A stretch of 37,440 nt of DNA. Source: Verrucomicrobiota bacterium. GTDB taxonomy: Bacteria > Verrucomicrobiota > Verrucomicrobiia > Opitutales > Opitutaceae. How positions within the stretch are numbered: the first letter of the stretch is position 1; every line of letters starts with the position of its first letter. The stretch lies in contig JAUWBF010000030.1 of assembly GCA_030601755.1 (NCBI GenBank), positions 1-37,440 of the forward strand. The letters are read 5' to 3'. The translations under genes were made by a program, and so were the position numbers. Of this stretch, positions 1 to 37,440 are shown one piece after another. Under the pieces are notes generated by a model. That model did no database searches, was not told where the DNA came from, and saw only the letters and a program-made list of their open reading frames with translations.

Positions 1-393
1 GTCATGCCCGTCGTGGTCGTGATCATCGTGTTCATGGCCGTGCCTGCCGTGCGCGTGGCCGCGACCGCCGTGCTCGTGCGGATGCGCGCCCTCCGGCCAA
101 TCAACCTCGTTCCAGTGCCACAACTTCGGCGCGGTCTCGCAGGTCTGCTCGGCGAACTCCGTCACCGTGCCGTCCTTGCGCAGCGTGTAGCCCGGAGGCG
201 GGTTGGCGGCCTTGCCCAGATCCTCCTCGATCGCCTCCAGCGTCTCGGCCAGGCGCTTTTCCAACTTGGTCAGATCGACCGTGCCGAGCGTGGCAATGGC
301 CACCTTGCGCGCGGACGGATCGAGCCGGACGGCCTCGATGTCCGGCTCGCGCTTCAGGAACTCGGCGAGCGTGTGGGTCCAGGAAGGGTGCAT
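1..393 (-). CDS. Heavy-metal P-type ATPase, N-terminal part (runs off left edge)
   Basis: Only the first 131 codons are in the window. Residues 1-60 look like a ferredoxin-like heavy-metal-associated (HMA) domain (beta strand VRLDPSARKVAIATLG followed by a helix EKRLAETLEAIEEDL) but without the usual CxxC metal site. A CETAPKLWHW segment follows, then a histidine-rich tract at about 101-131 with eleven His in 28 residues. An HMA-like domain plus a His-rich tail is the usual N-terminus of zinc/cadmium/cobalt P1B-type ATPases, which pump metal out across the inner membrane; the membrane and ATPase domains would lie beyond the edge. The ATG at 393 is the first ATG after an in-frame stop about 20 codons upstream; a TTG four codons earlier is possible. 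It is divergent from the helicase gene at 530. A cation diffusion facilitator with a His-rich N-terminus is the main alternative. Confidence 0.6.
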   Translation of the reverse strand, partial: MHPSWTHTLAEFLKREPDIEAVRLDPSARKVAIATLGTVDLTKLEKRLAETLEAIEEDLGKAANPPPGYTLRKDGTVTEFAEQTCETAPKLWHWNEVDWPEGAHPHEHGGRGHAHGRHGHEHDDHDHDGHD

Positions 394-529
394 GCGTGCG
401 GCCAACGTGATTCGCGCGCCGCGCTTTGGCGAGGCGAAGAATCATTCGGCCGCGCACCATAAGCCCGCCTCCCGCGGTCTTGAAGGTTGTCAACCGCCCC
501 CGCACCGCGACACCGTCTCCGCTTCCCGC

Positions 530-2602
530 ATGATCGGCCTCAACGACGACACCGAAAACCTGGCTCCGCCGCCTGCACCCGCGCACGCGCCGCGGCTGGT
601 CGCGAGCCTGTTTTCGACCGGCGGCATCCTGCACAAAGGTCTCAATCTCGAGCACCGCCCGCAACAGGAGCACATGGCCCGCGCCGTGGCCGACGCCTTC
701 GTCTCCGACCGTCCCCTGCTCTTCGAGGCGGGCACCGGCGTGGGCAAGTCCCTCGCCTACCTGCTGCCCGGCATCATCCACGCCGTCGACCAGAGCCGCC
801 AGCTCGTCGTCTCCACGCACACCATCGCCCTGCAGGAGCAGCTCGACACCAAGGACCTGCCGCTCTGCCGACGCGTGTTCTCGACCGACGAGCGCACGAA
901 AAAATACGCCGACTTCAAATCCGCCGTGCTCCTCGGCAAGGGCAACTACCTCTGCACCACGCGCCTCGCCGCCGCGCTCAAGGACAAGCAGGAACTCATC
1001 CCCACCGACGAACACGCCGAACTCCAGCGCATCGCCGACTGGGCCGCCACCACCGCCTCCGGCCTGCGCCACGAGCTCAATCCCCTGCCCCCGCCCGAGG
1101 TCTGGGAACTCGTCAGCGCCGACTCCTCCGGCTGCTCGCGCAAGCACTGCTCGCACGACCACTGCTTCTACCAGCGCGCCAAGGCCCGCATCCGCCAGGC
1201 CCACGTCATCATCGTCAACCACTCCCTGCTCTTCGCCCTGCTCAACGCCGCCGGCGACACCGGCGGCAACACCCGCGGCGTGCTCTTCCCCGACGACTTT
1301 CTCGTGCTCGACGAGGCCCACACCGTGCCCTCCGTCGCCACCGACCACTGCGGCCTGCGCATCAGCAGCTACGGCGTCGAGCGCCTGCTCAAATACCTCT
1401 TCAACCCCCGCGCCAAACGCGGCCTGCTCCGCCGCCTCGGCGACGCGACCGACCAGCAGCTCGTGCTCGACTGTCTCGAGGCCGCCCACCAGTTCTTCGC
1501 CTTCATCGAGGAGCGCCTGCTCGTCAAACAACCCATCGTGCGCGTCCGAGAGGAAGGCTTCGCCGAGCCCTGGCTCGACGCCCCGCTGCAAGCCCTGCAC
1601 AAGGCCGTGCGCGGACGCGCCGACCGCATGGACGAAGGCCGTGACCGCGACGAGCTCATGGACCAGGCGGGCAAACTAAAAACCCTGCTCGGCGGCCTGC
1701 GCCAGTTCCTCCACGTCGCCGACGCCGACTCGCAGGTTTACTGGGTCGAGCGCTCCGGCAAGCGCCGCACCATCGTCACCCTGCGCACCGCGCCCATCGA
1801 CATCGCGCCCTTCATCCGCGACACCATCCTCGGCGGCGACACCGGCGTCGTGCTCACCAGCGCCACCCTCGCCATGGGCGGCCGTATCGAGCCGTTCCAG
1901 CAACGCATCGGCGCCGAGCACGTCGAGACCGCCGTCGAGTATTCACCGTTCGACTACGCGCGTAACATGCGCGTCAACGTCGCCGTCGACATCCCCCTGC
2001 CCGACCGCGAGAACGCCGCCCTCGCCCTCGAGGCGCTCACCGACTACATCGACTTCTGCACCCGCCGCACCACCGGCGGCAGCCTCGTGCTCTTCACCAG
2101 CTACTTCGACATGAAGCGCGTCGCCGAGGAACTCGAGCCGATCTACGAACGCGCCAACCGCCCCTTCTTCATGCAGGGCCGCGACCACTCCCGCACCGAG
2201 CTCGCCCGCCTGCTGCGCGAAGCCGGCAACGGCGTGCTCTTCGGCACCGACAGTTTCTGGACCGGCATCGACATCCCGGGCGACTCGCTCTCGCAAGTCA
2301 TCGTCACCCGCCTGCCCTTCGAGGTCCCCACCCACCCCGTGCTCGAGGCCCGCACCGACTGGATTCGCCAGCGCGGCGGCAACCCCTTCAACGAACTCAC
2401 CCTGCCCGACGCCCTGATCAAGTTTCGCCAGGGCATCGGGCGGCTCATCCGCAGCGCCACCGACCGCGGCGTCATCACGTTGCTCGACTCGCGCATCGTG
2501 CAAAAACCCTACGGCCGCCTCTTCCTCGAGTGCCTGCCCCAGCGCAACATCGTGCGCATGAACCGCCTCAACCGCATCGAGAAATTCCAGCCCTACCGCT
2601 GA
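530..2602 (+). CDS. dinG: ATP-dependent DNA helicase, DinG/XPD family
   Basis: This 690-residue superfamily 2 helicase should unwind DNA 5' to 3' using ATP and act on repair intermediates such as R-loops and forks, as known for DinG/YoaA. Walker A is EAGTGVGKS at about 66-74 and the DEAH box is at 261-264. LTSATLAMGG lies in the middle and motif VI QGIGRLIRS near the C-terminus. Four cysteines, C142 and C202, C207, C212, are placed as in the iron-sulfur domain of DinG/XPD helicases. I chose the ATG at 530 (MIGLNDD) because upstream in-frame sequence is low-quality coding and lies antisense to the metal ATPase gene. Length fits the family. There is no visible operon partner upstream; the phosphatase gene follows after 117 bases. 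Confidence 0.93.
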   Translation: MIGLNDDTENLAPPPAPAHAPRLVASLFSTGGILHKGLNLEHRPQQEHMARAVADAFVSDRPLLFEAGTGVGKSLAYLLPGIIHAVDQSRQLVVSTHTIALQEQLDTKDLPLCRRVFSTDERTKKYADFKSAVLLGKGNYLCTTRLAAALKDKQELIPTDEHAELQRIADWAATTASGLRHELNPLPPPEVWELVSADSSGCSRKHCSHDHCFYQRAKARIRQAHVIIVNHSLLFALLNAAGDTGGNTRGVLFPDDFLVLDEAHTVPSVATDHCGLRISSYGVERLLKYLFNPRAKRGLLRRLGDATDQQLVLDCLEAAHQFFAFIEERLLVKQPIVRVREEGFAEPWLDAPLQALHKAVRGRADRMDEGRDRDELMDQAGKLKTLLGGLRQFLHVADADSQVYWVERSGKRRTIVTLRTAPIDIAPFIRDTILGGDTGVVLTSATLAMGGRIEPFQQRIGAEHVETAVEYSPFDYARNMRVNVAVDIPLPDRENAALALEALTDYIDFCTRRTTGGSLVLFTSYFDMKRVAEELEPIYERANRPFFMQGRDHSRTELARLLREAGNGVLFGTDSFWTGIDIPGDSLSQVIVTRLPFEVPTHPVLEARTDWIRQRGGNPFNELTLPDALIKFRQGIGRLIRSATDRGVITLLDSRIVQKPYGRLFLECLPQRNIVRMNRLNRIEKFQPYR

Positions 2603-2719
2603 GCCGCCCGCCCCCCCTTTGCCCGGACGGCTTGCCCCGCGAAAAAGCGCTAATAAGTTACATTTCGTGCAAAAAGACCTAGCCGACCGTCGTCGCGCCG
2701 GTTTCTCTGCACGCTCCAC

Positions 2720-3433
2720 ATGATGCAGCTGGAAACATCCGCCCTCACCGACGTCGGCAAAGTCCGGTCCAACAACGAAGACCGCTACCTGTTGGACGAC
2801 GCGTTGCGCCTCTACGGCGTGGCCGACGGCATCGGCGGCCTCCCCGGCGGCGAGCAGGCCGCCCAGCGCGCCGTCGACACCGTGCGCGCCCACCTCCTCA
2901 AGCAGGGCACGCCCGACCTTTCCCAAGCCGTCACCCTCGCCAACGAGGCCGTCGGCCAGCTCGGCGAAAAACTCAGCCCCGGCCTCGGCATCGGCACCAC
3001 GCTCAGCGTTGGCCGCTTCGCCAACGGCGTCATCGAGATCGCCAACGTTGGCGACTCCCGCTGCTACCGCCTCCGCCAAGGCGAGCTCACCTGTCTCACC
3101 GAGGACGACTCCGTCGAAAACGACGTCAAGCGCCGCCGCGCCAAGGGCGAGCTGGTGTTTCTCCGCGAAAGCCAGCGCCACGCCCTCACCCAGTGCGTCG
3201 GCCAACCCATGCCGCTCACCCCGCCGGTCGCTCGCCACCCTGTCGAACCCGAGGACATGTATCTCTTCGCCACCGACGGCATCACCGGCATGATCCCCGA
3301 CCACGAGCTCGCCCAGTATCTCGACTCCGGCCACTCCGTGGAGACCATCCTCGAGTCGATCATCAGCGAAGGCCTCGCCCGCGGCGGCAACGACAACCTC
3401 ACCGGCGTGCTCGTGCGCGTGCTCTCCGCCTGA
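2720..3433 (+). CDS. PP2C-family Ser/Thr protein phosphatase (Stp/PrpC type)
   Basis: A 237-residue single-domain, metal-dependent protein phosphatase, presumably cytoplasmic and reversing serine/threonine phosphorylation by Hanks-type kinases. All landmark motifs are present: VRSNNEDR near residue 16, GVADGIGG near 33-40, NVGDSRCYRL in the middle, ATDGITGMI, and GGNDNLTGVLV near the end. These supply the aspartates that hold the two metal ions. It has no membrane segment, so it resembles the small soluble bacterial Stp/PrpC enzymes. The start is the first of two adjacent ATGs. A TPR gene follows after only 6 bases and is probably co-transcribed. No Hanks-type kinase is in the window, so its partner must be elsewhere. 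Confidence 0.92.
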   Translation: MMQLETSALTDVGKVRSNNEDRYLLDDALRLYGVADGIGGLPGGEQAAQRAVDTVRAHLLKQGTPDLSQAVTLANEAVGQLGEKLSPGLGIGTTLSVGRFANGVIEIANVGDSRCYRLRQGELTCLTEDDSVENDVKRRRAKGELVFLRESQRHALTQCVGQPMPLTPPVARHPVEPEDMYLFATDGITGMIPDHELAQYLDSGHSVETILESIISEGLARGGNDNLTGVLVRVLSA

Positions 3434-3439
3434 CCCCCC

Positions 3440-3745
3440 ATGGACCGCGTCGCGCAGTTCACCGCGCTGGTCGAGCGCCAGCCCGACAACCACCTCTTCC
3501 GCTTCAGCCTCGCGCAGGCCCTGCTCGCCGCCGGCCGCGAGACCGAGGCCGAGCCCCACCTGCGCACCTGCGCCGAGTCCAAGGCCGACTGGATGCTCCC
3601 CCGCATCCTCCTCGGCAAACACCTCCTCAAAACCGGCCGCCCCGACGAGGCAAAGCCCGTCCTGGAAAACGCCCTGCAACTCGCCATCGAGCAGGACCAC
3701 GAAGACCCCGCCGCCGAGCTGCGCGCGATCCTCGCGGGACTCTGA
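3440..3745 (+). CDS. Small tetratricopeptide-repeat protein
   Basis: A 101-residue soluble protein built from about two and a half TPR-like helical hairpins. The pattern of small residues (FSLAQALLAAGRETEAEPHL, then GKHLLKTGRPDEAKPVLENAL) matches the TPR consensus of alternating A/G/L positions ending in P. TPRs mediate protein-protein contacts. It begins 6 bases after the PP2C stop, so the two genes are probably translated from one mRNA, and it could be an adaptor for the phosphatase or simply an independent scaffold. No enzyme motif is present. The gene ends in a convergent intergenic region holding repeats. Confidence 0.8.
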   Translation: MDRVAQFTALVERQPDNHLFRFSLAQALLAAGRETEAEPHLRTCAESKADWMLPRILLGKHLLKTGRPDEAKPVLENALQLAIEQDHEDPAAELRAILAGL

Positions 3746-3761
3746 CGGACCCGAAGCGTTT

Positions 3762-3799
3762 TAACGCAAAGGCGCGAAGACGCCAAGGTCGCGAAGAAA
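3762..3799. repeat. Dispersed ACGCAAAGGCGCGAAGACGC-type repeat
   Basis: A short direct-repeat-like stretch (AACGCAAAGGCGCGAAGACG, then CCAAGGTCGCGAAG) in which a CGCnAAG unit recurs about every ten bases. Sequences of this kind recur between genes in many environmental genomes. Only one arm is visible here; I do not see the inverted partner found in the other elements. With the hairpin pair at 3857-3948 it fills the 316-base gap between the convergent genes ending at 3745 and 4062, where I see no gene. Confidence 0.45.
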
Positions 3800-3856
3800 C
3801 CCGTCCGTCGGCGTCGCCAAGCCATGCGTCATTGCCCGCTGGATACACCTCCGAAC

Positions 3857-3948
3857 GTAGGGCCGGACCTTGGTCCGGCCGCGCTGCGCGAACGTTCGCC
3901 TCCAACGTAACCCTCCCTCAAAGCGGCCTCACCAAGGTGAGGCCCTAC
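3857..3948. repeat. REPIN-like inverted hairpin pair with GTAG foot (GGCCGGACC/GGCCTCACC type)
   Basis: Begins GTAG and ends CTAC. The left hairpin is GGCCGGACCTTGGTCCGGCC (3861-3880), a perfect 9-bp stem with a 2-base loop. The right hairpin is GGCCTCACCAAGGTGAGGCC (3925-3944), also a perfect 9-bp stem. The two halves are roughly inverted relative to each other, separated by about 44 bases. It sits between two convergent genes and may also act as a transcription terminator or mRNA end. Confidence 0.7.
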
Positions 3949-4061
3949 GTGAGTAAAAGACCGGCGTGCCGTTGCATTGAAAGATTTACTCCGGCCAACC
4001 GCCCACCTCACCCGGCCGTGCCGCCGCCTTCGCCGCCGCCGCACTTGGCAAGCATCGCGTC

Positions 4062-4499
4062 TCAGCGTTTTTGCAACTCCTCGGGCGAGACCTTCTCGAT
4101 CTCGTGCTGAAGCATCCACTGGTGCCCGAACGGATCGGTCACGCTGCCGCTGCGAAAGCCGTAGAATTGATCGGCCACGGGCATGACCGCCGTGGCGCCG
4201 GCGGCGACCGCGCGACCAAACGCCGCGTCGGCGTTGTCGACCATCAGGCAAAAGGTGATCGGGCTTCCCCCAAGCGTGGCCGGGGACTGGTTGCCCCATT
4301 GCGGATTTTCATCGGCGAGCATGACCAGGTTGCCGGCGATCAGGAGCTCGGCGTGGCCGACCTTGCCGCTCGCCTTGTCGGCCAGGCGAAATCGCTCGGT
4401 CGCTCCAAACGCGGCCTTGTAGAAATCGATCGCGCGCGCCGCGTCACGAACGGTGAGATAGGGGCTGAAGACAGGATAATCGGTGATAGGAGTGCTCAT
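4062..4499 (-). CDS. VOC-superfamily protein, PhnB/glyoxalase-like
   Basis: A 145-residue single-module vicinal-oxygen-chelate protein. The N-terminal strand VFSPYLTVRDAARAIDFYKA and the following FGATERFRL are typical of the PhnB-like subgroup, as is the end VTDPFGHQWMLQHEIEKVSP, with the DPFGH.W motif. VOC proteins fold from paired beta-alpha-beta-beta-beta units and usually dimerise; activities range from glyoxalase and dioxygenase to antibiotic binding, and the sequence does not tell which. The gene is divergent from the AhpD-like/ECF41 pair. VOC proteins of this type often accompany ECF-type regulators, but no shared promoter element is visible on its own side. Confidence 0.85.
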   Translation of the reverse strand: MSTPITDYPVFSPYLTVRDAARAIDFYKAAFGATERFRLADKASGKVGHAELLIAGNLVMLADENPQWGNQSPATLGGSPITFCLMVDNADAAFGRAVAAGATAVMPVADQFYGFRSGSVTDPFGHQWMLQHEIEKVSPEELQKR

Positions 4500-4591
4500 G
4501 GGGAATGCGTTGGTTAAGGTTGTTTCACAGACTCAACGAAGCAGCGGGCGCTTTCCGGACAATCGTTCTCAAAAATGTTCTTTCAACCCGC

Positions 4592-4618
4592 GGTCACACT
4601 TCCCCCGCTCACCTCGTC
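4592..4618 (+). promoter_or_regulatory. Predicted ECF41-type promoter
   Basis: GGTCACA (4592-4598), a 16-base spacer, then CGTC (4615-4618). The consensus I recall for ECF41 sigma factors is TGTCACA-n16-CGTC; this differs at one base and has the same spacing. It lies just upstream of the AhpD-like gene that precedes the ECF41 sigma gene, the position where autoregulated ECF41 promoters are known. Transcription would start at about 4625, leaving a leader of only a few bases before the ATG at 4629. Confidence 0.7.
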
Positions 4619-4628
4619 TTCAGGTTGT

Positions 4629-5201
4629 ATGAACACCCAAGCCACCGACTCCGACCAAACCATCGCCCCTGCCGATCTCGCCACCCCCGATCCCCTTGCC
4701 GCCTCGCGCCAGGCCCTGAACGATTTTGGCCGACACTACGACTACGACGTCGGCTACCTGCTTGAGTTGGCCGACGCCTCCCCCGAGGCCTTCAGCGCCT
4801 TCGAGGCCGCCATGCCCATGGCCCGCGTGCAACACGCCGCATCCACCGAGGACCTGCACATCGCCAAGATCGCCGGCATGCGCGCCCAGGACTGCGGCCC
4901 GTGCACCGAACTCGCGCTCAAGATCGCCCGCGAGGCCGGCGTCGCCGAGTCCGTCATCCAAGGTGTCCTGCGCGGCGGCAAGGGCCTCACGCCCGAACAA
5001 CGCGACCTCCACGACTACGCCCGCGCCGTCGCGCTCAACGAGGAGATGGACCCCGCACTCCTGCCCCGCCTCGAAGCACACCTCGGCCGGGCCGCGCTGG
5101 CCGAGATCGCCGTCAACCTCGTCGGCATGCGACTCTACCCGACCTTGAAACGCGCGCTCGGCCATGCGAAGAGCTGCGCGCTTTTCCCCGCCCTGCAATG
5201 A
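4629..5201 (+). CDS. AhpD-like / carboxymuconolactone decarboxylase-family protein (ECF41 target)
   Basis: A 190-residue all-helical protein of the AhpD/CMD family. It carries the redox pair CGPC (C89, C92) in the context AQDCGPCTELALKIA, so it is more likely a peroxidase or disulfide reductase than a decarboxylase. The histidine usually found a few residues after the second cysteine is not seen. CMD-family proteins are one of the three classes (carboxymuconolactone decarboxylase, oxidoreductase, epimerase) classically linked to ECF41 sigma factors. I preferred the ATG at 4629 over 4575 because the predicted promoter lies between them. The stop overlaps the sigma start by four bases (ATGA), so the two are translationally coupled. 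Confidence 0.88.
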   Translation: MNTQATDSDQTIAPADLATPDPLAASRQALNDFGRHYDYDVGYLLELADASPEAFSAFEAAMPMARVQHAASTEDLHIAKIAGMRAQDCGPCTELALKIAREAGVAESVIQGVLRGGKGLTPEQRDLHDYARAVALNEEMDPALLPRLEAHLGRAALAEIAVNLVGMRLYPTLKRALGHAKSCALFPALQ

Positions 5202-6082
5202 CGCCGTCCACGCCCGATCCCCGCGCCGCCGAGTTCGAGTCCCATCGCGACGTGCTCATGGGCGTCGCCTACCGCATGCTCGGCTCCGTGAGCGACGCCG
5301 AGGACATCGTGCAGGACGCGTGGGCGCGTTGGCGCGACGCCGGCCAGCTCGACTCGCCGCGCGGCTGGCTCGTGCGCGTGGTCAGCCGCCTCTGCCTCGA
5401 CCGGCTCAAATCCGCCCGCGTGCGCCGCGAACAGTATTTCGGCACCTGGTTGCCCGAGCCACTCGTCGAGGCCCACGCGGCGCCCGCATCCGACGTCGAA
5501 CTCGACGACAGCGTATCCATCGCCCTGCTGCTCGTGCTGGAGAAACTCTCGCCGGTGGAGCGCGCGGGTTTTCTCCTGCACGACGTGTTCGGGCACGATT
5601 TTTCCGAGATCGCCGGCATCCTCGAAAAGTCCGAGCCCGCCTGCCGCAAGCTCGTCTCCCGCGCCCGCGAACGCGTGCGGGCCGAGCGTCCGCGCTTCAA
5701 CGCCAGTCGCGCCGAGCACGAGACGTTGTTGCAACGCTTCCTCGCGGCCTGTCGCCAAGGCGAGATCGCGCCGCTGCTCGACCTGCTCGGCGAAGACGCC
5801 GCGCTCTACTCCGACGGCGGCGGCAAGGCCAGCGCCGTGCCCAAGGTGCTCACCGACCGCGCGGTCATCGCCAAGTTCTTCATCGGCATCCTGCGCAACC
5901 ACGAAGCCGCCGGCCGCGAGATCCGCCCCACCCGCTTCAATGGCGCCCCCGGCGTCGTGTTCATCGAGGACGGCGTGGTCGTCAGCGCCATCACCCTCGA
6001 CGTCCGCGACGGCCGCATCGCCGCGATCTACGGCCACCGCAACCCGGATAAGCTGCAGGCATTCACGCGACGAGAAGCATAA
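5198..6082 (+). CDS. ECF41-group RNA polymerase sigma factor with fused SnoaL-like domain (SigJ-like)
   Basis: A 294-residue sigma-70 family factor. Region 2 occupies about 15-80 (YRMLGSVSDAEDIVQDAWAR) and region 4 about 105-165 (LSPVERAGFLLHDVFGHDF, then a helix-turn-helix). A SnoaL/NTF2-like extension fills the C-terminal third. The three signatures of the ECF41 group are all present: WLPEPL in the linker (about 84-89), DGGGK (about 206-210) and NPDKL near the C-terminus. In this group the C-terminal domain replaces an anti-sigma factor and controls activity in cis. No anti-sigma gene is seen nearby, in agreement. It overlaps the upstream AhpD-like gene by four bases and probably drives its own operon. 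Confidence 0.95.
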   Translation: MTPSTPDPRAAEFESHRDVLMGVAYRMLGSVSDAEDIVQDAWARWRDAGQLDSPRGWLVRVVSRLCLDRLKSARVRREQYFGTWLPEPLVEAHAAPASDVELDDSVSIALLLVLEKLSPVERAGFLLHDVFGHDFSEIAGILEKSEPACRKLVSRARERVRAERPRFNASRAEHETLLQRFLAACRQGEIAPLLDLLGEDAALYSDGGGKASAVPKVLTDRAVIAKFFIGILRNHEAAGREIRPTRFNGAPGVVFIEDGVVVSAITLDVRDGRIAAIYGHRNPDKLQAFTRREA

Positions 6083-6135
6083 TATTTTGGTAACATTCTA
6101 CGGACAAATGCGCTAACAAAAAGCCTCTCTTTGTT

Positions 6136-7314
6136 ATGCGCCCCTACCCGCTCATCCTCGGCCTTTCCCTGCTCGCGAACCTCGGACTCGCCATCGTCCA
6201 CTTCAGACAGCCCGACCCCACCACCGCGGCCACGCCGACCTCCGTGACGGCCGAAGTTGCCGCCAACGACAAAACCCCCACCGCCACCCACCGCGAGTTC
6301 GAACAACTGCCCGCGCTGGTCAGTCGCCTGCAGACCGGTGACCTCGCAACCGAGCTCGACGAACTCCGCCGGCTCGGTCTGCCCGAAGACACCATCAAGA
6401 CCCTTGCCGAAGGCGCCATCATGCGTCGCTTCCGCGAAGGCATGACCGCTCTCAACCGCGACGGAAGCATCAACTACTGGCAGGGCGGCTACGCCCAGAC
6501 CAAGGAGCAGCGCGAGAAGCAGCAAAAGATGATGCAGCTGATGCGCGATCTGCAGGAACAGGCGCGCCTCGCCGGCATCCGCTGGGACATGATTTCCAAC
6601 TATGGCGACGAAAGCGTTCTACCTGAGGACAAGGCTCTGCTCGTCGCCCGCATCAAGCAGGATCACGACGAGATGCGCTCGCAAATTCACATGGAAGCAC
6701 AGGGCCTCATGCTTGAGCGCGATCAGGAAAAGCTGCGCTTCCTCAAAGAGGAATTTGAGAAGGACCTCGCCGCCGCCCTCACCCCACAGGAGCTGGAGGA
6801 GTGGAATCTCCGCAACTCAAACACCGCGCGCCAGCTCAAGTCCCAACTCGCCAACATGCAGCCGACCGAGGAGGAATTCCGGCAAATCTATCGCCTGCAG
6901 TCCGTCTTTGACGAAACCTGGTCCTACGAAACCCGAGGCGGCAACATCGACTGGCAAAAACGCGGCGCGGACGAGAAAGCCATGAAGGAGGAGATCGCTG
7001 CATTGCTCGGCCCCGAGCGCTACGCCGACTACACGAAGTCGACCGATCGCGAGTTCGGCACCCTCTCCAATCTTGAATACCGCCTCGAGTTGCCCGCCGG
7101 CACCGCCGACCGCCTCTACGCGATGCACGCCGACTCGGACGCCGCCGCCAAGGCCATCCGCGAAAACAAGCAGCTCTCCAAGGACGAGCAGAAGGCCGCG
7201 CTCAAGACGCTTGCCGACAAGGTCACCGCCGACATGACCGCCGCGCTCGGCGAGGAGGGCTTCAACGCCTACCGCAACCAAGGCGGCCACTGGATCGAGC
7301 AACTGCGGCGGTGA
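6136..7314 (+). CDS. Membrane-anchored or exported protein of unknown function
   Basis: A 392-residue protein I cannot assign. Residues 1-25 (MRPYPLILGLSLLANLGLAI) form an uncleaved anchor or signal sequence, followed by a Pro/Thr/Ala-rich linker to about 55. The rest is highly charged and helical, with likely coiled coil at about 120-240 (QTKEQREKQQKMMQLM; EKLRFLKEEFEKDLAAAL). Phrases such as LTPQELEEWNLRNS and ALLGPERYADYTKS recall repeated helical units found in anchored Verrucomicrobia proteins, where the segment 'LGPERYADY' tends to recur. An inverted repeat AACAAA/TTTGTT abuts the ATG. It lies alone, convergent with ilvA across a REPIN-like element. Confidence 0.75.
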   Translation: MRPYPLILGLSLLANLGLAIVHFRQPDPTTAATPTSVTAEVAANDKTPTATHREFEQLPALVSRLQTGDLATELDELRRLGLPEDTIKTLAEGAIMRRFREGMTALNRDGSINYWQGGYAQTKEQREKQQKMMQLMRDLQEQARLAGIRWDMISNYGDESVLPEDKALLVARIKQDHDEMRSQIHMEAQGLMLERDQEKLRFLKEEFEKDLAAALTPQELEEWNLRNSNTARQLKSQLANMQPTEEEFRQIYRLQSVFDETWSYETRGGNIDWQKRGADEKAMKEEIAALLGPERYADYTKSTDREFGTLSNLEYRLELPAGTADRLYAMHADSDAAAKAIRENKQLSKDEQKAALKTLADKVTADMTAALGEEGFNAYRNQGGHWIEQLRR

Positions 7315-7334
7315 CGCGGCAGCAGGCAGCGCAT

Positions 7335-7431
7335 GTAGGGGCTTCGCTCGCGAAGCCCGTTGAACGTGACCGGTCGGCGACGTCGGTTTACGCAAGGCAC
7401 GCCCAACGGGCCTCGCAAGCGAGGCCCCTAC
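7335..7431. repeat. REPIN-like inverted hairpin pair with GTAG foot (GGGCTTCG/GGGCCTCG type)
   Basis: The left arm (7335-7362) and right arm (7404-7431) are 28 bases each and nearly perfect reverse complements. Each contains its own hairpin: GGGCTTCGCTCGCGAAGCCC on the left and GGGCCTCGCAAGCGAGGCCC on the right, both with perfect 8-bp stems and 4-base loops. The element starts GTAGGGGC and ends GCCCCTAC. It lies between the convergent gene ends at 7314 and 7439 and may terminate both transcripts. Confidence 0.8.
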
Positions 7432-7438
7432 GCGGGAC

Positions 7439-8998
7439 TCACGCCCGCCCGAGCAACCGTGCGCGGGTCGCATCGTCGACCGGGGCGCAGCTGCGGTAGC
7501 CTTCGCCGTGTTCGGGTAGGGCGTCTGCAAACGCGGCGCGCGCGTCCGCAGAGGTGAAGTCGAGGCCGATCAAGGCGCGGCCGATGCGTTCACCGGACTG
7601 GCGGTAGTTGAAGTAGACGATGTCGGCGCGGTCGCGCACGAGCTGGTCGAGGAAGTCGTGCAACGCCCCCGGACGCTCGTAGAAATCGAGCCGCAGAAAC
7701 AGCGGCGCGGTCAACAGGTCGCCGCGCAGCGCGATGGCGCGGAAGGCCACGTCGACCGCGTCGCCGACGTCCGTCCACTCGTAGCCGCCGGCCGTCAGCT
7801 TCGCGGGCAGCGCGGCCAGCGCGGAGGCGTTGTCGGCGGCGAGCGTGAAGACCGGCCACGCGCCGTCGGCGTCGGTCTTGCCGTATTGGAAATCGGTGAT
7901 GTTGAGCCCGGCGAAGCAGCCGTCGAGCAGGCCCAGCATCGTGCCGGGACGCTCGGGGATTTTGACGCGGATGGTCCGCGCGTGGCCACCGGCGGAGCCT
8001 TGCGACTGCGCGATCAGACCAAGCTGGAGAAAGTCGATGTTGGCGCCGGTGATGACGATCAGGACACGCTTGCCGGCCAGCGCGGCGCGATTTTTCAGAA
8101 CCGCGGCCAGGCCCATCGCGCCGGAGGGCTCGGAGACGCAGCGTAGTTGTTCCCACAATACACGGATGGCGGCGCTGACCTCGGCGTTGGTCACGGTCTC
8201 GACGCGGGCGAGCGTGTCGCGGCAGACCTCGAAGGGCAGCGCGCCGGCCTTCCGCACCGCAGTGCCGTCGCAGAAGATGTCGACCTGGTCGAGCGCCACG
8301 GGATGGCCGGCGGCGAGGCCGGCCTTCATCGAGGCCTGGCCGACGCCCTCGACGCCGACCAGCTCGATGGCGGGCCAGTAGGTTTTGAGCCAGTTGGACA
8401 CGCCGGACACCATGCCGCCGCCGCCGATCTGGAGCCAGGCGGCGTCAAACGGGCCGTGTCCCGAGAGCACGATCTCGTCGGCGAGCGTGCCCTGGCCGGC
8501 CATGACGAGCAGGTCGTCGTAGGCGTGGATGTAGACCGCGCCGTTGGCGGCCTCGTCGGCGCGCGCGGCGGTGACGGCCTCGTCGTAGCTGTCGCCGGAG
8601 AGCACGATTTCCACAAAAACGCCGCCGTGGTGGCGCACGGCGTTTTGCTTCACGCGCGGGGTCGAGCGCGGCATGTGGATGCGGGCCTTGACGCCGAGTT
8701 GCCGAGCGGCGAGGGCGACGCCCTGCGCGTGGTTGCCGGCGGAGGCGGTGACGACGCCGCGGGCGCGTTCGTCGGCGGTGAGCACGGCCATGCGGTTGCA
8801 CGCGCCGCGCCACTTGTAGGACTTCACCGCGGAGAGATCCTCGCGCTTCACCCAGATCTCGGGGCCGGGTTCGTCGCCGGGCAGCGTGAGGCGCTCGAGC
8901 GGCGTGGCCTGGCCGAACCGGTAGACACGCTCGCGGGCGAAGAGGGTTTCCTGACGAAGGCGGCGGTCGATGGGCAGTGGTTCGGTCGTGGACGACAT
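7439..8998 (-). CDS. ilvA: Threonine ammonia-lyase (threonine deaminase), biosynthetic type
   Basis: A 519-residue PLP enzyme converting L-threonine to 2-oxobutanoate and ammonia, the first step of isoleucine synthesis. The catalytic part spans about 1-335. SYKWRGACNRM holds the PLP-binding lysine (K62), ASAGNHAQGVA binds the phosphate region and IGGGGMVSGV is the glycine-rich loop. From about 345 on are two tandem ACT-like regulatory domains (IRVKIPERPGTMLGLLDGC and LFLRLDFYERPGALHDFL), as in the isoleucine-inhibited biosynthetic enzyme and unlike the short catabolic form. The ATG at 8998 (MSSTTEP) is chosen; the extra 17 in-frame upstream codons are not family-like. No isoleucine-pathway neighbour is present. 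Confidence 0.95.
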   Translation of the reverse strand: MSSTTEPLPIDRRLRQETLFARERVYRFGQATPLERLTLPGDEPGPEIWVKREDLSAVKSYKWRGACNRMAVLTADERARGVVTASAGNHAQGVALAARQLGVKARIHMPRSTPRVKQNAVRHHGGVFVEIVLSGDSYDEAVTAARADEAANGAVYIHAYDDLLVMAGQGTLADEIVLSGHGPFDAAWLQIGGGGMVSGVSNWLKTYWPAIELVGVEGVGQASMKAGLAAGHPVALDQVDIFCDGTAVRKAGALPFEVCRDTLARVETVTNAEVSAAIRVLWEQLRCVSEPSGAMGLAAVLKNRAALAGKRVLIVITGANIDFLQLGLIAQSQGSAGGHARTIRVKIPERPGTMLGLLDGCFAGLNITDFQYGKTDADGAWPVFTLAADNASALAALPAKLTAGGYEWTDVGDAVDVAFRAIALRGDLLTAPLFLRLDFYERPGALHDFLDQLVRDRADIVYFNYRQSGERIGRALIGLDFTSADARAAFADALPEHGEGYRSCAPVDDATRARLLGRA

Positions 8999-9065
8999 GG
9001 CGGCGCGGTTGCGAGGCGTCAGACAATCCGCGGCGGCGCGGGGAAACAAGCCTTGGTCTGCGAAA

Positions 9066-9123
9066 GTAGCGCAGGCTTCCAGCCTGCATTTTTAGACGGT
9101 GGCAGGCAGGATGCCTGCGCTAC
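9066..9123. repeat. REPIN-like element, GTAGCGCAGGC family, copy 1
   Basis: Starts GTAGCGCAGGCTTCCAGCCT and ends with the near reverse complement GCAGGATGCCTGCGCTAC, separated by a short AT-richer middle. Each arm has a small internal hairpin (GCAGGCTTCCAGCCTGC). It lies between ilvA (start 8998) and the end of the GH5 gene (9189). The family recurs at 19790, 24729 and 26839. Confidence 0.75.
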
Positions 9124-9137
9124 TTTTCCGGGCACGC

Positions 9138-9163
9138 AAAAGGCGGGCTCCGGAGAGCCCGCC
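9138..9163 (-). terminator. Rho-independent terminator of the GH5 gene
   Basis: GGCGGGCTC-CGGA-GAGCCCGCC (9142-9163) is a perfect 9-bp stem with a 4-base loop. On the minus strand it is followed by TTTT (9138-9141). It lies 26 bases past the stop of the GH5 gene, the expected distance. Confidence 0.8.
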
Positions 9164-9188
9164 TTGCGATTGGTGCGATCAAGCCCGC

Positions 9189-11531
9189 TCAGTCGCCGAC
9201 GCGCAGGAAGCGCACGGCGTCGACGACGACGTATTCGTTGGCGTCGTTGGTGATCTCCACGCTGCCGGTGGCGGTGTTGGCGCCGACGGCGAACGTGTAG
9301 GTGCCGGGGAGATCGTTCCACTGGCCGCCGTTGACCTCCTGGTTGACGTCGAACGTCTGGGAGCCGCCGGTGTGATAGACGGTGATGGGCGTGTCGGTGG
9401 CGCGGTTTTGGTGCGAGGTCCACCAGACGGAGACCTTGTATTGGCCGGCCACCTCGATGGTGGGCGTGAAGCGCACCGACTTGTTGCCCTTGTCGCTGTG
9501 GCCGTCGTGGTAGGAGCGCGTGTCGCCGTAGTAGCCGGCGCTGTTGCTGGTGGACCAGCCGCCGATGGTCACGATGCCGGGGTCGGCGACCGGCCCCTTG
9601 TCCATGATGATGTCGGCCTCGACCTGCGGTTGATAGACGAACTTCACGGCGTCGGCGGTGACGTAGTATTGGGGGCCGGTGGTGCCCGAGTTGCTGACGA
9701 GGACGTTGCCCGTGGTGCCGGCCTGGAAGTAATAGGTGCCGAGCGACTGCCAGGACGAGCCGTTGGCGGTCTGGTCCCGGTAAACGGTCTCGGGGGAAGC
9801 GGCGCCGCCGTGCGTGATCGTGTAGGGGACGGCCGGGCAGCGGGCTTCCTTGGCGCTCCACATGGTGAACACCTCGTAGAGGCCGTCCTTCATGATGGTG
9901 GGCGTGTAGCGGATCCACTTGTCGCCCTTGCCGGCGTTGTCGTCGTGGACCCAGTAGGAGCCGTGGAAGTCCTTGGTTCCCGAGGTGATGTTCTTCCAGG
10001 TTCCGTGGACCTCGCTGCCGGTGCCGCCGTTGTCGATGATGATGACGTCGTCGTTCACGCCGGGTCCGCTGTCGTCGCCGGTGAGGAAGAGGATCGAGGC
10101 GACGTTGCTCTTGCCGCCCGCAGGCCCTCTGTATCGGACATACCGATACAAGTTGGTGTCGCTGACGGCGGCGATGGTGTAGGTGCCGGTGTTGCCCGTG
10201 AACGTGTGGTTGGGCGCGACGTTCACGGTGTGGAGCACGGCCACGCCGCTGGTGAAGTCGGCGGTGTTGGAGCCCTCGAAGACGCCGCCGACCATGAGGC
10301 CGCCGTTGTTTTGCCGGGGCATGTAGCGGATCTGGGTGATGCGCGTGGGGGCGCGCAGATCGAGTCCCGTCCAGCCGTTGGTGACATCGTAGTAGTAGGT
10401 GTAGCTGTTGCTGAACGGCGCCGCCGGTCCGCGGGAGTAGTTGTAGAGGTCGCCGACACCGATGACGTCGCCGCCGACGACGCGCAGGGCGTCGGGATCG
10501 GCGTAGGATTGCATGTGGGCGCGGGCGATCTCGCCCCAGTGGGAGGTGGGTTGATAGCTCCAGTCCACCAGCATCGCGGGATGGGCGGTGTCGCTGAAGT
10601 TCCAGCCGGTCCAGTGGAGATTGTTGACGTTGACCCAGTCCATCATGCGGGGAACCCAGGTCTCGTGGGACTCGAACGCCGGATGCGGGGAAAAGTTCGT
10701 GCCCGAGGGGTGCGCGAACTCGCCGAGGAGCACCGGGTAAAGGAACGCGGCGTGGACCACCTTCGACTGGGGGTAGCTCTTCCACGGATACACGTGGCTG
10801 TCGTAAACGATGCCGTTGCCCGATGCGGTATCGGTGAGCGCGTAGCCGTTGGGGCGGCCTTCGAAGCCGGGCATGATGCCGCTCAGGTCGTAGCCCCAGT
10901 CGCCGCCGCCGGCCAGGACGATGTTGTTGGCGCCGGTGAGGCGCACCGCGTTGAGCAGGCCCTGCATGCCGGGTCCCTCGGAATCGCCGTCGCGCCAGAC
11001 CTGCCAGCCGGTGCCGTAGGGTTCGTTGAGCAGGCCGAAGAGGACGGCGGGGTTGTTTTTGTAGCGGTCGGCGGCATCGCTCCAGAACTCGGCGTCCGCG
11101 GTCTTGGCCTTCTCGTAATTGTGGAGATCGAGGATGACGTAGGCGTCGAGCTCGCTGGCGCGCGCGATGATGGCATCGACCTTGGCCTTGTAGCCGGGGC
11201 CGATGGTCGAGTGGAACCAGTAGGAGTTGCTGACCGCGAGGCGGAAGACGTTGGCCTTCCAAGTGCCGACGGCCACGTCAACTGAGTTGAGGAAGTTGCG
11301 GTCGTAGTTGCCCTCGAGCCCGCTGAGGTTGACGCCGACGAGCCGGACGCGTTCGCCGGTGGACTTGACGACGATTTGGTTTCCTTGGGTGGCGAGTTCG
11401 GGCGGGACGGCCTGCAGGGAGCCGGCGGCGGCCAGGGTGAACGCGATGGCGGACCAACGGACTTTGCGCGCGAGGGAGTGCCAGGAAGGCGTTCCTCCGC
11501 GCACCATCGAGGGGGTTTTCGATCGGATCAT
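9189..11531 (-). CDS. Secreted GH5 glycoside hydrolase (cellulase-like) with discoidin-like and two golvesin-like domains
   Basis: A 780-residue exported enzyme. A long signal peptide with an Arg-rich head precedes a hydrophobic core at about 26-42. The GH5 barrel spans about 45-340: acid/base Glu170 in LLNEPYG and nucleophile Glu271 in YPVLLGEFAHPSG, with LDLHNYE and SHVYPW as further subsite motifs. About 355-485 resembles a discoidin/F5-8C carbohydrate-binding module (ITQIRYMPRQ; YRYVRYRGPAGG). About 495-634 and 640-777 are two golvesin C-terminal-like beta domains, each ending in a V/TADAVKF or VVDAVRF motif. It probably cleaves beta-1,4-glucan or mannan; the substrate cannot be read from sequence. 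The ATG at 11531 starts the signal peptide; the open frame continues upstream but is not protein-like. Confidence 0.9.
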   Translation of the reverse strand: MIRSKTPSMVRGGTPSWHSLARKVRWSAIAFTLAAAGSLQAVPPELATQGNQIVVKSTGERVRLVGVNLSGLEGNYDRNFLNSVDVAVGTWKANVFRLAVSNSYWFHSTIGPGYKAKVDAIIARASELDAYVILDLHNYEKAKTADAEFWSDAADRYKNNPAVLFGLLNEPYGTGWQVWRDGDSEGPGMQGLLNAVRLTGANNIVLAGGGDWGYDLSGIMPGFEGRPNGYALTDTASGNGIVYDSHVYPWKSYPQSKVVHAAFLYPVLLGEFAHPSGTNFSPHPAFESHETWVPRMMDWVNVNNLHWTGWNFSDTAHPAMLVDWSYQPTSHWGEIARAHMQSYADPDALRVVGGDVIGVGDLYNYSRGPAAPFSNSYTYYYDVTNGWTGLDLRAPTRITQIRYMPRQNNGGLMVGGVFEGSNTADFTSGVAVLHTVNVAPNHTFTGNTGTYTIAAVSDTNLYRYVRYRGPAGGKSNVASILFLTGDDSGPGVNDDVIIIDNGGTGSEVHGTWKNITSGTKDFHGSYWVHDDNAGKGDKWIRYTPTIMKDGLYEVFTMWSAKEARCPAVPYTITHGGAASPETVYRDQTANGSSWQSLGTYYFQAGTTGNVLVSNSGTTGPQYYVTADAVKFVYQPQVEADIIMDKGPVADPGIVTIGGWSTSNSAGYYGDTRSYHDGHSDKGNKSVRFTPTIEVAGQYKVSVWWTSHQNRATDTPITVYHTGGSQTFDVNQEVNGGQWNDLPGTYTFAVGANTATGSVEITNDANEYVVVDAVRFLRVGD

Positions 11532-11861
11532 GGATGGGTGTTCTTGGGTTGTCCCGTCGCGAGGTTGCGGCGGGAAAGGGGCGGCGACAAAGACGGCGCA
11601 AACAAACGGCGACGTCGGTCGCATTGGGGTAAGGGGCGCCGAAATCCGGCCCGCCCAGCTGTCCACAACCCCTCGCGAATGTAAGGTCGATTTCGCTACA
11701 AAACCATCATCACCACTATGGATTTCGGATGTCGTGAGGGGCTGAAGCCCGCCATGCGGGGTGATGTCCCCAAGCGGCAACTTTCCTATCTTCGCCTTTG
11801 CCCGACGCGGGCGAACCGGTAGCATGCAGGCGTTTTCCCCGCCCACGCTTTTTTCTTCATC
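11532..11861. other. Divergent intergenic region, no gene seen
   Basis: These 330 bases separate the divergent GH5 and GcvR-like genes and must hold both promoters, but I cannot place a -35/-10 pair with confidence. CCCCTCGCGA (11669-11678) and TCGTGAGGGG (11732-11741) form an inverted repeat with one mismatch across 53 bases, and GGGG-TGATGT-CCCC follows shortly after. The frame of the GH5 gene stays open through it, which I attribute to high GC. Confidence 0.5.
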
Positions 11862-12386
11862 ATGCTGACCACCTTTATCCTCACCGTCATCGGCCCGGAT
11901 CGCTCGGGTCTCGTCAAGGCCGTCGCCACGCCCATCGCCGAGCACGGCGGCAGTTGGCTGGAGTCGCGCATGTGCCGCCTCGGCGGTCAATTCGCGGGCA
12001 TCCTGCGCGTCGAGGTGCCGGCGGAGCGCGCGGAGGAGCTGGGCGCGGCGCTGGGGGGCCTGGAGGCGTCGGGGCTGAAGGTGACGTTGCTGCGCGAGGA
12101 TCTCGCGCCGGCCGCGGGTGACGCGGGCGCGACGAGGGCCACGCTCGACGCGGTGGGCCAGGACCAGCCGGGCATCCTGCGGCGGGTCACGGGCTCGCTG
12201 GCCGCGCACGGGCTGAACATCGAGGACCTCAGCTCGGAGCGCACGGACGCGCCGATGGGCGGCGGCACGTTGTTCAAGATTCGCGCGCTGCTCACGGTGC
12301 CGACGGGCGTGGCGCTCGACCAGGTGCGCGTCGATCTGGAGACGATCGCGCCGGACCTGATCGTCGAGTTGAAGCCGATGGCTTGA
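11862..12386 (+). CDS. GcvR-like protein with two ACT domains
   Basis: A 174-residue protein made of two ACT domains. The first is at about 3-80 (LTTFILTVIGPDRSGLVKAVATPI, with ESRMCRLGGQFAGILRVEVP); the second is at about 90-172 (ATLDAVGQDQPGILRRVTGS, then LNIEDLSSERTDAPMGG). The order and the motifs IGPDRSGLV and QDQPGI match the glycine cleavage system repressor GcvR of Escherichia coli, which acts by binding the activator GcvA in response to glycine. There is no DNA-binding domain. Neither gcv genes nor gcvA are in the window, so the target is unknown. A small membrane protein gene follows after 19 bases. Confidence 0.85.
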   Translation: MLTTFILTVIGPDRSGLVKAVATPIAEHGGSWLESRMCRLGGQFAGILRVEVPAERAEELGAALGGLEASGLKVTLLREDLAPAAGDAGATRATLDAVGQDQPGILRRVTGSLAAHGLNIEDLSSERTDAPMGGGTLFKIRALLTVPTGVALDQVRVDLETIAPDLIVELKPMA

Positions 12387-12405
12387 GCGCGGCGAGGCCC
12401 CCGAC

Positions 12406-12810
12406 ATGACGCGCCGCCGGCCGAGTCTGCCGCCCGAGGAAGCGCCGGAGCCCGCGCCGGTCGAGCCGGCCTCGGTGAAGCATCGGCTGGGGCATCAACG
12501 GGAGTTCGTTCACGCGAATCCAGAGGGAGAGGCGGCGCTCGCCGATCCCAACGACGTGCAGGCGATCCGGCGGGCGAATCTCGCCGAGCAGCAGGCGCAC
12601 GAGGACGCGTTGCTGCCGCCGATGGACGGCTCGGCGCGGCGGCGGCATTGGCGCGATTATTGGACGGTGATGTTGTTGGGCAACGGCGTGCTCGGTCTGG
12701 CCGCGTGGCTGGTGCCGAACGTGGTGGTGCTGGTGTATGCGGGCGCGGGCATGGTGGTGCTGTCGCTGGGCATGACGTGGCTCTACGTGTTTGTGCTGGA
12801 TGCGCGGTGA
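12406..12810 (+). CDS. Small membrane protein of unknown function
   Basis: A 134-residue protein I do not recognise. About 80 polar, Pro/Glu-rich residues at the N-terminus, probably cytoplasmic and unstructured in part, are followed by a basic stretch (SARRRHWRDYW) and two closely spaced hydrophobic helices at about 86-128 (TVMLLGNGVLGLAAWLVP; VVVLVYAGAGMVVLSLGMTW). The short hairpin topology would put both ends in the cytoplasm. It begins 19 bases after the GcvR-like gene and is probably co-transcribed with it. Confidence 0.7.
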   Translation: MTRRRPSLPPEEAPEPAPVEPASVKHRLGHQREFVHANPEGEAALADPNDVQAIRRANLAEQQAHEDALLPPMDGSARRRHWRDYWTVMLLGNGVLGLAAWLVPNVVVLVYAGAGMVVLSLGMTWLYVFVLDAR

Positions 12811-12879
12811 GCAAGGCCGGCGAGCGCCGGTTGCGAGGCCAGAGCGGACAGGCGCGTTCAGGTCGCGGCACGCGGCGCA

Positions 12880-12903
12880 AAAAGGGGCTCCCCATGGAGC
12901 CCC
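12880..12903 (-). terminator. Rho-independent terminator of the OmpW-like gene
   Basis: GGGGCTCC-CCAT-GGAGCCCC (12884-12903), a perfect 8-bp stem with a 4-base loop. Read on the minus strand it is followed by TTTTT. It lies about 75 bases past the stop of the gene at 12978. Confidence 0.75.
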
Positions 12904-12977
12904 GTGTGCGTGAAACCGGGTTCGCCGCTCGGCGGCGTGCGAACCCTGAAGTGGTGGTCGATTGTCGGGAACGTTGC

Positions 12978-13574
12978 TCAGAATTGGTAGCGAACACCGA
13001 CCGAATAGAGCCAGGGGTCGAGCTCGAGGCGGGTGACGTTGCCCGCGCCGGCGTGCACGTCGGTGCGGAGCATGGCGCGCTTGACGTCGACGTTGAACGC
13101 CCAGCCGTCGGCGACCTCGTAGTCGAAGCCCACCTGACCGGCGGGGCCGACGCTGTAGCTGTCGAGCTTGAGACCGGCGGCAAGGTCGTCGTCGAAGATG
13201 ATCGTGAGGTTCACGCCGGCGCCGACGTAGGGGCGAAACTTGCCCTCGGGGTTGAAGGTATACTTGCCGAGCAGCGTGGGCGGCAGGTGCTTGAAGCTGC
13301 CGAGCGGCGCGCCGGCGGAGCGGACGTTGTGCTCCTGCGGGATGGTGAGCACGAGGTCGGCGGACCAGTGGGCGTTGAAGGCGTAGCTGATGTCGAACTC
13401 GGGGATCCACTTGTCCTCGATGTTGACCGGCACAGCGGGGTTGGTGGAGCCGTCGGTGGTCTCCAAGTAGGTGGCGGCCACGCGCACCGACCAAGGGCTG
13501 GCGGCAAAGCTGACGGCGGGAGCGACGCCGGCCGCGAGCGCGACGATAACAACGAGGGAACGGAGGGATTTCAT
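12978..13574 (-). CDS. OmpW-family outer membrane protein
   Basis: A 198-residue outer membrane beta-barrel. A clear signal peptide (MKSLRSLVVIVALAAGVAPA to about residue 25) precedes alternating strands. Motifs typical of OmpW are ASPWSVRVAATYLE at the mature start, LPPTLLGKYTFNPEGKFRPY with VGAGVNLTIIFDD, and the terminal WLYSVGVRYQF, whose last phenylalanine is the usual barrel-assembly signal. OmpW proteins form narrow eight-stranded channels for hydrophobic compounds. Length matches the family. It is transcribed alone, with its own terminator, and is divergent from the surface-repeat gene at 13831. Confidence 0.88.
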   Translation of the reverse strand: MKSLRSLVVIVALAAGVAPAVSFAASPWSVRVAATYLETTDGSTNPAVPVNIEDKWIPEFDISYAFNAHWSADLVLTIPQEHNVRSAGAPLGSFKHLPPTLLGKYTFNPEGKFRPYVGAGVNLTIIFDDDLAAGLKLDSYSVGPAGQVGFDYEVADGWAFNVDVKRAMLRTDVHAGAGNVTRLELDPWLYSVGVRYQF

Positions 13575-13830
13575 GGAGGGTTGGTTGGTGATTACGGGAT
13601 GTGATGACGCCCATGCGGCGTGCTGTTGTGCAGACTAGCCGACCGCGTCGCCGGCCGATGCGCATGGCTTGGCGAGGGCTGCGCAGAGGTTGCGCGGCCA
13701 CGGCACGGGTCGATGCCGGGCGAGTTTTATACTTTGCTTACAGGAAAGTGGCCCGCACAGGGTGCGCATTCGACGAATTTGCTCACAGTGATGCATCGCC
13801 CTGGCGGCGATCCAACAAACCCTAAACCCT

Positions 13831-14430
13831 ATGAACATCACCAAAACCCTCCCCCTGCTCGTCCTTGTCACCGCATCCGTCGGCATCGCCCGCGCGGACA
13901 ACTTCTTCCAAGCCTCCCTCTGGGCACCCGAGCCCCAGCTCGTCGACTCGGCCGAGGATGTCAGCGGCATCCGCCTCCAGGTCTACGGCGAAAACCGCAA
14001 CGTCACCGGCCTCGACATCGGCTTTGCCCACTCGACCACCGGCGACTTCAAGGGTCTCGGCGGTCTCTTCACGATCTACAATCACGTCGGCGGCACCACC
14101 ACCGGCGTGCAATGGGGCCTGTTCAACCGCACCGAGGGTCCCGTCACCGGCTGGCAGGGCGGCTGGGTCAACGTCAACACCGGCGAGCTCACCGGCCTGC
14201 AAACCGGTATCGTCAACTGGAACGACATCGACACGGTTGACGTCACCGGCGTGCAACTCGGCTTCGTCAACGCCGCCAAGCATGTCCACGGCGTGCAACT
14301 CGGCCTCGTCAACTTCGCCGAGACGCTCAAGGGCGTGCAGATCGGTCTTTGGAACCAGGTCGATTCGCGCGACTGGGATCAGTTCGACCCGCTCCCCAAG
14401 GTCTTCCCGATTCTCAACATCGGCTTCTGA
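13831..14430 (+). CDS. Exported GxQxGxxN-repeat surface protein (LA_2272-like)
   Basis: A 199-residue protein with a signal peptide (cleavage near ARA-DN, residue 22). The mature part contains regular units of about 18-24 residues with the pattern G(V/L)Q.G.(V/F)N: GVQWGLFN, GLQTGIVN, GVQLGFVN, GVQLGLVN and GVQIGLWN, preceded by degenerate copies (GWQGGWVN). This matches the 'LA_2272 family surface repeat' proteins of unknown role, probably forming a beta-rich surface structure. It ends in NIGF. A strong terminator follows at 14482. Confidence 0.8.
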   Translation: MNITKTLPLLVLVTASVGIARADNFFQASLWAPEPQLVDSAEDVSGIRLQVYGENRNVTGLDIGFAHSTTGDFKGLGGLFTIYNHVGGTTTGVQWGLFNRTEGPVTGWQGGWVNVNTGELTGLQTGIVNWNDIDTVDVTGVQLGFVNAAKHVHGVQLGLVNFAETLKGVQIGLWNQVDSRDWDQFDPLPKVFPILNIGF

Positions 14431-14481
14431 TTAAACGGCGCCCACAGACTGCTCTCGAACGCAGTCCCCGACTTATCTCGC

Positions 14482-14509
14482 AGCCCCGGCCCGCGCCGGG
14501 GCTTTTTTT
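14482..14509 (+). terminator. Rho-independent terminator after the surface-repeat gene
   Basis: AGCCCCGGC-CCGC-GCCGGGGCT, a perfect 9-bp stem with a 4-base loop running straight into seven T residues (14503-14509). It lies about 50 bases after the stop at 14430 and immediately before the end of the LysR gene on the other strand. Confidence 0.92.
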
Positions 14510-14512
14510 GCG

Positions 14513-15397
14513 TCAACGCCCCGCCGCCGGCAGCGCGTCGACCAGCGCCTTCAACGCCGGCGACGCCTTGCCGCGCTGCCACGCCACCATCAGCTCCCAC
14601 TTCGCGGCCGCATCCTGTAATGGCTTCATAACTACGCCCGGCGCCTGCATCGACGCCGCGTGCCCCGGCATCAACGCCACCGCGCCCTCCGTAACCACCA
14701 CCGACAGGCCGTGCGTCAGGCTGTCCGCGTCCTGCACGAAGCGCGCACGAAACCCCGCCCGCCGGCACAGCCGCGCGACCCACTGGTTGTGCCCCGGCAA
14801 ATCCTCGTCGGGCGCGCCCACGAACAACTCCCGCTTCAGATCGGCGAGCCGCACCGCCTTGCGCCCCGCCAACGCGTGGTCCTCCGGCAACACCGCCAGC
14901 ACCGGCAGCACCGCGAGCGTCTTCACATAAAACTCCGTCTTCAGCAACGCTCCCGCCTGCCCCAGCAACGCCACGTCGAGCTCGCCGGCCCGCAGCGCCG
15001 CGATCTGCTCGCCGGGTGACAGATCACGCATCTTCACCCTCACCTCCGGATGCGCCTTGCGCAGCGCCGCCAGCGCCGGGTTCAGGTAGTCCACCGCCGC
15101 CGACATCAGGTAGCCCACGCGCAGCTCCGCGCTCTGCCCGCGCGCCTGCCGCCGCACCCCGGCCAGCGCCGCGTCGAAGTCCGCCAGCACCGGCCGCATG
15201 CCCTCCAGCAACGCGTGCCCCGCCGCCGTCAACGCCACCCCGCCCGGCCCGCGCTCCAGCAACGCCCCGCCCGCCTCCTGCTCCAGCGCCTGCATCTGCC
15301 GCGTGAGCGTCGACTGCGACACCCGCAGCCGCTCCGCCGCCTTGTTCAGGCTGCCGCACTCCACGATGGCGAAAAACGAACGCAACAAGTCCAGGTT
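14513..15397 (-). CDS. LysR-family transcriptional regulator
   Basis: A 294-residue LysR-type regulator. The winged helix-turn-helix fills about 1-60 (NLDLLRSFFAIVECGSLNKA, then ERLRVSQSTLTRQMQALEQE), followed by the effector-binding domain from about 90 (AELRVGYLMSAAVDYLNPAL) with two periplasmic-binding-protein-like lobes. I prefer the GTG at 15397 because family members start right before '(M)(D/N)LDLLRSF'; an ATG at 15436 would add 13 atypical residues. It is divergent from a small membrane protein gene, its most likely target. The ligand cannot be predicted. Confidence 0.9.
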   Translation of the reverse strand, partial: NLDLLRSFFAIVECGSLNKAAERLRVSQSTLTRQMQALEQEAGGALLERGPGGVALTAAGHALLEGMRPVLADFDAALAGVRRQARGQSAELRVGYLMSAAVDYLNPALAALRKAHPEVRVKMRDLSPGEQIAALRAGELDVALLGQAGALLKTEFYVKTLAVLPVLAVLPEDHALAGRKAVRLADLKRELFVGAPDEDLPGHNQWVARLCRRAGFRARFVQDADSLTHGLSVVVTEGAVALMPGHAASMQAPGVVMKPLQDAAAKWELMVAWQRGKASPALKALVDALPAAGR

Positions 15398-15486
15398 CAC
15401 GCCGCGCAGCGTTATGCGCCGCACGCATGACGGCAAGCCGTTCCTCGCAGTATGCCCCGCCCCGTCCCGGTGATAATCTCTTCGGC

Positions 15487-15801
15487 ATGAACTCCACCGC
15501 TTCCACCAACAACACCGCCGCCGGCAACACCGCCCGCGCCCCGCGCGCCACCCACGCCCTCCGCCTCGCCGCCGCGGTCCTGTTCGCCGGCACCGTCGCC
15601 CTTTGGGCCGCCACCGGCGCGCACCGCGGCTGGACCCAGACCAGCAAGGTCGTCCTCCAGCAAGACGAGATCACCGGCATCGATTTCCCGGTCCACCAAA
15701 AAACCTTCGTCGCCGGCGTCGAGGTGCTCGCCGTCGGAGTGGCCTTCGCCGCCGCCCTCGTCACCGCCAGCCTGCTCACCAACCGCCGCCGCAAAGTGTA
15801 A
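15487..15801 (+). CDS. Small two-helix membrane protein
   Basis: A 104-residue protein I do not recognise. It has a short Asn/Thr/Ala-rich N-terminus, one hydrophobic helix at about 27-45 (LAAAVLFAGTVALWAATG), a polar middle that may face the periplasm (HRGWTQTSKVVLQQDEITGI), and a second helix at about 75-97 before a basic tail (TNRRRKV). The ATG at 15487 is used since the upstream open frame overlaps the LysR start. It is divergent from that regulator and ends at 15801, overlapping the left edge of the palindromic operator in front of yceI. Confidence 0.65.
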   Translation: MNSTASTNNTAAGNTARAPRATHALRLAAAVLFAGTVALWAATGAHRGWTQTSKVVLQQDEITGIDFPVHQKTFVAGVEVLAVGVAFAAALVTASLLTNRRRKV

Positions 15802-15814
15802 CCATAATGGTTAC
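15798..15814. promoter_or_regulatory. Palindromic operator upstream of yceI
   Basis: GTAACCATAATGGTTAC is a perfect 8-bp inverted repeat around one central base. It ends 44 bases before the YceI start. A related site, sharing TAACCA-N5-GTTA, lies at the same distance before wrbA (17610-17628). The geometry suits a dimeric winged-helix repressor such as an HxlR or MarR protein. It does not match the T-N11-A rule of LysR regulators. Confidence 0.65.
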
Positions 15815-15858
15815 AAAACCGCCTTTTCCCCACCTGAAACCAACCCGCCAACACCATC

Positions 15859-16488
15859 ATGAACACCGCCCGCATCACCCTAGCCTCCCTCGTCCTCGGC
15901 TCGATCGCCCTGGTCTCCGCCCACGCCGCCCCGCAGTCCTACGATTTCAAGGACCCCAAGGGCGTCAACAACGTCCAGTTCAAGCTCGACGCCCCCCTTG
16001 AATCCATCACCGGCACCGCCACCGGCGTCACCGGAACGATCACCTTCGACCCCGCCGCGCCCGCCGCCACCAGCGGACGCATCGAACTCGCGACCAAGAG
16101 TCTCACCGTCGGCAACCCGGTGATGCAGGAGCATCTCCACGGCGCCAACTGGCTCGATGTCGGCCAATACCCGGTCATCTCCTTCGAGGCCGTCTCCGCC
16201 GCCAACGTCCGCAGCCAAGGCTCCCAGATCCTTGCGGACGTAACCGGCCGGCTTACCGTGAAGGATGTCACCCAGGAGGTCACAGTGCCCGTCTCCTTCA
16301 CCCGCCTCGCCGACAAGCTCGGCGCGCGCCTCGGCGATGACAAAATCAAGGGTGACCTGCTCGTTGTCCGCGCCGCCTTCGTCATCAACCGCGGCGAGTT
16401 CAACATTCAGCCCGGCCAATACACCGACAAGGTCGCCGAGGACATCCACCTCTCGCTGGCCATCGCCGGCGCCTCCCCCCGCGAATAA
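15859..16488 (+). CDS. YceI-family periplasmic lipid/isoprenoid-binding protein
   Basis: A 209-residue exported lipocalin-like protein. A signal peptide ends near AHA-AP (residue 24). The YceI fold shows in the sequence: a first strand SYDFKDPKGVNNVQFKLDAP, TGTITFDPAAPAATSGRIEL, the diagnostic stretch LHGANWLDVGQYPVISFEA, then TGRLTVKDVTQEVTVPVSF, which matches the family's 'G.LTLHGVT..V.L'. YceI proteins bind long isoprenoid chains such as polyprenyl quinone precursors. The gene stands first in a block with a ring-cleaving dioxygenase, WrbA and an MhqD-like hydrolase. It has its own operator at 15798. Confidence 0.92.
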   Translation: MNTARITLASLVLGSIALVSAHAAPQSYDFKDPKGVNNVQFKLDAPLESITGTATGVTGTITFDPAAPAATSGRIELATKSLTVGNPVMQEHLHGANWLDVGQYPVISFEAVSAANVRSQGSQILADVTGRLTVKDVTQEVTVPVSFTRLADKLGARLGDDKIKGDLLVVRAAFVINRGEFNIQPGQYTDKVAEDIHLSLAIAGASPRE

Positions 16489-16502
16489 TCTGAGCCAATC
16501 CT

Positions 16503-16618
16503 TGGCCACAGAGTTCACAGAGCCCGGACACAGAGAACACAGAGTCGATCCACCCAAAGATACTTCATCACCCTGCCCTCCGTGACCTCTGTGTCCGAGC
16601 TCTGTGTCCTCTGTGGCC
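16503..16618. repeat. Inverted pair of CCACAGAG-type dispersed repeats
   Basis: The left arm (16503-16544) is built of CACAGAG units (TGGCCACAGAGTTCACAGAG, then a second half with GGACACAGAG and AACACAGAG). The right arm (16586-16618) is its approximate reverse complement, with CTCTGTGTCC and CTCTGTGGCC. Repeats of this kind are scattered through many Verrucomicrobiota and Acidobacteria genomes. It separates yceI from the dioxygenase gene; the frame open through it is not coding. Confidence 0.7.
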
Positions 16619-16653
16619 CACCTCCAAAATCCTCCACCTCTCCCTTCACTGTC

Positions 16654-17607
16654 ATGAACACCGCAGTCACCACCACGCCCACCGGCATCCACCACATCAC
16701 CGCCATCGCCGGCGACCCGCAGGTCAACGTCGACTTCTACACCCGCGTGCTCGGCCTGCGCCTCGTGAAAAAAACCGTCAACTTCGACGACCCCACCGCC
16801 TATCACCTCTACTACGGCGACGCCGCCGGCTCGCCCGGCAGCATCGTCACTTTCTTCTACTGGCCCGGCCTCGAGGCCAAGGGCCGCGTAGGCTCCGGCC
16901 AGAACACCGCCATCGTATTCTCCGCCCCCGCCGGCTCGCTCGACTTCTGGCAAAACCATCTCAGCGCCCACGGCGTCGTTTCCCATCGCCGCGAACGCTT
17001 CGGCGAAACCGTCGTCGCCTTCGCCGACCCCGACGGCATCCCGATCGAGATCGTCGCCGTGGCCGAAGACAACCGCGCCGGCTGGACCACCGCCGACATC
17101 TCCGCGGCGCAAGCCCTGCGCGGCCTGCACACCGCCGAGATCACCGTGCGCTCCGCCGCCAAGACCGAGGCCCTCGTCACCGGCGTCATGGGATATCAAC
17201 TACAACGCCGCGACGGCGCCCGCGCCCGTTTCGAGGCCGCCGGCGGCGGCGGCTCCGGCCATTACATCGACATCATCGCCGATCCCTCCGCCCGCCCCGG
17301 TGTCGGCGGCGCCGGCACCATCCACCACATCGCCTGGAGCGTGCCCGACGACGAGACCGAGCTGTCCATGCAGAGCGCCCTCGCCGCCGCCGGCCACCTC
17401 GTCTCCGACGTGCGCGACCGCAACTACTTCCAATCGATCTACTATCGCGAGCCCGGCGGCGTGCTCTTCGAGATCGCCACCGCCAACCCCGGCTTCGCCA
17501 TCGACGAGGCCCCCGAGTCGCTCGGCACCGCCCTCAAGCTCCCCGCCCAGTTCGAGCGCGCCCGCTCCCAAATCGAATCCCTCCTCCCGCCCCTCGGGGC
17601 CAAATAA
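16654..17607 (+). CDS. Ring-cleaving dioxygenase, MhqO/MhqA-like VOC protein
   Basis: A 317-residue protein of two tandem vicinal-oxygen-chelate halves. The first begins GIHHITAIAGDPQVNVDFYT, where His14 is the expected metal ligand. The second half begins at about 150 (GLHTAEITV) and contains the further ligands in TIHHIAWSV and in YREPGGVLFEIAT. This arrangement is that of Bacillus MhqO/MhqA and LinE-like enzymes, which open hydroquinone-type rings using Fe(II) or Mn(II). In Bacillus subtilis such genes are induced by methylhydroquinone and catechol. It sits between yceI and wrbA and before an MhqD-like hydrolase, the same functional set. The ATG at 16654 avoids the repeat upstream. Confidence 0.9.
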   Translation: MNTAVTTTPTGIHHITAIAGDPQVNVDFYTRVLGLRLVKKTVNFDDPTAYHLYYGDAAGSPGSIVTFFYWPGLEAKGRVGSGQNTAIVFSAPAGSLDFWQNHLSAHGVVSHRRERFGETVVAFADPDGIPIEIVAVAEDNRAGWTTADISAAQALRGLHTAEITVRSAAKTEALVTGVMGYQLQRRDGARARFEAAGGGGSGHYIDIIADPSARPGVGGAGTIHHIAWSVPDDETELSMQSALAAAGHLVSDVRDRNYFQSIYYREPGGVLFEIATANPGFAIDEAPESLGTALKLPAQFERARSQIESLLPPLGAK

Positions 17608-17609
17608 AT

Positions 17610-17628
17610 ACTAACCAGCTACGTTAGT
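17610..17628. promoter_or_regulatory. Palindromic operator upstream of wrbA
   Basis: ACTAAC-CAGCTAC-GTTAGT, 6-bp arms with a 7-base spacer. Its core TAACCA-N5-GTTA is shared with the site at 15798, and it ends 44 bases before the wrbA start, the same as that site before yceI. It begins two bases after the dioxygenase stop, so wrbA probably has its own promoter here. Confidence 0.62.
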
Positions 17629-17672
17629 CTTTTCCCGAACACCCGTCACATTCACCACCGAAAACCACCACC

Positions 17673-18293
17673 ATGAGCACCAAGATCAAAGTCATCTTCC
17701 ACAGCCTTTACGGGCACACCCATCAACTCGCCGAGGCCATCGCCGAGGGCGCGCGTTCCGTGCCCGGCGTCGAGGCCGAGGTCCTGCAAGTCGCCGAGAC
17801 GCTGCCCGACGAGGTTCTCGCCAAGATGGGCGCGACCGAGGCGAAAAAAACCTTCGCCCACATCCCCGTCGCCAAGGCCTCCGACCTCACCGACGCCGAC
17901 GGCCTCATCTTCGGCAGCGGCACGCGCTTTGGCAGCGCCTCGGCGCAGTTGCAGGCCTTCTTCGATACCACCGGCGGCCTCTGGGCCAAGGGCGCGCTCG
18001 TCGGCAAGGCCGGCGGCCTGTTCGTCTCCACCGCCACCCAGCACGGCGGCCAGGAAAGCACGCTGCTCGGCATGCAGACCTTCCTGCTCCACCACGGCAT
18101 GGTCGTGGTCGGCGTGCCCTACGCCGCGCCCGAACTCTCGCACCTCGCCGACATCACCGGTGGCTCGCCCTACGGCTCCGGCGTCATCGCCGGCACCGAC
18201 GGCAGCCGCAAGCCCTCCGACAACGAACTCGCCATCGCCCGCTACCAAGGCAAACACACCGCCGAAATCGCCGCCAAGCTGGCGGCGAGGTAA
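17673..18293 (+). CDS. wrbA: NAD(P)H:quinone oxidoreductase, WrbA type
   Basis: A 206-residue flavodoxin-like enzyme that reduces quinones by two electrons to hydroquinones, avoiding semiquinone radicals. The FMN phosphate loop is at about 10-17 (HSLYGHTHQ; family form 'S.YGH...'). Other WrbA landmarks are GSGTRFGSASAQLQAFFDTT, with GGLWAKGALVGKAGGLFVST, and the loop TATQHGGQESTLL. The end NELAIARYQGKHTAEIA is also typical. Length fits the tetrameric WrbA family. The product, hydroquinone, is a plausible substrate for the dioxygenase encoded just upstream. Confidence 0.94.
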   Translation: MSTKIKVIFHSLYGHTHQLAEAIAEGARSVPGVEAEVLQVAETLPDEVLAKMGATEAKKTFAHIPVAKASDLTDADGLIFGSGTRFGSASAQLQAFFDTTGGLWAKGALVGKAGGLFVSTATQHGGQESTLLGMQTFLLHHGMVVVGVPYAAPELSHLADITGGSPYGSGVIAGTDGSRKPSDNELAIARYQGKHTAEIAAKLAAR

Positions 18294-18303
18294 ACGCGAG
18301 GAA

Positions 18304-18369
18304 GACGGACATTCCTGTCCGTCGGTTTGTTCGCAATCATCACCACAACGGCGGACAGGAATGTCCGCC
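18304..18369. repeat. Inverted hairpin pair, GGCGGACA type
   Basis: GACGGACATTCCTGTCCGTC (18304-18323) and GGCGGACAGGAATGTCCGCC (18350-18369) are each perfect 8-bp hairpins with 4-base loops. They are inverted copies of one another, 26 bases apart. There is no GTAG foot, unlike the other elements. It separates wrbA from the hydrolase gene. Confidence 0.75.
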
Positions 18370-18384
18370 CTCCATTTTTCAGTC

Positions 18385-19017
18385 ATGAATCTCCACGCCC
18401 CCGCCAACTCCATCCGCCTTGGCCCCGCGCTGAACCAAGCCCGCGGGGTCGTCATCCTCATCCATGGCCGCGGCTCCTCGGCCGAGGACATCCTCGGCCT
18501 CGCCGATGTCTTTGGCCGTGACGACCTCGCCTTCATAGCGCCGCAGGCCGCCGACCACACCTGGTATCCACAGCGTTTCCTCGCGCCGCTCGCGCACAAC
18601 GAACCGGCGCTGTCCTCCGCGCTCGCCACCATCGACGCGCTCGTCGGGGAAGCGCTCGCCGCCGGCGTGCCGGCCGAACGCATCGCCCTCGCCGGCTTTT
18701 CTCAGGGCGCCTGCCTCGCTCTCGAATACGCCGCGCGCAACCCGCGCCGCTACGCCTTCGTCGCGGCGCTGAGCGGAGCGTTGATCGGCCCGACCGACAC
18801 CCCGCGCGACTGCGGCGACCTCGAACGCACGCCGGTGTTGATCGGCTGCGCCGAGCATGACGCCCACATCCCGCTCGAACACGTCGAGCACAGCGCCGCC
18901 GCGCTCTCCGCGCTCAACGCCGACGTCACGAAACAGATCTTCCCCGGCTCGGCCCATACCGTGTTTCCCGCCGAGGTCGAGTGGTTGCGCAAACAGGCCG
19001 CGGTCGCCGCCGGCTGA
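18385..19017 (+). CDS. Alpha/beta-hydrolase, MhqD-like carboxylesterase/phospholipase
   Basis: A 210-residue serine hydrolase of the carboxylesterase/phospholipase family. The oxyanion strand is VVILIHGRGSSAED. The catalytic triad is Ser106 in AGFSQGACLA, Asp159 in GCAEHDAHIP and His191 in PGSAHTVFP. No signal peptide is seen, so it acts in the cytoplasm. Bacillus MhqD, of the same size and family, is co-induced with MhqO by hydroquinones. Its position after the dioxygenase and wrbA suggests a role in the same detoxification, perhaps hydrolysing ring-opened products. That specific step is inferred from context only. Confidence 0.87.
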   Translation: MNLHAPANSIRLGPALNQARGVVILIHGRGSSAEDILGLADVFGRDDLAFIAPQAADHTWYPQRFLAPLAHNEPALSSALATIDALVGEALAAGVPAERIALAGFSQGACLALEYAARNPRRYAFVAALSGALIGPTDTPRDCGDLERTPVLIGCAEHDAHIPLEHVEHSAAALSALNADVTKQIFPGSAHTVFPAEVEWLRKQAAVAAG

Positions 19018-19075
19018 GGCTTGCCAACGACGCGACGTGCACGCCTGCTGGGGAAACGCCAACCCCGCTTCGACC

Positions 19076-19777
19076 ATGCAAATCCACGTCGCCATCAACG
19101 GCAACCGCCAGCCCCCGCAATCCGAGGAACAGCTCCGCGCCAAGATCACCGCCGGCGACATCCCGGCAGACGCCCTGTGCTGGCACGAGGGTTGGAACGA
19201 CTGGCGTCCCGTCAGCCAGGCCTACCCCGAACTCTTCGCCGGCGGCGTGGCCGTGCCACCACCCGTGCCCGCCGCGCCCGCCGACGCCGAGGCAATTCGC
19301 CGCGAACACATCAAGCACGAGGCCTCGGTGCGCTCCATCGGTTCGCTCTACCTGCTGGGCACCGGCCTGCTGACGTTCGCTGCGATCGCCGGCCTGCTCA
19401 CGTTGTCCAACGCCCCCGCCGATTCCGAGACCGAGGGCGTGTCGGTGGCCGTCAGCGTGCTGTTGCTGGTGTTCGCGGCGCTGTATTTTCAGGTCGGTCG
19501 CTGGCTCCGCGCGCTCAACCCCAAGGGCAAGACCCCCGCGACGATCCTCGCCATCATCGGCCTGCTGGGCTTCCCCATCGGCACGCTCATCAACGCCTAC
19601 ATCCTCTATCTGTTGAACTCCAAGAAGGGCGCCGTGGTCTTCTCCGCCGAATACGCCGCGGTGCGCGCGGCCACGCCACACATCCGCTACAAGACGTCGA
19701 TCATCGTCTGGATTTTCCTGGGCCTGCTCCTCGCGCTCTTCGCCGCCGCGCTGATCATCCCGGCGTTCGCGCGCTGA
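19076..19777 (+). CDS. GYF_2-domain membrane protein
   Basis: A 233-residue protein. Residues 2-55 are a GYF_2 (DUF4339-like) domain: HVAINGNRQPPQSEEQLRAK, then ITAGDIPADALCWHEGWNDW, with the usual 'W..GW..W.P' core. After a Pro/Ala linker come four hydrophobic helices (about 92-112, 124-148, 161-187 and 209-231). GYF_2 domains are common in membrane proteins of Verrucomicrobiota and Planctomycetota and are thought to bind peptides; the role of this one is unknown. It follows the MhqD-like gene by 58 bases and may be read through from it. It is convergent with the SLC13 gene. Confidence 0.8.
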   Translation: MQIHVAINGNRQPPQSEEQLRAKITAGDIPADALCWHEGWNDWRPVSQAYPELFAGGVAVPPPVPAAPADAEAIRREHIKHEASVRSIGSLYLLGTGLLTFAAIAGLLTLSNAPADSETEGVSVAVSVLLLVFAALYFQVGRWLRALNPKGKTPATILAIIGLLGFPIGTLINAYILYLLNSKKGAVVFSAEYAAVRAATPHIRYKTSIIVWIFLGLLLALFAAALIIPAFAR

Positions 19778-19789
19778 AAGCTTGAGAGA

Positions 19790-19846
19790 GTAGCGCAGGC
19801 ATCTTGGCTGCATCCGAGTTCGACGGCAGGCTGGAAGCCTGCGCTA
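19790..19846. repeat. REPIN-like element, GTAGCGCAGGC family, copy 2
   Basis: Starts GTAGCGCAGGCATCTTGGCT and ends GGCTGGAAGCCTGCGCTAC, near reverse complements. The left arm differs by a few bases from the other copies. It lies between the convergent gene ends at 19777 and 19896. Confidence 0.75.
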
Positions 19847-19895
19847 CTTGCAGGGCAACCCGCTCACTAAACTGACGCGCTCACCGCCCCCCGCG

Positions 19896-21734
19896 TCACA
19901 GCGGCCAGAACATCAATATCGCCGGCACGCCGAGCGCCACGATAAGCAGCTCGAGCGGCAGGCCGAGACGCCAGTAGTCGCCGAAACGAAAGCCGCCCGG
20001 ACCGAGGATCAGCGTGTTGTTCTGGTGGCCGATCGGTGTGAGAAACGCGCACGACGCGCCCACCGCCACCGCCATCAAAAACGCGTCCGCGTTCACGCCG
20101 AGTTGATGCGCCGTGCTCAACGCGATCGGACACATCACCGCAGCCGTGGCGGCGTTGTTCATGAAGTCCGACAACGTCATCGTGACCACCAGCAGCACCG
20201 CCAGCGCGGCGATGGCGTTGCCGTGCGCAAACGTCGCCAGCAGGCCCTGCGCGACAACGTCCGCCGCGCCCGTCGACTCCATCGCACCGGCCACGGGGAT
20301 CAACGCGCCGAGCAGCACGATCACCGGCCAGTCCACCGCGTCATAGACCGTGCGCGGCGAGATCACCCGCAGCGCCGCGCAGAGCAGCACCGCGCCCGCG
20401 AAGGCGATCGCCGTGGACAGCACGCCGAACGCCGACAACGCCACCGCCCCGCCCATGATCGCCGCCGTGGCGATCGCGCGCCCCTTGTCGGGAATGCGAA
20501 TCGAACGCGCCGCCAGGGGCACGCAGCCAAAGTCGTTGGCGAACCCCATCACCGCCTCCGGCGAGCCCTGCATGAGCAAAACGTCGCCGGCCTGGATCGG
20601 CGTCGAGCGCAGCCGCCGCACCGAGCGCCGGCCCTGCCGCGAGAACGCCAGGAAATTGATCCCATGCCGCGTGCGCAGCCGCAGCTCGCGCGCGGTGCGG
20701 CCGATCACGAACGCGTCGGGCCGCACCGCCAGCTCGATGAGCGCGATCTCGTTGGCGTCGCCGCCCTTCTTCCCCTCGCCGGCCTTGTCCTCGTCGCCGG
20801 CACCGGCATTCGCCGACTGCGCCTCGTCGGCGGGCCGATCATGCGGCACGGCCTCCTCGAGCTTGAGACCGAGGCCGGTCAGCAGCGACGTCAACGCCCG
20901 CGGCTCGGCCTCAATGATCAGGATGTCGCCGCCGCGCACGATCTCGCGCGGATCGGGCACGGCCACGCGGAACCGCCCGCGCACCAGACCCACCACCTGC
21001 GCGTCGGCCTCGGACAGGCTTTCGCCGACCTCGCGCAGCGACTTGCCGTCGGACTTGCCGTCCGCGATCACGCGCGCCTCGGTCAGGTAGGCGCCGATGT
21101 CAAAACCCTTGGCGCCCGACGGTTCGCGTGCCGGCACAAGGCGCCAGCCCAGCAACGCCACGAAGCACACGCCCGCGACCGCGACCGTCGCGCCCACCGG
21201 CGAAAAATCGAACATCGAAAAACCGCCCCCGACCTCGCCCGCGCGGAAGCTCGACACGATCAGGTTGGGCGGCGTGCCGATCAGCGTGGTCATGCCGCCG
21301 AGGATCGAGCCGAAGGCCAGCGGCATGAGCACGCGGCCGGGCGGCAGCTTCTGTTTGCCCGCGATCTGGATGGCCACCGGCATGAGCAGCGCGAGCGCGC
21401 CGACGTTGTTCATGAAGGCCGACAAAAACGCGCCCAAACCCGTCAACGCGCCGATGGTCAGCGTCGGCCCCGCCGAGGCCGGCAGCACGAACTTCGTGGC
21501 CACGTCGATCGCGCCCGAGGTCTGCAACCCGCGGCTCAGGATCAGCACGCACACCACCGTGACCACCGCCGGATGCCCAAAGCCCGCGAACGCGTCCGCC
21601 GCCGGCAGCAACCCCGCCAGCACGCACGCGAGCAGCGCGCCCATCGCCACGAGGTCGTGCCGCCAGCGCCCCCACAAAAACAACCCCGCGGTGGCGGTCA
21701 GGATGGCGATGATGATGAGTTGATCGAAGGTCAT
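19896..21734 (-). CDS. SLC13-family anion:sodium symporter-like permease with RCK_C domains
   Basis: A 612-residue inner-membrane transporter. Two hydrophobic halves each carry an SLC13 re-entrant motif: FLSAFMNNVGALALLMPVAI with GTPPNLIVSS, and MTLSDFMNNAATAAVMCPIA with GHQNNTLILGPGGF. Between them (about 205-400) lie two RCK_C/TrkA_C-like ligand-binding domains (SLREVGESLSEADAQVVGLV; LIELAVRPDAFVIGRTAREL) joined by an acidic, low-complexity insert (EAQSANAGAGDEDKAGEGKK). This architecture is common in SLC13-type sulfate or dicarboxylate permeases; the substrate cannot be told. The ATG at 21734 (MTFDQLI) begins the first membrane helix. The gene is alone, divergent from the SHD1 gene. Confidence 0.9.
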   Translation of the reverse strand: MTFDQLIIIAILTATAGLFLWGRWRHDLVAMGALLACVLAGLLPAADAFAGFGHPAVVTVVCVLILSRGLQTSGAIDVATKFVLPASAGPTLTIGALTGLGAFLSAFMNNVGALALLMPVAIQIAGKQKLPPGRVLMPLAFGSILGGMTTLIGTPPNLIVSSFRAGEVGGGFSMFDFSPVGATVAVAGVCFVALLGWRLVPAREPSGAKGFDIGAYLTEARVIADGKSDGKSLREVGESLSEADAQVVGLVRGRFRVAVPDPREIVRGGDILIIEAEPRALTSLLTGLGLKLEEAVPHDRPADEAQSANAGAGDEDKAGEGKKGGDANEIALIELAVRPDAFVIGRTARELRLRTRHGINFLAFSRQGRRSVRRLRSTPIQAGDVLLMQGSPEAVMGFANDFGCVPLAARSIRIPDKGRAIATAAIMGGAVALSAFGVLSTAIAFAGAVLLCAALRVISPRTVYDAVDWPVIVLLGALIPVAGAMESTGAADVVAQGLLATFAHGNAIAALAVLLVVTMTLSDFMNNAATAAVMCPIALSTAHQLGVNADAFLMAVAVGASCAFLTPIGHQNNTLILGPGGFRFGDYWRLGLPLELLIVALGVPAILMFWPL

Positions 21735-21911
21735 GACGCGGTCGGACCCGCTGGGTCCATGACCGACAATCTCCGCCGGCCGCACGCGTGCGCAAGCAGC
21801 GCCAGCCGAATCATTCAACAAACCCGTGCCATCTCCGAAGGGCGTTGCCTCGCTGCGTAAAACCCGCCGGACTGCCGCCGACGTGGACGCGTGCCGCGTT
21901 ACCCCACCCCG

Positions 21912-23072
21912 ATGCGCTCCACCCTTCTCATCACGATCCTCTCCGTCACGCTCATCGCGACCGCCTCGGGCCGGACATGGACCGATTTGTTCGGCCGCAC
22001 GCTGGAGGCCGACTATGTCGGGTCCGACGCCACCTCCGTCACGCTTCGGCGCACGAGCGACGGGCAGGTCTTCAAGCTGGAGTTGTCGGACCTGCAGGAT
22101 GAGGACCGCGAGTTCGTTCGCTCCAAGCAACCCGCCCCGGCCTCTCCCACCTCCCCGACGGTCTCCGCGCCCGCCGCCACGCCACCTCCCGTCATCCCCG
22201 GCACGGAAGCGGTGCTGACCCCGCCGGAGGAACCCTTCCTCGAGTTTCAGCCCCGGCTGAAGGCGTTCCGCTTCGGCGACGAAACCATCCCCGCCCGCTA
22301 CCTCGGCGTCATTTCGGTCGTCGAGCGCACCCTGGGGCGCTCCCCGCGCACGCGGGCGAGCGGTCTGAGCATTCGTCGCGACGGCGTCGTCGTCCTGACC
22401 TCGACCAACAATCTAAAGCCGCAGCTCCTGGAGTGGACGCCCCCCGACGCCTCCGTCGACCTCGTCGAGAGAAAACCCGTGCCGCGCGTCTACGGGCGTC
22501 CATCGGAAGGAGAGACGCCGAACGAGCATCTCAGCTTTTCCCCGACCTCGATCGCCCATGATCGCGACGGGGCCATGCTGATCACCCTGGTGTCGCCCTC
22601 GGGCAACGGGATCTTCCGCATCACCGGGACCTCGCCACTCACGCTGAAGCGCCTCAACACCCTTCCCGCCGGTTGCGTCCTGCAGGTGCCGTCATGGGAC
22701 GATGAATACGCCTACGTCACCTACCGGCACGCCGTCACCCGCCATCGCCTGTCGTCCGATTCCGCCGAGGCGGCGGACAAGGCCTTTGCCATCGAGGGAG
22801 AAAGGGTGATTCTGGACCGGACGCTCATGCTCGGTCCGGGGCAGGTCATCGTCGGCCTGAAGTTTTTCACGGACCTGGTGGACGCCCGCGGCTATCCGCT
22901 CTCGCGGTTTTACGGCATCTACGTCGACAAGGCCGCCGGCGGCTATTTTCTCTTCGCCGCCGGCATGCTGGGAGCCATGGACGTGCATCCCGTGGAAAAC
23001 CGCCTGATCCGCGAAAGCAAGGACGCGCAACGCCGGGCCATCCTCACCGAGTTTACCTTTCGAAAGCCCTGA
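21912..23072 (+). CDS. Exported protein with N-terminal SHD1 domain
   Basis: A 386-residue protein with a signal peptide (about 1-19) and, at about 20-68, an SLA1-homology-1 (SHD1) domain: RTWTDLFGRTLEADYVGSDA, then TSVTLRRTSDGQVFKLELSD, with the final LSDLQDEDREFV. SHD1 domains are widespread in exported proteins of Planctomycetota and Verrucomicrobiota. A Pro/Ala/Thr linker (70-100) leads to a 280-residue domain I do not recognise; it is rich in beta-like stretches, and repeats resembling blades (LSIRRDGVVVLTSTNNL; TSIAHDRDGAMLITLVSPSG) make a propeller possible. The start is the ATG at 21912; a GTG seven codons earlier is open. Confidence 0.72.
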   Translation: MRSTLLITILSVTLIATASGRTWTDLFGRTLEADYVGSDATSVTLRRTSDGQVFKLELSDLQDEDREFVRSKQPAPASPTSPTVSAPAATPPPVIPGTEAVLTPPEEPFLEFQPRLKAFRFGDETIPARYLGVISVVERTLGRSPRTRASGLSIRRDGVVVLTSTNNLKPQLLEWTPPDASVDLVERKPVPRVYGRPSEGETPNEHLSFSPTSIAHDRDGAMLITLVSPSGNGIFRITGTSPLTLKRLNTLPAGCVLQVPSWDDEYAYVTYRHAVTRHRLSSDSAEAADKAFAIEGERVILDRTLMLGPGQVIVGLKFFTDLVDARGYPLSRFYGIYVDKAAGGYFLFAAGMLGAMDVHPVENRLIRESKDAQRRAILTEFTFRKP

Positions 23073-23102
23073 CCGCTTCGGTGCAACGCCAGCTTCTAGG
23101 CT

Positions 23103-23149
23103 GGTATTCAGGACGATTTCCAAACCGGCAGATTGCTCCGGTTAATACC
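23103..23149. other. Nested inverted repeat in leader of the BamE-like gene
   Basis: GGTATT (23103-23108) pairs with AATACC (23144-23149), and inside it AACCGG (23123-23128) pairs with CCGGTT (23138-23143). The inner stem is directly stacked on the outer one on the 3' side, with a 14-base bulge on the 5' side. There is no T run. It could be an operator or a structured leader. Confidence 0.35.
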
Positions 23150-23211
23150 CTACGACGACAGGAAACTTCGGGCTTCCCGCCTGCCTGCGCCTCCGCAAGC
23201 TCCTGCGTCGC

Positions 23212-23784
23212 ATGAGACTACACATCGCCCGCGCACTGTTGTTTTTCATGGTTTGCCTGCATGGCTTCGCCCAAGGGGTCGGCAGCACGGAGCAGGAAGT
23301 GCTCAAGGCCTACGGACCGCCGCAACTGCAACGGGACGGCAGTGCCGGCACCATCTGGATCTACGCCAACGGCACGCGCCTCGTGCTCTCCAAGGGCGTG
23401 GTCATCGAGACCAACGTGTCCGAAAAACAAGCCGCGCCGGTGAAGTCCGAGGTTCGCAGCGACTACACGACGCGCACGCTCGAACCGGCGCCGACGCCGC
23501 ATCAGCAAACCAACCGCGCAGGCCGGCCGCAGCCGGAGATCAACCTGAGCCCGCTCGCCATCATCTTGGTCGTGCTCGGCGCGCTTCTCTCGGTGGCCGC
23601 GGTCATCTGGCAGATCGTGCTGGCTTTCCAAACATCGGTGGCTTGGGGAGTCTGCAGCCTGCTTGTTCCGATGGCGGGGGTCCTGTTCATTTTCATGCAT
23701 TGGAGCGAAGGCAAAAAACCGCTCGCACTCTACCTCTCCTCCATGATCCCGGGTGGCATCGGCATCGCGCTGATGATTCCCTGA
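23212..23784 (+). CDS. Exported/membrane protein with BamE-like N-domain and TM C-domain
   Basis: A 190-residue protein of unknown function. A signal peptide (about 1-20, ending GFAQ) precedes a short SmpA/BamE-like unit (STEQEVLKAYGPPQLQRDGS, then TIWIYANGTRLVLSKGVV), the pattern of domains that pack on beta-barrel or lipoprotein partners. After a Pro/Gln-rich linker (about 80-105) come three hydrophobic segments (LAIILVVLGALLSVAAVIWQ; WGVCSLLVPMAGVLFIFMHW; SSMIPGGIGIALMIP). The segment around AWGVCSLLVP resembles the fragment at 24797-25015, indicating a duplicated membrane module. It ends 18 bases from the stop of the peptidase on the other strand. Confidence 0.68.
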   Translation: MRLHIARALLFFMVCLHGFAQGVGSTEQEVLKAYGPPQLQRDGSAGTIWIYANGTRLVLSKGVVIETNVSEKQAAPVKSEVRSDYTTRTLEPAPTPHQQTNRAGRPQPEINLSPLAIILVVLGALLSVAAVIWQIVLAFQTSVAWGVCSLLVPMAGVLFIFMHWSEGKKPLALYLSSMIPGGIGIALMIP

Positions 23785-23802
23785 CAATACTCAAGCACGA
23801 GG

Positions 23803-24687
23803 TCACAAAATGGGCCGACGGTTGGCGGGCTCCCAGTCGCCGTCGCCAAGGTAGTCGGTGACCAGCGCGCCCACGGTCAGGCCAAAGTGTTTGCTGACGG
23901 CGGCCGCCCCCGCGTCGGCGGCTTCGGCCTCGACGAGGAATCGGCGAAACCGCTCCACGTCGCCGATCAACGCGCGCGTCAGCACCTTCGCCAGATGGTA
24001 ACTCTGCATCTGGCCCTCGTCCTGACGATTGAAGCCCCGGCCGCTCCACAAGTCCTGAATGGTCCCGGCATCCCAGTAGGTGGAGAGCGTTTCCTTGATC
24101 CGGTCGTAGTCGGCGGTGTCGCGTCCGGTCACCTGCTGCTCGCAAAGCTGGGCGACACCCTCGTTGAGCCAAGCCGGCAACGGCAGGTGCGCGACCAAGG
24201 CGTGCGTGAGTTCATGCGCCAGCACGGACTCCGCCTGCGACATGTTCAGAAACGTAAACACGAAATGCCCGTAGCCGTGGTTGATGAACATGCCGCCGCT
24301 CATGGCGTTTTCATCCTCGGGCAAATACGCGGCCACGTATTCGTGGTAGGTTTCCAGATCGTGCGTGATCAGCACCGGGCATTTGCCGTGAAGCGACCGG
24401 GCCGAGTCCTGGCCCAACATCAGCACGATCCGCTTGCGAATCTGTTCTAGCCACACGAGCAGCCGCCGGCAAGTCGCCTCCGGCTGGCTGGAAACGAGCC
24501 AGCAGTTCGACGACTCATAGCCCATGTAGCCGTTGCCAAGCGCGGAACGCAGCAGGTGCACCCATTCCCGGCCTCGCCCGGTCCAGAAGCCATTGGCCGC
24601 GTCCGCAGCCAGCCCTTGCGCGTCGACGTTCACCGCCGCCCAGTCGGGTCGCGGAAAACGAGCGTTGGCTGCCAGCAACGGGAGCAT
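23803..24687 (-). CDS. Putative HExxH (gluzincin-type) metallopeptidase
   Basis: A 294-residue protein with a zinc-peptidase active site: HELTH at 158-162 and the third ligand Glu176 in WLNEGVAQ, the HExxH-(x)n-NEG arrangement of peptidase MA-like gluzincins. Upstream is a dense alpha/beta region with VLITHDLETYHEYVAAYLPE and a GGMFINHGYGHFVFTFLNMS strand before the active site; helices with a tetratricopeptide-like look follow. No convincing signal peptide is seen at the ATG used (24687); a TTG at 24726 would add 13 residues and lie at the edge of a REPIN-like element. The natural substrate is unknown. It is convergent with the BamE-like gene. Confidence 0.72.
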   Translation of the reverse strand: MLPLLAANARFPRPDWAAVNVDAQGLAADAANGFWTGRGREWVHLLRSALGNGYMGYESSNCWLVSSQPEATCRRLLVWLEQIRKRIVLMLGQDSARSLHGKCPVLITHDLETYHEYVAAYLPEDENAMSGGMFINHGYGHFVFTFLNMSQAESVLAHELTHALVAHLPLPAWLNEGVAQLCEQQVTGRDTADYDRIKETLSTYWDAGTIQDLWSGRGFNRQDEGQMQSYHLAKVLTRALIGDVERFRRFLVEAEAADAGAAAVSKHFGLTVGALVTDYLGDGDWEPANRRPIL

Positions 24688-24728
24688 CGCCAAACGCTTG
24701 GGCGCGGTCGCGGGGAAGCGACGCAAAA

Positions 24729-24788
24729 GTAGCGCAGGCTCCCAGCCTGCCTTCGAAATCAGGCCTGCCGGCTGGAAGCCGGCGCTAC
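24729..24788. repeat. REPIN-like element, GTAGCGCAGGC family, copy 3
   Basis: Starts GTAGCGCAGGCTCCCAGCCT, has CTTCGAAATCAGGCC in the middle, and ends GGCTGGAAGCCGGCGCTAC. It is almost identical to copy 4 (26839), including the middle, so these two are recently related. It stands immediately upstream of the peptidase start and right before the paralogous fragment on the plus strand. Confidence 0.8.
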
Positions 24789-24796
24789 TTGGCTCA

Positions 24797-25015
24797 GTCC
24801 GTCTTCACGCCCTCCGTTGGCAAAGCTTGTTTCCCGGATACGTGATCGCCCTCGAGGAATCGGTCGGCTGGGGCCTCGCCTGCCTGTTCCTGCCGTTCGC
24901 CAGCCTGATCTTCACCATCCGTCACTGGGACGAGGCCAAGGCACCGTTTTTATGGAGCGTGTTCGGAGTCCTGCCGCTTGTCTTTCTGGGCATCTTTGTG
25001 TCGATCCCGCAAGCG
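24797..25015 (+). pseudogene. Fragment related to the C-terminal membrane module of the BamE-like gene
   Basis: Translated from 24797 this reads SVRLHALRWQSLF, then GYVIALEESVGWGLACLFLP and HWDEAKAPFLWSVFGVLP. It resembles the end of the 23212-23784 protein (FQTSVAWGVCSLLVPMAG; HWSEGKKPLALYLSS) with the W-G-(V/L)-C/A-L-P and HW.E.K.P positions conserved. There is no signal peptide or BamE-like part, and the 5' end is replaced by the REPIN-like element. Its frame runs on until 25135, inside the antisense end of the PIN gene. A GTG at 24842 could still start a small protein, but I read it as a gene remnant. Confidence 0.5.
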
Positions 25016-25062
25016 GAACGTTGGCGTCGGTCGGACAACTTGGTCCGTATGAACACCGGCGA

Positions 25063-25443
25063 TCAAGGGGCCAGAATCAATCCGCCGATGCGTTCAAAAT
25101 GCGAACGATTGAGCGTCTTAAGCGGTTGCCCATAGCCAATGGCGGTGGCCGCGATCATGCAATCCGGCGTGCCGATGCGCAGGCCGCGACGGCTCAAGTC
25201 ACGGACGATCCGTGAAGTCGGAAACCACAAGTCGTCATCAAATTCCAGCACGCTGAAACGACGGCTCTCGGCATCGGCTTCCGCGCGGGTATCGTAACCG
25301 GCGGCGAATTCCATCCAAGTGATGCGCGAGATCAGCAGCGGCTCGTCGTCGGGCAACGCGTCGACATAGGCGCGAGCCCTTGCCTTGGGGAGCGCCTTGG
25401 TGCCCTTGCCGTAGGCGATCAGAAAGTCGGTGTCGAAAATCAC
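25063..25443 (-). CDS. PIN-domain ribonuclease toxin (VapC-like)
   Basis: A 126-residue PIN-domain protein. Acidic catalytic positions are visible: Asp4/Asp6 in MIFDTDFLIAYG, Glu45 in ITWMEFAAGY, and Asp94 in RIGTPDCMIAATA, with the further GQPLKTLNRSHFERI end where VapC proteins have a last conserved region. PIN toxins cleave tRNA or rRNA in a magnesium-dependent way. The start is a GTG whose last bases overlap the stop of the upstream small gene (GTGA), the tight coupling usual for toxin-antitoxin pairs. Length (about 125-135) fits VapC. Its 3' end lies against the fragment at 24797-25015. Confidence 0.85.
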   Translation of the reverse strand: MIFDTDFLIAYGKGTKALPKARARAYVDALPDDEPLLISRITWMEFAAGYDTRAEADAESRRFSVLEFDDDLWFPTSRIVRDLSRRGLRIGTPDCMIAATAIGYGQPLKTLNRSHFERIGGLILAP

Positions 25444-25658
25444 AGATTCCGCGCTTCGTAGGCGGCTTCGATGGCGGCCCAGTCCGCGCCCTTGCCAAAG
25501 TCGCCGGCCTTGGCCTTTGCATCTCCAGCCCGAGCCACCTTCGCCGGCAAAGCACGCGGCGTGATGCCATAGTCCAACACAGCCGCGCGAACCGATCGGG
25601 TGGAGCGCTTGGTGGCGACCTTGCGAGCGGGCTTCTTCGGTTTGGTAACGGTGGCCAT
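25440..25658 (-). CDS. Probable antitoxin of the PIN-domain toxin
   Basis: A 72-residue protein directly upstream of the PIN gene and overlapping its start by four bases. Its first 25 residues are Lys/Arg/Thr/Pro-rich (ATVTKPKKPARKVATKRSTR), a possible DNA- or RNA-contacting tail; the C-terminal half ends GADWAAIEAAYEARNL, a plausible helix for occupying the toxin's active-site groove. I see no standard VapB (AbrB, RHH or Phd) fold, so the call rests on position, size and overlap. The ATG at 25658 is used; an in-frame start 25 codons upstream exists but codes for an unlikely sequence. Confidence 0.62.
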   Translation of the reverse strand: MATVTKPKKPARKVATKRSTRSVRAAVLDYGITPRALPAKVARAGDAKAKAGDFGKGADWAAIEAAYEARNL

Positions 25659-25731
25659 GCTTTGCAGACTGAAGGGCGGCCCCGCGCATTGGCAAGAGCC
25701 CGAATGCCGCAAAGCTACGAGCGGCTCGCAC

Positions 25732-25765
25732 AAAAAACGCGGCCCGGGAAAGCATCCGGGCCGCG
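25732..25765 (-). terminator. Rho-independent terminator of the outer-membrane barrel gene
   Basis: CGCGGCCCGG-GAAAGCAT-CCGGGCCGCG (25738-25765), a perfect 10-bp stem with an 8-base loop. On the minus strand it is followed by TTTTTT (25732-25737). It lies 31 bases past the stop at 25796 and insulates the toxin-antitoxin pair downstream. Confidence 0.9.
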
Positions 25766-25795
25766 TCTAGTATCCTGCTTTGCGGGAAATCTTAA

Positions 25796-26404
25796 TTAAT
25801 CCGGCCAACGAAAGCGCAGACCAAGTTCAAAGACATGCGCCTCGATGTCGGTCACCTTGAACCCGCCAAAATTGGCATCCTCATTCCAGAGATAACGATA
25901 ACCTGCGTCCACAGTGACCCGCTCGCTCACGTTCCATGAAGCCAACGCTCCAAGTCCGTAACTGAAAACCCAGTCTGTGTCCGAGCCCGTGCCCACCAAC
26001 GGCACCGTAATGCGACCGCGCAGGTAGTTCATGCCAACCGACGGTCCGAACGAGACATGTAGCGCATCCGAAGGGGTCCAGACCGCACGATAGGTAAACA
26101 GCACCGGGACGGTTTCCAAGTCACCGGTCGCGCCAAGCGGGTTGGTCCCCAGATCAAGCTCACCATAACCGACCTCCAGCTCGATCTGCTGCTGCCATTC
26201 TCCTCCATAGGTGCCGCCGAACTGGGTGCCGATCGCCAGCATGGCTCCGGCACCGTCGTCGACAAAGTCGCTGTCGGGCGAGATCAACAATGCGCTGACA
26301 CGGGCATAGGGCAGGTTGTCGTTCACGTAGGCGTGCACGACGCCGACGGCGGACAGCGAAACGGTCAGGGCACAGAGGCCCAGGGTGAGTTTTTTGAGGT
26401 TCAT
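25796..26404 (-). CDS. Outer-membrane beta-barrel protein
   Basis: A 202-residue exported protein. The signal peptide MNLKKLTLGLCALTVSLSAV ends near HAYVN (about residue 25). Alternating hydrophobic strands follow (YARVSALLISPDSDFVDDGA; LETVPVLFTYRAVWTPSDAL; LHVSFGPSVGMNYLRGRITV; RVTVDAGYRYLWNEDANFGG). It closes with VFELGLRFRWPD, an aromatic, strand-like terminus suited to barrel insertion. It resembles the OmpW/OmpA-like small barrels. It is divergent from the XRE regulator gene and is probably its target. The leader holds an inverted repeat GTTGGCG/CGCCAAC at 26434-26459. Confidence 0.82.
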   Translation of the reverse strand: MNLKKLTLGLCALTVSLSAVGVVHAYVNDNLPYARVSALLISPDSDFVDDGAGAMLAIGTQFGGTYGGEWQQQIELEVGYGELDLGTNPLGATGDLETVPVLFTYRAVWTPSDALHVSFGPSVGMNYLRGRITVPLVGTGSDTDWVFSYGLGALASWNVSERVTVDAGYRYLWNEDANFGGFKVTDIEAHVFELGLRFRWPD

Positions 26405-26433
26405 GGTTTTGGTGTTTTTGGGTGCGTTGGAAT

Positions 26434-26459
26434 GTTGGCGTGAGTTGGACAGCGCCAAC
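26434..26459 (-). promoter_or_regulatory. Inverted repeat in the leader of the barrel gene
   Basis: GTTGGCG (26434-26440) and CGCCAAC (26453-26459), perfect 7-bp arms with a 12-base loop, 29 bases upstream of the ATG at 26404 and abutting the operator at 26461. Could be a leader hairpin in the mRNA or a further protein-binding site. Confidence 0.4.
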
Positions 26460-26460
26460 T

Positions 26461-26478
26461 TGCTCCAATATCGGAGCA
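26461..26478. promoter_or_regulatory. Operator 1, inverted repeat TGCTCC/GGAGCA
   Basis: TGCTCC-AATATC-GGAGCA, perfect 6-bp arms with a 6-base spacer. It matches operator 2 (26507-26524) at 14 of 18 positions and lies 46 bases from it, near five helical turns less a fraction. It sits upstream of the barrel gene at 26404. Confidence 0.7.
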
Positions 26479-26488
26479 TGTAAATGCC

Positions 26489-26506
26489 TAGGATCACGTA
26501 GGATCA
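26489..26506. promoter_or_regulatory. Tandem TAGGATCA repeat between the operators
   Basis: TAGGATCA occurs twice (26489-26496 and 26499-26506) with a period of 10 bases, close to one helical turn, between the two inverted-repeat operators. It may be a further binding site or part of the promoter region. Confidence 0.4.
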
Positions 26507-26524
26507 AGCTCCGATTTTGGAGCA
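26507..26524. promoter_or_regulatory. Operator 2, inverted repeat AGCTCC/GGAGCA, over the XRE start
   Basis: AGCTCC-GATTTT-GGAGCA. The inner arms GCTCC/GGAGC are perfect. It contains the proposed TTG start codon (26517) of the XRE gene, so protein bound here would block that gene's transcription. Same motif as operator 1. Confidence 0.68.
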
Positions 26525-26774
26525 ACCAAGGCAAAACGTCGTAGGACCGCAGATAAGGCGCATCCGCAACCAGCTCGGTCTTTCCCAAGAGCTGCTGGCC
26601 GCTCGCTGCGGCGTTGTCGGGTGGGATTTGTCGCGAGGCACGTTGGCCAAGATAGAGGCCGGTGTGCGCTGCGTGACAGATCATGAGGCGGCCTGCCTGG
26701 CTCTCGCGTTAAAAACCCCGCTGATCACTCTTTACCCGGCGGGCTTGGCCCAACGACTCGGGAAGCTGTCGTGA
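26517..26774 (+). CDS. Small XRE-family transcriptional regulator
   Basis: An 85-residue HTH_3 protein that is almost only a DNA-binding domain: VGPQIRRIRNQLGLSQELLA (helices 1-2), then GWDLSRGTLAKIEAGVRCV (recognition region) and HEAACLALALKTPLITLYP. This 'GWD(L/V)SRGTL.KIE' form belongs to a distinct group of small XRE regulators. The only suitable start is TTG at 26517. The start codon lies inside an inverted repeat that has a second copy 46 bases away, in front of the divergent barrel gene. It therefore very likely represses itself and controls that gene. No effector domain is present. Confidence 0.82.
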   Translation: MEQPRQNVVGPQIRRIRNQLGLSQELLAARCGVVGWDLSRGTLAKIEAGVRCVTDHEAACLALALKTPLITLYPAGLAQRLGKLS

Positions 26775-26838
26775 GAGTCGACGTCCACGGAAGTCTCATG
26801 AAGTCGACCGTGCGAGGCCGCCGGGCAGACACGCAGAA

Positions 26839-26898
26839 GTAGCGCAGGCTTCCAGCCTGCCTTCGAAACAAGGCCTGCCGGCTGGAAGCCGGCGCTAC
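26839..26898. repeat. REPIN-like element, GTAGCGCAGGC family, copy 4
   Basis: Starts GTAGCGCAGGCTTCCAGCCT and ends GGCTGGAAGCCGGCGCTAC, 60 bases like copy 3 and almost identical to it. It lies between the convergent ends of the XRE gene (26774) and rapA (26904). Confidence 0.82.
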
Positions 26899-26903
26899 TG
26901 GGC

Positions 26904-29756
26904 TCAATCCACCTCCACGCCCTCGACGATCAGCCGTAGCGAGTCGAGGCGGAGGCGGGCGGCCTCGATGGCGGCGCGGGTCTGGCGGACGCGTTTTTTC
27001 GCGAGGTCGATCTCGGCGGGGCGCACGTTGTCGTTGAGCTTTTGCAGCTCGACGAGGCGTTGCAGCTCGGCGGTCAGCGTCTCGGCGGCGCGCTCGCGGG
27101 CGGCGGCCTTAATCGGCTCGGCCAGGGCCTTGGCACGGTCGGTCGCACCCTCGACGAGGTTTTTGAGGAGCGTGCCGTTGAACCCCGGCTTCTCAAGGAA
27201 GCGCGGGAGCGGGGCGTCCTCGACGTCGTCGTCGAGGTTCTCGTAGTCGGCCGAGTCGGTGAGGTCGGTGCCATGGATGTCGACCAGCACGCGCACGGGC
27301 GTGGGCGCGAGGAACTGGTCCACGTGCCACTTCGCGTCGGCCACGGTCTCGAGCACGAAGACGGCCTCGAGGAGGAGGTTGGGTTTGTCTGCCTCGAGCA
27401 CGCAGAAGGCGGTGGTGCCGGCGGGCGAGTCGACGAGCAGGTCGATGCTGTCGCGGACCAGCGGATGATCGGCCGAGATGAACGCCATGTCCTCGCGGGC
27501 GATGGCGCGGGAACGGTCGTAGGTCGCGAGCAGACCGTCACGCGGGATGGACGGGAAACCCTCGACGTAGGCGTGGGCGGCGTCGAGGTGCAGGTCGCCG
27601 CCTTCTTCCTGACGGGCGCGCACGCCGAAGTGATCAAAGAGGTCGGCGAGCGTGCGGCGCACGAGCGGGTCGCCGTCGGCGGCGCGCACGCGCTCGACGA
27701 CCTTGGCGGCGACGGCGGGGTTGAAGGAGTTGAGCTCGAGCAGGCGGTCGCGGCCCTTGCGGAGTTTGTCCTGGAGCGCCTCGCGGAAGCGCGCGGTCTC
27801 GGCGATGAAGGTCTCAAGTTTGTCGGCGGCCTTGGCCTTGAGCTTGCCCTCGCCGGTGGCGACGGCGAGCTCGAGCAGGCGGTCGCGGAAGGTGGCGGCG
27901 TAGTCGTTGCCGCCGTGCAGCGGGGCCTCGAAGGCGTCGAGTCCGCGGGCATACCACTCGGCCACGACGGCATCGGCGCCGCCGGCCATGACGGGCACGT
28001 GGATTTTGATCGTATCGGTTTGTCCGATACGGTCGAGACGGCCGATGCGCTGCTCGACGAGGCCGGGGTTGAGCGGCAGGTCGAAGAGCACGAGATGGTG
28101 GGCGAACTGGAAGTTGCGCCCCTCGCTGCCGATCTCGGAGCAGAGCAGGATGCGCGCGCCCTCGGGCTCGGCGAACCAGGCGGCCTGGCGGTCGCGCTGC
28201 ACGAGCGGCAGGCCCTCGTGGAAGAGGCCGATGTTGACGTTGACGCGGTCTTTGATGGCGGCCTCGACGGCGAGGACCTTGCGCTCGTTGCGGCAGATGA
28301 GCAGGACCTTGGCGGGCGCGGTCTGCTTGAGCAGGTCGACCAGCCAGTCGATGCGCGGGTCGTCCTTGAAGGAGTAGCGGATGGAGGCGACGTCGTTGTT
28401 TTCCTCGGCCTGGAGTTCGCGGGCGATGCGGGCGTGCAGCGTGGGCGTGGCGCCGTCGAGCACGACCGGCAGGTGCTTGCGCTTGGGGAAGCCGGTCATG
28501 GCGGCGCGGGTGTTGCGGAAGACGACGCGGCCGGTGCCGTGCTGGTCGAGCAGGGTGCGCAGGAGGGCGTCGCGCGCGCCGGGCTTGCCGGCGTCGAGCG
28601 CGGCGAGGCGTTCGGCGAGGGTCTCGGGATCGCGGTCGAAGAGTTTGCGCAGGGCGGTCTGGTCGGCGGCGGCGAGGGGCTTGGCCTCGACGATTTTCTC
28701 GGCGATCTCGGCGACCGCGCCGTAGTCGGCGGTCTCGTCGAGGAAGGTCTCGAGGTCGGCGTAGCGATCGGGGTCGAGCAGGCGCAGGCGCGCGAAGTGT
28801 CCCTCGAGGCCGAGCTGGGTCGGCGTGGCGGTGAGCAGGAGGAGGCCGGGGGCTTTTTTGCCAAGTTGTTCGACGAGCTGGTATTCGGGGCTGGCTTCCT
28901 GCGGGGTCCAGCCGAGGTGGTGGGCCTCGTCGACGATGACGAGGTCCCAGCCGGCGGCGACGACCTGCTCGCGGCGGGCTTCGTTGGACGCGAGGAAGTT
29001 GACCGCGGCGAGGCCGAGTTGCGCGGAGAGGAAGGGATTTTTCCCGGGCTCGGCGGCCTCGGTGTCGAGGCAGCGTTGTTCGTCGAAGATGGTGAACCAG
29101 AGGTTGAAGCGCCGGAGGAGTTCGACGAACCACTGGTGGACGAGCGACTCGGGCACGAGGATGAGCGCGCGGGCGGCGCGACCGGTGGCGAGCAGGCGCT
29201 GGAGGATGAGGCAGGCCTCGATGGTCTTGCCGAGGCCGACCTCGTCGGAGAGGAGCACGCGCGGGATCTGGCGGTTGGCGACCTCGTTGAGGATGTAGAA
29301 CTGGTGCGGGATGAGGTCGATGCGGCCGCCGAGGAAGCCGCGCACGTCGGACTGGAGGAAGCGGGTGCGGGCGCGCAGGGTGCGCAGGCGCAGGTCGAAG
29401 ACCTCGGAGGGCTCGGCCTGGCCGGCCATGATGCGCTCGGCGGGCGAGCTGACGCTGGTGAGGTCGGAGATGTTGTCCTCGCGCACGCGTTGGCCGCCGC
29501 CGGAGTAGACGAGCAGGCCCTTTTCCTCGGACACCTCCTCGATGGCGAAGGTGACGCCGGCGCGGGTGGCGACGGTCTCGCCGGCGGCGAATTGCACGCG
29601 CTTCAGGACGGGCGTGCCGCGGGCGTAGATGCGGCGCTCGCCGGAGGCGGGAAACTCGATCGTGATCCGGGCGTGTTCGAGCTCGACCACGATGCCGAGA
29701 CCGAGCTCGGGTTCGCGTTCACTGAGGCAGCGTTGACCGACAAAACCAAGGGACAT
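26904..29756 (-). CDS. rapA: RNA polymerase-associated ATPase RapA (Swi2/Snf2)
   Basis: A 950-residue Swi2/Snf2 translocase that binds RNA polymerase and helps recycle it after transcription. N-terminal Tudor-like beta domains occupy about 1-110. The ATPase core has Walker A in SDEVGLGKTIEACLIL (about 171-178), DEAH at about 276-279 (LVIVDEAHHLGW), and LLTATPTQLG. The second lobe carries LLCSEIGSEGRNFQFAHHLV and motif VI QRIGRLDRIGQTDTI. The RapA-specific regions continue to a helical, charged C-terminus. Length is close to the 968 of Escherichia coli RapA. It runs in the same direction as the two RNA methyltransferase genes upstream. Confidence 0.93.
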   Translation of the reverse strand: MSLGFVGQRCLSEREPELGLGIVVELEHARITIEFPASGERRIYARGTPVLKRVQFAAGETVATRAGVTFAIEEVSEEKGLLVYSGGGQRVREDNISDLTSVSSPAERIMAGQAEPSEVFDLRLRTLRARTRFLQSDVRGFLGGRIDLIPHQFYILNEVANRQIPRVLLSDEVGLGKTIEACLILQRLLATGRAARALILVPESLVHQWFVELLRRFNLWFTIFDEQRCLDTEAAEPGKNPFLSAQLGLAAVNFLASNEARREQVVAAGWDLVIVDEAHHLGWTPQEASPEYQLVEQLGKKAPGLLLLTATPTQLGLEGHFARLRLLDPDRYADLETFLDETADYGAVAEIAEKIVEAKPLAAADQTALRKLFDRDPETLAERLAALDAGKPGARDALLRTLLDQHGTGRVVFRNTRAAMTGFPKRKHLPVVLDGATPTLHARIARELQAEENNDVASIRYSFKDDPRIDWLVDLLKQTAPAKVLLICRNERKVLAVEAAIKDRVNVNIGLFHEGLPLVQRDRQAAWFAEPEGARILLCSEIGSEGRNFQFAHHLVLFDLPLNPGLVEQRIGRLDRIGQTDTIKIHVPVMAGGADAVVAEWYARGLDAFEAPLHGGNDYAATFRDRLLELAVATGEGKLKAKAADKLETFIAETARFREALQDKLRKGRDRLLELNSFNPAVAAKVVERVRAADGDPLVRRTLADLFDHFGVRARQEEGGDLHLDAAHAYVEGFPSIPRDGLLATYDRSRAIAREDMAFISADHPLVRDSIDLLVDSPAGTTAFCVLEADKPNLLLEAVFVLETVADAKWHVDQFLAPTPVRVLVDIHGTDLTDSADYENLDDDVEDAPLPRFLEKPGFNGTLLKNLVEGATDRAKALAEPIKAAARERAAETLTAELQRLVELQKLNDNVRPAEIDLAKKRVRQTRAAIEAARLRLDSLRLIVEGVEVD

Positions 29757-29789
29757 AGCGGGTCAATACACGGACCGCGCCGACGGTTT

Positions 29790-30575
29790 TCAAACGCGAT
29801 TTGGGGAAAGTTTCGCCGCGGGTCCGCGCAGCCCGAGCGCGTGCAGGAGGATGGCGCCGGCGACGGACACGTTGAGCGACTCGACGCCGCCCGCGCCGCG
29901 AATGGTGACGAGGCGCGTGCAGGCCTTGGCGACGGCGGGCGAGAGGCCGTGTTCCTCGTTGCCGAGCACGAGCGCGAGGGGCTTGCGGGCGGCGGCGGAG
30001 GCGGCGGCGACGTCCTCGGGATCGCCGCCGCGGGTGGCCGCGCCGACGACCTCATAGCCGGCCTCGGCGAGTGCGCGGGCCAGCGCGACGAGATCGGGCG
30101 CGCGCCACACGGTCGCCAGCTCGAGTCCGCCCTCGGCCACGCGGTGCGCGGCGTCGTTGGGCAGGGCGGCGTCGGGGTGCGCGGGCACGACGAGGTCGGT
30201 CACGCCGAAGAAGGCCGCGGTGCGGGCGATGGCGCCGAGGTTGTGGGGGTTGCCGATGCGATCGAGCAGCACCAGCGGCGCGCGGCGCGCGGCCCAGCCG
30301 GCGATGTCCTTCGGCGTGGGCGCGCGCGGCGGCTCGGCCTCGACGACCGCGACCACGCCGCCGTGGTGCACGCTGCCGGAGATCTTGGCGAGTTCCTCGG
30401 GCGGGACGCAGCGATAGACCTTGCGGGCGGCGGCGAGGGCCTTGCAGAGCGGGCCGAGCTTGCGGCCGGTGGACTCGTCGAAGAAGAGCCGGCGAAACGA
30501 CGCGGGGTCGCGCTCGAAGCGGGCCTTCACCGCGCCGATGCCGCAGAGGGTGAGCTCGGGTTTCGGCTTCTTCAT
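29790..30575 (-). CDS. SpoU/TrmH-family RNA 2'-O-methyltransferase
   Basis: A 261-residue SPOUT (knotted) methyltransferase that transfers a methyl group from SAM to a ribose 2'-OH of rRNA or tRNA. A substrate-binding domain at about 1-85 (ELTLCGIGAVKARFERDPAS) is followed by the catalytic domain with its three motifs: LLDRIGNPHNLGAIARTAAF (motif 1), LALVLGNEEHGLSPAV (motif 2) and GGVESLNVSVAGAILLHALG (motif 3, trefoil knot). Which base it modifies cannot be read. It overlaps the rlmM stop by four bases (ATGA) and so is coupled to it. Confidence 0.9.
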   Translation of the reverse strand: MKKPKPELTLCGIGAVKARFERDPASFRRLFFDESTGRKLGPLCKALAAARKVYRCVPPEELAKISGSVHHGGVVAVVEAEPPRAPTPKDIAGWAARRAPLVLLDRIGNPHNLGAIARTAAFFGVTDLVVPAHPDAALPNDAAHRVAEGGLELATVWRAPDLVALARALAEAGYEVVGAATRGGDPEDVAAASAAARKPLALVLGNEEHGLSPAVAKACTRLVTIRGAGGVESLNVSVAGAILLHALGLRGPAAKLSPNRV

Positions 30576-31633
30576 GACGCGGACGCGGAGGGTGCGGGAG
30601 ACGCGGGGACGGGAGGCGGGTTCAGGGACGCGACCTCGCCGACGATGGTGAACTCCTCGCGGTCGTGGTAGAGGTGGCGCACGCGGAAGCCGGGGGCGTG
30701 GCGCGAGAAGACCGAGTCGGCGGCGCGCACCTGGCGCAGGAGCGCGAGAGCGTCCACGCGGCCGAACTTGAGGATGACCACGAAGCGCCGGCACCAGCCG
30801 CGCTCGATCCACGGTCGTATCAGATTTTCCATGACATGATGCGGTTCCTCGACGAGGTCGCAGAACATCCAGTCCACAGGTTGGCCGCCGGGCGGTTCGA
30901 AGCGGAAGGCGTCCTCGGGGCGGTGTTCGATGAGGGGGTTGTCGAGCGCGCCGAGTTTGAGCGGGCCGTTGTCCACGGCGATGACGCGCGCGCCGCGCTT
31001 GGCCGCGCTGAAGCTCCAGCCGCCGGGGGCGGCGCCGAGGTCGACCACGGTTTCGCCCTCGGCGGGTTCGCGGCCGAGCACGAGGTAGGCTTCCTCGACC
31101 TTGAGGTAGCTGCGGGAGGGCGCGCGCGCGTCGTCGGCCATGCGGCGCTGGCCGTTGAACCACTGTTCGCGCGAGACGTAGGCGCGCTTGAAATCGACGA
31201 AGAAGACGAAGAGGCCGCGCACCATGAGGACGCCGCGGGGTTTGTCGTCGATGGCAAGGCGGGCAACGCGGCCGAGGCGCTTTTTGAGGTTTTCGAAGAA
31301 CACCTTGGACACGCCGGCCTGGCGGCGACCGAGTCCGTCGAGACCGGCGGCGGATTCGAACAGGCAGGGCCACTCGGCCTGGAAGCGCTCGTCCTTCGCG
31401 GAGGCCAGGAACGTCTCCATGATGCGCGCGGCGAGGGCGTTGACCGACTCGCCGGTGACCTCGACCGCGTCGGGCATGACGACCTGGGCGAAACAGAGGT
31501 TTTGCCAGAAGCCCGGCGAGGCGGGGGGCGCGGTGCGCACCCAGCCGGAGGCTTGTTCGAGCACGTTTAGCCCGGCCGCGCGCAGTTCCTTTTCGAGGAA
31601 CGTCTCAAACCCGGGTTGGCAGCGATGGATCAT
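30572..31633 (-). CDS. rlmM: 23S rRNA C2498 2'-O-methyltransferase RlmM-like
   Basis: A 353-residue protein. An N-terminal THUMP-like RNA-binding part (about 1-150) precedes a Rossmann methyltransferase: SYLKVEEAYL (with catalytic Lys near 178), VVDLGAAPGGWSFSAAKRGA (about 196-215, SAM site), DWMFCDLVEEP (Asp) and RFVVILKFGR (Lys), which together fit the K-D-K-E set of FtsJ/RlmM enzymes. In Escherichia coli RlmM methylates C2498 in the peptidyl transferase centre of 23S rRNA. The C-terminal tail is Pro/Ser-rich. It overlaps the SpoU gene by four bases and is divergent from the Na/Pi gene. Confidence 0.9.
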   Translation of the reverse strand: MIHRCQPGFETFLEKELRAAGLNVLEQASGWVRTAPPASPGFWQNLCFAQVVMPDAVEVTGESVNALAARIMETFLASAKDERFQAEWPCLFESAAGLDGLGRRQAGVSKVFFENLKKRLGRVARLAIDDKPRGVLMVRGLFVFFVDFKRAYVSREQWFNGQRRMADDARAPSRSYLKVEEAYLVLGREPAEGETVVDLGAAPGGWSFSAAKRGARVIAVDNGPLKLGALDNPLIEHRPEDAFRFEPPGGQPVDWMFCDLVEEPHHVMENLIRPWIERGWCRRFVVILKFGRVDALALLRQVRAADSVFSRHAPGFRVRHLYHDREEFTIVGEVASLNPPPVPASPAPSASAS

Positions 31634-31713
31634 GCGGCGGAGCGTGCCGAGCGCCTCCGCGCCCGCGAGTTTTTTTGCGCGCCTCCACGCGGCCGCCGCC
31701 TAACCTACGCGCC

Positions 31714-33327
31714 ATGACCGAGCTGTTATTTCAACTCACCGGAGGCATTGGCCTGTTTTTGCTGGGCATGGTGCTTCTCACCGACGGAGTCAAAACCCTC
31801 GCCGGCGACGCCCTCCGGCGGGCCTTGGTGCGCTTCACCGGCACCCCGCTCAAGGCCTTCGGCTCGGGCGCGCTGGTCACCGCGCTCGTGCAATCCTCCA
31901 GCGCCACCACCGTCACCGTGATCGGGTTTGTCAGCGCCGGTTTGCTCACCTTCCCTCAGGCCGTCGGCGTGGTGATGGGCGCCAGCCTCGGCACCACCGC
32001 CACCGGTTGGGTCGTGGCCGTGCTCGGGCTCAAGATCAGCGTCGGTTTCTACGCGTTGCCGCTGGTCGGGGCCGGCGCGTTCTGCAACCTGCTCGGTCGC
32101 GGACGCCTGCGCCCGCTCGGTTTGGCGCTGGCCGGCTTCGGACTCATCTTCATCGGTATCGAGACCCTGCAAACCGGCATGGGCGGCCTCTCCGGCGTGT
32201 TCAACCTCGCCGCCCTCCCCTCCGGCGGCCCTTGGGCCGGCCTGCTCATGATCGCCATCGGCATCGCGCTGACCGTGATCATGCAATCCTCCAGCGCCGC
32301 CATCGCCACCACCCTCACCGCGCTGCACACCGGCTCCGTCAACTTCGACCAAGCCGCGACCCTTGTCATCGGCGCGGCCGTCGGCACCACCATCACCGGC
32401 GTGCTCGCGGCCATCGGCGGCGGCGTGCCGGCCAAGCGCACCGCTCTGGCCCACGTGCTCTTCAACGCCGCCACCGGCATCATCGCCATTCTCCTGCTTC
32501 CGCTGTTTCTGCGCGGCATTGTCTGGGCGCAACTCCACCTCGGACTCGAGGCCGGAGCCACCAGCCTGGCCGCCTTCCACTCCGCCTTCATCGGCTTCGG
32601 CGTGCTGGTCTTTCTGCCGCTGGCGCGCCCCTTCGCCGCCCGCATCGAACGCCTGCTGCCCGACCGCGGCCCCGCCCTCACCCGCCACCTCGACACCACG
32701 CTGGGCACGCTGCCCGCCGTCGCTCTTGAGGCCTCCGCGCGCGCCCTGCACGAGACCGCCTCCGAACTCTTCAGCCTGCTCGCGGACCGCACCGCCGGCG
32801 TCTGGAATCCACAAAACGCCGCTCGCTCCGACGCCGTCGCCCACGCCATCGAAAAGCTCAAAACCTACATCGCCAACCTCCCCCCGGTGCCCCCCGCCGA
32901 ACCCATGGCGCGCTCCCGCCTCGGCCAACTCCACGCCATCGACCACCTCCTCCGCCTGCAACCCTCGCTGGAATCCGCGCCAGACCTCGCGACCCGGGGG
33001 GCCGCCCCCTCCCTCCGCGACGCCATCGCCCTCACCCGCGAGATCCTCACCCTCGGCCGCGCCGGCCTGCACAACGAGGCCCCCGACGACGACTGGAGCG
33101 CCACCGTCGCCGACCGCTCGGGCCGCCTCTCCGAGCTCCGCCGCCAAGCCCGCGCCGACATCCTCAACCGCACCGCCGGCGGCGAACTCGACACCCCCGC
33201 CTCGCTCGCGCTCCTCGACGCCATGCGCTGGCTCGACGGCATCGGCTACCACGCCTGGCGCATCTGCGCCCACCTCAGCCCCGACCAACCCGACGCCCCG
33301 TCCGCCCAGACGGCGCAACCCGCGTAA
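31714..33327 (+). CDS. Na+/phosphate cotransporter (NptA/YjbB-like) with PhoU-like domain
   Basis: A 537-residue inner-membrane transporter. Two inverted Na/Pi-cotransporter repeats each have the QSSSA signature: QSSSATTVTVIG at about 60 and QSSSAAIATTL at about 190, both flanked by glycine-rich helices (GASLGTTATGWVV; GAAVGTTITGVLAAI). After about residue 330 the protein becomes soluble and helical (ALEASARALHETASELFSLL; IALTREILTLGRAGLHNEAP), which corresponds to the PhoU-like regulatory domain of this family. It moves phosphate coupled to sodium, often outward when phosphate is in excess. Start at the ATG MTELLFQ. A universal stress protein gene follows after 56 bases. Confidence 0.92.
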   Translation: MTELLFQLTGGIGLFLLGMVLLTDGVKTLAGDALRRALVRFTGTPLKAFGSGALVTALVQSSSATTVTVIGFVSAGLLTFPQAVGVVMGASLGTTATGWVVAVLGLKISVGFYALPLVGAGAFCNLLGRGRLRPLGLALAGFGLIFIGIETLQTGMGGLSGVFNLAALPSGGPWAGLLMIAIGIALTVIMQSSSAAIATTLTALHTGSVNFDQAATLVIGAAVGTTITGVLAAIGGGVPAKRTALAHVLFNAATGIIAILLLPLFLRGIVWAQLHLGLEAGATSLAAFHSAFIGFGVLVFLPLARPFAARIERLLPDRGPALTRHLDTTLGTLPAVALEASARALHETASELFSLLADRTAGVWNPQNAARSDAVAHAIEKLKTYIANLPPVPPAEPMARSRLGQLHAIDHLLRLQPSLESAPDLATRGAAPSLRDAIALTREILTLGRAGLHNEAPDDDWSATVADRSGRLSELRRQARADILNRTAGGELDTPASLALLDAMRWLDGIGYHAWRICAHLSPDQPDAPSAQTAQPA

Positions 33328-33383
33328 CCCGACGTTGCCAACCCTTCCCCCGCCCCGCATACTCCGCTCAACCCCCACCGCTT

Positions 33384-33854
33384 ATGAAACGCATCCTCGT
33401 CCCCGTAGATTTCTCCCCGGCCACCAAGGCCGTTATCAAGACCGCCGTTTCCCTCGCCGAGCCCGCCGCCCGCATCACCCTGCTGCACAACCTCGTGCCG
33501 CCGCTGGTCACCACCGACTACGGCATCGGCCTAGGCGAGTTGCAGGAGTCTGTCGCCATCGCCGAAAAGCACGCCCGCAAACAGCTCGACCACCTCGTCG
33601 CCGTGCTCGCCAGGAAGGGCTTTGCCGCCGACTCCGTGCTGACCCATGGCGGCGCCCCCGGCTCAATCCTAGAGCAGGCCCGTGCGCGCAAGACCGACGC
33701 CATCGTGCTGGGTTCGCACGGCCACACCGCGTTCTACGACCTCGTCGTCGGCAGCACCACCAACGCCGTGATAAAGAAGGCCCCCTGCCCCGTCGTGGTG
33801 GTCCCGCCCGCCGCCGCCAAGGCCGTCGCGAAACCCGTCGCCAAAAAACGCTGA
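33384..33854 (+). CDS. Universal stress protein (UspA family)
   Basis: A 156-residue single Usp domain. It begins MKRILVPVDFSPATKAVIKT, has the Usp nucleotide motif G-2x-G-9x-G(S) in GSHGHTAFYDLVVGSTTNAV, and ends KKAPCPVVVVPP before an Ala/Lys-rich tail. The presence of that motif predicts ATP binding. Such proteins help survival under energy or oxidative stress; the specific role here is unknown. The stop overlaps the 5' frame of the ABC transporter gene, so the two are probably co-transcribed and perhaps coupled. Confidence 0.94.
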   Translation: MKRILVPVDFSPATKAVIKTAVSLAEPAARITLLHNLVPPLVTTDYGIGLGELQESVAIAEKHARKQLDHLVAVLARKGFAADSVLTHGGAPGSILEQARARKTDAIVLGSHGHTAFYDLVVGSTTNAVIKKAPCPVVVVPPAAAKAVAKPVAKKR

Positions 33855-33886
33855 CAACCCGCGCGGCGCTCCCCTTGCTCGGCGCC

Positions 33887-35551
33887 GTGCTCTCCTGCCA
33901 CGCCCTCGACGTCCGCCCCAAGCCCGGAGCCCCCGCCCTCGTCCGCCAAGCCACCGCCGCCTTCCCCGCCGGCGGCATGCACGCGCTCATCGGCCCCTCC
34001 GGCTGCGGCAAGACCACCCTGCTCAAGGGCATTCTCGGCATCCTGCCCGCCGAGGGCGAGATACTCCTCCACGGCCGCCGCGTCTCCGGGCCCGCCGAGC
34101 TGCTCAGCCGCGTGGCCTTCGCGCCCCAGTTCTCCATCGCGCACGGCAAGCTCACCGTCGGCGAGACCATCGACACCGCGCTCCGGCTGTATCGAAAAAA
34201 CCATGACGCCGGCCGGCGCGACGCCCTCCTCCGCCTGGTCGGACTCGACGAACGAGCCGGCACGACCGTTGAAAAACTCTCCGGCGGGCAACTGCGCCGC
34301 CTCGGACTCGCGCTCGAGCTCTCCACCGATCCGGCCTGCCTGCTCTGCGACGAGGTCACCAGCGGTCTCGACCCCCGCTCCGAGGACCAGATCCTCGCCG
34401 TGCTGCGCACGCTGGTCGCCGAGCACGACCGCACCGTCGTCTGCGTCATCCACAACCTCGCCAAGCTCTCCCAGTTCGACACCGTGACGGTTGTCTACGA
34501 GGGCCGCGTGGTCTTCCAAGGTTCACACCCCGCCCTGCTGGAGCACTTCAACATCATCGACGCGCTCAACCTCTACGACCGCCTCTCCGAGCACCCCGTC
34601 GAGCACTGGCTCGAATGCGCGCCCGCCATGACCACGTCGCGCGACCCCGCAGCCGCCCCATCATCCATCTCCCCTCAGTCATCGCCCATCTCCGCACGTC
34701 CCTCCGCCATCGCGCAGATCGGCACCTTGCTCGCGCGGCGGCTGCGCTTGTTTTTCCGCGACCGCGGCTACCTCGGACTGACCGCCGCCATCACCTTCGG
34801 TTTCCCCTGCCTCGTGGTCATCTTTGCGCTGGGCGGCCTCCCGCAGATGCAGGGCCTCGCACTCGCTCCCACCGGCGGCCTGTTGGAGACCTTGCAGGAG
34901 CGCGCCGAGTTTCGCCAAAACGCCGCCAACACCGCCACGCTCGTCTCCGGCCTGATCGTGTTTCAGGTCATCCTGCTCTGCCTCATGGGCAGCAACAACG
35001 GCGCACGCGAGATCGCCGGCGAACGCGCCCTCTTCGAGAAGGAACGCATGGCCGGCCTGCGCCCCGCCGCCTACGCCACCGCCAAGCTTCTCTTCGCGGC
35101 CGCGGTCGGCGCGTTGCAGGGCGTGTGGATGACGGTCTTCGTCAAAATCATCTGCGAGTTCCCCGGCGACTGGGCGCCGCAGCTCGCCATCCTCGCCGGC
35201 GTCGGCGCGGCCATGAGCGCGGTCTGCCTCGGCATCTCCGCGCTGCTCACCTCGGCCGACAAGGCCTCGCTGCTCTCCATCTACCTCGTCGGTTTCCAAC
35301 TGCCCCTCTCCGGCGTCGTGCTCGCGTTGCCCGACATGCTCGTCGGCATCGTGCGCCCCTTCATCGCCACCTACTGGGGTTGGTCCGGCTACCTCACGGC
35401 CATGACCCAGTCGCGGTTCTACGACGCGGTCGCCATGCTCGACAACGGCCCCTACGCCCAACCGCTCGTCGCCGGCGCCGTCCTGCTCGCCCACCTCGCC
35501 GTCGGCGCGACCCTCACCTTCTGGGGTTGCTCCAAGCAGCGCTGGCCCTAA
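33887..35551 (+). CDS. ABCG-like fused ABC transporter (ATPase + ABC-2 permease)
   Basis: A 554-residue half-transporter with the ATPase first. Walker A is GPSGCGKTT (36-44), the signature LSGGQ at 131-135, Walker B CLLCDEVTSGLDP at about 151, and the H-loop in VVCVIHNLAKLSQFD. A linker to about 285 leads to six hydrophobic helices (LTAAITFGFPCLVVIFALGG; LVSGLIVFQVILLCLMGSNN; AAVGALQGVWMTVFVKIICE; LAILAGVGAAMSAVCLGISA and two more), with ABC2_membrane phrases NGAREIAGERALFEKERMAG. This order is that of ABCG/White transporters, and the protein should work as a dimer. No ATG is available at the 5' end; I use GTG 33887, though TTG 33875 or CTG 33851 is possible. Cargo unknown. Confidence 0.88.
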   Translation: MLSCHALDVRPKPGAPALVRQATAAFPAGGMHALIGPSGCGKTTLLKGILGILPAEGEILLHGRRVSGPAELLSRVAFAPQFSIAHGKLTVGETIDTALRLYRKNHDAGRRDALLRLVGLDERAGTTVEKLSGGQLRRLGLALELSTDPACLLCDEVTSGLDPRSEDQILAVLRTLVAEHDRTVVCVIHNLAKLSQFDTVTVVYEGRVVFQGSHPALLEHFNIIDALNLYDRLSEHPVEHWLECAPAMTTSRDPAAAPSSISPQSSPISARPSAIAQIGTLLARRLRLFFRDRGYLGLTAAITFGFPCLVVIFALGGLPQMQGLALAPTGGLLETLQERAEFRQNAANTATLVSGLIVFQVILLCLMGSNNGAREIAGERALFEKERMAGLRPAAYATAKLLFAAAVGALQGVWMTVFVKIICEFPGDWAPQLAILAGVGAAMSAVCLGISALLTSADKASLLSIYLVGFQLPLSGVVLALPDMLVGIVRPFIATYWGWSGYLTAMTQSRFYDAVAMLDNGPYAQPLVAGAVLLAHLAVGATLTFWGCSKQRWP

Positions 35552-35566
35552 GCCTTGCCCATCCCC

Positions 35567-35920
35567 ATGCGCACCCGCCGCCCTCTCCGACTCGCCTTCG
35601 TTCTCCTGACCGCCTCCCTGTTCGTCGCCGGCTGCGGCGGTCCCAAGGGCGAACCCTTCCCCGTCGACGCCTACCTCAACGCCCCGGCCAACCTGCAGGG
35701 CAACCGCTACTCGCTCGACGCCGAGATCGACTCCCAACTCGAGTGGACCGAGGGCGTCGGCCGCCTCATCGCCGTAAAACCCCTCGGCCGCGACCTGCGC
35801 CTGCCCGTCTTCATCGCCGACGACCACAAGGCCAACCTCATGGTCGCCCAGCGCTACCGCTTCGAGGTCACCGTGCGCAAGGGCGGCCTGCTCACCGTCA
35901 CCGACCTCAAGAAACTCTGA
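35567..35920 (+). CDS. Small lipoprotein of unknown function
   Basis: A 117-residue protein with a lipobox: MRTRRPLRLAFVLLTASLFV ends in AGCGG, so Cys is about residue 24 and would be lipidated. The mature part has an OB-fold look (YSLDAEIDSQLEWTEGVGRL; VGRLIAVKPLGRDLRLPVFI; YRFEVTVRKGGLLTVTDLKK), as in small periplasmic 'nucleic acid binding OB-like' lipoproteins, but I do not recognise it. The start follows the ABC stop by 15 bases (a TTG at 35555 is also open). It is in line with the transporter and the large protein downstream, so the three may form an operon. Confidence 0.72.
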   Translation: MRTRRPLRLAFVLLTASLFVAGCGGPKGEPFPVDAYLNAPANLQGNRYSLDAEIDSQLEWTEGVGRLIAVKPLGRDLRLPVFIADDHKANLMVAQRYRFEVTVRKGGLLTVTDLKKL

Positions 35921-35953
35921 CCCCGCCGCGAGCGTCCCCAACACCGCCACGCC

Positions 35954-37440
35954 ATGAACACCCCGACTCTCCGCCGCTCCCTCGCCGCCGCCCTCCTCCT
36001 GCCCGCCGGCCTGCTCGCCCAGATCAACCCCTTTGAGTCCGCCACCCCGGCCGCCCCCGCGGCGCCCGCCGCCGCCCCGAGCCCCGCCGCGCCCACCTCC
36101 ATCGCGCCCGCCGCGCCCTCATCCCTGGAAAGCAACACCCTGCTGCAGGTCATCGACCGCGCCTTCGACGTGAAGAGCGACTCGATCAACCCCGAGGAGG
36201 GCACCATGGTCTGGAAGGGCAAGACCTACAACATCGGCCAGTTCCGCGCCTTCCGCGCCCGCTTCGAGCGCTACCTCGCCCTGCCCGTCACCAACGACCA
36301 CGAGGTCCACCAGGCCATCGTCGCCGAGATCGAGGACATCCTCTCCACCAAGGCCGGCGACGACGCCGGCGCCGAGATCAAGCGCGCCTGGCAGCTCCTG
36401 TATCGGGCCTCCGAATACGCCGAGGACGGCGGCGCCAGCATCGCCATCGCCAACCAGGTCTTCAACGCCTGGCGCATCCGCGACGAGAAGGAGGCCTACC
36501 GCGTCACCCAGATCGAGCTCGAGCGCATCCGCCGCCAGCAGCAGGGCTCCGTCGCCTACGCCGGCGACCTGCTCGTGTCCGAGGGCGTCGGCGCCGCGCA
36601 GGACGTCTCCAACCAGCTCGGTTCCTCCGCCTCCTCCATCGGCGGCGGGTCCTCGTCCGACAACAGCGGCTCGTCCTCCGGCAACAACAGCGGCGGCAAC
36701 AACAGCACCGGCTCGGGCTCCGTCTCCGTCGGCGGCGCCAACATCTCCGGCAACCTCGGCAATCGCTCCTCCGGCAACAACCGTTCCTCCGGCAACCAGT
36801 CCTCGGGCGTCGGCTCGCAGCGCCCGCCCTCCGTCGCCGGCACCAGCACCGTCAGCCAGTTTTTCCGCGTGCGCGAGCTCGCCGAGACCGAGGCCCGCAT
36901 CAAGGCCGCCGAGGCCTCCTCGATGCTCACGGCCACGCAGGCCAAGCTCCAGTTCCAGACGCAGATCGTCGGCCTGTTCATGCAGCGCCGCTACCGCCAG
37001 TGCATCATCGCGGCCAACTTCTACCGCTACATCTTCAAGGGCAGCGCGCAGCGCCTCGAGGTCGGCCGCAAGGAGCTCTCCGACTACTTCCCGACCTCCG
37101 ACCTCGCCGTCACCGTCGAGGCCCTCGAGTCGCTCTCCCGCGAGGCCATCAACGACGTCAACGCCTCCATGCAGGCCGTCGAGCTCAGCTACAACGACGG
37201 CCAGCTCATGAACGCCCTTGAGCGCCTGCAGGAGACGTTCTTCATCGGCGAGTTCGTGCCGTCGGTCGCCATGTTCGACCGCGAGAAAAAGCAGGTGCTG
37301 CTCGAGCTCTACCGCAAGATCGACACCGCCCGGAAGCTCTCCGACCTGAAGGACTACGAGGCCGTCGCCGGCGTGGTCTCCGAGATCGGCGCCCTCGCCA
37401 AGGACTTCCGCGCGCCCGAGATCAACTCCGCCATCCGCTC
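35954..37440 (+). CDS. Large exported protein with Ser/Gly/Asn-rich linker (runs off right edge)
   Basis: At least 495 residues, no stop before the edge. A signal peptide is likely (RRSLAAALLLPAGLLAQ, about 7-23), then an Ala/Pro-rich stretch (to about 55). A helical domain spans about 56-205 (LLQVIDRAFDVKSDSINPEE; EYAEDGGASIAIANQVFNAW; IELERIRRQQQGSVAYAG). A low-complexity linker of about 75 residues rich in Ser, Gly and Asn follows (near 220-300), then a second alpha-helical domain (TVSQFFRVRELAETEARIKA; LFMQRRYRQCIIAANFYRYI; FIGEFVPSVAMFDREKKQVL) still open at the edge. I do not recognise the family. It may be specific to this lineage. It follows the lipoprotein by 33 bases. Confidence 0.75.
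   Translation, partial: MNTPTLRRSLAAALLLPAGLLAQINPFESATPAAPAAPAAAPSPAAPTSIAPAAPSSLESNTLLQVIDRAFDVKSDSINPEEGTMVWKGKTYNIGQFRAFRARFERYLALPVTNDHEVHQAIVAEIEDILSTKAGDDAGAEIKRAWQLLYRASEYAEDGGASIAIANQVFNAWRIRDEKEAYRVTQIELERIRRQQQGSVAYAGDLLVSEGVGAAQDVSNQLGSSASSIGGGSSSDNSGSSSGNNSGGNNSTGSGSVSVGGANISGNLGNRSSGNNRSSGNQSSGVGSQRPPSVAGTSTVSQFFRVRELAETEARIKAAEASSMLTATQAKLQFQTQIVGLFMQRRYRQCIIAANFYRYIFKGSAQRLEVGRKELSDYFPTSDLAVTVEALESLSREAINDVNASMQAVELSYNDGQLMNALERLQETFFIGEFVPSVAMFDREKKQVLLELYRKIDTARKLSDLKDYEAVAGVVSEIGALAKDFRAPEINSAIR

Follow-up and report, generated by a model that had tools for sequence, protein, structure and literature searches.

A probable LysR-type quinone/aromatic-detoxification divergon in Opitutaceae, with untagged REP-like hairpins that are probably not its operators

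The mhqNOPD/mhqRED clusters of Bacillus and Staphylococcus (MhqR regulon) place an MhqO-like dioxygenase near a carboxylesterase-family hydrolase and a quinone reductase, and their regulator is the MarR-type MhqR, whose operator is a 9-9 bp repeat (PMC6798810). In LysR divergons of the BenM/CatM/CbnR group, the LysR gene is divergent and the target unit is preceded by a T-N11-A dyad. REPs and REPINs are short, mostly intergenic hairpins in genome-specific families, with pairs lying tens of bases apart; PMC3733652 describes them as GTAG- or CGTC-tagged palindromes, reports that REPs can supply stop codons and that some lie in frame inside proteins, and includes Opitutus terrae as a REP-rich relative. 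Here we compare with these systems a locus in a window of 37,440 nucleotides (the whole stretch of DNA analysed) from a Verrucomicrobiota bacterium of the Opitutaceae. With a probability of about 0.82, we interpret it as an ordinary LysR-type quinone/aromatic-detoxification divergon, together with untagged REP-like hairpins that are not its operators. Below, the own genome is that of the window, while G-numbers and MAGs denote genomes of relatives; gene contexts were obtained with our own codon-usage caller, not a published gene finder, and this caller recovered the genes of the block. The features are as follows.

14513-15400, minus strand: LysR-type regulator gene, divergent from the block (PF00126, E 1e-19; PF03466, E 2e-36).
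15414-15452, plus strand: putative LysR operator, comprising ATGCG-N5-CGCAT (15414-15428), CGGCAAGCCG (15431-15440) and CGCAGTA (15446-15452).
15487-15801, plus strand: orf104, a small protein of membrane type as judged by eye, with its ATG at 15487, adjoining yceI.
15797-15815, no strand assigned: family A palindrome TGTAACCATAATGGTTACA, site 1 (core at 15799), a dispersed repeat.
15859-16488, plus strand: yceI (PF04264, E 1e-26; solved relatives 7bwl and 1y0g).
16654-17607, plus strand: MhqO/PcpA-like ring-cleaving dioxygenase (VOC; 3oaj, MhqO, E 8e-83).
17602-17636, plus strand: family B hairpin AAATAAATACTAACCAGCTACGTTAGTCTTTTCCC, site 2 (core at 17612), a REP-like dispersed intergenic hairpin at the dioxygenase 3' end.
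17673-18293, plus strand: wrbA, NAD(P)H:quinone oxidoreductase type IV (TIGR01755, 265.5 bits against a cut-off of 132.5; 4la4, E 3e-72).
18361 (or 18385) to 19017, plus strand: MhqD-like alpha/beta hydrolase of the carboxylesterase family (PF02230, E 6e-26; 4h0c, E 6e-50).

Sequence comparison supports the view that the block is a conserved set of quinone/aromatic-detoxification-type genes, as the earlier note had recognized, and the six-gene arrangement LysR-orf104-yceI-dioxygenase-wrbA-mhqD is intact in four genomes (own, G053, G004 and the Rariglobus MAG). YceI, the dioxygenase and WrbA all lie on the plus strand and matched the families proposed for them, the dioxygenase also aligning with 2,6-dichloro-p-hydroquinone 1,2-dioxygenase (4huz, E 3e-54). 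For the MhqD-like hydrolase, membership in the PF02230 family was upheld, but the score against the MhqD model (24.5 bits) fell far under the 325-bit cut-off. An MhqO-like dioxygenase and a carboxylesterase-family hydrolase co-occurred in 57 of 85 loci, some of the hydrolase matches having only 27-29% identity. The block resembles the mhq clusters in combining an MhqO-like dioxygenase with a hydrolase of this kind, though one below the MhqD cut-off, and differs from them in that WrbA, YceI and orf104 belong to it and that a divergent LysR gene, not a MarR-type one, adjoins it. No family in Pfam or NCBIfam matched orf104, homologues of which were present in G053, G004, G064, the Rariglobus MAG and Opitutaceae MAG-4. 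Literature searches joining YceI, WrbA, LysR, quinone and dioxygenase, or combining three of YceI, pirin, LysR and WrbA, returned no paper.

The regulator of the block, which had been thought to be encoded outside the window, is probably the LysR protein encoded within it at 14513-15400, a gene that had been overlooked. Its closest solved relatives are 7w06, 1ixc (which we take to be CbnR) and BenM, with CatM also among the best, and it adjoins the block in the own genome and in six relatives (G053, G004, G064, G005, the Rariglobus MAG and Opitutaceae MAG-4). The stretch at 15414-15452 is a probable candidate for its operator: ATGCG-N5-CGCAT, which contains a T-N11-A dyad (T15415-N11-A15427), is kept in all seven of these LysR/orf104 divergent promoters, as is CGCAGT, while CGGCAAGCCG is identical in five of the seven and carries a single change in the other two. 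In its exact 26-letter form, the operator was observed, among 432 loci searched, only in the own genome, G053, G004, G064 and the Rariglobus MAG. By eye, TGATAATCT at 15471-15479 could be an extended -10 element, and a sigma-70 consensus scan found no promoter. G042 and G080 likewise have a dyad of like form ahead of the dioxygenase unit, but the stretches examined of these two genomes yielded no relative of this LysR, which indicates that dyad and LysR do not always go together. The adjacent divergent LysR gene and the conserved T-N11-A dyad preceding the target unit are consistent with a divergon of the BenM/CatM/CbnR type, from which the block differs in gene content and in that LysR binding is here a prediction; likewise, the putative T-N11-A dyad differs from the 9-9 bp repeat of MhqR.

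If this reading is correct, the LysR protein probably binds the dyad centred near 15421 and the adjoining stretch and would respond to an aromatic or quinone-type compound by switching on orf104, yceI, the dioxygenase gene, wrbA and mhqD as one co-directional unit, possibly transcribed as an operon. YceI is known as an isoprenoid binder. In this scheme, WrbA would convert quinones to hydroquinones, the MhqO-like enzyme would open a hydroquinone or catechol ring and the hydrolase would split a product, while YceI and orf104 may act at the envelope. The TAACCA-N5-GTTA copies would be short dispersed REP-like hairpins with a TAAC-N7-GTTA core, potentially mobile, lying mostly between genes (families B and C) or inside genes (family A of the own genome), often paired and sometimes giving a stop codon.

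The earlier note had taken TAACCA-N5-GTTA at 15799 and 17612, placed 44-46 bases before the yceI and wrbA starts, for one shared operator. The spacing was confirmed (45 and 46 bases before the two ATGs), and a scan of the window with one mismatch allowed, which counts a palindromic site twice (once on each strand), yielded three strand-matches, against a shuffle mean of 0.16 and with three reached in 1 of 100 shuffles. In the whole own genome, the core gave 62 strand-hits (2 in a reversed control), corresponding to 53 places that divide into a palindromic family A (9 places; caaagTAACCATWATGGTTActttg and tgTAACCATWATGGTTAca) and a hairpin family B (44 places; aaaaagacTAACCAGMTACGTTAgtcttttt, with an A-rich 5' arm, a T-rich 3' arm and an asymmetric loop). 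The relaxed form TAAC-N7-GTTA occurred at 86 places (10 in the control), 32 of which constitute a third related family C. The 15799 copy, which overlaps the TAA stop of orf104, belongs to family A, and the 17612 copy, which begins 4 bp past the dioxygenase stop, belongs to family B; the two sites are therefore members of different repeat families and not one shared operator. Conservation pointed the same way: the 15799 site was missing in all four relatives with an orf104-yceI spacer, and at the 17612 position two of five relatives (G053 and the Rariglobus MAG) had a TAACC hairpin of another spelling that spans the dioxygenase stop, with no hairpin at the dioxygenase 3' end in G004, MAG-4 and G042.

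The placement of the repeats differed among families. Whereas 82% of random positions fall inside genes, all 43 placeable copies of family B were intergenic, across all orientation classes, as were 26 of the 32 copies of family C; seven of the nine family A places lay inside unrelated genes. By eye, the products of genes containing copies include a CusA-like protein, RsmE, a response regulator and a sugar kinase. Genes flanking the repeats encode MutS, DNA ligase, RecQ, TrpA, GrpE, MoaD/E and the like, and of 51 genes whose starts lie no farther than 300 bp from a copy, none was of the HxlR or MarR type that had been envisaged as the regulator. The arms of family B covary: of 528 cells, 370 showed pairing, against a mean of 341 and a maximum of 368 over 1000 shuffles that ignore the kinship of copies. 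Pairs no more than 500 bp apart numbered 14 in family B and 8 in family C, the latter spaced 45-68 bp, and all six occurrences of the word TTTCAGAGG in 383 kb lay between paired hairpins. A conserved RNA between paired B hairpins was considered and rejected, since the spacers look unrelated save for a TTTCAGAGG-like word in a few. A known structured RNA was rejected too: a Rfam search at gathering thresholds across eight sources (the window and seven hairpin loci; 96,946 bases) returned only one tRNA.

As to what the hairpins are, we lean, at somewhat better than even odds, towards non-autonomous mobile elements resembling REPs/REPINs, with the positions shared across genera representing ancient insertions that have since been overwritten in sequence. 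Families B and C are dispersed, mostly extragenic and frequently dimeric, as REPs are (family A of the own genome being mostly intragenic), and the similar spacing of the C pairs around the TTTCAGAGG word fits such elements. Distribution is patchy: the 17-mer core of family A occurs 42 times in G097, whereas the searched genus-mates of G097, two in number, lacked it, as did every other relative in a search that covered 139 besides G097. The strict form of family B was absent from 37 other genomes. Some hairpins contain stop codons and some copies lie in frame inside proteins, as PMC3733652 reports for REPs, Opitutus terrae included. On the other side, a constant TAAC-N7-GTTA core stands in place of the GTAG/CGTC tag, none of which was conserved in the repeat flanks by eye, and TAAC-N3-9-GTTA was absent from the loci (at most 1.5 kb on each side) of 33 of 38 Y1_Tnp hits (own, G097, G020, G052 and G003), the other five having no locus, which led us to reject a classical RAYT-driven REP. 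Nor was a clean insertion proven: in RsmE, the stretch holding the copy is simply a linker whose length varies among 19 homologues (loci from 20 of 48 genomes with a match, own included), with SNHNGYF in 0 of 19 and at least four gaps at the linker in only 2 of 19, so that in-gene copies as clean insertions were rejected.

Comparison with relatives also raised the tentative, rather improbable idea of an Opitutaceae TAAC-N7-GTTA hairpin superfamily in which loop and arms change per genome, although certain hairpins keep their place at a given gene end or in a given spacer. Over 1.6 Mb of G053, which has a hairpin family of eight copies, N7 was the sole TAAC-Nx-GTTA spacing exceeding the control word (12 versus 7). 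TAAC hairpins stood at orthologous places in three of eight testable G053 spacers (two of eight when arms of at least 8 were required), while 1 of 22 control spacers held any hairpin with such arms, which suggests that some copies, perhaps that at 17612 included, may have a local role. Loop spellings form apparent dialects: CATWATG in the own genome and G097, CAGMTAC in the own genome, CYAWTRG, CTAWTAG and TTAWTAA in G053, and GTAWTAC in a few elsewhere. Dialects of this kind exist among uptake sequences. If true, the hairpin dialects would be comparable to these, yet without a known transposase link, and would imply that a co-evolving trans-acting factor drives concerted change across the genome.

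It is doubtful that the hairpins are genome-specific terminators or stabilisers of mRNA 3' ends, with the 17612 copy lessening dioxygenase read-through into wrbA. The A-rich 5' and T-rich 3' arms of family B, the strong folding of some copies (L127, -21.8 kcal/mol, z -6.4), the TAACC hairpins at the dioxygenase 3' end in two relatives and the excess in orthologous G053 spacers would agree with such a role. Set beside an intrinsic terminator, with its GC-rich stem and a T-run at gene 3' ends, family B gives a mixed picture, having A/T runs together with an AT-rich stem. Against the role, 8 of 43 copies of family B lie in divergent spacers; relative to tandem genes, 13 copies were on the same strand and 14 on the opposite one, a lack of bias on which a strand-specific mRNA role was rejected. 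The 17612 copy folds weakly as RNA (-3.8 kcal/mol, equalled by 11 of 200 shuffles) and has no counterpart in three of the five relatives, the T-runs of the G097 and G053 families are short or absent by eye, and separate GC-rich terminator-like hairpins with T-runs exist.

That a single repressor of the HxlR or MarR kind, with its gene elsewhere, recognises TAACCA-N5-GTTA ahead of yceI and wrbA to coordinate a quinone regulon is very improbable: the matching 45-46 bp distances, the N7 excess in G053 and the 16-20 bp palindromes that MarR-family regulators bind (PMC6798810) speak for it, but the 53 places in two families with unrelated neighbours, the intragenic palindromic copies, the asymmetric conserved loop of family B with arms pairing past the core, the lack of any such regulator among the 51 genes near copies, the non-conservation of the 15799 site in four of four relatives and the different MhqR repeat described in the same source speak against it.

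Under the preferred reading, a testable LysR dyad conserved across genera beside a LysR gene in the window replaces the plausible yet unsupported account of a two-palindrome operator, and the stable detoxification block takes in yceI and the small orf104 protein. Palindromes before start codons in such genomes should be checked genome-wide, given how common untagged REP-like hairpins are in them; and if the dialects are real, they would offer a tractable case of the concerted evolution of dispersed hairpins.

The genes of the detoxification block, and its detoxification character, held up in family matches and coordinates, and the window itself corresponds to contig C39, one of the 152 that make up a draft genome of 3.55 Mb. 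The features are as follows.

14513-15400, minus strand, divergent and just upstream of the block: LysR gene (LysR domains, E 1e-19 and 2e-36)
15414-15418: dyad half ATGCG
15424-15428: dyad half CGCAT (T15415-N11-A15427)
15431-15440: CGGCAAGCCG, right of the dyad
15446-15452: CGCAGTA
15471-15479: TGATAATCT, between CGCAGTA and the orf104 ATG
15487-15801, plus strand: orf104 (ATG at 15487), small protein with no Pfam or NCBIfam family
15859-16488, plus strand: yceI (YceI PF04264, E 1e-26)
16654-17607, plus strand: VOC dioxygenase (solved MhqO 3oaj, E 8e-83; 2,6-dichloro-p-hydroquinone 1,2-dioxygenase 4huz, E 3e-54)
17673-18293, plus strand: wrbA (WrbA equivalog, above cut-off)
18361 or 18385 to 19017, plus strand: alpha/beta hydrolase (PF02230; 4h0c, E 6e-50)

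Because the hydrolase scored 24.5 bits on the MhqD model (cut-off 325 bits), "MhqD-like" is a fair name for it and "MhqD" is not.

The earlier note had read TAACCA-N5-GTTA as one operator shared by yceI and wrbA. The motif is indeed exact at 15799 and 17612, 45 and 46 bases ahead of the ATGs, but the shared operator does not stand, since the two copies belong to different repeat families. Genome-wide, the pattern gave 62 strand-hits versus 2 for the reversed pattern, or 53 places, as nine match both strands, and their flanks sort into family A (9 places; a palindrome, mostly caaagTAACCATWATGGTTActttg, with TGTAACCATAATGGTTACA at 15799) and family B (44 places, including 17612; a hairpin, typically ggaaaaagacTAACCAGMTACGTTAgtctttttcc, with a conserved, asymmetric 7-base loop). 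The shared core is the overlap of these two families. The looser TAAC-N7-GTTA occurs at 86 places versus 10 for its control and revealed family C (32 places, aaagagTAACCYAWTRGGTTActcttt); one place belongs to none of the three. Other repeats also lie in the block: a long inverted CACAGAG-type repeat between yceI and the dioxygenase (16504-16618; 41-nt arms, 85% complementary), from which CACAGAGNNCACAGAG has 4 matches in 383 kb of this genome, three of them there, and an inverted pair between wrbA and the hydrolase gene (18300-18373) around the 14-mer GGACAGGAATGTCC, probably another dispersed repeat given its 9 matches in the same 383 kb.

Gene context was assigned with a codon-usage gene caller over 383 kb around the sites, where 82% of random positions fall inside genes. 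Family B was intergenic in 43/43 placeable copies (8 convergent, 27 tandem, 8 divergent; one further copy lies at a contig edge), family C in 26/32 and family A in 2/9, the genes holding A copies being mutually unrelated (named by eye). Fifty-one genes have their start no more than 300 bp from one of 85 sites, and a Pfam scan of these (49 in one set, yceI and wrbA separately) yielded no coherent quinone regulon and no HxlR or MarR gene. They include MutS, DNA ligase, RecQ, TrpA, GrpE, MoaD/MoaE, adenylosuccinate lyase, NAD synthase and Maf, a few redox enzymes (SelR, an FMN_red protein, a small VOC protein, two FAD oxidoreductases and a short-chain dehydrogenase), and several genes without a Pfam family.

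Nor is the claim that the regulator is encoded outside the window supported; the LysR gene and a conserved dyad lie inside it. In 7/7 genomes (this one and six others) the LysR-side promoter region carries TATGCG-N5-CGCAT followed by (G/T)AC(G/T)GCAAGCC and CGCAGT; among 432 loci, the exact 26-letter form was found only in five of the seven. Block control most likely resides in the LysR gene and this putative site. Relatives of the block that bear names include Rariglobus and other Opitutaceae metagenome-assembled genomes (MAGs), which suggests an opitutacean host. The complete order, LysR divergent from orf104-yceI-dioxygenase-wrbA-hydrolase, occurs here and in G053, G004 and the Rariglobus MAG; G064 has LysR-orf104-yceI-dioxygenase within the stretch examined, and in G005 LysR adjoins the dioxygenase, with the hydrolase also present. 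Opitutaceae MAG-4 (L239:1-7355) has LysR/dioxygenase-wrbA-hydrolase, its orf104-yceI inverted and ~3 kb away, with the dyad still between LysR and the dioxygenase. Ahead of their dioxygenase units, G042 (ATGCG-N5-CGCAT, right flank weaker) and G080, from another family of the order, also have a dyad of this form, and no relative of the block's LysR was found in the examined dyad-bearing stretches of either (L237; L168/L240). A small unassigned gene separates dyad and dioxygenase unit in G080. With tblastn (E 1e-4, alignments of 40 residues or more), 57 of 85 dioxygenase loci had a hydrolase match. By the same search LysR matched in 8 loci and yceI in 7, two of the matches being weak in each case and the others (six and five) coming from the listed relatives; the 6 wrbA matches comprise five of Opitutaceae type and one at 37%, and orf104 matched in 5. 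orf104 adjoins yceI here and in five further loci possessing it.

Conservation of the two sites differed. The 15799 palindrome was kept in 0/4 orf104-yceI spacers (G053, G004, G064, Rariglobus MAG). At the 17612 position, a TAAC hairpin was present in 2/5 dioxygenase-wrbA spacers, lying over the dioxygenase stop codon in both the Rariglobus MAG (AAAGTAACCCAATAGGTTACTTT) and G053 (GTAACCAAATAAGGTTAC), and was absent in G004, Opitutaceae MAG-4 and G042. In a small sample of eight hairpin spacers with a G053 ortholog (1.6 Mb plus the block locus), 3/8 carried a TAAC hairpin, with arms >8 in the NAD synthase/Maf spacer and the one before a MoaD-like gene and of 6 in dioxygenase-wrbA; it was absent in 5/8, two of which are nearly gone. 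Any hairpin with arms of at least 8 occurred in 1/22 control spacers. In all three shared spacers the hairpin sequence differed from that of our copy.

Family B arms pair beyond the core: over 12 outer positions, 370/528 cells were Watson-Crick (mean 341, maximum 368 in 1000 shuffles, which ignore relatedness of copies), and the strongest column was paired in 33/44 versus 21.3, A-T and T-A being about equal. By the same test, pairing did not exceed the shuffle maximum in family C (242/384, maximum 256), in family A here (56/108, maximum 59) or in the G097 copies (139/216, maximum 145). As RNA, the 17612 copy folds weakly (-3.8 kcal/mol; 11/200 shuffles equally good) and the 15799 copy better than its 200 shuffles (-9.8). 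Fourteen B and eight C pairs lie within 500 bp, and all 6/6 occurrences of TTTCAGAGG in 383 kb fall between paired hairpins, five C and one B (L105:2856, L111:2761, L118:4758, L138:3479, L122:5280, L121:3424); the word is a possible core for a composite element. For 13 in-gene copies, the encoded peptide is SNxxGY in 10 (SNHNGY in five, SNPIGY in two, and SNPLGY, SNLLGY and SNLMGY in one each) and V-T-x-x-V-T in 3. The preference for SNxxGY is partly forced, since the repeats contain stop codons and few of their frames stay open. In-frame copies, mostly SNxxGY, include L122:5249-5308, L107:4149, L114:2500, L137:3176, L031:2792 and L124:3142; at L122 an entire C pair lies within a single gene. 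In RsmE the peptide falls in a linker whose length varies among 19 homologues, which makes insertion plausible, short of proof.

Genome-specific hairpin forms, which we call dialects, were evident in part of the family. None of 37 further genomes from the family and order had the strict B pattern, and the 17-base A core occurred, among 141 genomes, only here (8) and in G097 (42; intergenic in 18/18 examined), being absent from both G097 genus-mates searched (G020 and G123). G097 also carries a 90-bp tandem array (L191:3304-3590) with one GTAACCATNATGGTTAC hairpin per unit, four exact and a fifth with one change. A clear excess of GTAAC-N7-GTTAC over its control marked a subset of genomes of the family (42/0 here, G053 48/2, G055 38/1, G052 36/2, G022 24/4, G003 22/1, G049 15/4, G064 13/1, G040 9/0) and 0/34 genomes from other families of the order. 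For G053, of which 1.6 Mb was scanned, N7 was the only spacing above its control word (12 vs 7), and 8/12 copies were ccagtttgTAACTTAWTAAGTTAcaaactgg or near variants.

The palindromes are untagged REP-like hairpins. In the part of the literature consulted, REPs of Opitutus terrae and other bacteria are described as mostly intergenic and sometimes inside genes, as forming dimers mostly 20-100 bp apart, and as supplying genes' stop codons (PMC3733652). Unlike REPs, the hairpins here lack the GTAG/CGTC tag, and a Y1 transposase was not found nearby. Their sole more-than-routine interest is that hairpin sequence varies genome by genome while some positions stay.
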